NCBI GenBank assembly: GCA_022709695.1
Contig: JAKLII010000005.1
Span: 124,001 to 188,000 of the forward strand
DNA: 64,000 nt
DNA from: Bacteroidota bacterium
Lineage (GTDB): Bacteria > Bacteroidota > Bacteroidia > Bacteroidales > SKPS01
Direction of reading: 5' to 3'
Shown here: one piece after another, positions 1 through 64,000 of the stretch
Position numbering within the stretch: the stretch's first letter is position 1
How the letters are laid out: the number at the start of each line of letters is the position of its first letter
Translations under genes and position numbers: made by a program
The notes under the pieces: generated by a model
Told to the model about the DNA's origin: nothing
The model's input: only the letters and a program-made list of their open reading frames with translations
Databases searched by the model: none

Positions 1-799
1 TGTTGATTCCTGCAATTCCCCCGGTATATATACCAGAGTTATTCACGGTAACATTTGATATGCAATTTTGAATGGTTCCTTCACTCTTTCCAACAACTCC
101 ACCAACACTATTATATCCAGATACAGAGCCATTTACTGTTGCATTGTTTAAAATTCCATCATTCAAGTATCCCACAATCCCACCTACCTCTTCTGAACTG
201 CCGGTAACACTTCCGCTAAATCTGCAGTTGGTAATATTGCTTGAGTTTGCCTGCCCGACAATACCACCAACATCGGACCTGCCATTTATTGTACCCTGCA
301 CACTAATATTCGAGAGACTCCCTTCCAGTGTTCCAATTACTCCTCCGGTTGAATTTGTTCCATTTACAATAATATTTTCGAAAAATAAATCAGTGATGGA
401 GAATGAAGAACCTGTATTGGATATCATGGCAGCCTGATGGGTACCGGAACGGTTGATAACCAGACCCCTGATGGTATAGCCATCCCCTTTGATGGATCCA
501 TTCTGATACCCGATCGGATCAAATCCAAGGCCACCATTCCAACTGATGGTTTGGGATGCATCGATATCAGCAGTTAGTATGTAATGGGCATTATTGGAAG
601 CATATTTAATGTTTTGAAGATGGATGACATTAAAAATAATGTAAGGATTGCTAAGGGTTCCATTTCCGCCCCCGAACTGAGATACGGCCTGCGAAACAGG
701 TAAGAAAAGTACAGCGATACATAGTACCCTGCCAAGCCACCTTAATTTTGTGGATGAGGGAGTATCGGTAGGTCCGTAATTCGAAGAGATAATATGCAT
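1..799 (-). CDS. GLUG-motif repeat exported protein (partial, 3' end outside window)
   Basis: The reading frame opens at an ATG whose complement is at 797-799 and stays open to base 1, so the C-terminus is missing. About 266 codons are visible. A hydrophobic stretch (LRWLGRVLCIAVLFLPVSQA, about residues 19-38) looks like a signal peptide after a long N-region. The rest carries GLUG-type repeats: blocks ending VGGIVG, VGGIVG and VGGVVG, separated by short NC/NN turns (for example ITNCRFSGSVTG). GLUG repeats are found in bacterial surface proteins and are thought to form beta-helical stalks. By analogy with its neighbours it may end in a T9SS tail, but that part is not visible. Partner and substrate are unknown. 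Confidence 0.8.
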   Translation of the reverse strand, partial: MHIISSNYGPTDTPSSTKLRWLGRVLCIAVLFLPVSQAVSQFGGGNGTLSNPYIIFNVIHLQNIKYASNNAHYILTADIDASQTISWNGGLGFDPIGYQNGSIKGDGYTIRGLVINRSGTHQAAMISNTGSSFSITDLFFENIIVNGTNSTGGVIGTLEGSLSNISVQGTINGRSDVGGIVGQANSSNITNCRFSGSVTGSSEEVGGIVGYLNDGILNNATVNGSVSGYNSVGGVVGKSEGTIQNCISNVTVNNSGIYTGGIAGIN

Positions 800-851
800 A
801 GTTCAAGCGTAAATTATCCTATACAAAGTTATAAAAAAAAGTGAAATCGTG

Positions 852-859
852 TATCTTTG
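852..859 (+). promoter_or_regulatory. Bacteroidota -7 element upstream of proline dehydrogenase
   Basis: TATCTTTG matches the TAnnTTTG consensus of the Bacteroidota primary sigma factor. It lies 32 bp before the first ATG of the proline dehydrogenase. No clear TTTG -33 box is seen. Confidence 0.6.
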
Positions 860-891
860 CCTTAGATTTAATAAGTTTATTATAAAATTCT

Positions 892-2091
892 ATGACAATC
901 ATTCAGGACAGTGAGATGTTTATTAATACAGAGAATGCCTATGGTTTACGAAGCATCGGTGACCTAAGACGTGTCAGATGGATTTTTCGTCTTTTTCAGT
1001 ATCAAGCCATTATGCAACTTTTAATAAGACTCACCCGATTTTTAATCAGAGTTGGTTTTCCAATAGGCTGGTTGATTAGACCTGTTGTATTCAAGCAATT
1101 CTGTGGAGGTGAATCTCTTCATGAATCCCTAAAGGTTATCAGGCACCTGAATGCTGCAGGGGTTAAATCCATTCCCGACTTTTCTGCCGAGGGCAATGCA
1201 ACCGACAATGCTTTCCACCGTGTAAAGGAGGAGGTGTTGCAGACAATCCGGTTGGCGTCCAAAGAATCCTCAGTGATATATGCGGTATTTAAACCTACGG
1301 GTCTGGCTTCATTCGATTTATGGGAGAAGCTGAGTTCCGGGGTGGTACTCTTGCCTGATGAAGCAAACCAGAAAGCAAAGCTGGAGGAGTACCTTGAAGA
1401 GATCTTTACAAATGCATCAGCCAATGATGTTCCGGTATTGGTGGATGCGGAGGAATCCTGGATTCAACCGGCCATCGATCAGTACATCAGGATCTTCTCT
1501 GAAAAGTATAATCGTGATAAGGTATTGGTTTATAACACAGTACAAATGTACCGTACCGACCGGCTTGATTTTATCAGGCGGGAACTTGAAAGGGCTGTGT
1601 CCAGGGGTTACAGGCTTGGATATAAGATTGTCAGAGGTGCCTATCATGAAAAGGAGCAGCTGAGGGCCAGGGATATGGATTATCCTTCACCGGTATTTTC
1701 ACGCAAGGAAGATACAGATGAAGCTTACAATGCAGCGATTACCTATTGCTTTGAACACAATGAATGGATCGCATTGTGTGCAGCAACCCACAACGAGCAA
1801 AGCACGCTGCTCCTGGCAAAGCTGATGCTTGAGCACAGGGAAGAGATTAAACTGCCTGTAACATTTGCCCAGTTGTTCGGTATGAGTGATCATCTTACCT
1901 TTAACCTGGCAGCAGCAGGATTTACCGCAGCCAAATATCTGCCTTACGGGCCTGTTAGGGAGGTTTTGCCCTACCTGATCCGTCGTGCCGAGGAGAACCG
2001 TTCAGTAACCGGCGAAACCGGCAGGGAGCTCCGTTATATCCGCATGGAGTTAACACGCCGGCGTGTAAAAGAAAAGAGCCGGAACAGGTGA
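892..2091 (+). CDS. Proline dehydrogenase
   Basis: FAD-dependent oxidation of proline to pyrroline-5-carboxylate, the first step of proline catabolism. It is a stand-alone PRODH domain of 399 residues with no fused P5C dehydrogenase. Recognisable family blocks are YNTVQMYR (214-221), KIVRGAYHEKE (from 245), ATHNEQS, FAQLFGMSDHLTFNLA and the C-terminal RRAEENRS helix (364-371), whose arginines bind the substrate carboxylate in the family. The N-terminal part is the helical arm seen in Bacteroidota members. Two starts are possible, 892 and 916; the second matches the usual family N-terminus better. It is transcribed alone, and no P5C dehydrogenase gene is nearby. Confidence 0.93.
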   Translation: MTIIQDSEMFINTENAYGLRSIGDLRRVRWIFRLFQYQAIMQLLIRLTRFLIRVGFPIGWLIRPVVFKQFCGGESLHESLKVIRHLNAAGVKSIPDFSAEGNATDNAFHRVKEEVLQTIRLASKESSVIYAVFKPTGLASFDLWEKLSSGVVLLPDEANQKAKLEEYLEEIFTNASANDVPVLVDAEESWIQPAIDQYIRIFSEKYNRDKVLVYNTVQMYRTDRLDFIRRELERAVSRGYRLGYKIVRGAYHEKEQLRARDMDYPSPVFSRKEDTDEAYNAAITYCFEHNEWIALCAATHNEQSTLLLAKLMLEHREEIKLPVTFAQLFGMSDHLTFNLAAAGFTAAKYLPYGPVREVLPYLIRRAEENRSVTGETGRELRYIRMELTRRRVKEKSRNR

Positions 2092-2111
2092 TTCAGATAC
2101 AGTTTTTTTAT

Positions 2112-2119
2112 TACCTTTG
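2112..2119 (+). promoter_or_regulatory. -7 element upstream of lipoprotein gene
   Basis: TACCTTTG, 20 bp before the ATG at 2140, matches TAnnTTTG. It gives a leader of only about 15 nt. Confidence 0.5.
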
Positions 2120-2139
2120 GGGCGTCAAATCAGATCGAT

Positions 2140-2697
2140 ATGCAGCGTCGTGATCTACACAGGATCTTCGGGATAATCCTTTGTCTGGCCCTGATTTCCG
2201 GCTCAGGGATTTCCTGTAAAGTTACTCAGAAAACATCAGAAAAGGATCAAACAGGTATGAATGACCAGGGCAATCAGGGGGAAAAGATGGTGGGTGCGCT
2301 TCCGCCCATGATCATCTACAAAACACGTGGGGATTACCAGTTCCTGGTACCGGTAACCCTGAATCCGGAAAAAACAGCCGTGATCATGTTCCCTGCACCA
2401 ACCGATCTGCAATATGAAGGGCGCCTTGCCATTCCCGAGAACCTCGATCAGGGGTATCTGCTCGATTTAAGGGGGATTAACCAGCATACGGCATTTCTGC
2501 ATATCACCTATGAAAAATACAGCCAACTGGAAAATACTCCGGATCCTGCTGAACTTTTCAGTATGATACTGGATAAGGATCCCTTTGTTGAAATATATGT
2601 TTGTGGGGTAAGGGAAGGAAGGGATGCGGACATAGCAAAAGCACAGGACCTGATCCGTAATGGCAAACTGGGAGAATGTGTACGATGGATCCCCTGA
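2140..2697 (+). CDS. Lipoprotein of unknown function
   Basis: A 185-residue protein with a short basic N-region, a hydrophobic core and a lipobox-like SGSGISC (Cys27), so it is probably lipidated and sent to the envelope. After a polar linker (TQKTSEKDQTGMNDQGNQGE) comes a compact domain of about 130 residues with alternating beta-strand-like hydrophobic patterns (YQFLVPVTLNPEKTAVIMFP). No family or catalytic motif was recognised. It has its own -7 element and is followed closely by the C10 protease gene on the same strand, so the two may be co-transcribed. Confidence 0.7.
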   Translation: MQRRDLHRIFGIILCLALISGSGISCKVTQKTSEKDQTGMNDQGNQGEKMVGALPPMIIYKTRGDYQFLVPVTLNPEKTAVIMFPAPTDLQYEGRLAIPENLDQGYLLDLRGINQHTAFLHITYEKYSQLENTPDPAELFSMILDKDPFVEIYVCGVREGRDADIAKAQDLIRNGKLGECVRWIP

Positions 2698-2728
2698 TGT
2701 AAAGGAGAAATTTAATACGACAGACTAT

Positions 2729-4144
2729 ATGAAAAGTTTGGTAATGAAAAAGGCAACTTTAGGATGGTTAATGGTTTTGCTTTCGGTCAACCTGGCATTT
2801 GCCGGTGTTGTACCGGTGGAGGATGCCCGGCTGATAGCCAAGAACCTTTACTTTGAAAGGGTGCAGGCCTTCAGGCCTGTGAAAATGAGCATGATCGTCA
2901 TCACTGATGAGTTTTCGGTCGGGATGGCAGGGGAACCCCTGTACTATGTTTTTAATATTGGTAACAATGAAGGATTTGTGCTGGTGGCTGCAGATGACCT
3001 GGTGTACCCGGTATTGGGCTATGCTTTCACCGGGAGGTTCGCAGGTAACGATCTTCACCCTTCCATTTCTGCACAAATGGAGCTATATGAAGCCCAGATT
3101 GTGCACGCCAGGGAGGCAGAACCTTTTATGATTCCTGAAATTGCCGAAGTTTGGGACAAATACAGGCGCGAGCAGTTTACCCCGGCTAAAGATATCCAGA
3201 CGGTAGGCCCCATCTGCAAAACTACCTGGGATCAGGGCGGCTTTTACAACGACAGTTGCCCCGGTGGTTCGGTGACTGGTTGCGTGGCAACGGCTATGGC
3301 CCAGGTTATGAAAGCATTCAACTGGCCCCCGAAAGGGAAGGGATCTTATTCCTATACCCATCCGTCGTATGGGCTGCAATCTGCCAATTTTGGCATCACA
3401 ACTTACAAATGGAGTTCTATGCCCAATGTGGTATCTGCTCCCAATGCCCCCGTTGCCCAGCTTATGTACCATTGTGGTGTGTCGGTGGATATGAGTTACA
3501 GCCCGGGTGGTTCCGGAGCTTCGATGTTCAGGGCCAAGGATGCATTGTATATGTACTTCAACTACTCTCCCTTCATCCGGACAGCAACGAAAAGCGCCTA
3601 TACCGATATCTACTGGAAGATCCTGATCAGGGCACAGCACATGAATGGCAGACCGGTCATGTACTCCGGCCCCGGACATGCATTTGTATGCGACGGATTC
3701 CAGTATCCCGACCACTTCCACTTCAACTGGGGGTGGGGAGGCTCATATGACGGCTATTTTTATTTAACTTCCCTCAGACCGGGCGGTTACAATTTTACAA
3801 ACGGCCAGGATGCCATTGTGGATGCCTATCCTGACTCAGCCTCCAGATTTGATGCGTATGGAGAAGGTGGTATATGGAACCTCTCTGAAGGAGAACAAGT
3901 GCAGATAAATCCCAACCCCTCCGAAGACGGGATGGTGAACCTGATCATGCTTGCCGGATATTCAGGCGAAGTGCTGGTATCCGTTTCCGATATCAAAGGA
4001 GCTGTCAAAGACCAGTTTGTTATACAAAAACAGCACGAGTGGTCAGCAGAAAAGTTGAATCTTTCCCATCTTGGAAGTGGGTTTTACCTGGTAACCATAC
4101 AGATGGGGAACCAGACAAAGGTTTGTAAGTTGCTTATACAATAA
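2729..4144 (+). CDS. Streptopain-like C10 cysteine protease with T9SS tail
   Basis: Secreted papain-fold protease, 471 residues from the start chosen here. The frame is open from 2660, but that part overlaps the preceding gene; the ATG at 2729 gives a clean signal peptide (MKKATLGWLMVLLSVNLAFA). Residues about 25-150 look like the C10 inhibitory propeptide (VEDARLIAKNLYFER). The catalytic Cys is Cys185 in GSVTGCVATAMAQVM and the catalytic His is His317 in GPGHAFVCDGF, followed by HFNWGWGGSYDGYF, typical of the family. The last 80 or so residues (QINPNPSEDGMVNL to GFYLVTIQMGNQTKVCKLLI) are a T9SS type A sorting domain, so surface display or release through T9SS is expected. Confidence 0.92.
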   Translation: MKSLVMKKATLGWLMVLLSVNLAFAGVVPVEDARLIAKNLYFERVQAFRPVKMSMIVITDEFSVGMAGEPLYYVFNIGNNEGFVLVAADDLVYPVLGYAFTGRFAGNDLHPSISAQMELYEAQIVHAREAEPFMIPEIAEVWDKYRREQFTPAKDIQTVGPICKTTWDQGGFYNDSCPGGSVTGCVATAMAQVMKAFNWPPKGKGSYSYTHPSYGLQSANFGITTYKWSSMPNVVSAPNAPVAQLMYHCGVSVDMSYSPGGSGASMFRAKDALYMYFNYSPFIRTATKSAYTDIYWKILIRAQHMNGRPVMYSGPGHAFVCDGFQYPDHFHFNWGWGGSYDGYFYLTSLRPGGYNFTNGQDAIVDAYPDSASRFDAYGEGGIWNLSEGEQVQINPNPSEDGMVNLIMLAGYSGEVLVSVSDIKGAVKDQFVIQKQHEWSAEKLNLSHLGSGFYLVTIQMGNQTKVCKLLIQ

Positions 4145-4194
4145 CTTAATATTAAGCGCATTAGCTCTGTATTCAAGCTGCCAATTCCAATACA

Positions 4195-4611
4195 ATGAAA
4201 CTGAAATATCTTATGAAAAATTCCATCATAATCATCCTTGCAGCTCTTGTCGTGCTCTCTGTTTCTTCGGGTTGCGGCAAATTAAAAAAGCCTACCACTG
4301 CAAACATAACAGTCGTATGTTCGCCATTACCGGGGAAAACCGTGGATGTCAGCAACCTGAAGGCTGAGTTGCATGGTACTGCCACCTATGACAACCTGAA
4401 GTACCATTTTGACGTCAAAGGAACCGCTGCAAGTTCAACGGGCACCATGAAGGAAATTGCTCCCGGCAGATACTTCCTTGTGGTTTGGAAAGACCTCGAT
4501 GCCAGCAGTACCTTTTCAAAGGATGACATCTTCGGGTTTTATCCCACCGCACTCGATCTGGCAGCAGGTGACGAAAAGAACCTCACTGTGCAGATGTACA
4601 TTGTGGAATAA
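4195..4611 (+). CDS. Small lipoprotein of unknown function
   Basis: 138 residues. A hydrophobic segment ending in SVSSGC (about Cys27) is a good lipobox. The remaining 110 residues look like one beta-sandwich: ANITVVCSPLPGKTVDVSNLKAEL, then GRYFLVVWKDLDASSTFSKDDIFGFYP, which resembles the strand pattern of carboxypeptidase-regulatory or transthyretin-like folds (short tag sequences around PGRYFL). That likeness is by eye only. It lies 50 bp after the C10 protease gene on the same strand. Confidence 0.7.
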   Translation: MKLKYLMKNSIIIILAALVVLSVSSGCGKLKKPTTANITVVCSPLPGKTVDVSNLKAELHGTATYDNLKYHFDVKGTAASSTGTMKEIAPGRYFLVVWKDLDASSTFSKDDIFGFYPTALDLAAGDEKNLTVQMYIVE

Positions 4612-4620
4612 CATTTTTTC

Positions 4621-4628
4621 TATCTTTG
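4621..4628 (+). promoter_or_regulatory. -7 element upstream of CAP-domain lipoprotein gene
   Basis: TATCTTTG fits TAnnTTTG, with ATTG 17 bp upstream at 4600-4603. The leader to the ATG at 4709 is about 75 nt, longer than at most genes in this window. Confidence 0.5.
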
Positions 4629-4708
4629 CATCCGGTTCTTTTGAAGGCAATGAATGCTTAATTGTCTTATATTCAGTATTTAATATAATCTAAAACGTAT
4701 AAGGTAAT

Positions 4709-5737
4709 ATGAAGAGGTATGTTTCTTTGGCTGTTGTGCTGGCGGTTATCGCTATGGTAGTACTGGCCGCTGGTTGTAAAAAAGATGATGACGATGATAC
4801 CCCCACTGAGCTGACCCCGCGTGAGAAGGCCATTAAAGATTACACCGATAATTATGTCGGATCCATGGTGGCTGATCCTGCATGGACCGGAAGTACCAGT
4901 GGTTGCAACGAAGGCACCATATCACAGGATGCCCGCAACAAGGTAATTCAGCGGCTCAACTATTTTCGCAGGATCTGTGGTTTGAAAGACAATGTGGTTG
5001 AAAATCCGGATCAGCATGTGGGATGCCAGAAGGCATCATTGTGCTTTAAGGCGCAGAACAGCCTCAGTCACTTCCCGCCGCAGTCGTGGGCATGCTGGAC
5101 ACAGGCAGGATACGATGCAGCCGGCACCTCCAATATCGCCTGGGGTACCGCCACCAGTGGTGATTTCTGTGTTCACAGCACCTACGGGGTTTCCGGTTTC
5201 ATCGAAGATGCCGGTGCCAACAACACCAAGGTGGGGCACCGCGCATGGTTTCTGATGCCTGGCCTTTTCAAGCTGGGCGTAGGTTCAACCAACTCCACCT
5301 GCTGCATGCAGTGGAAAGACAACTACAACACTACCGGAACTGCCGGTGAATTCATCGCTTATCCCCCCTCAGGGTTTGTTCCCAACGCAGTTGTATATCC
5401 CCGCTGGTCGTTCACCATCCCTACCGGTGCCGGTTTCACCGGAGCTACCGTAACCATGACAGATGCCAACGGTGCGCCTGTAACCTGCAACGTGATCAAT
5501 AAACCTGCCCACCAGCCCGGATCGTATCCGCTGCAGCACCTGGTATGGGAGCCGAATATCAATCCGGCCACCATCATGGCTGATGCAAAGTACACGGTAA
5601 CCATCAACAACGTTACAGGTGCTCCCAAAACCTCCTATACCTATGAGGTTACCATCATTCCGGTAACCCCGTCGTTTAAGAAAGTATCTCCGGAAGATAC
5701 CGACAACAGGGTGTTCATGTCGGTTTTCGGCAGGTAA
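4709..5737 (+). CDS. CAP-domain (SCP/PR-1) lipoprotein
   Basis: 342 residues. The N-terminus has a lipobox (VVLAAGC, about Cys23) followed by a KKDDDDD linker, so the protein is probably a lipoprotein. The middle carries CAP superfamily features: a helix KVIQRLNYFRRICGL, an SHFPP turn, and HRAWFLMPGLFKLGVGSTN, where the strand before LGVG fits the CAP core. The C-terminal 90 residues (VVYPRWSFTIP to YTYEVTIIP) look like an Ig-like beta domain. It has many Cys residues, some perhaps forming disulfides. Bacterial CAP proteins have mixed or unknown roles, so no substrate is proposed. A strong terminator follows. Confidence 0.82.
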   Translation: MKRYVSLAVVLAVIAMVVLAAGCKKDDDDDTPTELTPREKAIKDYTDNYVGSMVADPAWTGSTSGCNEGTISQDARNKVIQRLNYFRRICGLKDNVVENPDQHVGCQKASLCFKAQNSLSHFPPQSWACWTQAGYDAAGTSNIAWGTATSGDFCVHSTYGVSGFIEDAGANNTKVGHRAWFLMPGLFKLGVGSTNSTCCMQWKDNYNTTGTAGEFIAYPPSGFVPNAVVYPRWSFTIPTGAGFTGATVTMTDANGAPVTCNVINKPAHQPGSYPLQHLVWEPNINPATIMADAKYTVTINNVTGAPKTSYTYEVTIIPVTPSFKKVSPEDTDNRVFMSVFGR

Positions 5738-5764
5738 ATCAAGGGATTCCGAAAGATTTTAAGA

Positions 5765-5797
5765 CCGGCTGATCGACAGATCAGCCGGCTTTTTTTA
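5765..5797 (+). terminator. Rho-independent terminator after CAP lipoprotein
   Basis: A perfect 10-bp stem CCGGCTGATC / GATCAGCCGG with a GACA tetraloop is followed by a run of T. It sits between convergent genes. The opposite strand lacks a clean T run, so it serves mainly the plus strand. Confidence 0.92.
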
Positions 5798-7018
5798 TAA
5801 GGCTGCCAGCAACAGGTTGATATCCTGTCCGGTGATGTTGAATTTTTTGCTGGCCCCGGGATGGGTGAGAATCCCCTGGTACAGGTAAATGGCTTCCAGT
5901 AACCCCTGTTCATGCAGCAGGAACTGGTTGAAATTGACAAAGTCGCCAAGATGGAGCAACAAGGGTGTGAAGTAGTTGCTCAGGGCATACGAAGTGGTAC
6001 GGGCATATCGTGATGCGATATTCGGCACGCAGTAATGGATGATTCCATGATGCACAAAAAACGGATCCTGATGGGAAGTTTGCCTGGAGGTTTCGAATAC
6101 ACCCCCCTGATCTATGCTCACATCAATGATTACGGCACCCTGTTTCATCTCCTCCACCATCTCCTCAGGTATCAGGAAAGGGATATGTCCGTCTTCAGCC
6201 TGCATCGCACCAATCACCACATCGGCGGTGCGCAGGGCTTTGAGCAGAACCTTAGGCTGCAGGATGGAGGTAAACACCGCATGCTGCAAATCGTTGGAGA
6301 TGGACCGGAGCTTGTGGATGTGGTCATCAAAAACCCTTACCACTGCTCCCATGTGCAGGGCAGCCCTTGCGGCAGCTGATCCAACGGCACCCCCTCCGAT
6401 GATGACTACCTCTGCAGGGGTGATGCCGGGAAACCCTCCCAGGATGATGCCCCTGCCGTGCTCCGGGTGGGCAAGCAGTTCGGCAGCGATGATGACACTT
6501 CCGTTCCCGACAATTTCACTGATGGACTGCATCACGGGGAACCTTCCGGTTTTGTCGCGGATCGTTTCGTAGGTAAGTGCGGTGGTTTTTTTCCGTATCA
6601 GGGCCTGAAAATACTCCCTGTCCCTGCCACAAAAATTCAACGCCGAAATCAATATCCTGCGATTCTCCAGTAGCTCAATCTCTTCCGGGGTGGGAGGGCT
6701 TACCTTTAAAACCACATCAGACCGGAATACTTCGGACACATCCTGGGAGATCAGTGCCCCATTTTCAGCGTATTCAATATCCTGAAATCCTGCGTGGGTC
6801 CCTGCATTTTCCTGAATAACCACCTGATGGCCCTGGTGTACCAGCATCCCAACCGATTCAGGAACCAGCGGAACACGCCGTTCCTCAAAAGCGACCTCTT
6901 TGGGGATGCCGATCCTGAGCACATTTTTTGAAAGGATCTGTTCCGCCAGTTGTTCACGTGTGAGATACTGGCCAATAGGATTAGGCCGAATAAAGGTTGC
7001 AGCATCATCAGCCATCAT
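5795..7018 (-). CDS. ald: Alanine dehydrogenase
   Basis: NAD-dependent interconversion of alanine with pyruvate and ammonium. The 407-residue protein has the AlaDH/PNT N-terminal domain (KEVAFEERRVPLVPESV, then a conserved GF segment), a Rossmann motif VVIIGGGAVGSAAARAA, and the family block DQGGVFETSRQTSH followed by HYCVPNIASRYARTTSYALSN near the C-terminus. An N-terminal extension of about 30 residues precedes the domain, as in other Bacteroidota copies. It begins 8 bp after the tsaE stop codon, so tsaE and ald are probably read together with porX upstream. Confidence 0.93.
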   Translation of the reverse strand: MMADDAATFIRPNPIGQYLTREQLAEQILSKNVLRIGIPKEVAFEERRVPLVPESVGMLVHQGHQVVIQENAGTHAGFQDIEYAENGALISQDVSEVFRSDVVLKVSPPTPEEIELLENRRILISALNFCGRDREYFQALIRKKTTALTYETIRDKTGRFPVMQSISEIVGNGSVIIAAELLAHPEHGRGIILGGFPGITPAEVVIIGGGAVGSAAARAALHMGAVVRVFDDHIHKLRSISNDLQHAVFTSILQPKVLLKALRTADVVIGAMQAEDGHIPFLIPEEMVEEMKQGAVIIDVSIDQGGVFETSRQTSHQDPFFVHHGIIHYCVPNIASRYARTTSYALSNYFTPLLLHLGDFVNFNQFLLHEQGLLEAIYLYQGILTHPGASKKFNITGQDINLLLAAL

Positions 7019-7026
7019 GCAGTGGA

Positions 7027-7467
7027 TTATGGTTCTGTGGCAGCACGGTAGGTCACAAACCGGCTGTTTGTACCGGCTTCCGTTTCAATTTTTAAAGATA
7101 TATAATTTTCCGGCAATAGGGCAGAAATAATTTCAGGCCATTCAACAAAACACCAGCTTCCACTGTACAATATCTCTTCCAGCCCCAGGGTTGCAACATC
7201 TGTTTCTTTTTCAACACGATATAAATCAATATGATACAGAATATCTCCCTGGTCAGAATAGTACTCATTTACAATGGTAAATGTGGGCGAACTCGCGGTT
7301 TCATGTACACCTGCAGCTGCACAGAAGGCTTTCACGAAGGTGGTTTTTCCGGTACCGAGGTCCCCCTGAAGGGTAATAACTCCCGGATACTGAGCCTCTT
7401 TAAGGATGTCTGAAGCAAGACGGCTGAGGGCAGTAAAGTCGTTTTCTGCGATCCGGTAGGTTTTCAC
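7027..7467 (-). CDS. tsaE: tRNA threonylcarbamoyladenosine biosynthesis ATPase TsaE
   Basis: ATPase partner of TsaB and TsaD in making t6A37 on ANN-decoding tRNAs. It is 146 residues, the normal family length. Walker A is GDLGTGKTTF (about 35-44), followed by SSPTFTIVNEY and the acidic HIDLYRVEKETD motif, then the VEWPE block near the C-terminus that typifies the family. Its start lies 5 bp after the porX stop and its stop 8 bp before ald, so porX-tsaE-ald is a tight minus-strand operon. Confidence 0.95.
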   Translation of the reverse strand: MKTYRIAENDFTALSRLASDILKEAQYPGVITLQGDLGTGKTTFVKAFCAAAGVHETASSPTFTIVNEYYSDQGDILYHIDLYRVEKETDVATLGLEEILYSGSWCFVEWPEIISALLPENYISLKIETEAGTNSRFVTYRAATEP

Positions 7468-7472
7468 GAAAT

Positions 7473-9029
7473 TCAGGTTTTTGATCTCATTTCAATCACA
7501 GGTACCAGTATCTCCTCCATCGAAATGCCGCCGTGCTGGAAGGTGTTACGGTACATATTGGCAAAATGGCTGTAGTTATTGGGGTACACAAAGTAATCGT
7601 TCTCGCGGCAGAAAACAAAGGAGGTGGAAACATTGGCACGGGGCAGGAAAATCTCTTCGGGGTGACGCACTTCAAAGACATCTGAGGAATTAAAATTCAG
7701 ATTTTTACCAAACTTGTACCGAAGGTTGGTATTGGTATTCCTGTCTCCCAGGATTTTTACAGGGTTCTGGCATTTCACGGAGCCGTGATCGGTGGTAAGC
7801 AGGATTCTTCCCCCTTTCTCACCGATATGCTTTACGATATCAAGCAGGGGTGAGTGGTTGAACCAGGATTGCGTGAGGGACCGGTATGCAGCCTCATCAT
7901 CAGCCAGTTCCCGTATCACTTCCATTTCCGTACGGGCATGCGATAGCATATCGACAAAATTGTAGACAATGATGTTCAGCGGGTTGTCATTCAGGTTGTT
8001 GATGGTATCCGCCAGTTTCCGACCTGCCTGCAGGTTCAGGATTTTGTTATAGCTGTAGCGGATATTCAGCCCGAACCGTTTCATATATTCACCCACCAGT
8101 TCCCCTTCATATTGGTTTTTGGTCCCTTCATCCAGCTCATCCACCCAGAATTTCGGATATTTTCTGGCTATTTCCAGTGGCATAAGTCCGGCAAAGAGGG
8201 CATTCCGGGCGTATTGGGTGGCAGTGGGGAGAATGCTGAAATAGAGATCGTCGTTCTCAATCCTGAAATATTGGGCAAACAGCGGTTCCAGAGCTTTCCA
8301 CTGGTCATACCGCAGGTTGTCGATCACAATCAGATACACCGGGGTTTTATCCTGCAGCATCGGGAATAGCTTGTTCCTGAGCAGTGTATGGGACATAACA
8401 GGGGTTTGCAGCGATTTCCCCTGGATCCAGTCCTTGTAATTGTTTTCAATATAGCGCGAGAACACGGCATTGGCTTCGGTCTTCTGCATGGCAAGAATAT
8501 CCAGGATCCCCTGATCCTCATTCTTTTCAAGATCTATCTCATAGTAGCACAGTTTTTTATAGATTCCGTACCATTCCTGATGGGTAAGCCTGGGTCCGAT
8601 CATGGATCCGATGGTACGGAATTCCTGCTGATACGACATGCTGCTTTTTTCGCTCACCAGCTTCCGCTCATCAAGGTTTTTCTTGAGACAAAGCAGAATC
8701 TGGTTGGGATTCACAGGTTTGATGAGGTAATCGGCGATTTTGGAGCCGATGGCATCCTCCATGATGGATTCCTCTTCACTTTTGGTGATCATCACTACAG
8801 GCAGATGGGGCCTGATTGCTTTGATCTGCATGAGGGTCTCCAGTCCTGTAAGACCTGGCATATGTTCATCGAGAAAAACAATATCGTAATTTTGTGTACC
8901 AATCATCTCGACGGCCTCTCTGCCGTTATTGACAGTATCTGTTTTGTACCCTTTCGATTCGAGAAACAGGATATGGGGTTTCAGCAGGTCAATTTCATCA
9001 TCTGCCCATAAAATCCGTAATTTGTCCAT
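7473..9029 (-). CDS. porX: T9SS response regulator PorX
   Basis: 518 residues. The frame is open from 9209, but the start chosen (ATG, complement 9027-9029) begins MDKLRILWADDE, the normal PorX N-terminus, and lies just after a -7 element. Residues 1-125 are a CheY-like receiver: acidic pocket D10/D11, phospho-acceptor D54 in VFLDEHMPG, and K in ITKSEE. The rest is the PglZ alkaline-phosphatase-like domain (LIVIDNLRYDQWKAL; LLTTDHGSVKC). In Porphyromonas PorX works with PorY and SigP to control T9SS genes, and its PglZ domain has been reported to be a zinc-dependent phosphodiesterase on oligonucleotides. No porY is visible here. It is divergent from the HD gene. Confidence 0.95.
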   Translation of the reverse strand: MDKLRILWADDEIDLLKPHILFLESKGYKTDTVNNGREAVEMIGTQNYDIVFLDEHMPGLTGLETLMQIKAIRPHLPVVMITKSEEESIMEDAIGSKIADYLIKPVNPNQILLCLKKNLDERKLVSEKSSMSYQQEFRTIGSMIGPRLTHQEWYGIYKKLCYYEIDLEKNEDQGILDILAMQKTEANAVFSRYIENNYKDWIQGKSLQTPVMSHTLLRNKLFPMLQDKTPVYLIVIDNLRYDQWKALEPLFAQYFRIENDDLYFSILPTATQYARNALFAGLMPLEIARKYPKFWVDELDEGTKNQYEGELVGEYMKRFGLNIRYSYNKILNLQAGRKLADTINNLNDNPLNIIVYNFVDMLSHARTEMEVIRELADDEAAYRSLTQSWFNHSPLLDIVKHIGEKGGRILLTTDHGSVKCQNPVKILGDRNTNTNLRYKFGKNLNFNSSDVFEVRHPEEIFLPRANVSTSFVFCRENDYFVYPNNYSHFANMYRNTFQHGGISMEEILVPVIEMRSKT

Positions 9030-9061
9030 TGAAATCAGATTTGCGTAATTTGTTAAACAAA

Positions 9062-9069
9062 CAAAAGTA
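9062..9069 (-). promoter_or_regulatory. -7 element of the porX-tsaE-ald operon
   Basis: Read on the minus strand this is TACTTTTG, matching TAnnTTTG. It is 32 bp upstream of the porX ATG and lies inside the 46-bp gap shared with the divergent HD gene. Confidence 0.6.
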
Positions 9070-9075
9070 AGAAAA

Positions 9076-10314
9076 GTGCTTGCCGAAAAGCGAAAAATCA
9101 TCAACGACCCGGTACATGGTTTTATTTCCCTGCAGGGCGACCTGGTCTGGAAAATCATCGATTCATTATGGTTCCAGCGGCTTCGTCGCATAAAACAGCT
9201 GGGCCTCACGCATCTGGTTTACCCCGGGGCATTGCATACCCGGTTTCACCATTCCATTGGGGCAGTGCATCTTATGCAGCAGGCCATTGCCGCACTCCGG
9301 ATAAAGGGGGTTGAAATCTCCCGGGAAGAGGAGGAGGGTTCTGTACTGGCAATCCTGTTGCACGATATCGGGCATGGCCCTTTCTCCCATGCACTTGAGT
9401 ATGCCATCGTAAAGGATATCAGCCACGAAACCTTATCGCTCAGGTTTATGCAGGAGCTGAACCGGCAGCACGGCGGCGCCCTGGAAACGGCACTTGCAAT
9501 TTTTGAGGGCAGATACCACCGCACTTTTTTTCATCAGCTGGTTTCAGGGCAGCTGGATGCCGACCGGCTCGACTACCTGAAGCGCGACAGCTTTTTTACA
9601 GGCGTTTCGGAAGGGGTAATTGGCACCGAACGGATCATCAAGATGCTGGACGTACAGGATGACCGGCTTGTGGTGGAAGAGAAGGGGATCTACTCCATCG
9701 AAAAATACCTCCTTGCCCGGCGCCTGATGTACTGGCAGGTGTATCACCATAAAACGGTACTGGCGGCCGACAGCCTTTTAATCCAGATATTGAAACGGGC
9801 AAGGTTCCTGTTTGCCAATGGGGATTCTCTGTTCTCAACCCCGTCGCTCAGGTTTTTTCTGGAGGGTAAGGCAACCGGCTCTGATATGGTGAATAGGGAG
9901 CGCCTTGACCAGTTTGCAGCGCTGGACGATTTCGATGTGATTGCTTCCGTAAAAGTGTGGGCTGGTCATTCCGACAGGGTGCTTGCCACCCTCTCATCCA
10001 TGCTGATGTCCCGGTCACTGTTTAAGTGCCTGATTCAGAATGATCCTTTTTCCGAAGAATTTCATGAAAGGGTCATCCGGAGGGTGCAGCAATGGCTCCC
10101 GGTAAGCGCTGAAGAGGCTGCCTGTTTTGTGCATTCGGATATTACCTCCAACAGTGCCTATTCACCGGATTCAGGTCCTATCCTTATCCAGCTGAAGGAT
10201 GGGACCCTGCGGCAGATGGAAGAGGTTGCTGAACAGCTTAATTTGTCGGGAGAAGCCATCATGCGGGTGAAATATTTTTGCTGTTATCCCAAGGAAATAG
10301 CCGAAGCTGTTTAA
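9076..10314 (+). CDS. HD-domain phosphohydrolase (dNTPase/SAMHD1-like)
   Basis: 412 residues with a GTG start. The N-terminus KIINDPVHGFISL leads into the HD metal site: H in RFHHSIGAVHL, the HD pair in LLHDIGHGPFSHALE, and a later conserved D in QLDADRLDYLKRDSFFTGV. This layout, including LVYPGALHTRFHHS, fits the SAMHD1/dGTPase-like subfamily, whose members hydrolyse dNTPs to deoxynucleoside and triphosphate; the true substrate here is not known. The C-terminal 150 residues are helical and less conserved. The GTG is only 46 bp from the porX start, so the two promoters must overlap. The next gene, lpxD, has its own -7 element. Confidence 0.88.
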   Translation: MLAEKRKIINDPVHGFISLQGDLVWKIIDSLWFQRLRRIKQLGLTHLVYPGALHTRFHHSIGAVHLMQQAIAALRIKGVEISREEEEGSVLAILLHDIGHGPFSHALEYAIVKDISHETLSLRFMQELNRQHGGALETALAIFEGRYHRTFFHQLVSGQLDADRLDYLKRDSFFTGVSEGVIGTERIIKMLDVQDDRLVVEEKGIYSIEKYLLARRLMYWQVYHHKTVLAADSLLIQILKRARFLFANGDSLFSTPSLRFFLEGKATGSDMVNRERLDQFAALDDFDVIASVKVWAGHSDRVLATLSSMLMSRSLFKCLIQNDPFSEEFHERVIRRVQQWLPVSAEEAACFVHSDITSNSAYSPDSGPILIQLKDGTLRQMEEVAEQLNLSGEAIMRVKYFCCYPKEIAEAV

Positions 10315-10367
10315 CGTCAGATGTTTAAACGGTTAGGCATCACCATGGTAACTTCAGGTTAATATTG

Positions 10368-10375
10368 TACTTTTG
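10368..10375 (+). promoter_or_regulatory. -7 element of the lpxD-lpxC/fabZ-lpxA operon
   Basis: TACTTTTG matches TAnnTTTG and is followed by CA; the lpxD ATG is 20 bp downstream. Confidence 0.6.
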
Positions 10376-10395
10376 CACTCCAATCAGAACCTTTT

Positions 10396-11448
10396 ATGAA
10401 GTTCAGTGCAGAACAGATTGCCGGTTTGATTTCCGGAACAATTGAGGGAAATCCGCAGGCAGTAGTGAACACGGTATCAGGAATCGAAACAGCCGAAGAA
10501 GGGTCACTGGCCTTTCTGGCTAATCCGAAATATTTTCCGTTGATTTATGACACAAAGGCTACCATTGTACTGGTATCCAGGGATTTTAAGCCTGAGAAGC
10601 CGGTAAATCCCACTCTGGTGCGTGTGGATGATCCTTATCATGCGTTTGCCGGTTTGCTGGGATATTATCAGAAGATGCAGGAAAACCGGACAGGTATCAG
10701 CCCGTTGGCCTATATCCATCCGGAAGCAGTAGTGGGTCCGGACTGTTACGTGGGCGAGTTTGCCTGGATTGGTGCAGGTTCTGTCCTGGGCAACCGGGTG
10801 AAGGTTTACCCCCAGACTTATGTGGGCGATCAATGCCGGATCGGTGACGAATCCATCCTCTATCCGGGCGTTAAAATATACCATGGATGCCGTATTGGAA
10901 AATCATGCATCCTGCACTCAGGGGTGGTGATCGGTGCTGATGGATTTGGCTTTGCCGTGAATGAAGATCATGCTTATGACAAGGTCCCCCAGATCGGAAA
11001 CGTTGTGATGGGCGACAGGGTTGAAGTGGGTGCCAACACTGCCATCGACAGGTCTACCATGGGCTCCACCCTCATTGGTGCAGGGGTGAAGCTCGATAAC
11101 TTTGTGCAGATTGCACACAATGTGGAAATAGGTGAAAATACTGTGATAGCAGCCCATACCGGTGTATCGGGATCCACAAAAATCGGAAAGAACTGTCTGA
11201 TTGCCGGCCAGGTGGGATTTGTAGGGCATATCAGGGTTGCGGATGGGGTGAAAATCGGTGCACAGAGCGGGGTTTCGGCAGCAGTCTCCGAGGAGGGTAA
11301 AGCCTTGCTGGGTACCCCTGCTGTGGATGCTTCACTACAGAAAAGGATACTGGTATGGATCCGGAAGCTCCCTGAACTGGCCGCCCGGCTCGCTTCTCTT
11401 GAGAGCAGGGTACATAGGATCGAGGATCAGTCAGGTAATTCCTTATGA
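10396..11448 (+). CDS. lpxD: UDP-3-O-(3-hydroxyacyl)glucosamine N-acyltransferase
   Basis: Third step of lipid A synthesis: transfer of a 3-hydroxyacyl chain from acyl-ACP to the glucosamine nitrogen. The 350-residue length is normal. The N-terminal 100 residues are the uridine-binding domain (LAFLANPKYFPLIYDTKATIV). They are followed by many left-handed beta-helix hexapeptides (IGNVVMGDRVEVGANT) with the family signature GADGFGF and the catalytic His in FVQIAHNVEIGENT. The C-terminus is the helical acyl-carrier-protein recognition region. It is first in a tight operon with lpxC-fabZ and lpxA. Confidence 0.96.
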   Translation: MKFSAEQIAGLISGTIEGNPQAVVNTVSGIETAEEGSLAFLANPKYFPLIYDTKATIVLVSRDFKPEKPVNPTLVRVDDPYHAFAGLLGYYQKMQENRTGISPLAYIHPEAVVGPDCYVGEFAWIGAGSVLGNRVKVYPQTYVGDQCRIGDESILYPGVKIYHGCRIGKSCILHSGVVIGADGFGFAVNEDHAYDKVPQIGNVVMGDRVEVGANTAIDRSTMGSTLIGAGVKLDNFVQIAHNVEIGENTVIAAHTGVSGSTKIGKNCLIAGQVGFVGHIRVADGVKIGAQSGVSAAVSEEGKALLGTPAVDASLQKRILVWIRKLPELAARLASLESRVHRIEDQSGNSL

Positions 11449-11475
11449 ACAAGTTGAATGATATTCCAGGATAGT

Positions 11476-12864
11476 ATGAAGCAAACAACGATTCAACAGC
11501 CAGTCTCTATCCGGGGTGCAGGATTGCACAGCGGAGAGCTGGTAACCATGACCTTCAGGCCTGCAGAACAGAATACCGGCGTGGTGTTCCGGAGGGTTGA
11601 CCTTGCGGGCGAACCCACGGTTAAAGCTGAAGTATCAAATGTGGTGGACACAGCCAGGGGCACCACCATTGAAAAGAACGGTGCAAGGGTGATGACCATT
11701 GAACATGCCATGGCAGCATTGGCGGGCCTGGGTATCGACAACGTGATCGTTGACATCGATGGCGCGGAACCACCCATTCTGGATGGCAGTGCCATGCCAT
11801 TTGTGGAACTCCTCTCAGGCGCCGGGTGCGAAAAGCTTGAAGCCGACCGGCAATACATTGAACTGGGAGAGGTAATCACCTACAACTCCGATGACCGTAA
11901 AACCGAATTCATAGCCATCCCATCTGACCATTTCCACCTTTCGGTGATGATCGATTATGAAACAGAGGTGCTGGGCACCCAATATGCAGAGCTTTATAAC
12001 ATCCATAAGTTCAGGGAGGAGATTGCACCTTGCCGAACATTTGTATTTGTGCATGAACTCGAATATCTGCTTGAGAACAACTTGGTGAAAGGCGGGGATA
12101 TCAGCAATGCCATTGTTTTTGTGGAAAAGATCATCCCTGATGAGACCCTGAAAAAGCTGGCAAAAGTCTTCAACAGACCCGATGTGAAGGTGCTGAAGCA
12201 GGGGATTCTTGACAATGTGGAGCTGAAATTCAACAATGAACCTGCCCGGCACAAACTGCTGGATGTAATTGGTGACCTCGCCCTTCTTGGCGCTCCCCTT
12301 AAAGCCCATGTGATTGCCAAGCGCCCCGGCCATCTGGCCAACACCCGCTTTGCTGCTCAGATCGAAAAGCACCACCACGACAGGATAGCCAGAACCGGTC
12401 CGCCGCAGGTTGACCTGAATGGCGAACACCTGTACAATATCCAGCAGATCATGAATATCCTGCCGCACAGGCCTCCCTTCCTGCTGGTGGATAAAATCAT
12501 AGAGATGTCGGATACCCATGTGATCGGCATGAAGAATGTGACTATGAACGAACCGTTCTTTGTGGGCCACTTCCCCTCAGAACCGGTAATGCCCGGTGTG
12601 CTTCAGATCGAAGCCCTGGCTCAGGTGGGAGGCATCCTGGCGCTGTCAACGGTGCCCGATCCGGAGAACTACGTTACCTATTTTCTGAAAGTGGACAATG
12701 TAAAATGGAGGCATAAAGTGGTTCCCGGCGATACGCTGATCTTTAAAAATGTATTGCTTGAACCCATCCGGCGGGGTATCTGCCAGATGCAGGGAGAAGC
12801 TTATGTTGGCAATAAACTGGTGATGGAAGCCACGATGATGGCACAGATCGTTAAACAGAAGTAA
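11476..12864 (+). CDS. lpxC-fabZ: Bifunctional UDP-3-O-acyl-GlcNAc deacetylase / 3-hydroxyacyl-ACP dehydratase
   Basis: 462-residue fusion. Residues 1-300 are LpxC, the zinc deacetylase that commits UDP-3-O-acyl-GlcNAc to lipid A: GLHSG, the catalytic EHAMAALAGLGIDN, zinc ligands in RHKLLDVIGDLALLG, and RPGHLANTRF. Residues about 315-462 are FabZ, the hot-dog dehydratase of fatty acid synthesis, with active-site His in GHFPSEPVMPGVLQIEALAQ. This fusion is well known in Bacteroidota. An in-frame ATG at 11458 exists, but 11476 (MKQTTIQQPVSI) fits the family start. The enzyme competes at the 3-hydroxyacyl-ACP branch point between lipid A and phospholipid. Confidence 0.96.
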   Translation: MKQTTIQQPVSIRGAGLHSGELVTMTFRPAEQNTGVVFRRVDLAGEPTVKAEVSNVVDTARGTTIEKNGARVMTIEHAMAALAGLGIDNVIVDIDGAEPPILDGSAMPFVELLSGAGCEKLEADRQYIELGEVITYNSDDRKTEFIAIPSDHFHLSVMIDYETEVLGTQYAELYNIHKFREEIAPCRTFVFVHELEYLLENNLVKGGDISNAIVFVEKIIPDETLKKLAKVFNRPDVKVLKQGILDNVELKFNNEPARHKLLDVIGDLALLGAPLKAHVIAKRPGHLANTRFAAQIEKHHHDRIARTGPPQVDLNGEHLYNIQQIMNILPHRPPFLLVDKIIEMSDTHVIGMKNVTMNEPFFVGHFPSEPVMPGVLQIEALAQVGGILALSTVPDPENYVTYFLKVDNVKWRHKVVPGDTLIFKNVLLEPIRRGICQMQGEAYVGNKLVMEATMMAQIVKQK

Positions 12865-12869
12865 ACCCC

Positions 12870-13673
12870 ATGAACCAACCCCTTTCGTATGTGCATCCGC
12901 AGGCAAGGATCGCGGAGAATACTGTGATAGAGCCTTTTTCAGTCATCCATAAAAACGTGGAGGTGGATGAAGGGACCTGGATCGGATCCAATGTAACCAT
13001 TATGTCGGGTGCCCGAATCGGGAAGAACTGCAAGATTTTTCCGGGAACTGTCATCAGCGCGGTGCCCCAGGATCTCAAATTTGCCGGAGAGGATACCATT
13101 GTGCGCATTGGTGACAACAACGTGATCAGGGAGTGTGTGACCATTAACCGTGGAACCCGCGCCAGCAACGAAACGGTGATCGGAAACAACAACCTGATCA
13201 TGGCGTACGTGCATATCGCCCACGACTGTGTGGTTGGAGACAACTGTATCATTGCCAATGCAGTATCACTGGCCGGCCATATCGATATCGACGATTACGC
13301 CATTGTGGGGGGGATGTCGGCAGTGCACCAGTTTGTAAGGATCGGCAAGCACTCCATGATCAGTGGCGGTTCCCTTGTGCGGAAAGATGTGCCTCCCTAT
13401 GTAAAAGCCGCAAGGGAGCCCCTTTCGTATGTTGGGGTGAACTCCATAGGACTTCGGCGCAGGGGTTTCTCCTCAGAACAAATTGCTGAAATCCAGGAGA
13501 TTTACAGGGTTATGTATATGCGCAACAAAAATGTAAGCCAGGCCATGCGCATCATTGAAGCTGAGCTGAGAGCCACAGCCGAACGGGATGAAATCCTGTC
13601 CTTCATCAATAATTCCAAGCGGGGAATCATGAAGGGCTATACCCGAAATCAGCAGAACGGCAACGCATACTGA
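12870..13673 (+). CDS. lpxA: UDP-N-acetylglucosamine acyltransferase
   Basis: First step of lipid A synthesis: 3-O-acylation of UDP-GlcNAc by 3-hydroxyacyl-ACP. It is 267 residues. The left-handed beta-helix hexapeptide repeats run from HPQARIAENTVIEPFSVI onward, the catalytic His lies in YVHIAHDCVVGDNC, and the family block GGMSAVHQFVRIGKHSMISGGS is present. The C-terminal helical region (RRRGFSSEQIAEIQEIYRVMY) packs against acyl-ACP in known structures. It starts 5 bp after the lpxC-fabZ stop, so the three genes are one transcript. Confidence 0.96.
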   Translation: MNQPLSYVHPQARIAENTVIEPFSVIHKNVEVDEGTWIGSNVTIMSGARIGKNCKIFPGTVISAVPQDLKFAGEDTIVRIGDNNVIRECVTINRGTRASNETVIGNNNLIMAYVHIAHDCVVGDNCIIANAVSLAGHIDIDDYAIVGGMSAVHQFVRIGKHSMISGGSLVRKDVPPYVKAAREPLSYVGVNSIGLRRRGFSSEQIAEIQEIYRVMYMRNKNVSQAMRIIEAELRATAERDEILSFINNSKRGIMKGYTRNQQNGNAY

Positions 13674-13677
13674 AGTA

Positions 13678-14622
13678 TCAGGGCTTCCACAATTTCCCCT
13701 GCCAGGTGTTTCTTTCCAGCAGCCCCTTTTCGATGCGGGCTACCACCGTTTCATTCCGCACCATTCCCCAACCCGGTGTGACCTGATAGCGTGGAGGTGC
13801 TTCACCGGCAAACCTTTCCACCACAAAGGCAGGATTCAATCGTTCGAGAAACCGGATGATGAAATCGGTATATTCTTCATAACCAAATAGCTGAAAGGAT
13901 TCCGGGTGGTCCTGATACATCTGTTCGAAGCGGGTTCCCTTCAGGATCTGCAGCTGGTGGAATTTCACAGTTTGAAGGGGTAGCCGGGAAATCACTGATG
14001 CGCTGTCCACCATCATTTGCCGTGTCTCACCAGGCAGCCCGAAGATGAAATGGGCGCCTGTACTAAGTTGAAAGGATGCTGCAGCTTCGAGGGCACTCCG
14101 GGCCGTGGCAAAATCGTGACCGCGATTCACCAGGGCAAGGGTTTCATCATACACCGATTCAATCCCGAATTCAACATGGATGTAAGCCTTTTCCGACAGC
14201 TCCCTCAGGAGCTCCAGTACCTCCCGGCTGATACAATCCGGACGTGTCCCGATCACCAGCCCCATCACCCCGGGGCAGGCAAGGGCTTCCCGGTACAGCC
14301 GTTCAAGCTTTCCGGTGTCACCATACGTATTTGAATACGCCTGGAAATAGGCCAGATAGGAAACGGCCCTTTTATACCGCCATCTGTGAAAGGAGATCCC
14401 TTCTTCTATTTGCCGGCTCACCGGCATTTCCGGCCGGCAGTAGGATGGGTTAAACCCGTCGTTGTTGCAGAAGTGACAGCCTCCGGTTCCTTTGGTACCA
14501 TCACGGTTGGGGCAGGTGAAACCGGCATCGATGGTCACCTTCTGCACCCTTGATCCGAATTTCTCCCGGAAATACCGGTTATAGGAATTGTATGGCCGGC
14601 TGTCGCCCCAGGGGTAGGTCAT
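13678..14622 (-). CDS. TIGR01212-family radical SAM protein (YhcC-like)
   Basis: About 314 residues from the start chosen (ATG, complement 14620-14622, MTYPWGDSRPYNSYNRYF); the longer open frame would overlap the transporter gene. The iron-sulfur site uses the family's spaced cysteines in FTCPNRDGTKGTGGCHFC, followed by NNDGFNPSY. Later family blocks are YFQAYSNTYG, IGTRPDCIS, EFGIESV and HFIFGLPGET. The E. coli homologue YhcC has no firmly assigned reaction. It ends only 4 bp from the lpxA stop (convergent) and follows the POT transporter on the same strand. Confidence 0.9.
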   Translation of the reverse strand: MTYPWGDSRPYNSYNRYFREKFGSRVQKVTIDAGFTCPNRDGTKGTGGCHFCNNDGFNPSYCRPEMPVSRQIEEGISFHRWRYKRAVSYLAYFQAYSNTYGDTGKLERLYREALACPGVMGLVIGTRPDCISREVLELLRELSEKAYIHVEFGIESVYDETLALVNRGHDFATARSALEAAASFQLSTGAHFIFGLPGETRQMMVDSASVISRLPLQTVKFHQLQILKGTRFEQMYQDHPESFQLFGYEEYTDFIIRFLERLNPAFVVERFAGEAPPRYQVTPGWGMVRNETVVARIEKGLLERNTWQGKLWKP

Positions 14623-14689
14623 GGGGTAAAGGTAAAGAAAAAAGGCTGCCCCAAAATAGAGCAGCCTCTTTAAGAAGTTACTTTGAAGA

Positions 14690-16222
14690 CTATTTTGCAA
14701 CCCTTTCAAGCCATTTTAACATAAATAACATCGTTCCCATTGAGAGAAGACAGGCTACAACAAATACAGACCAGGTCATCCAAATCGGAACGTTTCCATA
14801 AAGAATTGCACCGATGAAAAGCAATTGGTTCCCGATGGCGGTAGCACCCAGCCATCCCCCTTGCATAATCCCCTGAAGATGAGGAGGAGCCACCTTTGAA
14901 ACGAAGGAAATTCCTAACGGACTGATAAATAATTCTGCAACAGTTAGGATGAAGTAAGTTCCAATCAGGAGCCATGGAGTTACACGTTGAACGCTGCTAA
15001 GGCCCCCCATTGCGTCAACTTCAGATTTCATCGGAACGGTAAAAGATCCAATAGCCATCACAATGTACGCTAAGGCGGCAATGAGCATACCGATAGCTAT
15101 TTTCTTGGGGGTTGAAGGCTCAATGTTTTTTGACCTGAGCCAGCCAAATATTCCCATAATTATTGGGGTAAGCAGAACAATGAATAATGGATTGATAGAC
15201 TGGAATATCTCAGCCCCCTGAATTTTGACAAACCCAAGGTTGATGATGATCCCACTGAGGTCTGTGTAGTCTTTTGCAAAGTAAGTAAGGGTAAGGCCGT
15301 TCTGATGAAAAGAGAACCAGAAGAAAATCACAACACCAAAGACGGCAAATAATGCATAAAGCCTTTGTTTGATCTCTTTAGCATCCATTTCAATAACAGA
15401 ACTGTCTGTTGCTGATTTTTTTGATTTAATTGCGGGATTTGGGAATTTCTTTTTATTGGCAAGATATATAATGATCGAAACCAGCATTGCAAGCATAGAA
15501 ATACCAAAGGCATAATGAAACCCTGTAGTAAACACATTTACATAGTCATTTGCAAAGGCAGTAATATTTGCAACGGGGCCACCGGTAACTTCGGTTGCCA
15601 GTTCAGTTAGTCTTGCTGAGGCCTCTGGTGTGATAGTCTGATTGATATGAGCATGGCAAAGCTCTGGTAAATTGGGGTCATACTGATATCCGAATTTTGC
15701 AAGCCATCCGTTACGCATCCCAACAGCCATCAAAGGAGCAAACAAAGCGCCCACATTGATGAACATATAGAAAAGAGAAAACCCTGAATCACGCATTTTA
15801 CTGAATGTAGGGTTATCGTACATCTGACCAACCAGTGCCTGTAAGTTTCCTTTGAACAAACCATTCCCAAAAGCAATAGTGAAGAGTCCAAAGCAAGAGA
15901 TGATCAGAAACAATGTCTTATTAGGTACGGGTGTTGGTGATGGAATAGCAATCATTACATACCCCAATGCCATTACGATCAGCCCAATGAGAATGGTTCC
16001 CTTGTAGTTTCTTGTGCGATCGGCGATGAGTCCACCGACAAATGCAAGGATGTAAATTGAGAAGTAGAAAATAGAATAGATCAACCCTGCATGAGTACCA
16101 TTTAAGCCGAATTTGGCCTGAAGAAACAATACTAAAATGGCCATCATGGTATAGAAACCAAAGCGTTCTCCCATGTTGGCCAAAGCAGCGGCAATAAGTC
16201 CTTTAGGATGATTTTTAAACAT
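14690..16222 (-). CDS. POT/PTR-family proton-dependent oligopeptide transporter
   Basis: 510 residues in the inner membrane with 12 or more hydrophobic segments. The N-terminal ANMGERFGFYTMMAILVLFL contains the ERFxFY motif that identifies the POT family and couples proton movement; a GG-IAD loop (AFVGGLIADRTRNYKG) follows TM2. A long loop near the middle (residues about 180-215, NITAFANDYVN) separates the two bundles. It probably imports di- and tripeptides, which would suit an organism that secretes C10 and C25 proteases, though that link is inference. A canonically spaced promoter lies just upstream. Confidence 0.93.
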   Translation of the reverse strand: MFKNHPKGLIAAALANMGERFGFYTMMAILVLFLQAKFGLNGTHAGLIYSIFYFSIYILAFVGGLIADRTRNYKGTILIGLIVMALGYVMIAIPSPTPVPNKTLFLIISCFGLFTIAFGNGLFKGNLQALVGQMYDNPTFSKMRDSGFSLFYMFINVGALFAPLMAVGMRNGWLAKFGYQYDPNLPELCHAHINQTITPEASARLTELATEVTGGPVANITAFANDYVNVFTTGFHYAFGISMLAMLVSIIIYLANKKKFPNPAIKSKKSATDSSVIEMDAKEIKQRLYALFAVFGVVIFFWFSFHQNGLTLTYFAKDYTDLSGIIINLGFVKIQGAEIFQSINPLFIVLLTPIIMGIFGWLRSKNIEPSTPKKIAIGMLIAALAYIVMAIGSFTVPMKSEVDAMGGLSSVQRVTPWLLIGTYFILTVAELFISPLGISFVSKVAPPHLQGIMQGGWLGATAIGNQLLFIGAILYGNVPIWMTWSVFVVACLLSMGTMLFMLKWLERVAK

Positions 16223-16279
16223 AACTGTTGTTTTTGGTTAGTGAATATGATTGAATTAACGTCATTTTTCAGGCGCGTA

Positions 16280-16310
16280 CAAAAATAAACAAATAAATTT
16301 TTTGTGCAAT
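16280..16310 (-). promoter_or_regulatory. Promoter of the POT transporter gene
   Basis: On the minus strand the -33-like ATTG (complement of 16307-16310) is followed after 19 bp by TATTTTTG (complement of 16280-16287), matching both the sequence and the spacing of Bacteroidota promoters. The leader is about 50 nt. Confidence 0.65.
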
Positions 16311-16316
16311 ACTTGT

Positions 16317-18311
16317 TTAAATCGTCAGCTGCATCTGGCAGCTGATATCAAAGGTTCTGGATGGCAGTTTGCTGCTTCCCGGTTTCAGATTTTCAGAAAA
16401 TCCCCCCTTAAGCCAAACCTGTAATGAACGGCGGTATTTCCACCGCATCATAAGGTAAGTACGTGATCCGGTTCCGTAGGGCATTGCCATACCATAGGCT
16501 CCGGGTGCCTCATGTTCGGACAGGTACATCCGCAGGTCGTAGTGGTCGACTTTCCATACCATTTGCCTGAGGATGATCCGGTACTTGCCGCCCCGGTCCT
16601 GCCAGATGAGATCGGCTGCAATCATGCGGCCATCCAGGTGCTGCAGGGAGGGCCTTCGCTTGTAATCGATCCTGCAGCCAAAGCGGAGAAGATCCGTTAC
16701 CTGAACCGCCATTTTTCCGGTTATCCCAAACGATTCCACTGGTAATACCTTTCCGTTGGAATCATCCACCGGCGGCAGGGTCAGGCCGCTTTCAAGATAG
16801 CTTTCACAGGTGATACGCAATAGCCAGCTCAGTTGAATGTCATCGGACGCGTATTGTAAGCTGAACTGCTGCCCGGTTTTTCCTTTTCCGGGTGCATCTG
16901 TAGTAGATAAAAGCTGATAAAAATCGGATCTCAGCTTCAGGGAGGCACCATATCTGGGGGTGTACAGTACAGTGAACCCTGTCCCTTTTTCTCCGGTAAC
17001 ATTGGTTCCGCGACCGGGCGCTGAGGCATACAGGGCATGGTAACCCGGTTCGTACAGCCTGCTGCTGATCCAAAGGGTGGTCTTATCTCCCGCTTTCACA
17101 ACAGCAATGCCCAGCCATGCGTGCTTCCTGCCATCGCACGAAGCCTCAGCGGAAACCCCCAGCCAACGGTTGTACCAACCTATATCGAGGGAGATCCCCT
17201 GCTGCCGGTTTCCCCTGAAAGAATACCGGTTGGCAAAATTTTCTGCCGGTTCCACCGGGGCGTCAAACCTGAGATACAGGGCATTTGCACTTATTACCAG
17301 TGATTTATGGACAAACCTGATTCTTCCGCCCAGGGCGGCCTGTTGCAGGGCATGCCGGTCGGTGATTTCTCCGGGCGTGCTGTGAAGCCCCGTACTTTGT
17401 ATCGAGCTCACTGCCAGTGGTTCAAGGCGGATGCTGTCGTATTGGGTAATGTTTGCATCCAAACTGCGATACGATGCGAACACGCTCAGCATCAGTGGCT
17501 TGCGGCGTATTTCCGCTGCCACGCCCCGGAAGAAAAGGTATTCATCCCAGGAGGTATGGGGTTTAATGATCCTGTGATCATGCGGATGATAGGAGAGGGA
17601 CAGGTCGTTTCCGGCACTGAACGACTGGTTGCACAAAAGGCCGTTCCCCATCCGGATGCGATAGTCGCCCAGCACCACCTGCCGCACCCATCCGGTTCCC
17701 CGGAAGGCTGCATATCCTGAATAAAAGTCGAACCCTTCAGGTCGCAAATTTCCGCCGAACGGCTCCCCGGCGTCTTTTTCCGCCTTAAAACCGGCGGTCC
17801 AGTTTCCGTAAGAGGCCCTGTAACGCAATGCCAGCTTCCAGGGCTGTCCGACAGAATTATCGGTGGTGGCAGCGGGTGACGATTTTTTCAGTGCCCACCG
17901 CCCGGAAATTTCCTGCGTGAGCCGCCTGTTGGGAGGGGCCTCAAATGTAAGCAGCGGCGCCAGGGCTGCCACCATGCTGCGGGTGGCTCCCGGCACCGAC
18001 AAAAGCTCAAATACCGATACAAAATATCCGAAAGAATCCCGGAAAGCCACAATGGAATCGGCGAACCAGGGTTCCATCCCCGGAATCAGCATCAGCTCCT
18101 CTCTCCCCGCCTGGTTGATGGATACCGTAACATAATTGGCCATGAGCGCTTCTGATCTCCGCTCAGCCTCCTCCTCAGAGCTCACCTCTTCTTCCTGCTC
18201 GAGGGGTAGAACCTCTTCAGGCGTCTGGGCATCAAGCCGTTGCATTATGGAAGAAAAGAGTAAAAAACATATCGGCAATATGGACCTGAAAAGCGATACG
18301 AACCGTCTCAT
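16317..18311 (-). CDS. Helix-hairpin-helix domain exported protein with large beta-rich C-terminus
   Basis: 664 residues with a signal peptide (RSILPICFLLFSSIMQRLDA). After a Glu-rich linker, residues about 62-107 form a ComEA-like helix-hairpin-helix region (SINQAGREELMLIPGMEP, AFRDSFGYFVSVFELLSVPG), a fold that usually binds DNA non-specifically. The remaining 550 residues show alternating aromatic and polar strands (LALRYRASYGNWTAGFKAE) like an outer-membrane beta-barrel. Such HhH proteins recur in Bacteroidota without an assigned function. The start codon overlaps the stop of the upstream gene by 4 bp (ATGA), so the two are translationally coupled. Confidence 0.78.
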   Translation of the reverse strand: MRRFVSLFRSILPICFLLFSSIMQRLDAQTPEEVLPLEQEEEVSSEEEAERRSEALMANYVTVSINQAGREELMLIPGMEPWFADSIVAFRDSFGYFVSVFELLSVPGATRSMVAALAPLLTFEAPPNRRLTQEISGRWALKKSSPAATTDNSVGQPWKLALRYRASYGNWTAGFKAEKDAGEPFGGNLRPEGFDFYSGYAAFRGTGWVRQVVLGDYRIRMGNGLLCNQSFSAGNDLSLSYHPHDHRIIKPHTSWDEYLFFRGVAAEIRRKPLMLSVFASYRSLDANITQYDSIRLEPLAVSSIQSTGLHSTPGEITDRHALQQAALGGRIRFVHKSLVISANALYLRFDAPVEPAENFANRYSFRGNRQQGISLDIGWYNRWLGVSAEASCDGRKHAWLGIAVVKAGDKTTLWISSRLYEPGYHALYASAPGRGTNVTGEKGTGFTVLYTPRYGASLKLRSDFYQLLSTTDAPGKGKTGQQFSLQYASDDIQLSWLLRITCESYLESGLTLPPVDDSNGKVLPVESFGITGKMAVQVTDLLRFGCRIDYKRRPSLQHLDGRMIAADLIWQDRGGKYRIILRQMVWKVDHYDLRMYLSEHEAPGAYGMAMPYGTGSRTYLMMRWKYRRSLQVWLKGGFSENLKPGSSKLPSRTFDISCQMQLTI

Positions 18312-19111
18312 GGCATTTTGTGGTTACCGGTGGCACACAGTGAAAAACTCCTGAATCCGGCCTCGTGCAGGGCAGTTGACGCACTGGTCCATACAGTACC
18401 GGCTTTGTACCCGATGCCGGTATGCATAAGCTCCTTTCCGGTACCCACACCCACACACAGCCTCAGATGGGAGGGGAGATTCGCTGCCATGGATATCCTC
18501 ACCGAGAGGGGCGTGCCTGAAACTGATTCTGCCTCAAGGGCAAAAAACAGGTGGCGGGTGACGGAGATACCGACACCGCCCCTGAGCAGGAAAATGTGCT
18601 CATCGTAATCAAGGGTCCGGAGAAATCCGCTCTGGATGCCGAAGAAGTATCTGCCTGGTGCTGAATATTCCATGCCCGCAATGCCTCCTATCGAAACCGA
18701 CCGTTCGTTCAGTTCCCGGGAGCGGTTCAGGTGGCCCAGCAGCAGTATCCCTGCAGAGAGGTTTTCCGACAGCCGCACCGCCCCGGTCAATCCTGCCAGA
18801 TTGCGATGGTAACCAATGTCGTACAGTGCTGAATGCCTTCCGGAAATGCCGAATATCCAGCCACTTTCAAAGTACTGCAGGTTCCCTTCGAAGGTAGTGA
18901 TGCCAGCAATGCCATACCGGCTGCAGGCACCGGCGCTCCAGTGCAACGTTCCCTTTTCACCCCATAGGGCTGTTGCACCAGGTTGAAACATCCGGTAATC
19001 CTGTAACAGCGGATACCCCGCCGTTCCGTTTCTGAGAAACTCCCTGTCGGTTTGGGAAAAAACCGCCTGCATGGCGCAGGCACACAGCCAGCCTAAGATC
19101 AGTCGCCTCAT
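18308..19111 (-). CDS. Putative outer-membrane beta-barrel protein
   Basis: 267 residues: signal peptide (LILGWLCACAMQAVFS), then repeated amphipathic strand patterns (GWIFGISGRHSALYDIGY, LSAGILLLGHLNRS, FFALEAESVSGTPL) that suggest a small beta-barrel related in look to the PorV/PorQ-type proteins. No family was confidently recognised. It overlaps the HhH gene by 4 bp, so the two products are likely made together and may act as a pair in the outer membrane. Upstream of its start lies a purine-rich stretch, but no convincing TAnnTTTG element. Confidence 0.65.
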   Translation of the reverse strand: MRRLILGWLCACAMQAVFSQTDREFLRNGTAGYPLLQDYRMFQPGATALWGEKGTLHWSAGACSRYGIAGITTFEGNLQYFESGWIFGISGRHSALYDIGYHRNLAGLTGAVRLSENLSAGILLLGHLNRSRELNERSVSIGGIAGMEYSAPGRYFFGIQSGFLRTLDYDEHIFLLRGGVGISVTRHLFFALEAESVSGTPLSVRISMAANLPSHLRLCVGVGTGKELMHTGIGYKAGTVWTSASTALHEAGFRSFSLCATGNHKMP

Positions 19112-19236
19112 GTCGATCCCCTCTTTTCCGTATAGTCGTTTGAAAACGGGAAAAAGGAGATGCCGGGCTGAGAAAAATCAGCCTTAAAATGCATCTTTCA
19201 GACAATGAAAGAGATGCGGGGGAAATTTAAAAATAC

Positions 19237-19740
19237 TCAGACCCTGAATTTGAATTTCACCTCAGACAGCTCCTTGTTGGCGTCGATGATCTTCTTTTTG
19301 AGCCCTTCTTTGTAGGCGACAAAATGGCTGTACAAAGCCTCATCGCCGGTGGCGATCATCTGGACGGCCAGCAGCCCGGCGTTCATGGCACCGTTGATGG
19401 CTACCGTGGCCACCGGGATTCCGGGGGGCATCTGCACGATGGCCAGCAGGGCATCCATACCATCGAGGGATGCCTTGATGGGCACGCCAATTACAGGTAC
19501 CGGTGTCAGGGCGGCCACCACACCGGGCAGGTGGGCTGCCATACCGGCTCCGGCAATGATTACCTTTATGCCGCGCCCTTTAGCACTGTGGGCAAACTCC
19601 TCCACCTTCTCGGGGGTACGGTGGGCAGAGAGGGCATTGATCTCAAACGGGATCTCAAATTCATCGAGAATCTGGGCTGCCTTCGACATCACATCGTAGT
19701 CGGAGGTGCTGCCCATAATGATGCTTACAAGCGGTTGCAT
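19237..19740 (-). CDS. purE: N5-carboxyaminoimidazole ribonucleotide mutase
   Basis: Purine synthesis: converts N5-CAIR to CAIR (class I PurE). The 167-residue length is normal. Active-site blocks are GSTSDYDVMSKA (N-terminus), SAHRTPEKVEEFAHSAKGRG and IIAGAGMAAHLPGVVAALT, with the family motif PVPVIGVPI. No purK is visible next to it. It has its own -7 element and is separated from the upstream T9SS gene by an inverted-repeat array. Confidence 0.96.
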   Translation of the reverse strand: MQPLVSIIMGSTSDYDVMSKAAQILDEFEIPFEINALSAHRTPEKVEEFAHSAKGRGIKVIIAGAGMAAHLPGVVAALTPVPVIGVPIKASLDGMDALLAIVQMPPGIPVATVAINGAMNAGLLAVQMIATGDEALYSHFVAYKEGLKKKIIDANKELSEVKFKFRV

Positions 19741-19764
19741 AATGTGGTTTTAGGGTTTGTGGTG

Positions 19765-19772
19765 CAAATATA
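19765..19772 (-). promoter_or_regulatory. -7 element of purE
   Basis: The minus strand reads TATATTTG followed by CA, matching TAnnTTTG, about 25 bp before the purE ATG. Confidence 0.6.
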
Positions 19773-19811
19773 AATTCAGATTTTTAACCATATAAGACAT
19801 GGAAGAAAAAA

Positions 19812-19910
19812 GTTGAGGATGTTGAGGATGTTGAGGATGTTGAGATTTTTCATTTGAGCGGAAATCTCAACAGCGAAGCGCTCAACTACCTCAACAGCGA
19901 AGCGCTCAAC
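19812..19910 (-). terminator. GTTGAG/CTCAAC inverted-repeat array, probable terminator of the T9SS gene
   Basis: On the plus strand there are four GTTGAG copies with a 9-bp period (19812, 19821, 19830, 19839) and four CTCAAC copies (19866, 19881, 19890, 19905), interleaved with two AGCGAAGCG boxes. Read on the minus strand the array follows the stop of the T9SS gene and ends in TTTTTT, so any of several stems, the best being 9 bp (GTTGAGATT/AATCTCAAC), could terminate transcription before purE. Confidence 0.6.
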
Positions 19911-21426
19911 CTTTTTTCATCGCTTTCCTCCTCCACACCCTTCCATCTTCTCCCTCCAGCTCCACCAGATACACACCCGGCTTCAGATACGGGGTTTGCA
20001 CTGTATAGGTTTGCTTTCCATGGCTTTCCGGTACAGTGGTTTCCATTGCCTTTCTCCCCTGCACGTCGTACAGCACCAACTTTCCACCCCAAAACCCATC
20101 TGGCAGCAGAATGCTTATTTCCTCTCCAAAGGGATTTGGATAGACCTCTAATCCCTGTCCCCTGTCCCCTGTCCCCTCAATACTATTGAACTGGCACCCG
20201 GGGGTATCGCATCCCAGGCTGTCGAGTTTCACAATCCATAAATCATCGAATGATCCATTATATACATCCCTTATATTTCCACATACTACAAAACCACCAT
20301 CCTGAGTGTGAGTAAAATCATAAGGATAATGGTCATATCCCCAATTTGGGTATTTTCGTATTTCACGAAACCATACACTGTCACCATCACTTGTTATTTT
20401 CATGATCCAACCGGGCATCGTGGTATTACCTGTGTCAGTATTTGCTGAAAAACCAATTGCAATCAGACTTCCATCGTCCAGTTCTTTTACTGTACTGCAG
20501 TTAAAAAGAAGTTTTGGGATTCCATATTGCTTATTCCAGATAATTGACCCGGAAGTATCTGTTTTTGCAATAGATAATCTTCCAACTGGAATTCCCTGAT
20601 AAGTCCATTCAGTTAAGTTTAACGCGATAATATAATTTCCATCTTTAGCCAGCGCCAATCTTGCATAACCATCATTATAGAGCCAGCCAACCTGTTTTAG
20701 CCAAATTTCATTCCCAAGGCTATCGGTTTTTATTACCATACCGTTTCTGGAATCCTGCAGGGTTGCGCTGTAAGTGTCACCACCCAAGAGAAACCCACCA
20801 TCGGGCAAAGTAAGGATATTGGTTCCACGGTTCATTTTGTTATTTGCCCCATAGGTCTTACGCCACAATTCATTGCCCATAGAATCGGTTTTGATCAGAA
20901 TAAACTGGGTGGCATAGGTTCCAATGCCTCTGGTTTCACCAATGGCAATGAACCCTCCATCGATAGTTTGTTTAGCTTGCGTAAATATCAGATACTCCGA
21001 ATACGTAGTATCGTAAAAGGTTTTCATCCATAAGGTATCACCGTCTAAATTATAGCGAACAAGAATTCCATTACCTTGAATAGGACCAGTTGGGTTATAG
21101 GATCCACCTAAGATGTACCCATTGTTAGTTATTGATAATGAACCGTTATCACCACAAAAGTAGACAAAACTATCGTTTTGGATTGTACTATGAATCTGTA
21201 TTGATCCAAATAGGTCAACTTTTACAAATGAAACAACATTTCTATTTAACGCTGCACTATCTCCCCCAAGCATTATTGCCACATATCCAGTTGAATCCTT
21301 TAATATACTTCGACCTGCACACCATGTATTCAGTGGGTTATATTGTTTGTTAAAATACACAGATTGGGTAAATACAGAATCGGGGAAAATAAGAGCCAGT
21401 GATAGAAATATAAATATTCTTTTCAT
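19906..21426 (-). CDS. T9SS-secreted beta-propeller-like protein (paralogue 1)
   Basis: 506 residues. Signal peptide MKRIFIFLSLALIFPDSVFTQ; then about six repeats of 45-60 residues built on the pattern DGGFIAIGETRG, ILIKTDSMGNELWRKTYG, consistent with a beta-propeller. The C-terminus (LEVYPNPFGEEISILLP to KPGVYLVELEGEDGRVW) is a T9SS type A sorting domain. Between body and tail the codons for GTGDRGQG are a tandem 7-bp repeat (20153-20176). The body is closely similar to the next gene but the tail is not. Ligand or substrate is unknown. The HGKQTYTV region suggests a typical tail fold. Confidence 0.85.
   Translation of the reverse strand: MKRIFIFLSLALIFPDSVFTQSVYFNKQYNPLNTWCAGRSILKDSTGYVAIMLGGDSAALNRNVVSFVKVDLFGSIQIHSTIQNDSFVYFCGDNGSLSITNNGYILGGSYNPTGPIQGNGILVRYNLDGDTLWMKTFYDTTYSEYLIFTQAKQTIDGGFIAIGETRGIGTYATQFILIKTDSMGNELWRKTYGANNKMNRGTNILTLPDGGFLLGGDTYSATLQDSRNGMVIKTDSLGNEIWLKQVGWLYNDGYARLALAKDGNYIIALNLTEWTYQGIPVGRLSIAKTDTSGSIIWNKQYGIPKLLFNCSTVKELDDGSLIAIGFSANTDTGNTTMPGWIMKITSDGDSVWFREIRKYPNWGYDHYPYDFTHTQDGGFVVCGNIRDVYNGSFDDLWIVKLDSLGCDTPGCQFNSIEGTGDRGQGLEVYPNPFGEEISILLPDGFWGGKLVLYDVQGRKAMETTVPESHGKQTYTVQTPYLKPGVYLVELEGEDGRVWRRKAMKKG
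20153..20176 (-). repeat. Heptanucleotide tandem repeat inside the T9SS gene
   Basis: Three CCCTGTC units plus CCC on the plus strand (GGGACAG on the coding strand), directly before the T9SS tail. Seven is not a multiple of three, so a change in copy number shifts the frame; with one unit fewer, the frame meets a TAG four codons before the tail. Confidence 0.85.
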
Positions 21427-21443
21427 TTAGTTTTAGTTGAAGA

Positions 21444-21469
21444 GAGGACGCCCTGCACTGGGCGTCCTC
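21444..21469 (-). terminator. Hairpin between the two paralogous T9SS genes
   Basis: A perfect 10-bp stem GAGGACGCCC / GGGCGTCCTC with loop TGCACT, 11 bp after the stop of the upstream gene. There is no long T run, so it may be a terminator, an RNA stabiliser or a processing site. The same stem with another loop lies at 23022-23047. Confidence 0.6.
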
Positions 21470-21480
21470 GGGTGGATGAA

Positions 21481-23004
21481 CTACTTTTCAATCACAATTT
21501 TCTGTACAGCCAGCGTGTTGGTTCCCTGTTTGAGCAAGCACAGGTACATCCCACGGGCAAATGGGTTGGTATTGATGATGATCTGATTCTGAGGGCCTTT
21601 CACTTCGATGGTTTTTACCAAACGGCCATCAATGGTTCTGATTTCTATCAGTGCTCCTGGCAGGTTCGGCTTATCCATAGTGTATTCGATTATAAAATAC
21701 TCTTTGGAGGGATTAGGAAAAAGCTTCAATCTCACCATGCTCAATACTTTATCATCAATGCTATTATACTGACAACCAGGAGTGTCACACCCCAGGCTGT
21801 CAAGTTTTACGAGCCACATATCATCAAAGGTTCCATTATAAACATCCATAACCTTTCCGCAAACCACAAAACCGCCATCCGGAGTTTGCCCAAAATCATA
21901 CGGATTATGCTCATAACCCCAGGGATGGTATTTTTCAATTTCACGAAACCATAAACTGTCGCCATCATTGCTGATTTTCATGATCCAACCTGGCCTCTTT
22001 GTGGATCCGGTATCTGTATTTCCCGAATTCCCTATCGCCACAATATTGCCATCTTCTAATACTTTTACACTACTACAAGTATAAAGAATTTTAGGTATCC
22101 CATACTTCTTTTGCCATATAGTTGAGCCTGAAGTATCGGTTTTGACGATATTTAACCTTCCAATAGGAATACCTTGATGATTCCATTCTGCGTAATCTTG
22201 TCCGATAATATAGTTGCCATCCTTCGCAATCCCCAATCTTGCTTCGCCGTCGTTAAAGAAACCACCCACCAGTTTTCGCCAGATTTCATTCCCAAGGCTG
22301 TCGGTTTTGATCACCATTCCATTTTTTGAATCCTGAAGGGTTGCGCTGTAGGTATTACCTCCCAACAGAAACCCACCGTCGGGCAAGATGAGGATGTTGG
22401 TTCCCCGGTTCATTTTGTTATTCATTCCATAGGTTTTGCGCCACATTTCATTGCCATTCGAATCGGTTTTTATCAGAATAAACTGCGTGGCATAAGTTCC
22501 ATTGCCCCTGGTTTCACCAATGGCAACAAAACCACCGTCTGCAGTTTGTTTTGCTTGAGAAAAAATCAGATACTCTGAATAAGTGGTGTCATAAAATGTT
22601 TTTAACCAAAGGGTATCTCCGTACAAATTGTAACGAACAAGAATGCCCATTCCTTGAATAGGACCGACTGGGTTTTGAGAACCTCCAAGTATATATCCAT
22701 CGTTTGCTATTGATAATGAACCAAAATCGCCACAAAAGTAGGCTATACTGTCATTTTGGATTGTACTTTGAATTTGAATTGAACCCAATGGGTCAACTTT
22801 CAGAAATGAAACAACATTCCTGTTCACTGCCATACTATCGCCACCTATCATTATAACATTATATCCAGTTGAATCCTGTTGAATACTTAAACCTGCACCC
22901 CAGGTATTCAGTGGATTATATTGTTTGTTGAAATACACAGTTTGGGAGAACAGGGAGCCGGAGAAAATGAGAGCCAGTGAAAGAAATCTCAATATTCTTT
23001 TCAT
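21481..23004 (-). CDS. T9SS-secreted beta-propeller-like protein (paralogue 2, mosaic tail)
   Basis: 507 residues from the ATG at 23002-23004; the longer open frame runs back through the hairpin. Signal peptide MKRILRFLSLALIFSGSLFSQ and the body are close to the downstream paralogue (for example TVYFNKQYNPLNTWGAGLSI and GGFLLGGNTYSATLQDSKNG). The tail (LKLFPNPSKEYFIIEY to MYLCLLKQGTNTLAVQKIVI) instead matches the tail of the upstream 1706-residue protein almost residue for residue. The switch occurs right after a shared NSI. It is a T9SS cargo; function of the propeller is unknown. Confidence 0.85.
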   Translation of the reverse strand: MKRILRFLSLALIFSGSLFSQTVYFNKQYNPLNTWGAGLSIQQDSTGYNVIMIGGDSMAVNRNVVSFLKVDPLGSIQIQSTIQNDSIAYFCGDFGSLSIANDGYILGGSQNPVGPIQGMGILVRYNLYGDTLWLKTFYDTTYSEYLIFSQAKQTADGGFVAIGETRGNGTYATQFILIKTDSNGNEMWRKTYGMNNKMNRGTNILILPDGGFLLGGNTYSATLQDSKNGMVIKTDSLGNEIWRKLVGGFFNDGEARLGIAKDGNYIIGQDYAEWNHQGIPIGRLNIVKTDTSGSTIWQKKYGIPKILYTCSSVKVLEDGNIVAIGNSGNTDTGSTKRPGWIMKISNDGDSLWFREIEKYHPWGYEHNPYDFGQTPDGGFVVCGKVMDVYNGTFDDMWLVKLDSLGCDTPGCQYNSIDDKVLSMVRLKLFPNPSKEYFIIEYTMDKPNLPGALIEIRTIDGRLVKTIEVKGPQNQIIINTNPFARGMYLCLLKQGTNTLAVQKIVIEK

Positions 23005-23021
23005 TGAGTTTAGAATTAAAA

Positions 23022-23047
23022 GAGGACGCCCCACACAGGGCGTCCTC
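23022..23047 (-). terminator. Hairpin after the large Asp-box T9SS gene
   Basis: Stem GAGGACGCCC / GGGCGTCCTC identical to 21444-21469 but with loop CACACA. It is 11 bp downstream of the TAG of the large gene, in the same position relative to the stop as the other copy. Confidence 0.6.
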
Positions 23048-23058
23048 GGGTGGATGAA

Positions 23059-26000
23059 CTACTTTTCAATCACAATTTTCTGTACAGCCAGCGTGTTGGT
23101 TCCCTGCTTGAGCAAACACAGGTACATTCCGCGGGCAAAAGGATGGGTATTGATGATGATCTGATTCTGAGGGTCTTTCACTTCGATGGTTTTCACCAGA
23201 CGGCCATCAATGGTTCTGATTTCTATCAACGCTTCTGGCAGATTCGGGTTGTCCAAAGCGTATTCAATCATAAAATACTCCCTGGAAGGATTGGGGAAAA
23301 GCTTCAGATAATTGATTTTTGGATCATGTGCTGGCTTTTTTGCAAGTCTTGCAGGCTGAGTTGTTGGGAAGTACACCGGACCGTGGTAGGGTAAGGTGTC
23401 AACGATTCCCAGTAAAGCCTGGGCAGCCATAGCTGTATGGTTACCTGAATTTGCAGCAATCCCCCTAAGCCATTCTACAGACTCCGGGGAGATGCTGTCC
23501 AGGTAACTGCTATCTGCCAGCAATGCCAGATGAAGTTCAATGATCGCTTTTTGCTGGTTGTATATCGCTTGTTCGATACTGTCAAGGGATATCCGAATCG
23601 GTATACTGTCCAGCCTGTCCAGGGATTCTTCCATCATTCCCCTTTTCAGACACTCTGTAACCAATAAAATCTCGCCCTGAAGGCTGGAGTCGTTGGCATA
23701 GATATCCAGTAGCTCATCCTCAATCTGTTCGTCGGTATTGTTCAGGAAGTACCGGCTGAGGTCAGCAAAGGTTTTTTGCTGCTCTGCAAGATAGTAAGCC
23801 AGTTCATTTTCAAGCACCTCTTTGGGCGATGAAACATTGATGTTATATTCAATCGCATCCAGCATATATTGGGGCAGGGGTAGGGTTCTGTCATAAAGAG
23901 CTTCCCATACTTCCTGTGAGTGTGAAGCCTGCGGATTGGCGGTAAGGATCTGGGTTACCATGGCCGGCGTAAGCACCTCTTCATTTTGCACCACACTTAC
24001 CAATACCAGTTCGGAGAGGTAAGGCGATTCCTCAAGAAGCGCCAGCATCAGGTCATAGGCATCTCCCGGTTCGCTGTCCTCGATGGTCCAGAGCATATTC
24101 TCAGTATCTCCTCCGTCGACCAGTTGCTCAATTACCTCCCTGCAGGCATTTGCTTTGTTCTTGAACGAGGTATTAGCAAGCTTCAGGCTGCTTACAGATG
24201 TACCACCCAAGTTGGACGGGCAGTTGTTTGTATTCCAGTTATTAATAACCGCATGCAGAAATACACTGCCTGAGCTCACATGAGGTTTGGGGTTGGTTGT
24301 GGTTCCTTCGGTAGGGGGATAGGGCTGATCAAAATGGTAATAATAATTTAACCATGTACCATCATTGTGTATTTCGGAGGTGGGACCACTATGCACATCC
24401 TGAAAAAAGTTATTGGACAGTTGGGTGGTTGGTGTGCCAGGCACATTGATGTAAAAACCCTGGTTTGCAGCAATTCCCTCTCCCATTGCCACGTTGGTTA
24501 TGGCCAAAGCGTTGAGGTGGTGGTCGAATTGGTTGCAACAGTATTGAAGGCCATATTCAAAATTAAAATATTGTTTGTTTTGGCCCTGAGCAATGGTCGC
24601 CACACTGGTATTGCTGAAGCGGTTGTTGTACACAAAATTGTTCAGGGGGCCTGAGTTGTCAACTACCAAACCCGCATTTTCCCAAATCATGGTTTCTTCT
24701 GCTTGCCATTCTGCCGTGAATTCATTATCTTCGATACGAAATCCCGATTTACAGCCATCCAGTTGAAGGCCTACCGGATAAATCGGGCTGTTATCAGGGA
24801 AAGAGGGGATAATGAACTCATTGGAAGTGACAGTGAAGCCATTCATCCCTACCACTTCAATGCCACGTACATTGCCATTAAAATCAGCGCTGTTCACAAA
24901 AAAACTTGCATTTGTGAGAGCATCGCCTGCATGGATTCCGCAGAAAAGGTTGCTGAAACTGCTCCGCTTATACTCGGTGCATGGCACCGAGGTAGATGTA
25001 CAGTGCGGCATTACCAGAAAAGTGGAAGCAAATGCCTGAATACCATACCCGAGATGGACTGGATTAGCAATATTGATTGAGGAGTTGTTTTTAAAGGTAC
25101 ACCCTTCTATCAGGAGGTGATGGATTCCATTGAGCCAGATACCAGCTTGTGGAATCACCCCGGGTAAGGTCAAGAGACCTGTAGTCGCAAATGTACATTG
25201 AATAAAACTACTTAGATTTGGTCTCAATACCGAAGGATCAACGGGATTAAAGTTTTTGTATGGGTACATCTTAATACCATATTCGCAATTGTAAAAGTAC
25301 GTATTTTCTGCCTGAATGATACCACCGGCACCTCTTTTATTTCCGGTTTCAATACCCACCCTGGCATTGCCAATGGTTGCCCCATTAAGCAAGGTAACTT
25401 TTCCCTGGTTGGTGGTATTTTGTGGCATTGAAAAGTTGCCCATAACCTTGATCCCCTGCCACATAAGAGAGCAGGTGGTTAAGGTTGCATTGTTCACGAT
25501 CAGTTCTGCCCCGCTCTCTACCAAAATGCTGGTATTCGGATCCATAAAAATCTGGGCATTCTCATTAATAGTGAGTTTATACCCGCTCTTAACAACGATA
25601 TCTCCTGCCGAAAAGGTGGTATTTGACCAGGTCACATCACCTGTTCCCTGATCTATGATGTAGCTTTGTTGTGCACTTTCACAGGGCAGAGCTGCTTTCC
25701 ATACACCATAACCATAAGTTGAGGCAAAGAGCTCGTTGGTTTCACGGTTTATTTTGAGGTCGGTAATATGGGTTACCGGGAAATTATTGGAAAAGCAAAT
25801 CCAGTCTGGATCATTGTCGGAACGACAAAAGATACCGCCATCGGTTGCCAGAAAAACCCGGCTGGTTCCCGGCTGGTTTACAATTGCGGTGGTAGGAAGG
25901 GGAGGTAGTATACCATTAGGCCCGCCAGTCATATCTACCCAGATTACGGGATTGGCCGATGCATCATCAGTCCTGAAAACCCGGTTTTCAAGAAAAGGCG

Positions 26001-28179
26001 GGTAGGGAGGGGTGTTGTTAAAAGACACACCACCCAAACACACCCATACTTTGTTTGGATTGTTGTAGTCAACAGCAATATCTACCACTGGATAATGACC
26101 GTTTCTTACACCGGTTGTAAAGGATCCCCCGGTAATATCTGTCCATGTGTCACCGCCATCAATTGACCGGTAAACCCCTTTTTCGCAGGTGCTGCTATAA
26201 GTTAATCCCAGCGTATTTGCGTACATGATATTGATATTGGTTGGTGCTGTTGTGATACAGGATACCATTGCCTGTCCGGAAAGCAGGGAATTTGACCAGG
26301 ATACAAGATCATTGGATATTGAGATTGCTGAATAAGTGGGATCAGCAATTCCATCTCGCGCACCCACGAAAACCTTTGGGGGATTACCGGTGATTTCAAT
26401 TGGCAGCAAAGGGGCGTCTGTAGCTCCGTATGTAATTGGAAGTTGGACATTATAATGAGTTCCACGAAAACCCAAATTGGTCCTATCTACTTTAAAAAGT
26501 CCAACTGAATGTATTAAAAATTTTGATTTGTCAGAAGGGTAAAATTTGCATTTCCACCCATCACCGACTCCCATAGGGTCAGTTTGTGGGTTGTTGTTCT
26601 GGGGATAGCTAGGCCAAATAATATCAACAGTCAATGGTGTTCCATTAAGCCATTTTTTATCAAAAAACTTGAAACTGTTGTCGATGAGCCCAACTACGAT
26701 ATTGTTTTCAAACCCTCCAGTGATATCAAAACCACTCACTTCGTTATTCGTTAATCCGGTTTTTCCATTACCATTGATGGAGCTCCAGGTAGCTCCCATG
26801 TCAGCTGTATACAGCAATCCACCGTCAGTTCCTACCATGATCATATCGCCAACTGCATCCACACACCTCGCATCCGGATGGTAATTGGCAGTTATTTCAT
26901 AGGGAAAAATACAGTAACCATGAGCATTTGCTGTGCTGATCGAGAAGCAGTCTGTGCCAATGTAGTAATAGGAATGATCAGATGTAACTTTGAAAGCGCG
27001 GTTGAATTGGTTGGTCTTTCCGGCAACAACCATGTAATTATTTGTATTCGAAGTATTCCAGGCCGGGGTTGGGAGCGAGAAGTCATAGAAAAGAATGCCA
27101 CCCTGGTTTGCCTCACGGGTGAGCACATATAATCGGTCTGAAGAAGGGAAGTCAATCTGAAGGTTTAAAACATCATTGAGGTAGGTGTATCCCGAAGTGG
27201 TGAGTATCTCTGTGAAAATATCTCCCCCATCAGTAGAAAGCCAGATCTTCGGAACGCCTCCACCGGCCGGTAGTCCTGAAATGGCAATCACATCATTGTT
27301 GTTTGGATCCACTTCCATATCGTCGAGCGTACCTTCAAAATCATCATTGTTGAACGGTGGTATGTTGGTGGTCCATGTTATACCTCCATCCACTGATTTA
27401 TAGAAGGTATTCATGGCAATGGCATATAGAATATCCGGATTGGTATTGTTGGTGCGAACCGGAGCTGCAAGCACTTTTCTGACCACGTAATTGTACTTTT
27501 GGTCAGCAAACAAAGGGAAATCCGGCAGGATATCCCAAGTTTCACCATCGTCTGATGATTTAATAATACCAATGCTATAGCCCACCTCGCTGCTGCCGGT
27601 GGCTGCATAAAAGGTGCGTTTGCCATTTTGCTCTAATATTGGGCTGGCTGAGATAAATGGGATGCCCAGGGCCGGAATCCTTTCCTGTGACAGTACATCC
27701 TGCCAGGTTTGTCCACGGTCTGTGGATTTCATGATGCCTGCTCTTCTTCCACTGCCAATCAGAATGAAATCAGGGTTGGAATGGTCGAACCAAACAGATT
27801 GGATGAATCCCATGTTGTGAAGATCTTCCGGGTACGGCCCGGCATTTTCCCATTGGGCATCATCCGTTCCGGTGCATGAAGGGTTAACCCAATAGGCACC
27901 AAGTGCCTGCTGATAGGGAGCAAAGGAGCCATTTAGCTGTGGATCGGAGTATTGCACTCTGGTTTGCCAGTAGGATGCCCACCTTCCAAACTTTTTGATT
28001 TCGAGCGTTTTTACCGAATCAGGAAGCTGGACAGAATCGATCCAGGCTTCGAAGTCGGCTACAATCTGATAGAAATTGGCTGAGGTGTCAAGCGCCGCCT
28101 GCCGGTAATTGGGTTGTGCCACTGCACCGGAAAACCCGGCAATGACCATTATCAGTATAAACAAATATTTGAATTTCAT
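23059..28179 (-). CDS. Large T9SS cargo with Asp-box propeller and beta-helix
   Basis: 1706 residues from MKFKYLFILIMVIAGFSGAVA (ATG complement 28177-28179); a longer open frame adds 37 residues that spoil the signal peptide. Residues about 100-830 carry BNR/Asp-box repeats (KSTDRGQTW, KSSDDGETW, KSVDGGITW, YTADMGATW, RSIDGGDTW) as in sialidase- and sortilin-like propellers. Residues about 845-1300 look like a right-handed beta-helix (TINENAQIFMDPNTSILVESG). A helical region follows (residues about 1340-1600), then the T9SS type A tail LKLFPNPSREYF to VQKIVI. Asp-box repeats mark structure rather than activity, so enzymatic function is not claimed. Confidence 0.85.
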   Translation of the reverse strand: MKFKYLFILIMVIAGFSGAVAQPNYRQAALDTSANFYQIVADFEAWIDSVQLPDSVKTLEIKKFGRWASYWQTRVQYSDPQLNGSFAPYQQALGAYWVNPSCTGTDDAQWENAGPYPEDLHNMGFIQSVWFDHSNPDFILIGSGRRAGIMKSTDRGQTWQDVLSQERIPALGIPFISASPILEQNGKRTFYAATGSSEVGYSIGIIKSSDDGETWDILPDFPLFADQKYNYVVRKVLAAPVRTNNTNPDILYAIAMNTFYKSVDGGITWTTNIPPFNNDDFEGTLDDMEVDPNNNDVIAISGLPAGGGVPKIWLSTDGGDIFTEILTTSGYTYLNDVLNLQIDFPSSDRLYVLTREANQGGILFYDFSLPTPAWNTSNTNNYMVVAGKTNQFNRAFKVTSDHSYYYIGTDCFSISTANAHGYCIFPYEITANYHPDARCVDAVGDMIMVGTDGGLLYTADMGATWSSINGNGKTGLTNNEVSGFDITGGFENNIVVGLIDNSFKFFDKKWLNGTPLTVDIIWPSYPQNNNPQTDPMGVGDGWKCKFYPSDKSKFLIHSVGLFKVDRTNLGFRGTHYNVQLPITYGATDAPLLPIEITGNPPKVFVGARDGIADPTYSAISISNDLVSWSNSLLSGQAMVSCITTAPTNINIMYANTLGLTYSSTCEKGVYRSIDGGDTWTDITGGSFTTGVRNGHYPVVDIAVDYNNPNKVWVCLGGVSFNNTPPYPPFLENRVFRTDDASANPVIWVDMTGGPNGILPPLPTTAIVNQPGTSRVFLATDGGIFCRSDNDPDWICFSNNFPVTHITDLKINRETNELFASTYGYGVWKAALPCESAQQSYIIDQGTGDVTWSNTTFSAGDIVVKSGYKLTINENAQIFMDPNTSILVESGAELIVNNATLTTCSLMWQGIKVMGNFSMPQNTTNQGKVTLLNGATIGNARVGIETGNKRGAGGIIQAENTYFYNCEYGIKMYPYKNFNPVDPSVLRPNLSSFIQCTFATTGLLTLPGVIPQAGIWLNGIHHLLIEGCTFKNNSSINIANPVHLGYGIQAFASTFLVMPHCTSTSVPCTEYKRSSFSNLFCGIHAGDALTNASFFVNSADFNGNVRGIEVVGMNGFTVTSNEFIIPSFPDNSPIYPVGLQLDGCKSGFRIEDNEFTAEWQAEETMIWENAGLVVDNSGPLNNFVYNNRFSNTSVATIAQGQNKQYFNFEYGLQYCCNQFDHHLNALAITNVAMGEGIAANQGFYINVPGTPTTQLSNNFFQDVHSGPTSEIHNDGTWLNYYYHFDQPYPPTEGTTTNPKPHVSSGSVFLHAVINNWNTNNCPSNLGGTSVSSLKLANTSFKNKANACREVIEQLVDGGDTENMLWTIEDSEPGDAYDLMLALLEESPYLSELVLVSVVQNEEVLTPAMVTQILTANPQASHSQEVWEALYDRTLPLPQYMLDAIEYNINVSSPKEVLENELAYYLAEQQKTFADLSRYFLNNTDEQIEDELLDIYANDSSLQGEILLVTECLKRGMMEESLDRLDSIPIRISLDSIEQAIYNQQKAIIELHLALLADSSYLDSISPESVEWLRGIAANSGNHTAMAAQALLGIVDTLPYHGPVYFPTTQPARLAKKPAHDPKINYLKLFPNPSREYFMIEYALDNPNLPEALIEIRTIDGRLVKTIEVKDPQNQIIINTHPFARGMYLCLLKQGTNTLAVQKIVIEK

Positions 28180-28243
28180 ATAAATAGCATTAATTCGTGT
28201 GTTAATTAAGAAAGCCAATGATCTGGTGTTTGATTCTGAATTT

Positions 28244-28272
28244 GCCAGAGGTATGCAATTGCAACCTCTGGC
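28244..28272. repeat. 29-bp dyad symmetry upstream of the large T9SS gene
   Basis: GCCAGAGGT and ACCTCTGGC flank an A plus the self-complementary TGCAATTGCA. It lies 65 bp upstream of the T9SS gene start on its template side. There is no T run in either direction, so it is more likely an operator-like site or RNA structure than a terminator. Confidence 0.6.
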
Positions 28273-28688
28273 AGCGATGTTCCCAGTCATTCTACCCCAG
28301 CCAAAAAATGGAAATCGGATAAAGGCATTGAACCCAATTCAGCCTTAAAGCCTGTCGGATTACAGGGATGTCCTCAAATTTAATCTTAACCTCTACTCTC
28401 TTTACAGCAGAAATAGATCCGTAGAAATACATTAAATATGTATTGAAAAGTATCTGAAATTAAAGCATCATTTTCAATCTTGGGGATGAGTTTCAACCAG
28501 CAAATGATCAGGAATGATTCCTGTGATCTCTTTACATTAAAATCGTGTATGCAATTGAGAGGATAAAGATAATACAAAATTAACCATCTACGACATAAAA
28601 GTGAAAAAAATATTGAAATTCATATCACATTCATGAATACACGAATTAATGATACAGGTATACCCTCATTCGTGAATTTGTGGCTATT

Positions 28689-28716
28689 GAAATAGAACGC
28701 GGTTGACGCTGATTCG
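28689..28716 (+). repeat. Dispersed repeat copy A (GAACGCGG type)
   Basis: GAAATAGAACGCGGTTGACG, continuing CTGATTCG. The same element, interrupted by 23 bp, is found inverted at 30907-30956. Confidence 0.6.
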
Positions 28717-28799
28717 CCGGCTGGCGGATGATTTTATATAATTATTTCTGAATGAAGTGAAATGCCAATATATTTTCAAGGCTCTGCTTTTTATCTTAA

Positions 28800-28917
28800 T
28801 CACAACACAAACAACAAAAAACAAACAACAAAAAACAAACAACGAAAAACAAACAACGAAAAACAAACAACGAACAACTAACAACAAACGACGAACAACG
28901 AACAACGAACAAATCAC
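28800..28917 (+). repeat. AACAA/AACGA tract before hpt
   Basis: Almost 120 bp made of AACAAAC, AACAAAA and AACGAAC words with no G runs. It ends at the hpt -7 element. Similar tracts precede the third adenylate kinase, the epimerase and the LOG gene. Confidence 0.8.
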
Positions 28918-28925
28918 TACATTTG
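28918..28925 (+). promoter_or_regulatory. -7 element of hpt
   Basis: TACATTTG followed by C; the ATG is 24 bp on. The 26 bp ending here (28901-28926) are identical to 30983-31008 before the third adenylate kinase gene. Confidence 0.65.
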
Positions 28926-28949
28926 CCCTTCATCATCACCGGAACCACA

Positions 28950-29486
28950 ATGGAAACCATCACCATCCACCAACGCACCTTTGTGCCATACCTGCCGGCG
29001 GCCACGATCCAGCAGCGCATCCAGGAAATGGGAGCTGAGATCAGAAAGGACCTGGAGGGGAAAGTACCTTTGCTGCTGAGTGTACTGAACGGCTCCTTCA
29101 TGTTTGCTGCCGACCTGATGAAAACGCTTGATTTTCCGGTGGAGATCACCTTCGTGAAGCTCGCTTCCTACCAGGGTACCGGAACTACGGGCTCCGTAAA
29201 ACAACTCATAGGGCTGAATGAAAAGATTGCCGGCCGAAGTGTTCTTGTGGTGGAAGATATCATCGATACCGGAATCACCATGGAACACCTTCTGAAAGAG
29301 CTTGAACAGTACGGACCTGAAGAGATCAGGATTGCTACGCTGCTCTTCAAGGAGGAGGCTTTCAGGGGAAGTTTTGCGATTGACTATACCGGATTTGTGG
29401 TGCCCGATAAATTTCTGGTGGGCTACGGCCTCGATTACGACGGACTTGGAAGAAACTACCCCGATCTCTATACGGTAACAACCTAA
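28950..29486 (+). CDS. hpt: Hypoxanthine phosphoribosyltransferase
   Basis: Purine salvage: hypoxanthine or guanine plus PRPP to IMP or GMP. It is 178 residues. The PRPP-binding motif is VLVVEDIIDTGITM, with LLSVLNGSFMFAADL and the flexible-loop region KLASYQGTGTTGSVKQL before it and the late DKFLVGYGLDYDG block that contacts the base. The open frame extends to 28923, but that start lies inside the -7 element, so ATG 28950 is used. It is followed 12 bp later by the double adenylate kinase; hpt-adk-obgE is the common order in Bacteroidota. Confidence 0.96.
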   Translation: METITIHQRTFVPYLPAATIQQRIQEMGAEIRKDLEGKVPLLLSVLNGSFMFAADLMKTLDFPVEITFVKLASYQGTGTTGSVKQLIGLNEKIAGRSVLVVEDIIDTGITMEHLLKELEQYGPEEIRIATLLFKEEAFRGSFAIDYTGFVVPDKFLVGYGLDYDGLGRNYPDLYTVTT

Positions 29487-29498
29487 ACAATTGATCCT

Positions 29499-30668
29499 AT
29501 GATGAATATCGCCCTCTTCGGACCTCCCGGCGCCGGGAAAGGAACCCAGTCGAAGATGCTCCTCGAAAAGTACAACCTTACCTACATTGCCACAGGAGAT
29601 ATGCTCCGCACCGAGATCGCCGAAGGGAGCGAGCTGGGGCTGCTGGCACGGTCGGTCATCGACCGGGGGCAACTGGTGTCGGATGAAATCATCGTGCAGA
29701 TGATCGAGAAAAAGATCAGCACCAACCCCGACACCAAGGGTTTTCTGTTCGACGGATTCCCGCGTACCGTGGTGCAGGCCTATATCCTCGAAGGGCTTTT
29801 GCTGAAGATGAACACGAGCCTCAACTCGGTGCTCAGTCTCGAAGTGCCCGAGGAGGAACTGGTGCGCAGGCTGGTGGAGCGCGGAAAAACCTCCGGGAGA
29901 TCGGATGATACCCCGGAAGTGATTCAGCTCAGGCTCAGGGAGTACTACGACAAAACCGAACCTGTGGCCGGCTACTACCGTGATCTGGGAATTTATACGC
30001 CGATCAGGGGTATCGGGGCGATTGAGGAGATTGAACACCGGCTTGATGAAGCCATCGTCTCGTCCCTGAAAAACACCTGGCTCAACGTAGTACTGGCCGG
30101 TCCTCCTGGGGCAGGGAAAGGTACCCAGTCTGCCATGCTGGCCGAAAAATTCAACCTGGTGCATATCGCCACCGGTGACGTGCTGCGTAAGGCCCTGGCC
30201 GAAGGGAATGAGCTTGGGTTGCAGGCCAAACCCTATATGGAACGGGGCGAAATGGTCCCGGATGAGATCGTCATCCGCCTGATAGAGAAACAGATGATGC
30301 ACCACCAGCATGCCCGTGGCTTCCTGTTCGACGGTTTCCCCATCAATATTGTGCAGGCCTATATCCTCGACGGCATGCTCAAGAAAATGGATTCCTCCCT
30401 GGCCTGTATGATCAACCTGCAGGTACCTACCCTCGAAAGCATCAACCGGCTGCTGCAACGGGGAAAAACCAGCGCTGCCACCTCCTGCGATGCCAATGCC
30501 GAAATCATCCTCAAAAGACTGCTGGAGTACGAAACACAGATTAAAAAGGTCGACAGCTACTATATCTCCCAGAAAAAATTCATCCCTATCGAAGGCATCG
30601 GCCCTATTGAAGAAATCAACGACAGGCTCAGCCGACAGATTGAAGAGGCGTTCAAGGGAATACGATAG
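29499..30668 (+). CDS. Fused double adenylate kinase, second half degenerate
   Basis: 389 residues made of two complete adenylate kinase domains of about 190 residues each, roughly twice the normal length. Domain 1 (1-188) keeps the P-loop GPPGAGKGT (8-16), TGDMLR (32-37), DGFPRT with Arg89, the short-lid SGRSDD with Arg134, and Arg145. Domain 2 (193-389) keeps its P-loop (201-209), TGDVLR and Arg340, but Arg89 is replaced by Ile282 (DGFPIN) and SGRSDD is replaced by SAATSCD. These arginines contact AMP and phosphates in known structures, so domain 2 is probably inactive or altered. The normal role is ATP + AMP = 2 ADP. The start could be either of two adjacent ATGs. Confidence 0.9.
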   Translation: MMNIALFGPPGAGKGTQSKMLLEKYNLTYIATGDMLRTEIAEGSELGLLARSVIDRGQLVSDEIIVQMIEKKISTNPDTKGFLFDGFPRTVVQAYILEGLLLKMNTSLNSVLSLEVPEEELVRRLVERGKTSGRSDDTPEVIQLRLREYYDKTEPVAGYYRDLGIYTPIRGIGAIEEIEHRLDEAIVSSLKNTWLNVVLAGPPGAGKGTQSAMLAEKFNLVHIATGDVLRKALAEGNELGLQAKPYMERGEMVPDEIVIRLIEKQMMHHQHARGFLFDGFPINIVQAYILDGMLKKMDSSLACMINLQVPTLESINRLLQRGKTSAATSCDANAEIILKRLLEYETQIKKVDSYYISQKKFIPIEGIGPIEEINDRLSRQIEEAFKGIR

Positions 30669-30906
30669 TTTGGAGTTAGAAGTTAGGAGTTAGAATTTAG
30701 GAATCAGGGGTTTGGTTTAACTCCGATTGCGTCGGGAGATTTTTTCTGAGTTTATTATTTTAGTAGCCGTTCGGGATTCAACGGGTGGTTTTCATTTTAT
30801 TATTTTATTGATATTCAGGGTTTTTCATTACCACGGAGGCACTGAGATCACTTAGAAACACTGAGGAGGTTCCACGATGGCTTTTAAATCATATAAGATC
30901 ATAAAA

Positions 30907-30956
30907 AATCCGCGTCACTTGTACTGAGCGCAGCCGAAGTATCCGCGTTCTATTTC
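30907..30956 (-). repeat. Dispersed repeat copy B, interrupted by 23 bp
   Basis: Read on the minus strand: GAAATAGAACGCGGAT, then ACTTCGGCTGCGCTC with AGTACAAG (30918-30940), then TGACGCGGATT. Without the 23-bp block it lines up with copy A at 28689-28716. Confidence 0.6.
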
Positions 30957-30999
30957 TTCCTCTGCTCTAACAACAAACAATAAACAACGAACAAATCAC

Positions 31000-31007
31000 T
31001 ACATTTG
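31000..31007 (+). promoter_or_regulatory. -7 element of the adk-obgE-PAP2 operon
   Basis: TACATTTG, inside a 26-bp stretch (30983-31008) identical to the hpt promoter region. The ATG is 25 bp downstream. Confidence 0.65.
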
Positions 31008-31032
31008 CACCTCACCATCAACAGGAAAGGGG

Positions 31033-31632
31033 ATGTTCAATATCATACTGTTTGGACCGCCGGGTGCTGGCAAAGGCACTCAGTCACTGAATATTGTAAA
31101 GGAGTTCCGGTTTGTGCACCTCTCCACGGGGAACATTCTCCGTGATCTGATTCAGCACAACACCGCCACAGGCCAGCTGATCAAAAAATTTATCGACCGG
31201 GGTAATCTGGTACCGGATGACATTGTACTGAGGGAGCTTTTCAGTGAAGCCCTGAAGCACCAGCGCAAGCCGGGCCTCATTTTCGATGGGTTCCCGCGGA
31301 CGGTGAACCAGGCTGAAGCGTTGGATAACATGCTGGAAAAGAAGGGGATTCCGGTTTCGATGGTTATCAGCCTTGAGGTGGAGCAGGAGGAGTTGTACCG
31401 GAGAATCATCGGCCGGTCGGTCGATTCAGGGCGTTCTGATGATGTGGAAGAGGTGATCAGGCAGCGTTTTGTGACCTACGAACAGGAGACCCTTCCTCTG
31501 AAGGATTATTACCATAGCAGCGGTCGGTTGGTGGAAGTCTCGGGCATGGCTTCGGTTCCTGAGGTATACGAATTGATCAGGGAAGAGATAAAATCACACA
31601 TGCAGGCATCCAAGAGGAGATCTGTGGTATGA
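31033..31632 (+). CDS. adk: Adenylate kinase (single-domain)
   Basis: 199 residues of the short-lid type. P-loop [10 protein letters not shown] (8-17), DGFPRT, SGRSDD and a complete RxR block near EVIRQRF are present, so AMP and phosphate contacts are intact. One oddity: the near-invariant TGD after the P-loop is TGN (Asn34), although Arg37 of the same motif is kept. It is the third adenylate kinase domain within 2.2 kb. The stop codon overlaps the obgE start (ATGA), so obgE translation is coupled to it. Whether this or domain 1 of the fused protein is the main cellular enzyme cannot be told from sequence. Confidence 0.92.
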
Positions 31633-32636
31633 GCAACGGAAGCAGCAATTTTGTAGATTACATCAAGATAAACTGCCGCAGCGGGAAAGGGGGCGCCGGA
31701 TCGGCACACCTTTTCCGCAGCAAGATGAACCCCCGCGGAGGCCCCGACGGGGGCGACGGGGGCAGGGGAGGGCACGTGATTCTGCGGGGCAACCGCAACC
31801 TGTGGACCCTGCTGCACCTGCGATATACCAAACACATCATTGCCGGTGTGGGCAGCCCCGGGGGCAAAAGCCTGAGTACCGGAGCCGACGGCAAGGATGC
31901 CATCATCGAAGTGCCCCTGGGTACCATTGCCCGCGATGCCGAAACCGGGGTGTTCGATTGCGAAATCACCCAGCATGGTGAAGAGGTGATCCTGCTCCAA
32001 GGGGGGCGCGGAGGCCAGGGCAACGACCATTTTAAGAGTCCCACCAATCAAACACCCCGCTATGCCCAGCCGGGAGAGCCGGGTCTCGAAGCCTGGAAAA
32101 TCCTGGAGTTGAAGGTGCTGGCCGATGTGGGGCTGGTGGGATTTCCCAATGCCGGCAAGTCAACACTTCTCAGCGTTATCTCTGCCGCCAAACCCGCCAT
32201 CGCTGACTACCCCTTCACTACCCTGCGGCCGAACCTCGGCATGGTCACTTACCGCGACGACCGGTCGTTTGTGGTGGCCGATATCCCCGGCATCATCGAA
32301 GGGGCACACGAGGGCAAAGGGCTGGGAATAAGGTTTTTGCGGCATATCGAGCGCAATGCGGTGCTGCTGTTTATGATCCCTGCCGATACCAAAGATATCC
32401 GTGCAGAATACGGGGTGCTGCTCAATGAGCTGCGCGAATACAACCCTGAGCTGCTCGATAAACGCCGGGTTCTTGCCATCACCAAGAGCGATATGCTCGA
32501 TGGTGAACTGAAGGCTGCCCTCAGGAAAGAGCTGCCCGAGGTCCCCTCGCTGTTTATCTCATCCCTTACCCATTCGGGCCTTACCGAGCTGAAAGACCTG
32601 CTGTGGCAGGCCCTTACCGATGAAGCATGGAAATAA
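31629..32636 (+). CDS. obgE: GTPase Obg/CgtA
   Basis: Essential GTPase in 50S ribosome assembly and stress signalling. It is 335 residues. The N-terminal 155 residues are the glycine-rich Obg fold ([32 protein letters not shown]). The G domain has G1 GFPNAGKST, the TTLRPNLG switch, G3 [16 protein letters not shown] and a TKSD variant of the NKxD box. There is no C-terminal OCT domain, which is normal in this phylum. It overlaps adk by 4 bp and the PAP2 gene by 10 bp. Confidence 0.96.
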
Positions 32637-33187
32637 CCGAATGGCTTAACCGTATCGATACCTGGCTGCTGCTGCTGATCAATGGCGCTCACACCCCTTT
32701 TACCGACCGCCTGATGGGGGTGATGTCGTCAAAACCAGCCTGGATACCGCTATACCTGTTAATGCTCATCCTGCTGATTGTAAAATTCAAACGGAAAGCC
32801 TGGAAATACGTGCTGGTGGCAGCCCTTGTGGCCATTGCCACCGATCAGGCTTCGGTGCACCTTTTTAAAAATGTGTTTCACAGGCTACGCCCATGCTGGG
32901 AACCGGAACTGGAAGGGATGATCAGGCTGGTATCAGGAAAATGTGGAGGGATGTACGGGTTTGTCTCTTCGCATGCCGCCAATACCTTTGGGTTTGCGAC
33001 CTTCATCTCCCTAACCCTGCGAAAATACCATCGCTGGATCCCTTGGCTCCTGTTCTTCTGGGCAGCCATGGTGGGTTACAGCCGTATATATCTGGGGGTA
33101 CATTACCCCGGCGATGTGGTGGTGGGAGCCCTTCTGGGCTTTATCTGCGGCTGGCTGGGGTACAGATTGTTACGGCTAAAAGCCTGA
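32627..33187 (+). CDS. PAP2-family membrane phosphatase
   Basis: 186 residues with about five transmembrane segments. All three PAP2 motifs are visible: KNVFHRLRP (KxxxxxxRP), the SSHAAN variant of PSGH containing the catalytic His region ([14 protein letters not shown]), and [15 protein letters not shown]. Likely substrates are undecaprenyl pyrophosphate or other lipid phosphates, such as in lipid A; sequence alone does not decide. It overlaps obgE by 10 bp, so it belongs to the adk-obgE operon, and its 3' end overlaps the convergent flavoprotein gene by 12 bp. Confidence 0.92.
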
Positions 33188-33640
33188 TTCCTTGCCCGTA
33201 AACTCCGAAACCACAATCTTATACACCGCCACGTCCATCACCGCCGGCATATTGTAGGCGAAGTCATCCCTGCCGGTGTAGTGCTGCATGATGAGGTTCA
33301 GTATCCGTTTTTTCTCCTCCGGATCCTCCATAAAAACCACTTTGCCATAGGCCAGTACGCTTCTGAATTTCATCCCGTAGCTGCAGGCCACCCCTTCGTT
33401 CACGAACCTGAGCTGGTGATCGGTGCTGAAGGCAATGCATACATCGGGTTTTTTCCTGAGTATGTCGATTTTTTTACCGGTTCCGGCGGAATGGAGGTAG
33501 ATTACCCCTTCCTCATACCCGAAATTGAACGGCAGCACATAGGGGAGCCCCTGTTCGTCCGTCATTCCCATGTAGCACACCTGGCAGCGACTGATTACAT
33601 CGCTGATCCGTTTTGCATCGTTAAAGCTTGTTTTTCGCAT
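33176..33640 (-). CDS. Pyridoxamine 5'-phosphate oxidase-family flavoprotein (NimA-like)
   Basis: 154 residues, a single split-barrel FMN-binding domain. The N-terminus RISDVISRCQVCYMGMTDEQGLPYVLPFNFGYE, followed by IYLHSAGTGKKID and a late YGKVVFMEDPEEK segment, is typical of the family that includes 5-nitroimidazole reductases (Nim). Conserved His in LHSAG may carry the cofactor contact. Substrate is unknown; no drug-resistance claim is made. It starts 6 bp after the ankyrin gene stop, so the two are one operon, and it converges with the PAP2 gene. Confidence 0.88.
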   Translation of the reverse strand: MRKTSFNDAKRISDVISRCQVCYMGMTDEQGLPYVLPFNFGYEEGVIYLHSAGTGKKIDILRKKPDVCIAFSTDHQLRFVNEGVACSYGMKFRSVLAYGKVVFMEDPEEKKRILNLIMQHYTGRDDFAYNMPAVMDVAVYKIVVSEFTGKESGF

Positions 33641-33646
33641 GGATTT

Positions 33647-34276
33647 TCAGTTTTGTAACAGATTTACAATCCCGGTATGCCCGTTTTTTACGGCGAAATC
33701 GATCGCCTTTTTCCCGTCAGCGGTTACTTTTTCCCTGTCGGCTTTGAGGGCAAGCAGCATTTTCACCAATTGGAGGTTGCCCTCCTCGGCAGCCACCATC
33801 AGTGCCGTTATCCCTGACCCGGGTGTGGCATAGTTTACCTGGGCCCCTTTTTTTACCAGCAGGGCCGACACGATGGCCGATTTACTCAGCATCAGCGCCG
33901 TCCACTTTTTGCGGTCGGTAAGGTTCGGGTCTGAACGCTTTTTCAGCAGCAGTTGCACCAGGACTGCTGTATCCTTCTGCACGGCCAGCATCAATGCCGT
34001 TTCTCCGAAGTAATTCTGAAGATCCGGTTTTGCACCATGCTTCAGCAGCCATTTTACCACTTTGGTATGTCCATGCTGAGCCGCGAACATCAGGGGCGTC
34101 TGGAGCAGCGAATCGGTGCCATTGATCTTCTCTCCGTTCTTGACCAGCTGTTTTACTTTTTGCAGGTTTCCATCGGCGGCTGCCCGGTGCAACAGCGGCT
34201 GGGCATGGAGGGAAACACAGAAAATCAGCATGCAGATCCCTGCTGACAGGGTGGTTATCGTTTTTTTCAGATGCAT
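33647..34276 (-). CDS. Exported ankyrin-repeat protein
   Basis: 209 residues. Signal peptide (TTLSAGICMLIFCVSLHA) followed by about five 33-residue ankyrin repeats: LLHRAAADGNLQKVKQLVKNG, TPLMFAAQHGHTKVVKWLLKHG, TALMLAVQKDTAVLVQLLLK, TALMLSKSAIVSALLVKKG and TALMVAAEEGNLQLVKMLL, then KKAIDFAVKNGHTGIVNLL. Ankyrin repeats bind proteins; a periplasmic location is predicted, partner unknown. It is upstream of, and 6 bp from, the flavoprotein gene. Confidence 0.9.
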   Translation of the reverse strand: MHLKKTITTLSAGICMLIFCVSLHAQPLLHRAAADGNLQKVKQLVKNGEKINGTDSLLQTPLMFAAQHGHTKVVKWLLKHGAKPDLQNYFGETALMLAVQKDTAVLVQLLLKKRSDPNLTDRKKWTALMLSKSAIVSALLVKKGAQVNYATPGSGITALMVAAEEGNLQLVKMLLALKADREKVTADGKKAIDFAVKNGHTGIVNLLQN

Positions 34277-34418
34277 GGGTATGCTTTATGGTTAGCGACT
34301 GTAAAAATAAGGGTTTTCTTTTCAGAATGCCTAAACCGGTCTGCCATCATCGTGAAAATCTCCCGGATGGTACAGATAAAAAATGGCAGCCATGCGATAG
34401 CAGAAAAGAAAAATGTTG

Positions 34419-34426
34419 TACTTTTG
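34419..34426 (+). promoter_or_regulatory. -7 element of the tRNA-Pro gene
   Basis: TACTTTTG, 18 bp before the mature 5' end of the tRNA. Confidence 0.6.
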
Positions 34427-34443
34427 CCACCGCAAAAACAGTT

Positions 34444-34517
34444 CGGGATGTAGCGCAGCCCGGTAGCGCGCTTCGTTCGGGACGAAGAGGCCGGAGGTTC
34501 GAATCCTCTCATCCCGA
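34444..34517 (+). tRNA. tRNA-Pro (anticodon CGG)
   Basis: A 74-nt cloverleaf. Acceptor stem CGGGATG pairs with CATCCCG (34510-34516) with discriminator A. The anticodon arm is CTTCG-TTCGGGA-CGAAG, giving anticodon CGG for CCG codons. The T arm ends GGTTCGAATCC, the standard TTC motif. CCA is not encoded and must be added. The typical proline GTAGCGCAG D-arm start is present. Confidence 0.95.
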
Positions 34518-34523
34518 CTGCAC

Positions 34524-34552
34524 AGGCTCGTAGATCATACGGGCTTTTTTTT
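34524..34552 (+). terminator. Terminator of the tRNA-Pro transcript
   Basis: AGGCTCGTA pairs with TACGGGCTT (two G-U pairs) around a GATCA loop and is followed by eight T. It begins 7 bp after the tRNA 3' end. Confidence 0.85.
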
Positions 34553-34647
34553 CATACGGATACCTGTCTTAAGTCATCAGTGATACTTTTCCAACATAAG
34601 GGTCATCTGTTTGTTATTCGGATATACTTACAAAATCCAGTATTCCC

Positions 34648-35490
34648 ATGAAATACATCGGTCCGCACGTAAGTGCTTCAGGAGGGGTTGAGAATGCTGT
34701 CGTCAATGCAGTGGAGCTCAATGCCAATGCTTTTGCCCTGTTTACCAAGAACCAGAAACAGTGGTATGCCAAACCTCTGGAGAAGGAAACGATCCTGAAA
34801 TTCCGCAATTTGTGCGAAAAGCATGGTTTTCAGCCATTTCAGATGCTGCCTCACGACAGCTACCTGATCAACCTGGGGCATCCGGAGAAGGAGGGGCTGG
34901 AGAAGTCGCGCGCGGCTTTCCTGGATGAGATGCAACGGTGTGAGCAGCTGGGCCTCGACCGGCTCAATTTCCACCCGGGCAGTCACCTCCAGAAGATCTC
35001 AGAGGAGGAGTGCCTGAACCGGATTGCCGAATCGATCAACATCACCCTCGGAAAGACGGCCGGAGTAACGGCAGTGCTCGAGAACACGGCAGGGCAGGGC
35101 TCGAACATGGGGTTCCGCTTTGAGCATCTGGCCTATATCATCGAACGGGTTGAAGACAAGAGCCGGGTGGGGGTGTGTATTGATACCTGCCACTCCTATT
35201 CCGCCGGGTATGACCTGAAGAGCGAAGAGGGCTACCAGGCTACCTGGGAAACGTTTGACCGGATCATCGGTCTCAGGTATCTGAAGGGGATGCACCTGAA
35301 CGATTCCAAAAAGGAACACGGTTCCAGGGTCGACCGGCATCACAGCCTGGGAGAAGGCACCCTTGGGCTGGAGCTGTTCAAAAGGATGATGAAAGACCCC
35401 CGGTTCGACGATTTGCCCCTGATCCTTGAGACCCCCGATGAGGACCGCTGGGCGGAAGAGATCGTGCTGCTCAGGAGTTTTCAGGAGTGA
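34648..35490 (+). CDS. nfo: Endonuclease IV (AP endonuclease)
   Basis: Base-excision repair: cleaves at abasic sites and removes 3' blocking groups. It is 280 residues, a TIM-barrel with three zinc ions. Family blocks are [94 protein letters not shown] and LPLILETPD, containing the metal-binding His, Glu and Asp residues. It stands alone between the tRNA and a convergent gene 8 bp away. Confidence 0.96.
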
Positions 35491-35498
35491 TTTTGCAG

Positions 35499-36857
35499 CT
35501 AATGAGCCTCTTTTACCCGGATCACATCGTTTAAATAGCTGTTGATGTGCATGCTGTAATCTCTCAGATGACCGGCAATTACCTGCGTCAAAGCATCAAC
35601 CGCATCCGGTCCTTTCTCCTTTTCGATCTCCTGCATCAGGTTCATCAGTTCAGTTACCAGTGTGCTCACTTCCACCGAAGGGTCTGATACCATGTGGTGC
35701 GGTATATACTTCGCCAGTGCTTTGTCGGTGGCTTTCCCTTTGGCAGCAGAGGTGCCAGAGGCCGTTCTCAGGATGAAATCGTAACTGAACGGCTGTAACG
35801 GCGCAGGATTTTGCAGGGCTTTGTAAAAGGGATGTTCGTAGTTTTTTCCATTGTGCATCTCCAGGGAGACAAGCTGCTGGTACACCTCCATCACGGCATG
35901 GCGGTTCGAAACCAGCTGCACAGCGTTGTTTACCGCTTTCGGCGCTCCCATCATCGATTGCAGGTTGATCCGGATCATCCGTGCTGTGCTTACACCGGGC
36001 AGAGGCTTCATATGGTAGGGTTGTGAGATGTCGCCCACATAATGCATCCCCCAGCCGGCAAACCTCCATCCCCAGTAATCCTGGCTTTTGTGAAAAGCGA
36101 ATTCGGCCAGTGCCTTAAACAGGAAGATGCGGTAGTCGAGCCAGGTGCGTTTCAGGAAGGGGCCGGCGGCATACAGGATGCCGGCTTCATGGTAAAAGGC
36201 CATGTGAAACGGAGCCTGTCCGCTGTATTCCAGTTTCGGGTTCCCGAAGGGCTGATTGCCAAAACCATAGACATCACCGTAGGGGGTGTTGCTGTCGGCG
36301 AACAGCCCCAGGTCGAGGCCGTAATCGGGTTCGTCGGTGGCGGTCACCAGCACATCGAAGGGTGAAACCATCTCCCCGTCCTTAAGCCATACATAGTGGG
36401 TGAACTGCATCAGTTCCAGCCCGGTAAGGGTGCACAGGTCAGCCGGATGGGCTCTGGGGCGCCCCAGGGAATCATCGCCGGGGAGCAGGTGCAGGTACAA
36501 AGGCGCTTTGGTGTGCGGATTGATCCGGATGGCACGGTAAAACCGCTCCACGATATCATCGGGATTGCCGGTGGCTTTGAACGCAAGGGCATCGGGCCGG
36601 GGCGCATAGTTGGGCAGGTTGGCCCGCGACCAGGCTTCGTGCTGCGCCAGAAACAGCTCCAGCTCCTTTTCGGTTTCCAGCAGAAAGGTTCTCAGGTGTG
36701 TCGCACGTACCGGCGCTGCCGTTGCCCACACCGGATGGTTTTTCAGGGCAGGACCGGTGAGCAGCGGATGCTCCGACCAGGCATTTACCTCGGGCATCAG
36801 CGAGGCTGAAAGCATGCAAAACAGCAGTGCAGCTGATGTTAATAGATTCTTTTTCAT
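35499..36857 (-). CDS. Exported phospholipase C/P1-nuclease-like protein
   Basis: 452 residues with a signal peptide ending PEVNA, immediately followed by WSEHPLLT, a mature N-terminal Trp reminiscent of zinc phospholipase C and P1/S1 nuclease, where this Trp and a nearby His bind zinc. A second zinc-like site is GWGMHYVGDISQPYHMKPL (HxxxDxxxPxH), also typical of the superfamily. The C-terminal third is helical (VSTLVTELMNLMQEIEKEKG). Substrate, phospholipid or nucleic acid, is not decided, and no T9SS tail is present. A probable -7 element reads TAGTATTG on the minus strand at 36880-36887. Confidence 0.72.
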   Translation of the reverse strand: MKKNLLTSAALLFCMLSASLMPEVNAWSEHPLLTGPALKNHPVWATAAPVRATHLRTFLLETEKELELFLAQHEAWSRANLPNYAPRPDALAFKATGNPDDIVERFYRAIRINPHTKAPLYLHLLPGDDSLGRPRAHPADLCTLTGLELMQFTHYVWLKDGEMVSPFDVLVTATDEPDYGLDLGLFADSNTPYGDVYGFGNQPFGNPKLEYSGQAPFHMAFYHEAGILYAAGPFLKRTWLDYRIFLFKALAEFAFHKSQDYWGWRFAGWGMHYVGDISQPYHMKPLPGVSTARMIRINLQSMMGAPKAVNNAVQLVSNRHAVMEVYQQLVSLEMHNGKNYEHPFYKALQNPAPLQPFSYDFILRTASGTSAAKGKATDKALAKYIPHHMVSDPSVEVSTLVTELMNLMQEIEKEKGPDAVDALTQVIAGHLRDYSMHINSYLNDVIRVKEAH

Positions 36858-36951
36858 TGGGATCGATGATTTTCGTTTGCAATACTAAGGAAAAAAACAC
36901 CCTGAGGGGGGGGTATGTTGATAAATGATTGTTAATTGATCCGGGACATGT

Positions 36952-36982
36952 TTTGCCTTTTAAAATGAAAATGATACTTTTA
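36952..36982 (+). promoter_or_regulatory. Promoter of the Omp85-like gene
   Basis: TTTG (36952-36955), 19 bp, then TACTTTTA (36975-36982), one base off the -7 consensus but with exact spacing. The ATG is at 37030. Confidence 0.6.
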
Positions 36983-37029
36983 GCATCGGAAATCAACATA
37001 AAAAAACCTTAACCAAAACATATCCCGTT

Positions 37030-38385
37030 ATGCGAAGGAGCAACTTGTCCTTTTTTGTTGTGGTCAGCATCACTGCCATGCTGCTTCTTTTTTTTCAACC
37101 CGTTCTGGCACAGGAAGGGGGGAAACCGCAAAAAATCAAAAAGGGCTGGACCGTTGGCCCTTTGCCGGCCATATCCTTCAACAGCGACCTGGGGTTTCAG
37201 TATGGTGCGCTGGTCAATTTTCACTATTTTGGCGATGGCAGTACCTATCCCAAGTACATGCATTCGGTTTTTGCCGAATGGTCCAGGTACACCAAGGGAA
37301 GTGGCATCAACCGGTTATTTTACGATTCGGAATATCTGATCCCCGGCATCAGGTTTACAGCCGACCTGAACTACTATACCGACCAGGCGCTCGATTTTTA
37401 CGGATTCAACGGGTATGACGCAGTTTATAACCCAGAATGGGAGGATGACAGCGATACCACTGCCTACAAATCGAGGATGTTCTATAACCACAAGCGGAGC
37501 ATGTTCAGGTTTCTGGCCGATTTCCAGGGGGGAATCATCGGAAGGAAGCTCCGTTGGGCTGCCGGGATCGGGGTTTTGCACTGCGCTATCGCTCCCGTGG
37601 ATATTGCAAGGCTCAACAAAGGGAAGGATGAGGCTGATAAGCTGCCCGATATCCCGGGATTGTACGAAAAATATATAGAGTGGGGCATCATCGGTGAGGT
37701 GGAGAAGGATGGCGGCTGGGCCAATAACCTCAAAGCAGGTATCATCTGGGATACACGCGACTTTGAACCCAATCCGATGAAAGGGATGTGGAGTGAGGCG
37801 GTGATTTTCCTGTCGCCCCGGTTTGTAAACCAGTGTGAATATGGTTTTGCCAAGATTTCTCTTACCCACCGGCAGTACTTTACCCTGATAAAGGACAAGC
37901 TCTCCTTTGCCTACCGGCTGAACTACCAGGGAACCATTGCCGGGAGTGCACCGTTTTATATTCAACCCTATGTAGTCAACTCCTTCAACAACTCCTCCCT
38001 GCCGGATGGGATCGGCGGTGCCAAGAGTGTGCGCGGGATGATCCGCAACAGGGTGGTGGGGGATGCCACTGCCTTTGGCAATGCGGAGTTCCGGTGGAAG
38101 GTATGGAGAACCGTGGTGTTGAACCAGAACTTTTATATTGGTATCAATGCTTTCGTGGATGCAGGTCAGGTGCTGAAGAAAATGGATATAGACACCCTGT
38201 GGGTGCCTGAGGATGAAAAGGAGCTGTATTTCAGCACCGGGGATGAATTTCTGCACACTACAGCAGGCCTCGGACTGAGGCTGGTGCTCAATGAGAACTT
38301 TATTGTGGCGCTCGACTGGGGCAAAGCCTTCGACAAACGCGATGGCGATACCGGACTCTATATCGGATTAAATTACCTGTTTTAG
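37030..38385 (+). CDS. Omp85-like outer-membrane beta-barrel protein
   Basis: 451 residues. Signal peptide (VVVSITAMLLLFFQPVLA) then a barrel of many amphipathic strands with no POTRA domains, so it is shorter than BamA. The Omp85 signature is seen late: AKSVRGMIRNRVVGDATAFGNAEFRWK, the VRG(F/Y) motif on the inward loop, followed by FVDAGQVLKK and a final strand GDTGLYIGLNYLF ending in the aromatic residue BamA recognises. It resembles the surface-antigen domain of BamA/TamA or patatin-type proteins without the enzyme part. Function in assembly or transport is unknown. Confidence 0.85.
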   Translation: MRRSNLSFFVVVSITAMLLLFFQPVLAQEGGKPQKIKKGWTVGPLPAISFNSDLGFQYGALVNFHYFGDGSTYPKYMHSVFAEWSRYTKGSGINRLFYDSEYLIPGIRFTADLNYYTDQALDFYGFNGYDAVYNPEWEDDSDTTAYKSRMFYNHKRSMFRFLADFQGGIIGRKLRWAAGIGVLHCAIAPVDIARLNKGKDEADKLPDIPGLYEKYIEWGIIGEVEKDGGWANNLKAGIIWDTRDFEPNPMKGMWSEAVIFLSPRFVNQCEYGFAKISLTHRQYFTLIKDKLSFAYRLNYQGTIAGSAPFYIQPYVVNSFNNSSLPDGIGGAKSVRGMIRNRVVGDATAFGNAEFRWKVWRTVVLNQNFYIGINAFVDAGQVLKKMDIDTLWVPEDEKELYFSTGDEFLHTTAGLGLRLVLNENFIVALDWGKAFDKRDGDTGLYIGLNYLF

Positions 38386-38452
38386 CCACTGCCGCACCGG
38401 GGTGTATGCAGATTTCCTGTCCGCTCCCGACGGTCAGGTCGCAACATTTCAT

Positions 38453-38460
38453 TACCTTTG
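38453..38460 (+). promoter_or_regulatory. -7 element of the ICMT-like gene
   Basis: TACCTTTG, 24 bp before the ATG at 38485. It lies within the longer open frame and so rules out the upstream TTG start. Confidence 0.6.
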
Positions 38461-38484
38461 CGGCCGGTTAATCAAAACGGCTAC

Positions 38485-39225
38485 ATGTCTTTAGCGCACT
38501 CATTTGAACAACGCGGCAACTGGCTCTTCAAAAGAAGGGGCTGGATTCCAATGGTATTGTTTGTCCCGGCCACGCTCATTATCTGGTTCTATACGTATGA
38601 ATGGATCTCTTTTCACAATATCTTCTGGTCAGTTGGCTGCCTCGTGATATCTTTCGCGGGACTGGGGATTCGTATCTGGGCCATCGGGCACACCCCCAGG
38701 GGGACTTCAGGCCGGAACACCACACAGGGACAGATTGCTGAAAAGCTGAATACCACCGGGGTTTACAGCCTGGTGCGCCACCCGCTCTACCTCGGCAACT
38801 TCCTGATGTGGCTCGGTATCATCCTCTATGTGGGTAATATCACCCTGCTGATCGGGGTGGTGGCGTTCTTCTGGCTCTATTACGAGCGCATCATGTATGC
38901 CGAAGAAGCATTCATCAGCCGGAAATTTGGTGCCGGTTTTCAGGCCTGGTCGGCAGTGACGCCTGCCTTTCTGCCCAAAATCAGAGGATTCGTAAAAGCG
39001 GAACTCCCTTTTTCGCTGCGCAACGTCCTGAAAAGGGAGTATACGGGATTTTTCCTCACCATCTTCTGCTTTTCGCTGATCAACTTTCTGAAATACTGGT
39101 CGTACCACGGTACGCCTGACCTTGATCCGCTGTGGTTGTTCCTGCTCCCTTTCAGCATGATCGTATATGTGGTGCTCAGATCACTCAAGAAACATACGCA
39201 GATTCTGCATGTGGAAGGAAGGTAG
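38485..39225 (+). CDS. Isoprenylcysteine carboxyl methyltransferase-family membrane protein
   Basis: 246 residues with about five membrane segments. The C-terminal PEMT/ICMT-like core has GVYSLVRHPLYLGNFLMWLG, the RHPxYxG motif that binds S-adenosylmethionine, and a second site YYERIMYAEEAFISRKFG with the paired glutamates of this superfamily. Bacterial members methylate unknown small molecules or lipids; true prenyl-Cys methylation is unlikely. The start at 38485 follows the -7 element. It is followed by a GTTAGGAG repeat tract and then lpdA. Confidence 0.88.
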   Translation: MSLAHSFEQRGNWLFKRRGWIPMVLFVPATLIIWFYTYEWISFHNIFWSVGCLVISFAGLGIRIWAIGHTPRGTSGRNTTQGQIAEKLNTTGVYSLVRHPLYLGNFLMWLGIILYVGNITLLIGVVAFFWLYYERIMYAEEAFISRKFGAGFQAWSAVTPAFLPKIRGFVKAELPFSLRNVLKREYTGFFLTIFCFSLINFLKYWSYHGTPDLDPLWLFLLPFSMIVYVVLRSLKKHTQILHVEGR

Positions 39226-39230
39226 ATTTA

Positions 39231-39263
39231 GTTAGAAGTTAGGAGTTAGGAGTTAGAAGTTAG
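39231..39263 (+). repeat. GTTAG tract after the methyltransferase stop
   Basis: Six GTTAG words spaced by AA, AG or GA (for example GTTAGGAGTTAGGAGTTAG). A similar tract lies at 30671-30705, also directly after a TAG stop. Confidence 0.7.
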
Positions 39264-39296
39264 TAATTGTAATTTAGAAATTTGAAACTTGAGATT

Positions 39297-40688
39297 ATGC
39301 AATACGATGTAGTGGTAATTGGAAGTGGCCCGGGGGGGTATGTGGCTGCCATCAGGGCTTCGCAGCTCGGCCTGAAAACGGCGGTGGTTGAACGTTCGGA
39401 ACTGGGGGGTATCTGTCTGAACTGGGGCTGTATCCCCACCAAGGCACTCCTGAAAAGTGCCCAGGTATTCAGTTATGCATCCCATGCCATGGACTATGGG
39501 GTGCTGATCGAAGGATCGGTAAAGCCCGACTTTGCAACCATGGTCAAACGTAGTCGTGACGTGGCAGCCGGCATGAGCAAGGGGATCCAGTTCCTCTTCA
39601 AAAAGAACAATATCGAGGTGATACAGGGCTTTGGAAGGCTCACCCCTGACCGCAAGGTTGAGGTTACGGCAGCAGATGGCGGAAAAGAGACCGTGGAAGC
39701 CGGGCATATCATCCTCGCCACCGGCGCCCGTTCAAAGGAATTACCCAGCCTGAAACAGGACGGGGTAAAAGTGATCGGTTACCGGGAAGCGATGACCCTG
39801 CCGAAACAACCAGCCAGTATGGTGGTGGTGGGATCCGGCGCCATTGGAAGCGAGTTTGCCTGGTTCTATCAGACCATCGGCACTAAAGTCATCCTGGTGG
39901 AATTTATGCCCAATGTGCTTCCGGTGGAAGATGAGGAGGTGTCGAAACAGGTGGAGCGCAGTTTCAAAAAAGGGGGCATGAAGGTGATGACATCCTCCAC
40001 CGTTGAATCGGTGGATACTTCAGGGGAATTGTGCAAGGTTAGTATTGCCACTAAAAAAGGGACCGAAGTGGTGGAGGCAGAGGTGGTGCTTTCGGCAGTG
40101 GGAGTATCCACCAACCTTGAAGGGCTTGGACTGGAGGAGGCCGGCGTAACCCATGCCAACGGGAAGGTAGCAGTAGATGACTATTACCGCACCAATGTGC
40201 CCGGCATCTATGCCATCGGTGATATTGTGCATGGCCCGGCGCTGGCTCATGTAGCTTCACATGAAGGGATCACCTGCGTGGAAGCGATAGCCGGATTGCA
40301 TCCGGAGCCGGTGGATTATAAAAACATCCCCGGCTGTACCTATACGGTTCCCGAAGTGGCATCGGTGGGGATGACGGAAAAACAGGCCATTGAGGCAGGC
40401 TATGAAATCAAGGTGGGGAAATTCCCCTTCAGTGCCAGCGGTAAAGCCAGTGCCTCCGGTTCAAAGGATGGTTTTGTGAAGGTGATTTTCGATGCAAAAT
40501 ACGGCGAATGGCTGGGGGCCCATCTGGTGGGCGACAATGTTACCGAGATGATCGCCGAAGTGGTGGTTGCGCGTAAGCTGGAAACCACAGGGCATGAGAT
40601 CATAAAATCGGTGCATCCCCATCCGACCCTCTCAGAAGCCATCATGGAAGCAACCGCTGCCGCATACGGCGAAGTGATTCATCTATAG
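39297..40688 (+). CDS. lpdA: Dihydrolipoyl dehydrogenase (E3)
   Basis: FAD flavoprotein that re-oxidises lipoyl groups in 2-oxo acid dehydrogenase and glycine cleavage complexes. It is 463 residues from ATG 39297 (MQYDVVVIGSGPGGYVAA, FAD site). The redox disulfide is in GGICLNWGCIPTKALL, the NAD site is VVVGSGAIGSEFAWFY, the second FAD motif is GIYAIGDI, and the C-terminal active-site His is in HPHPTLSEA. No E1 or E2 subunit gene is adjacent, so it probably serves several complexes. Confidence 0.95.
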   Translation: MQYDVVVIGSGPGGYVAAIRASQLGLKTAVVERSELGGICLNWGCIPTKALLKSAQVFSYASHAMDYGVLIEGSVKPDFATMVKRSRDVAAGMSKGIQFLFKKNNIEVIQGFGRLTPDRKVEVTAADGGKETVEAGHIILATGARSKELPSLKQDGVKVIGYREAMTLPKQPASMVVVGSGAIGSEFAWFYQTIGTKVILVEFMPNVLPVEDEEVSKQVERSFKKGGMKVMTSSTVESVDTSGELCKVSIATKKGTEVVEAEVVLSAVGVSTNLEGLGLEEAGVTHANGKVAVDDYYRTNVPGIYAIGDIVHGPALAHVASHEGITCVEAIAGLHPEPVDYKNIPGCTYTVPEVASVGMTEKQAIEAGYEIKVGKFPFSASGKASASGSKDGFVKVIFDAKYGEWLGAHLVGDNVTEMIAEVVVARKLETTGHEIIKSVHPHPTLSEAIMEATAAAYGEVIHL

Positions 40689-40727
40689 TTTATAAGGTTT
40701 ATAAAGTTTATAAAGTTTAGGAAGTTG
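40686..40727 (+). repeat. TTTATAAAG tract after lpdA stop
   Basis: Near-repeats of GTTTATAAAG or GTTTATAAGG, beginning inside the lpdA stop codon, then GTTTAGGAAG. Similar in placement to the GTTAG tracts after two other genes. Confidence 0.55.
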
Positions 40728-40756
40728 AGTTGTTTATTTGTTTAGGTGTTTAGTTA

Positions 40757-40793
40757 AAACAACAAACAACAAACAACGAACATTAAACAACAA
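40757..40793 (+). repeat. AACAA/AACGA tract before the epimerase gene
   Basis: Words AACAACAAACAAC and AACGAACATT end 3 bp before the ATG at 40797. No TAnnTTTG element is visible between the tract and the gene, unlike at hpt. Confidence 0.65.
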
Positions 40794-40796
40794 GCC

Positions 40797-41360
40797 ATGA
40801 AGCTTCTTCCCTGCGAAATCCCCGGATTGCTGATTTTAGAACCTCAGGTTTTTACAGATGAGCGGGGTTCCTTTATGGAGACGTACAGTATGGAGAGGCT
40901 TGCGGCAGATGGGTTTCATGAGGTTTTTGTGCAGGATAATGAATCGGTTTCGGGCAAGGGTGTAATCCGTGCCCTCCATTTTCAGAACCCGCCGTTTGCG
41001 CAGGGGAAGCTGGTGCGCGTGGTGAAGGGAGCCGTCTGGGATGTGGCAGTGGATATTCGCCGTGGATCGCCCTGGTACGGCAAGCATGTGAAGGTTTTGC
41101 TCAGTGCCGCAAATAACAGGATGTTCTGGCTCCCCCCCGGTTTTGCCCATGGGTTTGCAGCACTTGAAGAGGATACCATTTTCAGTTATAAGTGTACCAA
41201 TCCATACCGTAAGGAAGCAGAACACTCCATCCGTTTCGATGATCCGGATCTCGGGATCGACTGGGGTGTTGACAGCCCCGTTGTATCAGCCCGTGACCTC
41301 CGGGCCTCAGCTTTCAGTAATCATGCGGGGCTCTTTTCCTGGGAAGGAGAGCTGAGGTAA
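40797..41360 (+). CDS. rfbC: dTDP-4-dehydrorhamnose 3,5-epimerase-like protein
   Basis: Cupin-fold epimerase of dTDP-rhamnose synthesis for surface polysaccharide. It is 187 residues, the normal family length. Key blocks: [20 protein letters not shown] with the catalytic His, [14 protein letters not shown] with the Asp pair, [18 protein letters not shown] and FSYKCTNPY, and PDLGIDWG near the end. The other rml genes (A, B, D) are not in the window, so the role in rhamnose rather than a related 6-deoxysugar is inferred. It sits 11 bp upstream of uvrA on the same strand. Confidence 0.9.
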
Positions 41361-41371
41361 AATTCAGGGTT

Positions 41372-44230
41372 ATGAACGAAGGGAGCAGGGCAGAAGATCC
41401 GGTAGGGGAAGAGTTACTGGAGGTGCAGGGCGCAAGGGTCCACAACCTGCGTAACATAGATGTGGCCATGCCGCGCAACCGGCTGGTGGTAATCACCGGT
41501 TTGAGCGGCAGTGGTAAATCATCTCTGGCATTCGATACCATTTATGCTGAAGGGCAGAGGCGTTACATGGAAACTTTCAGCGCGTATGCCCGGCAATTTA
41601 TAGGTAACCTGGAGCGACCCGATGTGGACAAGATTACAGGGTTAAGTCCTGTGATCAGCATAGAACAGAAAACGGTAAGCCGAAACCCCCGTTCCACAGT
41701 GGGTACCATCACGGAAATATATGATTTCCTGCGTTTGCTCTATGCCCGTGTGGCCGATGCCTATTCGGTTGCCACAGGCAAAAAGATGGTGAGTTACACC
41801 GAACAGCAGATCATCGGGTTGATTGAAGAGGCATTTGAGCAGCAGCAGGTGATGTTACTTGCCCCGCTGGTAAAAGGGCGCAAAGGGCACTACCGGGAGC
41901 TTTTTGACCAGATCCGGCGCCAGGGATATCTGCAGGTCAGGGTGGATGGTGAAGTGCGTGAGATTACCCAGGGAATGCAGCTCGACCGTTACAAGATTCA
42001 TGATGTTGAGGTGGTGGTGGACCAGCTTAAGGTAAATGCCCTGAAGCCGGAGCGTCTGGTAAAATCGGTACAAACCGCCTTGAAAACCGGCAAGGGAACC
42101 CTGATGCTCCTTCAGCCGGAATCGGAACAGATCAAACATTACAGCCGGTCACTCATGTGCCTTGATACCGGGATCTCATACCCGGAACCCGAACCGAACA
42201 CCTTCTCGTTCAATTCCCCGTATGGCGCATGCCCCCACTGCAACGGACTGGGTGTGGTAACCGAGGTGGATATCTCCCGCATTATTCCTGAACCGAGAAT
42301 GACGATCCGCAAGGGTGGTATTGCTCCCCTGGGGCCTTACAAACCTACCTGGATCTTCAGACAGGTGGAAGCCATTGGCTCCAGATACGGATTTACCCTC
42401 GATTCGGCGGTGGAGGACCTTGCCGAAGAGGCCATCGGGGCTTTGCTGTACGGGACCAGCGAGGTTCTGCAGGTAAAAAACGAGTATCTGGGAGTAATAT
42501 CCTCCTATTCAGTGACCTTTGATGGCATCGTGAACTTTATCCGGAACCAGGATCAGGAAAGTCAGTCTGCCGGGGTCAAACGGTGGGCCAGTGCCTACAT
42601 GAACGACCTGGAGTGCCCAGAATGCCGGGGTACCCGTCTGAAGAAAGAATCGCTGCAGTTTAAACTCGATGAACGCAATATTGCTGAACTGGCCGGGATG
42701 AGTGTGGTTGAGCTGCAGCATTGGCTCGAAGGACTTGAGAACCGTCTGGAGCCCTCAAAAGCACTGATTGCCAGAGAAATACTGCGTGAAATCCGCACCC
42801 GGATCGGGTTTTTGCTGGATGTGGGCGTTGAATACCTGAGCCTTAACCGCCCGGCCCGATCGCTGAGCGGTGGCGAAGGGCAGCGGATCCGGCTGGCTAC
42901 CCAGATCGGATCGAAACTGGTGGGTGTGCTGTACATCCTCGATGAACCAAGCATAGGACTCCATCAGCGCGATAACATCAGATTGATCAGGGCGCTCAAA
43001 GACCTTAGGGATACAGGGAACTCGGTGATGGTGGTGGAGCATGACGAGGAGATGATCCGTTCTGCCGATTGGGTGGTGGATATTGGCCCCGGCGCCGGTC
43101 GGCTGGGCGGGAGAATTGTGGCACAGGGCCCACCCGAGCGACTGATGAACTGCAATACCATTACCTGTCAGTACCTGTCGGGAAAGAGGCAGATTGCCGT
43201 ACCCCAAACCCGGCGGGCAGGCAACGGCAAGTCTATCAGTCTGAAAGGCGCCGGTGGACATAATCTGAAAGGCATTACCCTCGACCTTCCGCTGGGAATG
43301 CTGGTATGCGTTACCGGGGTGAGCGGCAGCGGAAAATCGAGCCTGATTAACCAGACCCTTGTGCCGATTCTCACAAACCTACTTTACCAGTCCCACAAAG
43401 CGCCGCTCCCGTATCAGGAGATTACCGGACTGAAAGCCATCGATAAGGTAATCGAAATCGACCAGTCCCCCATCGGAAGAACCCCCCGGTCGAACCCTGC
43501 CACCTACACTGGAGTATTCGACGAAATAAGAAAACTCTTCCATCAACTGCCCGAATCCAGAGTACGGGGATATTCACCGGGCCGGTTTTCATTCAACGTG
43601 AAAGGGGGGCGCTGTGAAGAGTGCAAAGGTGCCGGCATCAAGGTAATCGAGATGAATTTTCTGCCCGATGTAGGGGTGCAGTGCGAGGTTTGTGGCGGAA
43701 ACCGGTATAACCGTGATACCCTTGAGGTGCGGTATAAGGGAAAGTCCATCAACGATGTGCTGAACCTGACCATTGACCAGGCTGTGGAGTTCTTCGAAAA
43801 CATCCCGATGATCCTGCGCAAAATCAAAACATTGCAGGAAGTTGGGTTGGGTTATATTACCCTGGGGCAGCAGTCAACTACCCTCTCGGGTGGCGAAGCC
43901 CAGCGTGTAAAACTCGCTTCCGAGTTATCCAGAAAAGATACCGGCAAAACCCTGTATATCCTCGATGAACCTACTACCGGGCTCCATTTCGAGGACATCC
44001 GTGTGCTGATGGAAGTACTGAACCGGCTGGTAGACCATGGCAACACGGTACTGGTTATTGAACACAACCTGGATGTAATCAAACTATCAGACCATATCAT
44101 CGACCTGGGTCCTGAAGGGGGCGGCAAAGGTGGTTATATTGTGGCATCCGGAACCCCTGAGGAGGTGGCCCGGTCGTATGATAAAAGCCACACAGGTTAC
44201 TTCCTGCATAAAATCTTTAACAAGGTTTGA
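41372..44230 (+). CDS. uvrA: Excinuclease ABC subunit A
   Basis: DNA damage sensor of nucleotide excision repair. It is 952 residues, normal length. Two ABC ATPase halves: Walker [15 protein letters not shown] near the N-terminus and [14 protein letters not shown] in the second half, each with LSGGE signature ([28 protein letters not shown]) and Walker [10 protein letters not shown] / TLYILDEPT. Zinc modules are CPHC...CPEC in half 1 and CEEC...CEVC in half 2. The UvrB-binding segment is between. uvrB and uvrC are not in the window. Confidence 0.97.
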
Positions 44231-44576
44231 GTTGTTTATACGTTTGGTTGTTGAGATGAAATACTGCTGACCACTGAACAACAAACAACGAACAACGAAC
44301 AACGAACAACAAACAACAAACAACGAACAACAAACAACAAACACGTAGCGAAGCGAAGTCCCGAGAGCGAAGCGATTCGGGAACAAACAACAAACACGTA
44401 GCGAAGCGAAGTCCCGAGAGCGAAGCGATTCGGGAACAAACAACGAACACGTAGCGAAGCGAAGACCCGAGAGCGAAGCGATTCGGGAACAAACAACAAA
44501 CACGTAGCGAAGCGAAGTCCCGAGAGCGAAGCGATTCGGGAACAAACAACAAACAACGAACAACAAACAAAAAAAT
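44231..44576. other. Intergenic region of repeats between uvrA and the LOG gene
   Basis: 346 bp with no credible gene. AACAA/AACGA words fill 44277-44340 and 44540-44572; between them lie four 53-bp direct repeats. Three minus-strand open frames over this region are translations of the repeats and were discarded. No TAnnTTTG element was found ahead of the LOG gene. Confidence 0.8.
44342..44553 (+). repeat. Four-copy 53-bp tandem repeat
   Basis: Copies begin at 44342, 44395, 44448 and 44501, exactly 53 bp apart. Each starts CACGTAGCGAAGCGAAG, holds TCCCGA and TCGGGA as an inverted pair around a second AGCGAAGCGA, and ends with an AACAAACAAC word. Copies differ by single bases only: AAC to AAC/GAA at the end of copy 2 and TCCCGA to ACCCGA in copy 3. 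Confidence 0.92.
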
Positions 44577-45287
44577 ATGACATCAAACGAAGAAAATCTG
44601 ATTCGTGAAGCATTCAGAGAAAAAACCTGGAATGAAACGGTAACTGCCGATTCATGGCAGGTATTTAAGGTAATGGCTGAGTTTGTGAACAGTTTCGAAA
44701 AACTGTCACGCATCGGCCCCTGTGTTTCTATTTTCGGCTCGGCCAGAACCCCTGAGAACCACAGGTATTTCAAACTGGCCGAAGATGTAGCCTATGGACT
44801 TACAAAACAGGGATTTGGAGTTATAACCGGAGGTGGCCCCGGCATTATGGAGGCTGCAAACAAGGGGGCCAAAAAAGCAGGGGGCAAATCGGTAGGTCTG
44901 AATATTGTCCTCCCGCACGAGCAACATGCCAATCCACATATCGATTCCGATAAACTGCTCAATTTTGACTATTTCTTTGTCCGCAAGGTGATGTTCATGA
45001 AATATGCCCAGGGGTATGTGGTAATGCCGGGTGGTTTCGGGACGCTGGATGAGCTTTTTGAGGCCATTACATTGATACAGACCCAGAAAATGGTGCACTT
45101 TCCCATTGTGCTGATGGTAAAGGAATACTGGCAGGGTTTGGTCGACTGGATAAAAAACAGGCAGGTTTATGAAGGTATGGTATCTGCTGAAGATTTAGAT
45201 ATCTTTGCAGTGGTCGATACACCTGAAGAAGCGGTTCAGCATATCGTTAAATTTTACGAACAATACGATATCAGGCCCAACTTCTGA
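44577..45287 (+). CDS. LOG-family Rossmann-fold nucleotide-processing protein
   Basis: 236 residues of the TIGR00730 family, whose characterised members hydrolyse nucleoside 5'-monophosphates (cytokinin riboside phosphoribohydrolase in plants and some bacteria). Signature motifs are GGGPGIMEAANKGAKKAGG and PGGFGTLDELFEAITLIQT, which carry the catalytic Arg/Glu region of the family; FFVRKVMFMKYAQGYV lies between. Earlier text IFGSARTPENH begins the fold. The physiological substrate in bacteria is usually unknown. It is preceded by the 53-bp repeats and followed 31 bp later by the C25 protease gene. Confidence 0.9.
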   Translation: MTSNEENLIREAFREKTWNETVTADSWQVFKVMAEFVNSFEKLSRIGPCVSIFGSARTPENHRYFKLAEDVAYGLTKQGFGVITGGGPGIMEAANKGAKKAGGKSVGLNIVLPHEQHANPHIDSDKLLNFDYFFVRKVMFMKYAQGYVVMPGGFGTLDELFEAITLIQTQKMVHFPIVLMVKEYWQGLVDWIKNRQVYEGMVSAEDLDIFAVVDTPEEAVQHIVKFYEQYDIRPNF

Positions 45288-45318
45288 GTCCTGTTCTTAC
45301 AACCAAAATTCACGCTCA

Positions 45319-48300
45319 ATGAGAAAGGTCCTGACTTTGATGCTCTGCATCTCTTCTGTGCTATTGGCAGCCCAATCCGAACAGCGAAAAGCTGAAACCT
45401 ATCGGAGAAGTATTGTCAGTCAGGATCTCTCGGGGGTGAACGTTGCGTATGATTTTCCGGCTTATCAGAAGAGCGGAACGGTTTCTGGCCATGCCCCTTT
45501 TATATTTATCAACCTTCCTGGCACCGGTCTTATGCGGGACCCCGGCAAACCCGCATTGCCTGCCATTACCGAATTGATTGCCATTCCGTTACAGGCTGAG
45601 ACCGAACTTCTCTGGACCTCTGGTTCCTTCACCGAAGAAACCGGCATACAGATTCATCCGGCTCTGCTGCCGGCATTCGATACCTATGGAGCTGAAACAC
45701 CACCCTTTATCATTGATTCCGCACTCTATGGAACGGATGCATTTTTCCCGGAGCAGTTGGTTGAGGTGGTGGATACCCTTATAATCCGGGGTATGCAGGT
45801 GGCCGTTGTGCAGATACGGCCAGTTCAGTACAATCCGGTGAAAGGGATCCTGCGGTTCCACAAGGCGATAACCTTTGAATTCGGTTTCGGAAACAAAGGG
45901 TCATTTGATTTTTTTGCCCGGGAAAGCTCTGAACATTACTCCCGTTTTCTTTCAAATCTTGTGCTCAACGGTAATTCACTGCCCGAAGGATTATCAGGCA
46001 TGCCGGCCCCGGATTATGCCAATTATCTGATTGTTACGGTGGATCAGTTCAGGGCGGCGGCTGATTCTGTGGCACTGTGGCGCGAGCAGATGGGCTTTCA
46101 CACCGAGGTGATCTGCAACCCATCATGGACAGCTCAGGCGGTTAAAGATACGGTAGCAAGCCGCTACAACAAAAACCTGCCCCGTCCCGATTATCTTCTG
46201 ATCATTGGCGATTTTAATCATGTGCCGGCCCAGACCTTCACCAGCGGAACCACATTCTATCCTACCGATCTGTATTTTGTGTGTATGGATGGCTCAGCTG
46301 ATTTTTATCCTGATATGGCCAAAGGGAGGATTTCTGTTTCAACTACTTCCCAGGCAATGGCGGTGGTGCAGAAAATCATCAACTACGAAAGATCTCCTGT
46401 AACCGACACCGCTTTTTACCACAATGCCCTGCATTGTGCCTATTTTCAGGACGATGACACCTCCGGATACGCGACCAGGCGCTTTACCCATACTTCAGAG
46501 GAGGTGCGTGATTATATAATGAATCAGGGGTATGATGTGCAGCGCGTGTATTACACTGAGCCATATGTAAATCCATTGTTTTACAACAACGGGTATTACT
46601 CTAACGGAGAACCTCTCCCTTCCGATCTTCTCAGGAGCAACGGGTTTTTGTGGAATGGCGGGCAGACACAGATTGCGCAGGCAATCAATGCCGGACGTTT
46701 TTATGTGTTGCACCGTGATCACGGATATGTAGGCGGAAGTGGCTGGGCATCCCCTTATTTTACAACCACCTCTCTTAATAATGTGAGTAATGGGGCAAAA
46801 ACCCCGGTGGTATTCAGCATCAACTGCCATACCGGGGAATTTTCACTGAACGAATGTTTTGCAGAGAAATTTCTCCGCTTGTCTGCCGGGGGCGCATCAG
46901 GTGTATTTGCTGCCTCCTTTGCCAGCTACAGCGGGTACAATGATGCCCTTACGGTGGGTTTGTTTGATGGGATCTGGAACGACCCAGGTCTGCTGCCCCT
47001 GTTTGGCAGCGGGGGTATTGCCAACCCCTCCGTTAGCGCTCACCCTCCGATACTTGCCATGGGAGATGTCCTGAACCATGGGCTTCTGCGCATGGTTCAA
47101 ACCTGGAATGGCTCCACTTCAACAAACACCTACCAGTATCGTCTTATGCATTATTTCGGGGATCCTGCCATGCGTATGTTCACAGAGGTCCCCTCGCAAA
47201 TTACAGCTTCGGTGCCCGACACGGTAGTAATTGGCACTACGCATATGCCTGTTACGGGCTGCAACGCACCCGATGCTTTGGTTACCCTTGTGTATCAGGG
47301 GCAGATGCTGGCTTCCGGCTCCATTTCCGGAGGCAGTACCGTCCTGAGTTTTCCACCCCTCAACGATACCACCTTCAGGGCCTTGGTTACGGTAAGTAAG
47401 CACAATTGGAAACCCTATATAAAATCAGTGGTAATCAGGACCCAGGCCACCGCATTGCACGACAGCCCCTGCCAGCAGTTGCATCTCGGTGTGAAAAAAT
47501 TCTGCGATCCGGTCCATTCGGGGTTTGCCGGTGCCTCAGCTTCTGCAGTACCCTATCCCTCATGTGCATCGTTCAATGGACCGGATGTCTGGTTCTCTTT
47601 TACAGCACCCCTTTCGGGCAAAGCAGAAGCTGAATTGGGTGGGGCTCCGGTGGCAGTCGGACTGGCAGCCTACAAATCAGGATGCCTTGCTCCTGTTGGG
47701 CTTGACTGCAGCACCGTGGTGGGAACCGATGGTCGGATTCTGCTCAGAATGGACTCTCTGGTCTCAGGTGACACTATTTTGCTCCGTGTATGGCAGAATA
47801 GTTCCGGTGCTTCAGCCGGTTTTACCATCTGCGTTCGCGAACCCGATTCAATGCCATGTGCCTCAATACCTTACTATACCGGATTTGAAAATGGCATCGA
47901 CTCCTGCTGGCAGCTTTTAAGCAGCAATACAGTGGGAAGAATCAGGATCGACAGCGTATGTGATGCCCGTAACGGAAATGCTTCGTTGCTTATGGATCAG
48001 AATCTCAATGGTTCCTATGCCGTAAATGAAGCCAGGCTCAGGATTGATCTCCGCGACCAATCCAACGTGAAGCTCAGCTTCTGGTGGCATGAATATGGCG
48101 ATGAGTCCAATGCCGAGGATGGGGTTTTCTTTTCGGATAACGGGGGTGAATCCTTTGTGAAGGTTGCTGAGCTGAAGGGGTCTTTTGAAGCATGGACCCA
48201 CTATATCCTGGACGTGGATTATCTGGTATCTCTGAATGGTCTGAATCTAACCGAAGCCTTTGTGATCAAATTTCAACAGTACGATAACTGGGGGATGATC

Positions 48301-49731
48301 TGTTCGAATCCGACCGGGGGTGATGGCTTTGCCTTCGACGAAATCAGGCTCTGGAAGGATACCCTCACCCAGTTTTATGCGCCGGTGCCCTTTAGCACAG
48401 GATTCGAAGACGGCTGTGATGCCGCCTGGAGTCTGGGTTCATCCCATCCGCTCGGACGGATCGTTTCTACGGGTGCGTACAGCCAGCCCCAGACGGGCAG
48501 TTATTTCCTGCTGATGGATGTATCGACCGGAAGCAATTACAATCTGAATCATTCCGATCTTAAGCTAAGTCTCAACGGATCAGACAGCCTGGTGCTCTCT
48601 TTTGCCCACAGGAGTTTTGGCAATGAAAACCATACTGAAAACGGGGTGTGGTTCTCTGATGACCACGGGAGCACTTTTGTGAAAGTGGCTTCATTAACCG
48701 ATACCAATACCTACTGGCTGCAGAAGAATATCAATATAGGCGCGGTTTCCCAGCTTTACGGGCTTAGCAACCAGCAGGATCTCATCATCAGGTTTGCCCA
48801 GTACGACAACAATCCTGCGGCTTCCGACGGATATGGCATCGACGAGGTGAAGGTGCATACCCCGTCACAACCCCTGATTGATCTGGCACCGGTTGCCATG
48901 TCCCTTTCTGCAGATACAGGATTGATCCTGAGTAAGGATCTCTCGCTGATCAACCCGGGAAACTCTGCTTTACAGGTGAATGGCATCCTGCTGCCGTATG
49001 CTTTCAGTTCCCCGGTCACTTTTCCGTTTACCGTAATGCCGGGAGATTCGGTTATGGTCCCGGTGGCTTTTCAGCCCGACAGTGTAGGGCCTTTTTCAGG
49101 CTGGATCAGGTTTTTACACAACGGCACCGCAGGTCTTGATTCATGCAGGATCAACGGATTGGGAATGTACCGGGCTCTGGTACCGGACCTGACGAATCTC
49201 CAGTTCGATACCCTGCTGGTGCAAACCACTGATACCATTAATTTTCAGCTTACAAACCCCGGCAATGGAACGGTGCAGATGAGCGCTGTGGTTGTACCGA
49301 ACGGATTCTCGGTACTCACACCCCAATCCCAAAGCTTCTCTCCGGGGCAGTCGCGGCAGGTTAGTATCTGTTTTGCCCCTGCCTCTCCTGGTGTTTACAG
49401 CGGATTTGTGTCGTTCGCCACCGATGCCAACCAGCTGCAGATTCCTCTTTCAGGATTCGCGTATGATCCATCGGGCATCGTTGATCAGGATCTGGACAAA
49501 GCATTCCTGATTTATCCAAATCCGGCAGGAGAATACGTCGAAATCACAAATGCCGGTCCGCAGGCTTTTCAGGTACAGCTCTACGATGCTGCTGGCAGAA
49601 AGCTGCAATCCGAGCTTGCCCTCGGCAAGGTAAGGCTTGACCTGTCTTCATGTGCTGCGGGCATGTATGTACTTCAAATTATGGATGTTGAATCAGGGAT
49701 GTCGCACTTTGCAAGGCTCATCAGGAAGTAG
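45319..49731 (+). CDS. Gingipain-like C25 cysteine protease with T9SS tail
   Basis: 1470 residues from MRKVLTLMLCISSVLLAAQ (ATG 45319); the open frame upstream overlaps the LOG gene. Residues about 20-190 are a propeptide, and about 215-590 the peptidase C25 domain. The catalytic pair is His468 in LHRDHGYVGGSGW and Cys503 in FSINCHTGEFS, matching the gingipain HG and C-G patterns. After an Ig-like region come two related jelly-roll modules (TGFENGIDSCWQL and TGFEDGCDAAWSL), two HYDIN/ASH-like modules (LINPGNSALQVNG, LTNPGNGTVQMSA) and a T9SS type A tail ending MYVLQIMDVESG. Specificity is unknown. Cleavage of its own propeptide is expected from the family. Confidence 0.92.
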   Translation: MRKVLTLMLCISSVLLAAQSEQRKAETYRRSIVSQDLSGVNVAYDFPAYQKSGTVSGHAPFIFINLPGTGLMRDPGKPALPAITELIAIPLQAETELLWTSGSFTEETGIQIHPALLPAFDTYGAETPPFIIDSALYGTDAFFPEQLVEVVDTLIIRGMQVAVVQIRPVQYNPVKGILRFHKAITFEFGFGNKGSFDFFARESSEHYSRFLSNLVLNGNSLPEGLSGMPAPDYANYLIVTVDQFRAAADSVALWREQMGFHTEVICNPSWTAQAVKDTVASRYNKNLPRPDYLLIIGDFNHVPAQTFTSGTTFYPTDLYFVCMDGSADFYPDMAKGRISVSTTSQAMAVVQKIINYERSPVTDTAFYHNALHCAYFQDDDTSGYATRRFTHTSEEVRDYIMNQGYDVQRVYYTEPYVNPLFYNNGYYSNGEPLPSDLLRSNGFLWNGGQTQIAQAINAGRFYVLHRDHGYVGGSGWASPYFTTTSLNNVSNGAKTPVVFSINCHTGEFSLNECFAEKFLRLSAGGASGVFAASFASYSGYNDALTVGLFDGIWNDPGLLPLFGSGGIANPSVSAHPPILAMGDVLNHGLLRMVQTWNGSTSTNTYQYRLMHYFGDPAMRMFTEVPSQITASVPDTVVIGTTHMPVTGCNAPDALVTLVYQGQMLASGSISGGSTVLSFPPLNDTTFRALVTVSKHNWKPYIKSVVIRTQATALHDSPCQQLHLGVKKFCDPVHSGFAGASASAVPYPSCASFNGPDVWFSFTAPLSGKAEAELGGAPVAVGLAAYKSGCLAPVGLDCSTVVGTDGRILLRMDSLVSGDTILLRVWQNSSGASAGFTICVREPDSMPCASIPYYTGFENGIDSCWQLLSSNTVGRIRIDSVCDARNGNASLLMDQNLNGSYAVNEARLRIDLRDQSNVKLSFWWHEYGDESNAEDGVFFSDNGGESFVKVAELKGSFEAWTHYILDVDYLVSLNGLNLTEAFVIKFQQYDNWGMICSNPTGGDGFAFDEIRLWKDTLTQFYAPVPFSTGFEDGCDAAWSLGSSHPLGRIVSTGAYSQPQTGSYFLLMDVSTGSNYNLNHSDLKLSLNGSDSLVLSFAHRSFGNENHTENGVWFSDDHGSTFVKVASLTDTNTYWLQKNINIGAVSQLYGLSNQQDLIIRFAQYDNNPAASDGYGIDEVKVHTPSQPLIDLAPVAMSLSADTGLILSKDLSLINPGNSALQVNGILLPYAFSSPVTFPFTVMPGDSVMVPVAFQPDSVGPFSGWIRFLHNGTAGLDSCRINGLGMYRALVPDLTNLQFDTLLVQTTDTINFQLTNPGNGTVQMSAVVVPNGFSVLTPQSQSFSPGQSRQVSICFAPASPGVYSGFVSFATDANQLQIPLSGFAYDPSGIVDQDLDKAFLIYPNPAGEYVEITNAGPQAFQVQLYDAAGRKLQSELALGKVRLDLSSCAAGMYVLQIMDVESGMSHFARLIRK

Positions 49732-49761
49732 GTATATCTTTCGGAAAACTTGCTGATAAAC

Positions 49762-52191
49762 CTATCTTTTAATCACCAGTTTCCGGTGGTATAACCCTGT
49801 TGTTCCCTGAAACGGAGAGGAGATTTTTATCCTGACCAGATAAACACCCTCGGGAAGTGAAGTGGCATCCAGCCTGAAATGATCATCCCCCGTTTGTTGC
49901 TGCTGCAACAACATCTGACCTGTGATGGAAAAAACGGATGTATGCACCTGCATGCTGCGGTCACCATCCTGAATTTCAATGGTAACGGAACCGGATGCAG
50001 GATTCGGATAGAGTTTTACCTCTCCGGTAAAGTCCTTTGCAGGTGGCTCTATACCAACTCCAAGCGGTTTTGATCCTTTGTAGAAATGGAGTCCGCCTGC
50101 CCAGTTCCCGACGATCATCTCAGGATATCCGTCACCATTGAGGTCTCCCAGTGTAACGGCTGATTTTAGTTTGGCATCAATGGTAACCGGATTATGATCC
50201 TCATTTTCAAAATGCTGTACCGAATAGAACAGGTCATAATCGGTGGTATGGTACATATTGGAATCTTTACCAAACACACCGGCCAGGTTGCCGTCGATAT
50301 CACGGTAGTAAAAAACAAAGCCCGGGCCGGATCCTACAAACAGGTAGGTGGTACCGGTTGTATCCCGATAGAAACAGGGGGCACTGTACCCGTCGGTATA
50401 ATGAAAGTATGAGTCATTAACGCTGACTCCGCCCAGGGAATCGGTGATATGCGTGAACTGGGGAGCAGCCGCGCTTCCGGTATTGCGGTAGTAACTCAGA
50501 GAAGTCCTCCAGACCCAATTCACACTGTCGGCAGTCCAGATCCTGTCTTTATACCCGATTACCAGATCAGGCAATCCGTCCTTATCCAGATCGAAGAGCT
50601 GGGGAATGGCGTATTGCCCCACATCAATACCCTGATAGTTCCCGGTGACATAGTTTAATTGCATGGGCTGGCCTGCAGGAGCAACATTCTGGAAATAGTG
50701 AAGCTTTCCGGTACTGTCGCCCAGCACCATGTCGGGTTTTCCGTCTCCGTTCAGATCCCCGAAGGTGGGGTAGGCTCCGGTAAGATTGAGGGAAGAAACA
50801 TTGGCAAAATCCTTCGTAATCAGTGTAAATTCTGGTTGAGTCAGGTTACCGGTATTTCTGTACAGGGTGACAGAGGCACGGTGGAATGTATGCAGGGTAG
50901 CCCATGGATCCATATAGGCTGAATCGAGATAACCGTAATTGCCGATGAACAGGTCCAGAAGTCCGTCGTTGTCGTAATCGAACAGCACCGGGTGGCTGTT
51001 GCTGCCGGCATCGATGATGCCATCGGTCAGAAACTCACGGGTCTGGAGCTTGAAATCTGGGAAGGAATTGGTCCCGGTATTTTTATACCACCATACATTT
51101 TTGATATTGAGATTTTTAGGATAGTACCAGCCAGGATTGAATGACCCTGCCAGGAGATCTTTTTTTCCGTCGTTATTCACATCCAGGTAGTCGGTATTCA
51201 CAAGGGAGTATAGGAATACCGGTGTATCAGACTGGGGGTACTGGACAATTTGAGCAGTTGCATGGGCACTGTCGGCAGTACCCCCGTTTATCACACCGAT
51301 CAGTGTCGGGTAGTCGGTGTCACCCAGAATCAGATCCATGATATTGTTTCCGTTCAGGTCCAGTAATAACAGGGTCGATCCTGCATGACGCGGTTTTTTT
51401 TGGGCAGCGCTTGTATAGGGCAATCCGTACTGGCACCATTTTGCGATATTGGTATCCTGTTGGATGTTCATTATCAATACGTTGTTGTCCGGGTCTTCTG
51501 AAAACCAGCCCCAGCACCGGTGTCTGAGCGCCAGCCAGATGGTATCGGTGGTACCCGTACTGTCCTTTGCATAGTTTCTGTGAAGTTCGATTGTGCTTCC
51601 CAAACCTGCAAAAACCAGCAAATCGATATCCCCGTCCCCGTCGGCATCAGCGAATGCCGGATAATCCACCTCCGACACCTGAATATTGCCCGGGAACACC
51701 CCCCCCTGGTTCGACAGAAGGTTTGGGGAATACAGGCTGAAGGATAGTCCGCCTGTTACGGTGGAGGTGTTTTTGTATACCTTGATGCCGGTATAACCAT
51801 AGGTAAAAATGTCCTCTTTTCCGTCGTTGTTGTAATCGACCATCCGGATCCAACTGGTGATCTTCGGAAAATACTTTTCATATTCAGGCGCATAGGTATA
51901 GTCAACTGTCCCCGGAGTCCCTCCGTTCACGAAAGTCATCAGCCGGTCGCGCTGGGTGTCAAAAACCACCAGATCTTTAATGCCATCCATATTCAGATCT
52001 GTGGCATTGAAGTGTACGGTGTTGAATCCGCCCACCCATGGATTCTTCAGCTTCTGGTTCTGGGTATTGAAGACCTCAATGGTTTGATCCCGCTGAAAAC
52101 CAAAGTCGAACTGGATCTGCCCCTGAGCGGCTGAAAACATAAAACTGACGAACGATAAAAGTATCAGTTTGCATAGAAGTTGAAATTTCAT
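49762..52191 (-). CDS. FG-GAP/VCBS-repeat T9SS cargo
   Basis: 809 residues from the ATG at complement 52189-52191 (MKFQLLCKLILLSFVSFMFS signal peptide); the first 10 codons of the longer frame are dropped. About nine calcium-binding FG-GAP blades are seen: DLNMDGIKDLVVF, DYNNDGKEDIFTY, DADGDGDIDLLVF, DLNGNNIMDLILG, DVNNDGKKDLLAG, DYDNDGLLDLFIG, DLNGDGKPDMVLG, DLDKDGLPDLVIG and DLNGDGYPEMIVG, consistent with an integrin-like propeller. The tail VKLYPNPASGSVTIEIQ is a T9SS type A domain. It converges with the C25 gene and diverges from secDF. Confidence 0.9.
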   Translation of the reverse strand: MKFQLLCKLILLSFVSFMFSAAQGQIQFDFGFQRDQTIEVFNTQNQKLKNPWVGGFNTVHFNATDLNMDGIKDLVVFDTQRDRLMTFVNGGTPGTVDYTYAPEYEKYFPKITSWIRMVDYNNDGKEDIFTYGYTGIKVYKNTSTVTGGLSFSLYSPNLLSNQGGVFPGNIQVSEVDYPAFADADGDGDIDLLVFAGLGSTIELHRNYAKDSTGTTDTIWLALRHRCWGWFSEDPDNNVLIMNIQQDTNIAKWCQYGLPYTSAAQKKPRHAGSTLLLLDLNGNNIMDLILGDTDYPTLIGVINGGTADSAHATAQIVQYPQSDTPVFLYSLVNTDYLDVNNDGKKDLLAGSFNPGWYYPKNLNIKNVWWYKNTGTNSFPDFKLQTREFLTDGIIDAGSNSHPVLFDYDNDGLLDLFIGNYGYLDSAYMDPWATLHTFHRASVTLYRNTGNLTQPEFTLITKDFANVSSLNLTGAYPTFGDLNGDGKPDMVLGDSTGKLHYFQNVAPAGQPMQLNYVTGNYQGIDVGQYAIPQLFDLDKDGLPDLVIGYKDRIWTADSVNWVWRTSLSYYRNTGSAAAPQFTHITDSLGGVSVNDSYFHYTDGYSAPCFYRDTTGTTYLFVGSGPGFVFYYRDIDGNLAGVFGKDSNMYHTTDYDLFYSVQHFENEDHNPVTIDAKLKSAVTLGDLNGDGYPEMIVGNWAGGLHFYKGSKPLGVGIEPPAKDFTGEVKLYPNPASGSVTIEIQDGDRSMQVHTSVFSITGQMLLQQQQTGDDHFRLDATSLPEGVYLVRIKISSPFQGTTGLYHRKLVIKR

Positions 52192-52218
52192 GGTCTGAAT
52201 GGGATTATTGAATGATGA

Positions 52219-52226
52219 CAAAAGTA
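52219..52226 (-). promoter_or_regulatory. -7 element of the FG-GAP gene
   Basis: Minus strand reads TACTTTTG, 27 bp upstream of the ATG. Confidence 0.55.
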
Positions 52227-52317
52227 TGAAAACCCGTCGGGGTTTCTCTGGATGAATTGATTCATTAGACTGGTTTATTCACCGGTTGTTTAGTCATCTT
52301 GCATTTCTTTCTTTGGG

Positions 52318-52350
52318 TTTGTGAAATACGAACAGAAAATTCTATCTTTG
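52318..52350 (+). promoter_or_regulatory. Promoter of secDF
   Basis: TTTG (52318-52321), 21 bp, then TATCTTTG (52343-52350) followed by CA. The leader to the ATG at 52402 is about 45 nt. Confidence 0.6.
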
Positions 52351-52401
52351 CAGCCTTAAAAAAACAGGGTATCAACAGTAACCAAATCAAATAGAAACGC
52401 A

Positions 52402-55400
52402 ATGCAGAACAAAGGAGCCGTACGATTGCTGGCGATCTTACTCACACTGATCTGTTTGTTTTACCTCTCATTTTCGGTGGTGACACGGGTGCATGAGAAG
52501 AAAGCAGACCGATATGCACACAGGCCGGAAGTTGCCCAGCTGGCCCAAAAGATTGCCGCAGGGGATGAAGTAAGGGAAAAGATTGTTTACGATTCACTGG
52601 TACAGGTGAATCGCACTTATTTTTTTGATTCAATTGCCAACACCACTGTTTACAACATTGGCATCAGGAAATATTCCTATAACGAAGTAAAGGCACGTGA
52701 GATCAACCTGGGTCTTGACCTTCAGGGGGGTATGAACGTAACCCTCGAGGTTACTGTGGTGGATGTGGTAAAGGCCATGGCAGGATACACCAAAGACACG
52801 GTATTCAACAAAGCCATCGATATGGCTATTGCCAAGCAGGTAAATTCACAGAGCGATTTTGTGGATCTTTTCTATGAATCATTTCTTGAATTAGATCCCA
52901 AGGGACAGCTGGCCAGCCTCTTCTCATTTGAGCTTAAGGACAGGATTCCGCAGAATGCCACCAACGACGAAGTGATCAAGGTGATCAGGGAGGAAGCAGA
53001 TGGTGCCATCAGCCGTTCCTTCAATATTCTCCGTACCCGTATCGACCAGTTTGGCGTTGCCCAGCCCAATGTGCAGAAACTCCCGCAAAGCGGGCGTATT
53101 CTGGTGGAACTTCCCGGTATCAAGGATCCTGAACGTGTGAGAAAACTCCTGCAGCGAACTGCCAAGCTCGAGTTCTGGGAAACCTATGATTTCAAGGAAG
53201 TCAGCCCCTACATTAAACTCATGGACGAGCGTCTGAATGATGTGCAGTATGGTACAGCCATCAACACGGTTGAAGAAACCATCCAGGATACAACCAGCTT
53301 ATTGGGAGTTGAAGCGACGGATTCACTCGAAGCACCTCTTGCAGAAGCACAGCAGGGATCTCTGCTGGGTACAACCGAAGGTGACACCACGGGGGCTGCC
53401 GAAGGCGCCGCCGGAGAGCTCGCCTCCACGGGTAAAGCACTGTCAGATAAATATCTGGCCCTCAACATTGACCAGACTGGTAAAGAAGTCGACGGACCGG
53501 TAGTGGGGCGCGCTGCAGCCAAAGATACGGCACGCATCAATCACCTGATTGATGTGGCTTACAAACGCAGTATCCTTCCGGCTTCGGTGCTGCTGAAGTG
53601 GACCAACAAGCCCAATAAATATTTCACCTACGACACAAAAGAAACCATCCTCGAGCTTGTGGCGCTCAAGGATAAATCCGGTAAAGGGCTTCCTCCGCTC
53701 GACGGTGGTGCCATATCCAATGCCGCCCAGGATTATGACCAGAACGGTGAAGTTGTGGTAAGCATGAGCATGAATTCAGAGGGGGCCAAAATCTGGAAAA
53801 ACCTTACCGGACAGAATATTGGTAAATCCATTGCCATTATCCTTGATGGACTTGTATATTCCTATCCTACTGTAAACTCCGAGATCCCGACAGGTAACTC
53901 CCAGATCAGCGGCAACTTCACCATCGACGAGGCCATGGACCTTGCCAATGTGCTCAAGGCCGGTAAACTCCCGGCTCCGGCTAGAATCGTGGAAGAAGCT
54001 GTTGTAGGCCCGTCGCTCGGTAAAGAGGCCATCAGGGCTGGTTTGCTTTCATTTGTGATCGCTTTTTTCCTGGTATTGATCTACATGGCGGTATATTACA
54101 ACAAAGCTGGTCTTATTGCAGATATGGCTCTGTTGTTCAACGTCTTTTTCCTCATCGGGATCCTGGCTTCCCTCCAGGCAACCCTTACCCTGCCCGGTAT
54201 TGCAGGTATCGTGCTTACCATGGGTATGGCTGTGGATGCCAACGTAATCACCTTTGAACGTATCCGTGAAGAGCTCAGGCAGGGTAAAGGGTTGCGGCTT
54301 GCGGTACACGACGGGTACAAGAATGCGCTCTCAGCCATTATCGATGGTAACGTAACAACCTTCCTTACCGGTCTGGTGCTGTTCATCTTCGGTTCGGGAC
54401 CCATTAAAGGCTTTGCCACCACCCTGATGATCGGTATCCTCACCTCCCTCTTCAGTGCAGTGCTCATTTCACGCCTGATCTTCCTCTGGCACCTCGACCG
54501 CAACAAGGAGATCACCTTTGGAAACCGCTATACCAACGACGCTTTCTCCAAAATTACCTTCGACTTCATCGGAAAAAGGAAACGATTCTATTACCTGTCC
54601 GGTGCCGTGATCATTGCCGGAATCATCTCCCTCTCATTGCAGGGGTTGAACCTCGGTGTTGATTTCCAGGGCGGACATACCTACATTGTCCGTTTCGACC
54701 AGGATGTACAAACCACGGATGTGGCGGCCTCCCTTGCCAAACCCTTTGAATCTGCACCTGAAGTGAAAACCTTCGGCGCTACAAGTCAGGTAAAAATATC
54801 CACCAAATATCTTATCACCAAGGCAGCAGAGGTGAATACCGACAGTCTTGTCAAACTGGCACTTTACGAGGGGGTTAAGGGATTCTTCAAAACTCCCATG
54901 ACCTACGAGGAATTTACATCTGAAGAGGATGGGAAAATCATTGGGCTCATGAGCTCCCAGATGGTGGGGCCCACCATCGCCGACGACATAAAACTGGCTG
55001 CCTTTGAGGCAATTGCCTTCGCACTGCTCATTATATTCCTTTATGTGGCCGTGCGTTTCAGGAAGTGGTCATATGGGCTTGGCGGGGTTCTTGCCCTCTT
55101 CCACGATGCCATGATTACCCTCTCCATGTACTCTATCTTCTATAAGATATTCCCGTTCAATCTTGAAATCGATCAGGCTTTCATTGCGGCTATCCTTACC
55201 ATCATCGGATATTCCATCAACGATACGGTAGTAGTATTCGACAGGATCAGGGAATTTCTCCGCCTCCATCCGAAAACCGAACTGAAGGACAACATGAACA
55301 ACTCCCTGGTAACCACCCTGGGCCGTACCATCAATTCATCCGGTACTACCATCGTGGTGTTGATTGCCATCTTTATATTCGGGGGTGAGGTGATCAGGGG

Positions 55401-55548
55401 CTTCTCCTTTGCCCTGCTGGTGGGTATTGTGGTAGGTACCTATTCATCCCTGTTCATTGCAAGTCCGATAGCCTATGATTCCATTCAGGCCCAGCTCCGC
55501 CGGCGTGAACGGAAGATGGCTGAAAAAGGTCTCATCAGGAAGAAATAA
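52402..55548 (+). CDS. secDF: Protein translocase SecDF (fused)
   Basis: 1048 residues; proton-driven partner of SecYEG that pulls secreted proteins across the inner membrane. One N-terminal membrane anchor, then the SecD periplasmic domain (REINLGLDLQGGMNVTLEV, GISNAAQDY-type P1 region), followed by a membrane bundle (GKLPAPARIVEEAVVGPSLG, GMAVDANVITFERIREEL). The SecF half begins about residue 735 (LGVDFQGGHTYIVRF) and ends with YSINDTVVVFDRIREFLR and a final membrane pair. An acidic, Ala/Gly/Thr-rich insert (GTTEGDTTGAAEGAAGELAS, about 310-350) interrupts the SecD periplasmic part. It would support the heavy export load of the T9SS cargos. Confidence 0.96.
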   Translation: MQNKGAVRLLAILLTLICLFYLSFSVVTRVHEKKADRYAHRPEVAQLAQKIAAGDEVREKIVYDSLVQVNRTYFFDSIANTTVYNIGIRKYSYNEVKAREINLGLDLQGGMNVTLEVTVVDVVKAMAGYTKDTVFNKAIDMAIAKQVNSQSDFVDLFYESFLELDPKGQLASLFSFELKDRIPQNATNDEVIKVIREEADGAISRSFNILRTRIDQFGVAQPNVQKLPQSGRILVELPGIKDPERVRKLLQRTAKLEFWETYDFKEVSPYIKLMDERLNDVQYGTAINTVEETIQDTTSLLGVEATDSLEAPLAEAQQGSLLGTTEGDTTGAAEGAAGELASTGKALSDKYLALNIDQTGKEVDGPVVGRAAAKDTARINHLIDVAYKRSILPASVLLKWTNKPNKYFTYDTKETILELVALKDKSGKGLPPLDGGAISNAAQDYDQNGEVVVSMSMNSEGAKIWKNLTGQNIGKSIAIILDGLVYSYPTVNSEIPTGNSQISGNFTIDEAMDLANVLKAGKLPAPARIVEEAVVGPSLGKEAIRAGLLSFVIAFFLVLIYMAVYYNKAGLIADMALLFNVFFLIGILASLQATLTLPGIAGIVLTMGMAVDANVITFERIREELRQGKGLRLAVHDGYKNALSAIIDGNVTTFLTGLVLFIFGSGPIKGFATTLMIGILTSLFSAVLISRLIFLWHLDRNKEITFGNRYTNDAFSKITFDFIGKRKRFYYLSGAVIIAGIISLSLQGLNLGVDFQGGHTYIVRFDQDVQTTDVAASLAKPFESAPEVKTFGATSQVKISTKYLITKAAEVNTDSLVKLALYEGVKGFFKTPMTYEEFTSEEDGKIIGLMSSQMVGPTIADDIKLAAFEAIAFALLIIFLYVAVRFRKWSYGLGGVLALFHDAMITLSMYSIFYKIFPFNLEIDQAFIAAILTIIGYSINDTVVVFDRIREFLRLHPKTELKDNMNNSLVTTLGRTINSSGTTIVVLIAIFIFGGEVIRGFSFALLVGIVVGTYSSLFIASPIAYDSIQAQLRRRERKMAEKGLIRKK

Positions 55549-55568
55549 AGATTGATATCCATTGAGAT

Positions 55569-55617
55569 AAAGACCCGGTTTGCCATGCACATACCGGGTC
55601 TTTTCTCTTTTTTTTTA
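55569..55617 (+). terminator. Terminator of secDF
   Basis: An 11-bp stem AAAGACCCGGT / ACCGGGTCTTT with a 13-nt loop (55580-55592) is followed by TTCTCTTTTTTTTT. It begins 20 bp after the secDF stop. Confidence 0.9.
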
Positions 55618-55722
55618 AGACTCAGGGCCGAAAAAAATCTGTAATAAAAAAAATCGGATGCATTCATAAGATAAATCACTATTTTAGCGAACGATTAAAA
55701 AGCATCAAAAAATAACGCTCTT

Positions 55723-58230
55723 ATGTCATTATCCAGAATTCTCCTAGTACTCCTTGTCTCCCTGCTGACACTGGGATCTCAGGAAGCTATGGCGCAGAAA
55801 ACCATCACAGCCGAAGCGGATGAGGCATTTCAGTTACAGAGGTATTCAGAGGCTATACCCCTCTATAAGAAGGCTTTCACCAAGGTGAACAATAAGCCTG
55901 AGAAAAGAAGGATCCTCTTTCAGATTGCCGAATGCTACCGGAAAACCGCCGACTTTGTCAGAGCTGAAGCAGCCTACGACCGTGCCATCAGGGCCGAATT
56001 CCCACTGCCGGTAATTTATCTCAGGTATGCTGAAACACTGAAAGCCCGCGGGAAATATGATGAGGCCCGTGAACAGTACGACGTTTACCTGCAAAAGGAA
56101 CCGGGTGACCAGCGTGCCCGGATCGCGCGCGATTATTGCGACTCGGCAAAAAGCTGGATAGAGAACCCCACACGGTGGCAGCTGGAAAACATGAAGCGGT
56201 TCAATTCCAGAAACAACGATTTTTCCCCTTCCTACGCCGATAATAAAAAATACAATGTTCTGGTATTCACATCAGACCGTGAAGAAGCAGCAGGGAAAAA
56301 GATGGATGAATGGACCGGCGGTAAGTTTACCGATATCTTCTACGTGACCCTGGATAAGAAAAACAACTGGAGTAAACCCCAGTCGCTCGACGACGATAAA
56401 ATCATCAACAGCCCTGCCAATGAAGGGGTTACCTTTTTCAACGATAAAGGGAATATTCTCTACTTTACCCGGTGCCGCATTGCCGGAAAAGGGGAGAAGC
56501 TGGGGTGCGACATACTGATGTCGAAGAAATCGGGCCGGAAATGGGGAGAACCGGAACCCATGGCCATTGCCGCTGACTCTGTCAGGGTTATGCATCCAAC
56601 CCTCAGCGAAGACGAAAAAATCATCTACTTCACCTCCGATATGCCGGGTGGTTATGGCGGAGGGGATATCTGGATGGCCCGCAGGACCAGTAAAACCAAG
56701 CCTTTCGGAACACCTGAAAACCTTGGTCCGGTGGTAAATACCTCAGGAAACGAAATGTTTCCATGGCTCCGGCAGGAAGGTGTATTGTATTTTTCTTCCG
56801 ATGGTCATCCCGGTATGGGTGGCCTCGATATCTTCAAAACCACCATGGTTAACGGAGCCTGGACCGCCCCTGAAAACATGGGCTTTCCCATTAACTCGGA
56901 AGGGGATGACTTCGGCCTGATCCTCCAGGGCCTTGAAAAAAGGTTTGGCGAACAGGAAGATGGATTTATGAACTCCAGCCGGGCCGTAAAGGGAGCCCGA
57001 GGTGGCGATGATATTTACGCGGTCCATCTGCCGCCCATCCTCTTTACCCTTACCGGTACCGTAAGAGATGCCCAAACCCTGCAACGCCTCCAGGGTGTGA
57101 AGGTGGAACTCAAAGGGAGTGATAAATCGGCCCTGGAAACCACTACCGACAAAATGGGGATCTACCGTTTCAATAACCAGCAGATCCTCCCCAATGTTAC
57201 CTATACCCTTGATTTCAGCCGCGACGGTTATTTCAGTGCCAAGGGAAAGGAATCTACAGTAGGTCTTTTTGTGAGCAAGGATCTTGTGCACGACAAGAAG
57301 CTGGAGCCTATCCCCAAAGGACCCATCGTGCTGCCTGAAATTCGTTATGACCTGGCCAAATGGGACCTGAAGCCCCAGTACCGCGACTCACTGGCCGGCC
57401 TCGTAAAAACCATGAAAGACAACGAAACCATTGTGGTTGAGCTGATTTCACATACCGACTTCAGGGCCTCTCACGAATACAACGATACCCTTTCGCTCAA
57501 ACGTTCGAAATCCTGTGTCGATTACATTATCACCCAGGGGATCGACCCTGATCGTATCACAGCTGTGGGACGTGGGGAGAGGGAGCCGCGGAAACTCGAC
57601 AGGGATTACTACGTGGCCGAATGGAAAACCACCGTCAAAGCGGGTTCAGTGCTTACAGAAGATTATATCAACAAGCTGAGAACCAATAATGAAAAGGAAG
57701 CTGCCCATCAGCTTAACCGCCGTACTGAGTTCAGGATCGTGCGTAATGATTTTGTGCCGAAGGCCAAAAATGTGCCCATCGACAGCCTCGCCGCACAGAA
57801 ATTCCAGATCCAGATCAACCCTGAAGAAAATGCCATCCCCTTCTTTGTGAATGAAACCGGCGAAATTGCTGCCTCTATCCCCGCTGTGGTGAATGGGATC
57901 AGCATCGCGTTCATCTACAATGAACCCCTGAAGAATGCCTCCATGTCGCTCGACCAGGCGATGTTCTTCCTTACAAGGGGCCTTATCACCAAAGAAGATT
58001 TCACCGAGAAGGATGCTGCCATCCTTGAAGACGGGACTATTAAAAACGGAGCGGAATTCAGGATTAAAACCCTCTCCTTCGGAAGAAATATGCAGTATAA
58101 AGATGTGCTGGTGAAGGTTTCGCACGAGCAGAAGCAGAACTTCATGGTGGGGAAAGCCCTACTCAGCACCATTGCCCCGATTACGGTTGACAGGAACAAC
58201 AGCAAGATCATCTTTGACTTCGGACAATAA
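55723..58230 (+). CDS. PorE-like OmpA-family protein with C-terminal retropepsin-like domain
   Basis: 835 residues with signal peptide (LVLLVSLLTLGSQEAMA) and no lipobox. Order of domains: TPR helices (25-150), PD40/WD40-like propeller (165-435, DSVRVMHPTLSEDEKIIYF, TSDMPGGYGGGDIWMARR), carboxypeptidase-regulatory-like domain (441-530), OmpA-like peptidoglycan-binding domain (537-672, RYDLAKWDLKP, SHTDFRASHEYND) with a 30-residue insert (KTTVKAGSVLTEDY). This is the architecture of the T9SS component PorE. Unusual is the extra C-terminal domain (about 705-835) that resembles a Bacteroidota retropepsin (NGISIAFIYNEP, SLDQAMFFLTRGLITKEDF), but the catalytic D-T/S-G is N733-E734-P735, so it is probably an inactive pseudoprotease or binding module. 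Confidence 0.8.
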   Translation: MSLSRILLVLLVSLLTLGSQEAMAQKTITAEADEAFQLQRYSEAIPLYKKAFTKVNNKPEKRRILFQIAECYRKTADFVRAEAAYDRAIRAEFPLPVIYLRYAETLKARGKYDEAREQYDVYLQKEPGDQRARIARDYCDSAKSWIENPTRWQLENMKRFNSRNNDFSPSYADNKKYNVLVFTSDREEAAGKKMDEWTGGKFTDIFYVTLDKKNNWSKPQSLDDDKIINSPANEGVTFFNDKGNILYFTRCRIAGKGEKLGCDILMSKKSGRKWGEPEPMAIAADSVRVMHPTLSEDEKIIYFTSDMPGGYGGGDIWMARRTSKTKPFGTPENLGPVVNTSGNEMFPWLRQEGVLYFSSDGHPGMGGLDIFKTTMVNGAWTAPENMGFPINSEGDDFGLILQGLEKRFGEQEDGFMNSSRAVKGARGGDDIYAVHLPPILFTLTGTVRDAQTLQRLQGVKVELKGSDKSALETTTDKMGIYRFNNQQILPNVTYTLDFSRDGYFSAKGKESTVGLFVSKDLVHDKKLEPIPKGPIVLPEIRYDLAKWDLKPQYRDSLAGLVKTMKDNETIVVELISHTDFRASHEYNDTLSLKRSKSCVDYIITQGIDPDRITAVGRGEREPRKLDRDYYVAEWKTTVKAGSVLTEDYINKLRTNNEKEAAHQLNRRTEFRIVRNDFVPKAKNVPIDSLAAQKFQIQINPEENAIPFFVNETGEIAASIPAVVNGISIAFIYNEPLKNASMSLDQAMFFLTRGLITKEDFTEKDAAILEDGTIKNGAEFRIKTLSFGRNMQYKDVLVKVSHEQKQNFMVGKALLSTIAPITVDRNNSKIIFDFGQ

Positions 58231-58247
58231 TATTATGGTATAGAAAT

Positions 58248-58292
58248 GCAGGGCATTCCGGCGGAGAAATGACGGGATGCCCTGCTTTGTTT
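58248..58292 (+). terminator. Terminator after the PorE-like gene
   Basis: A 12-bp stem GCAGGGCATTCC / GGGATGCCCTGC (one G-U pair) with a 14-nt loop, then TTTGTTT. It overlaps the upstream extension of the purM frame, which supports a later purM start. Confidence 0.8.
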
Positions 58293-58304
58293 GGATCAGG
58301 ACCC

Positions 58305-59483
58305 ATGGAACAGAACTCAAGGTACCAGCAACGTGGCGTATCCTCTGCAAAAGAGGATGTACATGCCGCGATCCGAAACCTCGACAAAGGACTTTTCCCG
58401 TGTGCCTTCTGCAAGGTCACACCCGATTTTCTTACAGGTGATCCCGAATGCTGTACCATTATGCACGCCGATGGTGCCGGCACCAAATCTTCACTGGCCT
58501 ACATCTACTGGAAGGAAACAGGAAGCCTCGATGTGTGGAAAGGGATCGCCCAGGATGCGGTGGTGATGAATCTCGATGACCTGCTTTGCGTGGGAGTCAC
58601 GGATCAGATCCTCCTCTCCTCCACCATAGGGCGAAACAAAAAGTTGATTCCGGGCGAGGTGATTGCAGCGCTGATCGATGGTACTGAGGAATTTCTGGAG
58701 CTTATGCGAAGCCATGGCATCGGCATCTGGTCCACCGGAGGGGAAACTGCCGATGTGGGCGATCTGGTCCGCACGGTGATTGTAGACAGTACGGTGGTGG
58801 CCCGGATGAGAAGGGAGCATGTAATCGATAACCGGAACATAGCACCCGGCGACCTGGTGGTCGGGCTCGCCAGTGATGGGCAAGCTACCTATGAATCGTC
58901 CTGGAATGGTGGCATGGGATCCAATGGCCTTACCTCTGCCCGCCACGACGTCTTTTCCGGCATCTACCGCGATAAATATCCTGAAAGTTTTGATCCTGCC
59001 CTGCCCGCTGATGTGGTATATACCGGGCCCCATTTCCTTACCGATCCGACAGCAGTACCGGGCGTAGATGCCGGGCACCTGGTACTGTCACCCACCCGCA
59101 CCTATGCACCGGTTATGAAAAGGGTTCTGGAGGAGATGCGCCCGCGGATCCATGGCCTGGTGCACTGCAGCGGAGGCGGGCAGGCCAAAGTGCTCCATTT
59201 TATTCATCAGACCAGAGTAGTAAAAGACAACCTGTTCCCGGTTCCGGAGTTGTTTTCTATGATCCGGAGTGCCTCACGCACCTCATGGGATGAAATGTAC
59301 CGTGTTTTTAATATGGGGCACCGGATGGAATGTTACGTTCCGGATCTCCGGACTGCAGAAGAGATTATCGCCATCGCTGCCTCCTTCTCCATTGAGGGAC
59401 GCATCATCGGGCATTGCGAAGCTTCGGAAAAACCTGAAGTTCAGATTCAGATACCGGGTGAAACCCTGAGTTACTTTCGGTAG
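58305..59483 (+). CDS. purM: Phosphoribosylformylglycinamidine cyclo-ligase (AIR synthase)
   Basis: De novo purine synthesis: ATP-dependent closure of FGAM to AIR. It is 392 residues from ATG 58305 (MEQNSRYQQRGVSSAKEDVH), the usual Bacteroidota N-terminus; the frame also runs 12 codons upstream through the terminator. The nucleotide site contains DGAGTKSSLAY, MNLDDLLCVGV and TGGETADVGDLVRT; a late PNGLTSARHDVF-like block (SNGLTSARHDVF) and HCSGGGQAKVLHF follow. Total length is a little over that of E. coli PurM, as is normal for this lineage. purE is 38 kb away, so the pathway genes are dispersed. Confidence 0.9.
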   Translation: MEQNSRYQQRGVSSAKEDVHAAIRNLDKGLFPCAFCKVTPDFLTGDPECCTIMHADGAGTKSSLAYIYWKETGSLDVWKGIAQDAVVMNLDDLLCVGVTDQILLSSTIGRNKKLIPGEVIAALIDGTEEFLELMRSHGIGIWSTGGETADVGDLVRTVIVDSTVVARMRREHVIDNRNIAPGDLVVGLASDGQATYESSWNGGMGSNGLTSARHDVFSGIYRDKYPESFDPALPADVVYTGPHFLTDPTAVPGVDAGHLVLSPTRTYAPVMKRVLEEMRPRIHGLVHCSGGGQAKVLHFIHQTRVVKDNLFPVPELFSMIRSASRTSWDEMYRVFNMGHRMECYVPDLRTAEEIIAIAASFSIEGRIIGHCEASEKPEVQIQIPGETLSYFR

Positions 59484-59507
59484 GAAGGTTACTCCCCCCT
59501 TTTTTGT

Positions 59508-59515
59508 ATCTTTGC
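59508..59515 (+). promoter_or_regulatory. -7 element of prfA
   Basis: TATCTTTG followed by CA; a RBS-like AGGAG (59531-59535) lies 7 bp before the ATG at 59543. The open frame that begins at 59504 lies inside this element and is rejected as the start. Confidence 0.65.
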
Positions 59516-59542
59516 ACCCCCAAATCTATCAGGAGTTTAATA

Positions 59543-60619
59543 ATGCTGGAAAAGCTTGAAGGAGTATACACAAGATATCAGGAGATTGAACAACAGCTCA
59601 ATGATCCTGAGGTAATTGCCGACATGAAGCGCTTTGTGAAGTTCAACAAGGATTACAAGGAGCTTCAACCGGTGGTAAGGGCTTATCTGGCCTACAAAAA
59701 TGTGGTGGATAACCTGAAATCGGCCAGAGAGCTTCTGGCAAAGGAAAAGGACGAAGAGTTCAGGACCCTTGCGAAGGAAGAGATTGTGCTGTTACAGGAG
59801 GAAAAAGAGCGGATGGAGGAAGAGATCAGGTTGCTGCTTTTACCCAGTGATCCCCAGGACAGTAAGAACGCCATTGTGGAGATCAGGGCCGGTACAGGGG
59901 GGGATGAAGCCTCCATCTTTGCCGGGGACCTGTTCAGGATGATCACCAAATTTGTTGAAAACCAGGGGTGGAAATACGAACTGGTAAGTATGACCGAAGG
60001 AACTGCCGGAGGCTTCAAGGAGGTGGTTTTTGATGTCATTGGCGAAGAAGCATACGGAATCCTCAAATACGAAAGCGGAGTACACCGGGTACAGAGGGTG
60101 CCGAAAACCGAAACCCAGGGGCGTATCCATACTTCTGCTGCATCGGTGGCTGTATTGCCTGAGGCTGATGAATTTGATGTGGAAATCCTTCCGTCTGATA
60201 TCAGGAAAGACACCTTTTGCTCCAGCGGGCCGGGCGGACAGTCGGTAAATACAACCTACAGTGCCATACGGCTTACCCATATCCCCACGGGGATTGTGGT
60301 ATCCTGCCAGGATGAAAAATCGCAGCTGAAGAACTTCGACAAGGCCATGAAGGTCCTTCGTTCCAGGATCTTTGAGCTTGAATATCAGAAGTATCTCGAT
60401 CAGATAGCCTCCAAGCGGAAGACCATGGTTTCTACCGGCGACCGCAGCGCCAAGATCCGTACCTATAACTATCCGCAGGGAAGGGTAACAGACCACCGTA
60501 TCGGTTATACCATGTACAACCTGCAGGCAGTGATCAACGGCGATATCGGGGAGCTGATCGAAAAACTGCAGGTAGCTGAAAATGCCGAACGGCTGAAGGA
60601 GGCCACAGGCACTGAATGA
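59543..60619 (+). CDS. prfA: Peptide chain release factor 1
   Basis: Ends translation at UAA and UAG. It is 358 residues from MLEKLEGVYTRYQEIEQQ. The codon-recognition PxT motif is PKT in RVPKTETQGRIHTS, and the peptidyl-hydrolysis GGQ lies in CSSGPGGQSVNTTYSAIRLTH. Helical domain 1 (residues 1-100) is intact. The gene has its own -7 element, then pyrF follows 51 bp later. The methyltransferase prmC is not visible in the window. Confidence 0.96.
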   Translation: MLEKLEGVYTRYQEIEQQLNDPEVIADMKRFVKFNKDYKELQPVVRAYLAYKNVVDNLKSARELLAKEKDEEFRTLAKEEIVLLQEEKERMEEEIRLLLLPSDPQDSKNAIVEIRAGTGGDEASIFAGDLFRMITKFVENQGWKYELVSMTEGTAGGFKEVVFDVIGEEAYGILKYESGVHRVQRVPKTETQGRIHTSAASVAVLPEADEFDVEILPSDIRKDTFCSSGPGGQSVNTTYSAIRLTHIPTGIVVSCQDEKSQLKNFDKAMKVLRSRIFELEYQKYLDQIASKRKTMVSTGDRSAKIRTYNYPQGRVTDHRIGYTMYNLQAVINGDIGELIEKLQVAENAERLKEATGTE

Positions 60620-60670
60620 CATACGCTGAAATGCATTGAACTGCTTTCAATAACTCAAAATCTCCGGGTG

Positions 60671-61543
60671 ATGAAAAAACAGGAACTTATTGATCTGATC
60701 AGGCGAAAGAAGAGCTTTCTTTGCGTGGGGCTCGACAGTGATATCACCAAAATCCCTCCCCATCTGCTGAAGGAGGAGGATCCGGTTTTTGCTTTCAACA
60801 AGGAGATTATCGACGCTACGATAGACCTGGCTGTGGCCTATAAACCCAACCTTGCATTCTATGAGAGCAGGGGCCTCGATGGCTGGAAAAGCCTGGAAAA
60901 AACCATTCAGTACCTCAGGACATTTGACAAGGAGGTGTTTACGATTGCCGATGCCAAACGCGGCGATATCGGTAATACCTCCCGACAATATGCCAGGGCA
61001 TTCTTCGAAACCCTGAATTTTGACGCTGTAACCGTGGCACCCTATATGGGAAAGGACTCCATTACGCCATTTCTGGGATATGAAGGGAAATGGGTCATCC
61101 TGCTGGTGTTGACCTCCAACGAAGGGGCTTCTGATTTTCAGCTCATCCAACCCAGGCTTCCTTCTACCCTCGATAAGCTGGGCATCAGGGTGATGTACAG
61201 CTACCGGAAACTATACGAACAGGTGATCATCAAATCGTTTGAATGGGCTGATGATCAGGCAATGATGTTTGTGGTCGGAGCCACCAAAGCGGAGATGCTC
61301 CAGGGAATACGAAAACTTGCACCCGACCATTTTCTGCTGGTTCCCGGGGTAGGGGCACAGGGAGGGAGCCTTGAAGCCGTGGCCGAACATGGTATGACGG
61401 AGAGTTGTGGATTGCTGGTGAATGCATCACGCAGCATCCTGTTTGCATCCAAAGGGACCGACTTTGCTGAAAAAGCACGCCATGAAGCATCCATGCTCCG
61501 GGACGAAATGGAGCTGATGCTGAAAAAGTACGGTGTGATCTGA
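60671..61543 (+). CDS. pyrF: Orotidine 5'-phosphate decarboxylase (type 2)
   Basis: Last step of UMP synthesis. It is 290 residues, the longer Bacteroidota/Myxococcus-like type. N-terminus [19 protein letters not shown] has the first substrate site, and the catalytic DxKxxD-like core is [20 protein letters not shown] later phosphate-binding region is [17 protein letters not shown] and the [12 protein letters not shown] block. A GTG three bases upstream is also possible, but ATG 60671 is preferred. The next gene is convergent 20 bp away. Confidence 0.95.
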
Positions 61544-61563
61544 AGCTGAAAAAGCCGGAGCGG

Positions 61564-61968
61564 TTATTTCTTCTCCTTCAGCAAATCACGGATCTCTGAT
61601 AAGAGTTTTTCCTGTGCCGGGGGTTCAGCTGGAGCTGCCGGTGCCTCTTCCTGCTTCTTCTTCATCCTGTTCATGGCTTTGATTACCAGGAAAATGGCTA
61701 AGGCTACAATCAGAAAGTCCACAAATACCTGAATGAAGTTGCCATAGTTCAGCGTTACCGCTTCAACCCCTTCCGATGCCTCTTTCAGGGTGAATTTAAA
61801 GGATGTAAAGTCCATGCCTCCCAGGAGCATTCCCAGTGGCGGCATGATTACATCATTGACCAGCGAGGTGATAATCTTCCCAAAGGCAGCCCCGATGATG
61901 ATACCAATGGCCATGTCCATCATGTTGCCTTTGATCGCAAACGTTTTGAACTCCTTGATGAATCCCAT
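61564..61968 (-). CDS. mscL: Large-conductance mechanosensitive channel
   Basis: 134 residues from [20 protein letters not shown] (ATG complement 61966-61968); the longer open frame before it contains no family sequence. TM1 is [25 protein letters not shown] with the pore-lining GxxxG-like pattern, the periplasmic loop is 40 residues, and TM2 is [17 protein letters not shown]. The cytoplasmic tail has a Pro/Ala-rich linker and a closing helix ([12 protein letters not shown]), the normal bundle. It opens to release solutes after osmotic down-shock. It is transcribed singly from its own -7 element. Confidence 0.96.
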
Positions 61969-61994
61969 ATGATGTGAATTTTTGGTTTGTACCC

Positions 61995-62002
61995 CAAAGA
62001 TA
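61995..62002 (-). promoter_or_regulatory. -7 element of mscL
   Basis: Minus strand reads TATCTTTG, 26 bp upstream of the ATG at 61968. Confidence 0.6.
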
Positions 62003-62065
62003 GTCAGAGATATCACATAACCGACTTCCCAATAAAAATAAATCCGACTATGAAAGAATCCGGGC

Positions 62066-62434
62066 TTATTTTTTAAAGGCAAACAATACAGCCAGGACCA
62101 GAAACACAAAGGAAATAAGGTGGTTCAGCCTGAATTGCTCATTCCTGAATACGAGCAGTGCAAATGCCATAAACACCACAAGGGTAATCACCTCCTGCAG
62201 CACTTTGAGCTCAATCAGGGAAAATGGGCCTCCGTTTTCCTTATATCCGATTCGGTTGGCAGGAACCATAAAGAAATATTCGAACAGCGCGATAAACCAG
62301 CTGATAAGCACAATTGACAACAGACCCAGAGAATCGAACCATTTCAGTTCCCTGAATTTGAGATGACCGTACCAGGCCATCATCATGAAGGAATTGGAAA
62401 TCACCAGTAAAACTATCGTGGATAATATTTTCAT
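62066..62434 (-). CDS. DUF486/DMT-family small membrane protein
   Basis: 122 residues with four hydrophobic helices: [60 protein letters not shown] and [16 protein letters not shown]. The conserved [28 protein letters not shown] and [14 protein letters not shown] segments identify the DUF486 group of the drug/metabolite transporter superfamily. Substrate is unknown. A TAATTTTG -7 element lies on its strand 32 bp upstream, in the intergenic gap shared with the divergent dacB-like gene. Confidence 0.92.
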
Positions 62435-62465
62435 GACAAGGTTCCGGATCGGTTACACTTGAGGG

Positions 62466-62473
62466 CAAAATTA
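62466..62473 (-). promoter_or_regulatory. -7 element of the DUF486 gene
   Basis: Minus strand reads TAATTTTG, with a TTTG 22 bp upstream. Both elements sit in the 115-bp gap before the divergent PBP4-type gene. Confidence 0.55.
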
Positions 62474-62549
62474 ACCTTTTCATGATTTGATGTCACAAAA
62501 ACAGGTATCTTAGCCCACCTCATAAACCTTCGCTTTTCCAGCAATACCA

Positions 62550-64000
62550 ATGAAATCAGTGAGTCTTCAGTCTTTGAAGTGCCGTTTTCGGAATGTACTC
62601 ATTCTGTTATCCGTTCTGCTGATCCATGGAGGGTTCATGGCAACCGGGCAGGTTTCAACCGATTCAGTTCTGCCTGGCCGTTTCGACAGCGCACTGGTAA
62701 AGTTTGATACCATTCCCCAGTTGCAAAATGCCACCTGGGGCTTTTGTGCCGTCGATATAGCTACCGGAACCATTTGGAAACAGTCGCATGCCCGCACATC
62801 CCTGATTCCGGCCTCTACCCTCAAACCCATTACCACTGCTGCCGCATTGATGCTGCTGGGTCCTGATTACCGGTTTAAAACCGTGGTGCAGTTAAGCGGA
62901 ACTACTGAAGCAACAGGGGTACATCAGGGTAATCTGGTGATATGCGGGAGTGGCGATCCAACGCTGGGATCCGACAGGTTTGGAGGTAAAACCGCCATCG
63001 ACTCATTTTTTATTGCTGTGCTTAACGAGCTGAAAAGCAGGGGTATTCAATCCATTTCCGGGCGGATTATTGCCGATGCCCCGGACATGGGGAGTCAACC
63101 TGTGATCCCTTCATGGCAGTTCGAAGATCTGGGTTACTATTTTGGGGCTGCCCCTTCAGATATCAATGTGTTTGAAAACAGCATCCTCTTTACCTTTTAC
63201 CCAGGGAAGAAACCGGGAGATCCGGCAAAGCTGGCATCCACCTTTCCGGATGCACCCTATATTGCTGTGATCAATCAGGTACTGACAGGTCCCAAAGGAT
63301 CGGGCGACAGGGTGCAGGTAACAGGAGTCCCCTGGTCGAATCAGAGAATCCTTACCGGTTCCGTACCTGCCGGGGCAAAATCTCTTTCGGTGAAGGGAAC
63401 CCTTCCTGACCCGCCTTACCAGATCGCTTATATGCTGCATAACTTCCTGGCGGCAAACGGGATTAATGTGGCTCTTCCACCCACCAACAGCCGGCTTCAG
63501 GAATGGTCAGGGGAAAAGGATACATTGGTTTCATTTCCTGTATATCAATATGTTTCACCGCCTCTCAAAGAGATCGTTTACCATATCAATATGAGGAGCG
63601 TTAACCTTTTTGCCGAAGCACTGGTAGGGGCTATTGGCGATACCCTTTACAGGCACGGAAGTACTGACGCCGGTCTGCTTGGTGTCGAGTCCTTCCTGGC
63701 AGGGAAACGGGTCAATACTGCGGGGATACGTTTGCGGGACGGGAGCGGTCTCAGCCGAAAAAATCTGCTTACCACCGAGTTTCTTGCCACAACACTGGCA
63801 TTATGCACCCGTGAACCCTGGTTCAATGATTTTTATAGCTCCTTCCCGGTTGCCGGGGAGTCGGGCAGTGTGGCGGGGATGTTTCAGAAATCCCCGGCCA
63901 GGGGAAATCTCAGGGCGAAAAGCGGAACGCTCGAAGGGGTGAAGGGATTTTGTGGCTATGCCACCAATTCCGGAGGCCGGAAGATCGCTTATGCCCTCAT
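62550..64000 (+). CDS. dacB: D-alanyl-D-alanine carboxypeptidase/endopeptidase, PBP4 type (partial, 3' end outside window)
   Basis: Peptidoglycan maturation. The frame opens at ATG 62550 and stays open to the window end, so about 483 codons are visible and the C-terminus is missing. A signal peptide (VLILLSVLLIHGGFMATG) precedes the S13-family domain. The three active-site motifs are SxxK in IPASTLKPITT (Ser-Thr-Leu-Lys), SxN in INMRSVNLFAEALVG and KTG as KSG in LRAKSGTLEGVKGF. The long insert between the first two motifs is usual in PBP4. A weak -7 element TATCTTAG lies at 62506-62513. Confidence 0.93.
   Translation, partial: MKSVSLQSLKCRFRNVLILLSVLLIHGGFMATGQVSTDSVLPGRFDSALVKFDTIPQLQNATWGFCAVDIATGTIWKQSHARTSLIPASTLKPITTAAALMLLGPDYRFKTVVQLSGTTEATGVHQGNLVICGSGDPTLGSDRFGGKTAIDSFFIAVLNELKSRGIQSISGRIIADAPDMGSQPVIPSWQFEDLGYYFGAAPSDINVFENSILFTFYPGKKPGDPAKLASTFPDAPYIAVINQVLTGPKGSGDRVQVTGVPWSNQRILTGSVPAGAKSLSVKGTLPDPPYQIAYMLHNFLAANGINVALPPTNSRLQEWSGEKDTLVSFPVYQYVSPPLKEIVYHINMRSVNLFAEALVGAIGDTLYRHGSTDAGLLGVESFLAGKRVNTAGIRLRDGSGLSRKNLLTTEFLATTLALCTREPWFNDFYSSFPVAGESGSVAGMFQKSPARGNLRAKSGTLEGVKGFCGYATNSGGRKIAYAL

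Follow-up and report, generated by a model that had tools for sequence, protein, structure and literature searches.

A short and perfect heptamer array within the coding sequence of a T9SS cargo gene is, as we conclude with moderate confidence, a dispersed repeat that has been captured at a permissive linker, where it marks and probably helps the exchange of the sorting tail. Within the window (the whole stretch of DNA analysed, 64,000 nucleotides) the gene is on the minus strand, and its tract is real, in frame and beyond chance. Bacteroidota possess scores of T9SS cargo proteins with a common C-terminal sorting tail, and we found no explanation in the open-access literature for the spread of such tails between unrelated proteins; if arrays of this kind are exchange seams, they would constitute a mechanism at the level of DNA, testable by comparative genomics and a simple recombination assay. 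The case furthermore serves as a warning that not each out-of-frame repeat in a surface gene should be taken for a phase switch. The features concerned are the following.

19906-21426, minus strand: T9SS cargo gene (the target), 506 aa, with a signal-like N-terminus, an SBBP-type beta-propeller body, a linker and a sorting tail
19924-20145, minus strand: Por_Secre_tail sorting tail (PF18962/TIGR04183) of the target, residues 428-500, from profile matches
20143-20190, minus strand: linker of the target, 16 residues from PGCQ to YPNP, mostly with pLDDT below 50
20153-20177, minus strand: perfect period-7 tract, (GGGGACA)x3 plus GGG and one further matching base, encoding GTGDRGQ; a canonical four-tract G-quadruplex motif (TRF and sequence)
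20148-20154, minus strand: GGATTAG, a degenerate fourth unit that keeps the array's register; its counterpart in the alignment with paralogue C16 is AAATTAG
21481-23004, minus strand: tandem paralogue, body 78% identical to that of the target, array-free linker, different tail
23059-28290, minus strand: neighbouring T9SS cargo gene with an unrelated body, sharing a 90% identical tail with 21481-23004; this is a second tail transfer, with no array involved

That the target is a T9SS-type cargo, as proposed by the initial annotation, is borne out by its sorting tail, which scores above the curated thresholds of both PF18962 (29.2 bits, cut-off 27) and TIGR04183 (34.7 bits, cut-off 23), and by SprA in the same genome (2587.8 bits), which indicates that the T9SS machinery is present. 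In these respects the target resembles T9SS type A cargo, but it differs in that its linker is made of a tandem array and its tail type is swapped relative to the body. The N-terminus is signal-peptide-like by eye, and a profile search gave weak and partial matches of the body to the SBBP beta-propeller lipoprotein model. An AlphaFold (AF2) model from a two-sequence input is likewise propeller-like with a mean pLDDT of 61, and the Foldseek matches of this model are propeller proteins. In the same two-sequence model residues 407-426, between the propeller strands and the tail, are mostly of pLDDT below 50, and we regard the linker as a predicted disordered or flexible and putatively permissive site. 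The tract precedes the Por_Secre_tail residues, so that the repeat does sit between propeller body and sorting domain as had been described.

TRF delimits the tract to 20153-20177 (25 bp, period 7, 3.6 copies, 100% matches). The coding strand reads GA-(GGGGACA)x3-GGG-ATTAG, or GAG-(GGGACAG)x3-GGATTAG in the GGGACAG phase; the tract itself was thus correctly recognised as three GGGACAG units plus GGG, but the phase assigned to it was one base off. Its period score is 18, and none of 27,400 shuffled linkers reached a score of at least 14. The unit is not a multiple of three and lies within a reading frame, and when the number of units is edited in a script the frame is kept with 0, 3 and 6 units, and an early stop after GTGDRD results with 2 and 5 units. 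The claim that the loss of one unit places a stop just ahead of the tail is therefore sound, the product being 423 aa long. With 1, 4 and 7 units the early stop is avoided and proteins of 508-522 aa are predicted in which the last ~90 residues are frame-shifted; the products of 4 units (515 aa) and 1 unit (508 aa), both with a scrambled tail, had gone unmentioned. The shifted frames thus lose the sorting tail.

The same heptamer is dispersed in the genome of the target (a draft of 3.39 Mb in 21 contigs, analysed as stretches around tails and arrays), where we found 10 GGGACAG arrays, each of 2-4 units. Only the target is clearly within a gene; one further array (L078) extends over the end of an ORF of 194 aa, itself of doubtful status. 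The remaining ones are outside ORFs, mostly 0-22 nt past a stop and with the G-rich strand as the coding strand. The family is accordingly dispersed and mostly intergenic. Units that come after the perfect copies are degenerate yet in register, with AG at register 6 in 24/40 units and in 1-10 at other registers, and the target array, with GGGACAG x3 followed by GGATTAG, is built to the same plan as its sisters. A 5' flank, AGTATTGAG, is common to the target and the C5 array, but this is probably due to chance, since it is mostly inherited body sequence. Just past the end of the target gene (window 19812-19905) GTTGAGCGCTTCGCT is repeated and is followed by an array of the 9-bp unit GTTGAGGAT.

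From PGCQ/H to Y/FPNP the linker measures 16 residues in the target, the tandem paralogue, the paralogue C16:163379-164875 (C16), the gene C18 and the congener gene G001b, and 17 residues in G001a. Lengthening of the linker by insertion of an array can be ruled out, as 16 residues are found with or without an array and G001a is the sole exception, and the constant length implies that the array took the place of linker sequence rather than being added to it. Among the 137 tails of the genome only the target and C16 have a period-7 linker score of at least 12 (C18 scores 9), and no period-7 tract of such a score occurs in seven other sampling windows of the same T9SS genes. The C16 linker consists of GAATTAA, AAATTAG, AAATGAG, AAATTAG and AAATG in the same register as the target array, and distinct unit types, GGGACAG in the target and the AAATTAG type in C16, are thus found at one linker spot. 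The array stretch of C16 is nearly identical to that of C18, although their bodies and their tails are each only ~28% identical; both arrays are degenerate.

The tail of the target is closest to that of C16 (69% over 77 aa), and the two bodies are 27% identical. In the body tree the target groups with 21481-23004 (100/100), C16 with G001a (100/100) and C18 with G001b (100/99), and in the tail tree the target groups with C16 (97/96), with G001a next (86/64), and C18 again with G001b (85/97). From the disagreement between the trees we can conclude that the target bears a C16-type tail on a different body. If tail-exchange pairs are defined by a tail similarity of at least 0.5 over the full-length tail, clearly dissimilar bodies and enough sequence to judge, two pairs are found among the 137 tails, namely target and C16, with arrays in both, and the neighbours at 21481 and 23059, with no arrays; the former is the only non-neighbouring one among the judgeable pairs. 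The shared 90% tail of the neighbours, whose bodies are unrelated, occupies window 21490-21723 and 23068-23301. The tandem paralogue does lack a repeat at the same place, as stated in the initial annotation, but is not a simple repeat-free control, since its tail is unrelated to that of the target and 90% identical to that of 23059-28290.

A second genome (G047), from another family of the same order and available as a draft of 240 contigs, has a dispersed repeat of its own, the octamer GGAC(G/T)GTA, with 109 matches to a two-unit pattern and 0 for the reversed control, mostly at 3' ends of co-oriented genes and often across the stop codon. Its T9SS linkers furthermore hold heptamers (AGTTCAA, GTTCCGG) and the octamer GGCATGG(A/G). 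Among the first 87 tails 11 linkers score at least 10, whereas three body stretches of 75 bp gave 0 or 1 each, and 5 arrays of such a score are also found in the first 75 bp of the tail. With further tails added 17/102 linkers have arrays, the period being 7 in nine and 8 in eight, but 11/87 is the fairer rate, since some of the further loci were selected because their frames were short and one because it had an array. T9SS linkers contain 5 of the 31 distinct RGTTCMR arrays, where 0.035 are expected under uniform placement, an excess with P ~3e-10 that presumes such placement even though arrays are excluded from most coding sequence. Among G047 pairs with similar tails and unrelated bodies 10/11 have arrays in both linkers (permutation p <5e-5), the 10 pairs representing about two tail groups and not ten events, and for the pair G047a/G047b the DNA identity starts at the array. 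The L317 pair has exchanged tails without arrays. The close paralogues L324 and L328 (body 0.89, tail 0.81) differ in the heptamer family that their linker contains, which means that the type of array turns over faster than the body or the tail domain. Some G047 tails (L346, L286, L316, L323) contain 7- or 8-bp arrays within their first 75 bp, with units such as GTCGGCG, AGTTCAA and GGCATGG.

The restriction of these arrays is apparent from wider searches. No linker arrays were found at 31 tails of the genomes G023 and G041 nor at 21 tails of other relatives, and linker arrays are hence lineage-restricted. A target orthologue was found neither in 60 relatives (best 34% identity) nor among the GTDB contigs scanned with a peptide pattern. 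No exact GGGACAG array beside a T9SS tail occurs in 294 further genomes of the class, and 98 other relatives gave no three perfect GGGACAG units. An AT-rich heptamer was also considered in T9SS linkers across the whole order, but 8/9 matches were outside T9SS genes and the notion that every lineage does this was dropped.

In the mechanism that we favour, the target array is the coding-region member of a dispersed heptamer family, GGGACAG with in-register variants ending in AG, that otherwise stays extragenic and mostly right behind stop codons. As a three-unit array (21 bp) in a flexible linker of 16 residues it preserves both frame and length. T9SS linkers repeatedly harbour 7/8-bp arrays, both here and in the one other genome of the order that was examined, and there the arrays fall at junctions where unrelated cargo bodies have exchanged tails. 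Most likely, the array is a neutral spacer at the protein level and a seam for recombination at the DNA level. The sequence and position of the array, the dispersal of the family, the enrichment in linkers and the mismatch of body and tail at arrays are direct observations; we infer that the repeats assist the exchange and were not just carried along with the tail or acquired later. Hitch-hiking with the tail or arrival of the array after the exchange are possible alternatives. Counting against a seam are the array-free exchanges in the neighbours 21481/23059 and in the L317 pair, the lineage restriction of linker arrays, and the different units of the target and C16, which show that the array was not simply copied along with the tail. 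A broader version, in which dispersed 7/8-bp arrays in some Bacteroidota make up a modular secretion exchange system, providing portable homology for tail swaps and by occasional slippage flipping cargo between surface and periplasm, can be put forward only tentatively.

The alternative nearest to hand is that the repeat is inert, having landed at random and survived only where it is harmless, as in a disordered linker, with no role in tail exchange. The predicted disorder of the linker, its nearly constant length and the location of arrays either outside genes or in linkers are all in agreement with this, but it leaves unpredicted that arrays are so frequent at tails common to unrelated bodies and that the breakpoint between body and tail falls at the array, and we find it rather doubtful. 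A phase-variable switch, in which slippage by one unit removes or scrambles the sorting tail and so turns surface export reversibly off, is less probable still. It is suggested by the unit that is not a multiple of three, with a stop at 2 units and a scrambled tail at 4, by the perfection of the tract and its G-quadruplex motif, and by the T9SS gene L399 of G047 (G047:C38:2200-3450; tail C38:3087-3290), whose frame breaks precisely at a CACTCAA array of three units, such that a long open body frame and a tail in another frame would be aligned by a shift equal to one unit; judged from its sequence L399 may be an OFF allele or else a decayed gene or pseudogene. Like SSR contingency loci, such as the tetranucleotide genes of Haemophilus, the target probably encodes a surface protein and has an out-of-frame unit within its ORF, but it differs in its few units and its C-terminal site at a domain junction, and it is known here from one assembled sequence. 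Three units would however be short for hypermutation. We found no measured length threshold for the hypermutability of heptamers in the literature, the target having 3.6 units. The sister GGGACAG arrays are likewise of only 2-4 units, and a switch is for these reasons judged unlikely for the target. The comparison with repeats in other T9SS genes that the initial annotation had called for gave further linker arrays in the same genome, but those of C16 and C18 are degenerate, and in 16/17 of the G047 linker arrays the reading frame runs through from body to tail. This points to selection for the ON frame and neither proves nor excludes rare switching. Phase variation was also deemed unlikely in a survey of similar G-rich heptamers (PMC4692102).

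That the array is a G-quadruplex element with an effect on transcription or translation close to where the gene ends is very unlikely. The minus strand of the window has indeed no other four-tract G motif, the RNA fold of the target is predicted at -12.7 kcal/mol with a quadruplex and -6.4 without, and related heptamers form quadruplexes in vitro (PMC4692102), but most sister arrays have three G tracts only, and the notion is impossible for AT-rich linker arrays such as AAATTAG in C16 and AGTTCAA in G047. The two draft assemblies are fragmented (21 and 240 contigs), and short repeats might have misjoined bodies and tails or the units might have been miscounted; this is however highly improbable, since the tracts of 25-46 bp are below typical read length, the reading frames are intact, and the swapped tails differ by 20-40% in protein and are hence not collapsed copies.

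G-rich heptameric SSRs have been described in Xanthomonas (GGGAATC) and Nostoc/Anabaena (GGGGA(C/T)T), where they are mostly intergenic and, on the coding strand, lie close to stop codons or run across them; in vitro they fold into quadruplexes (PMC4692102). The GGGACAG family is alike in its G-rich unit of 7 bp, its dispersal and its mostly intergenic location near stop codons, and the target, whose tandem unit of 7 bp includes 3-4 consecutive G, has four G tracts as well. It differs by belonging to another phylum, by its unit (GGGGACA), by having mostly three tracts, and by the location of the target within a T9SS gene at a domain junction; among the 10 arrays four tracts are found in the target and one other only, the rest having fewer, and four or more are thus not typical. 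The TAACTGA heptamers of Beggiatoaceae, Cyanobacteria and some Bacteroidetes are likewise short, dispersed and mostly extragenic arrays, but they are found upstream of start codons, whereas the GGGACAG family follows stop codons and sits in a T9SS linker (PMC4679880).

The window has other arrays as well. AGTTAGG/AGTTAGA heptamers at window 30667-30702 and 39230-39279 start at most 4 nt from the stop of the upstream plus-strand gene, a layout like that of the GGGACAG arrays. A second class of the AACAACA/AAACAAC type occurs at window 40757-40793, 30969-30994, 44277-44343 and 28807-28912, the first stopping 3 nt short of the next ORF start and the second 38 nt short of one, which recalls the TAACTGA repeats (PMC4679880). 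At window 44329-44555 a unit of 53 bp is repeated 4.3 times at 97% identity, with the GC-rich segment CCCGAGAGCGAAGCGATTCGGG between AACAAAC heptamers.
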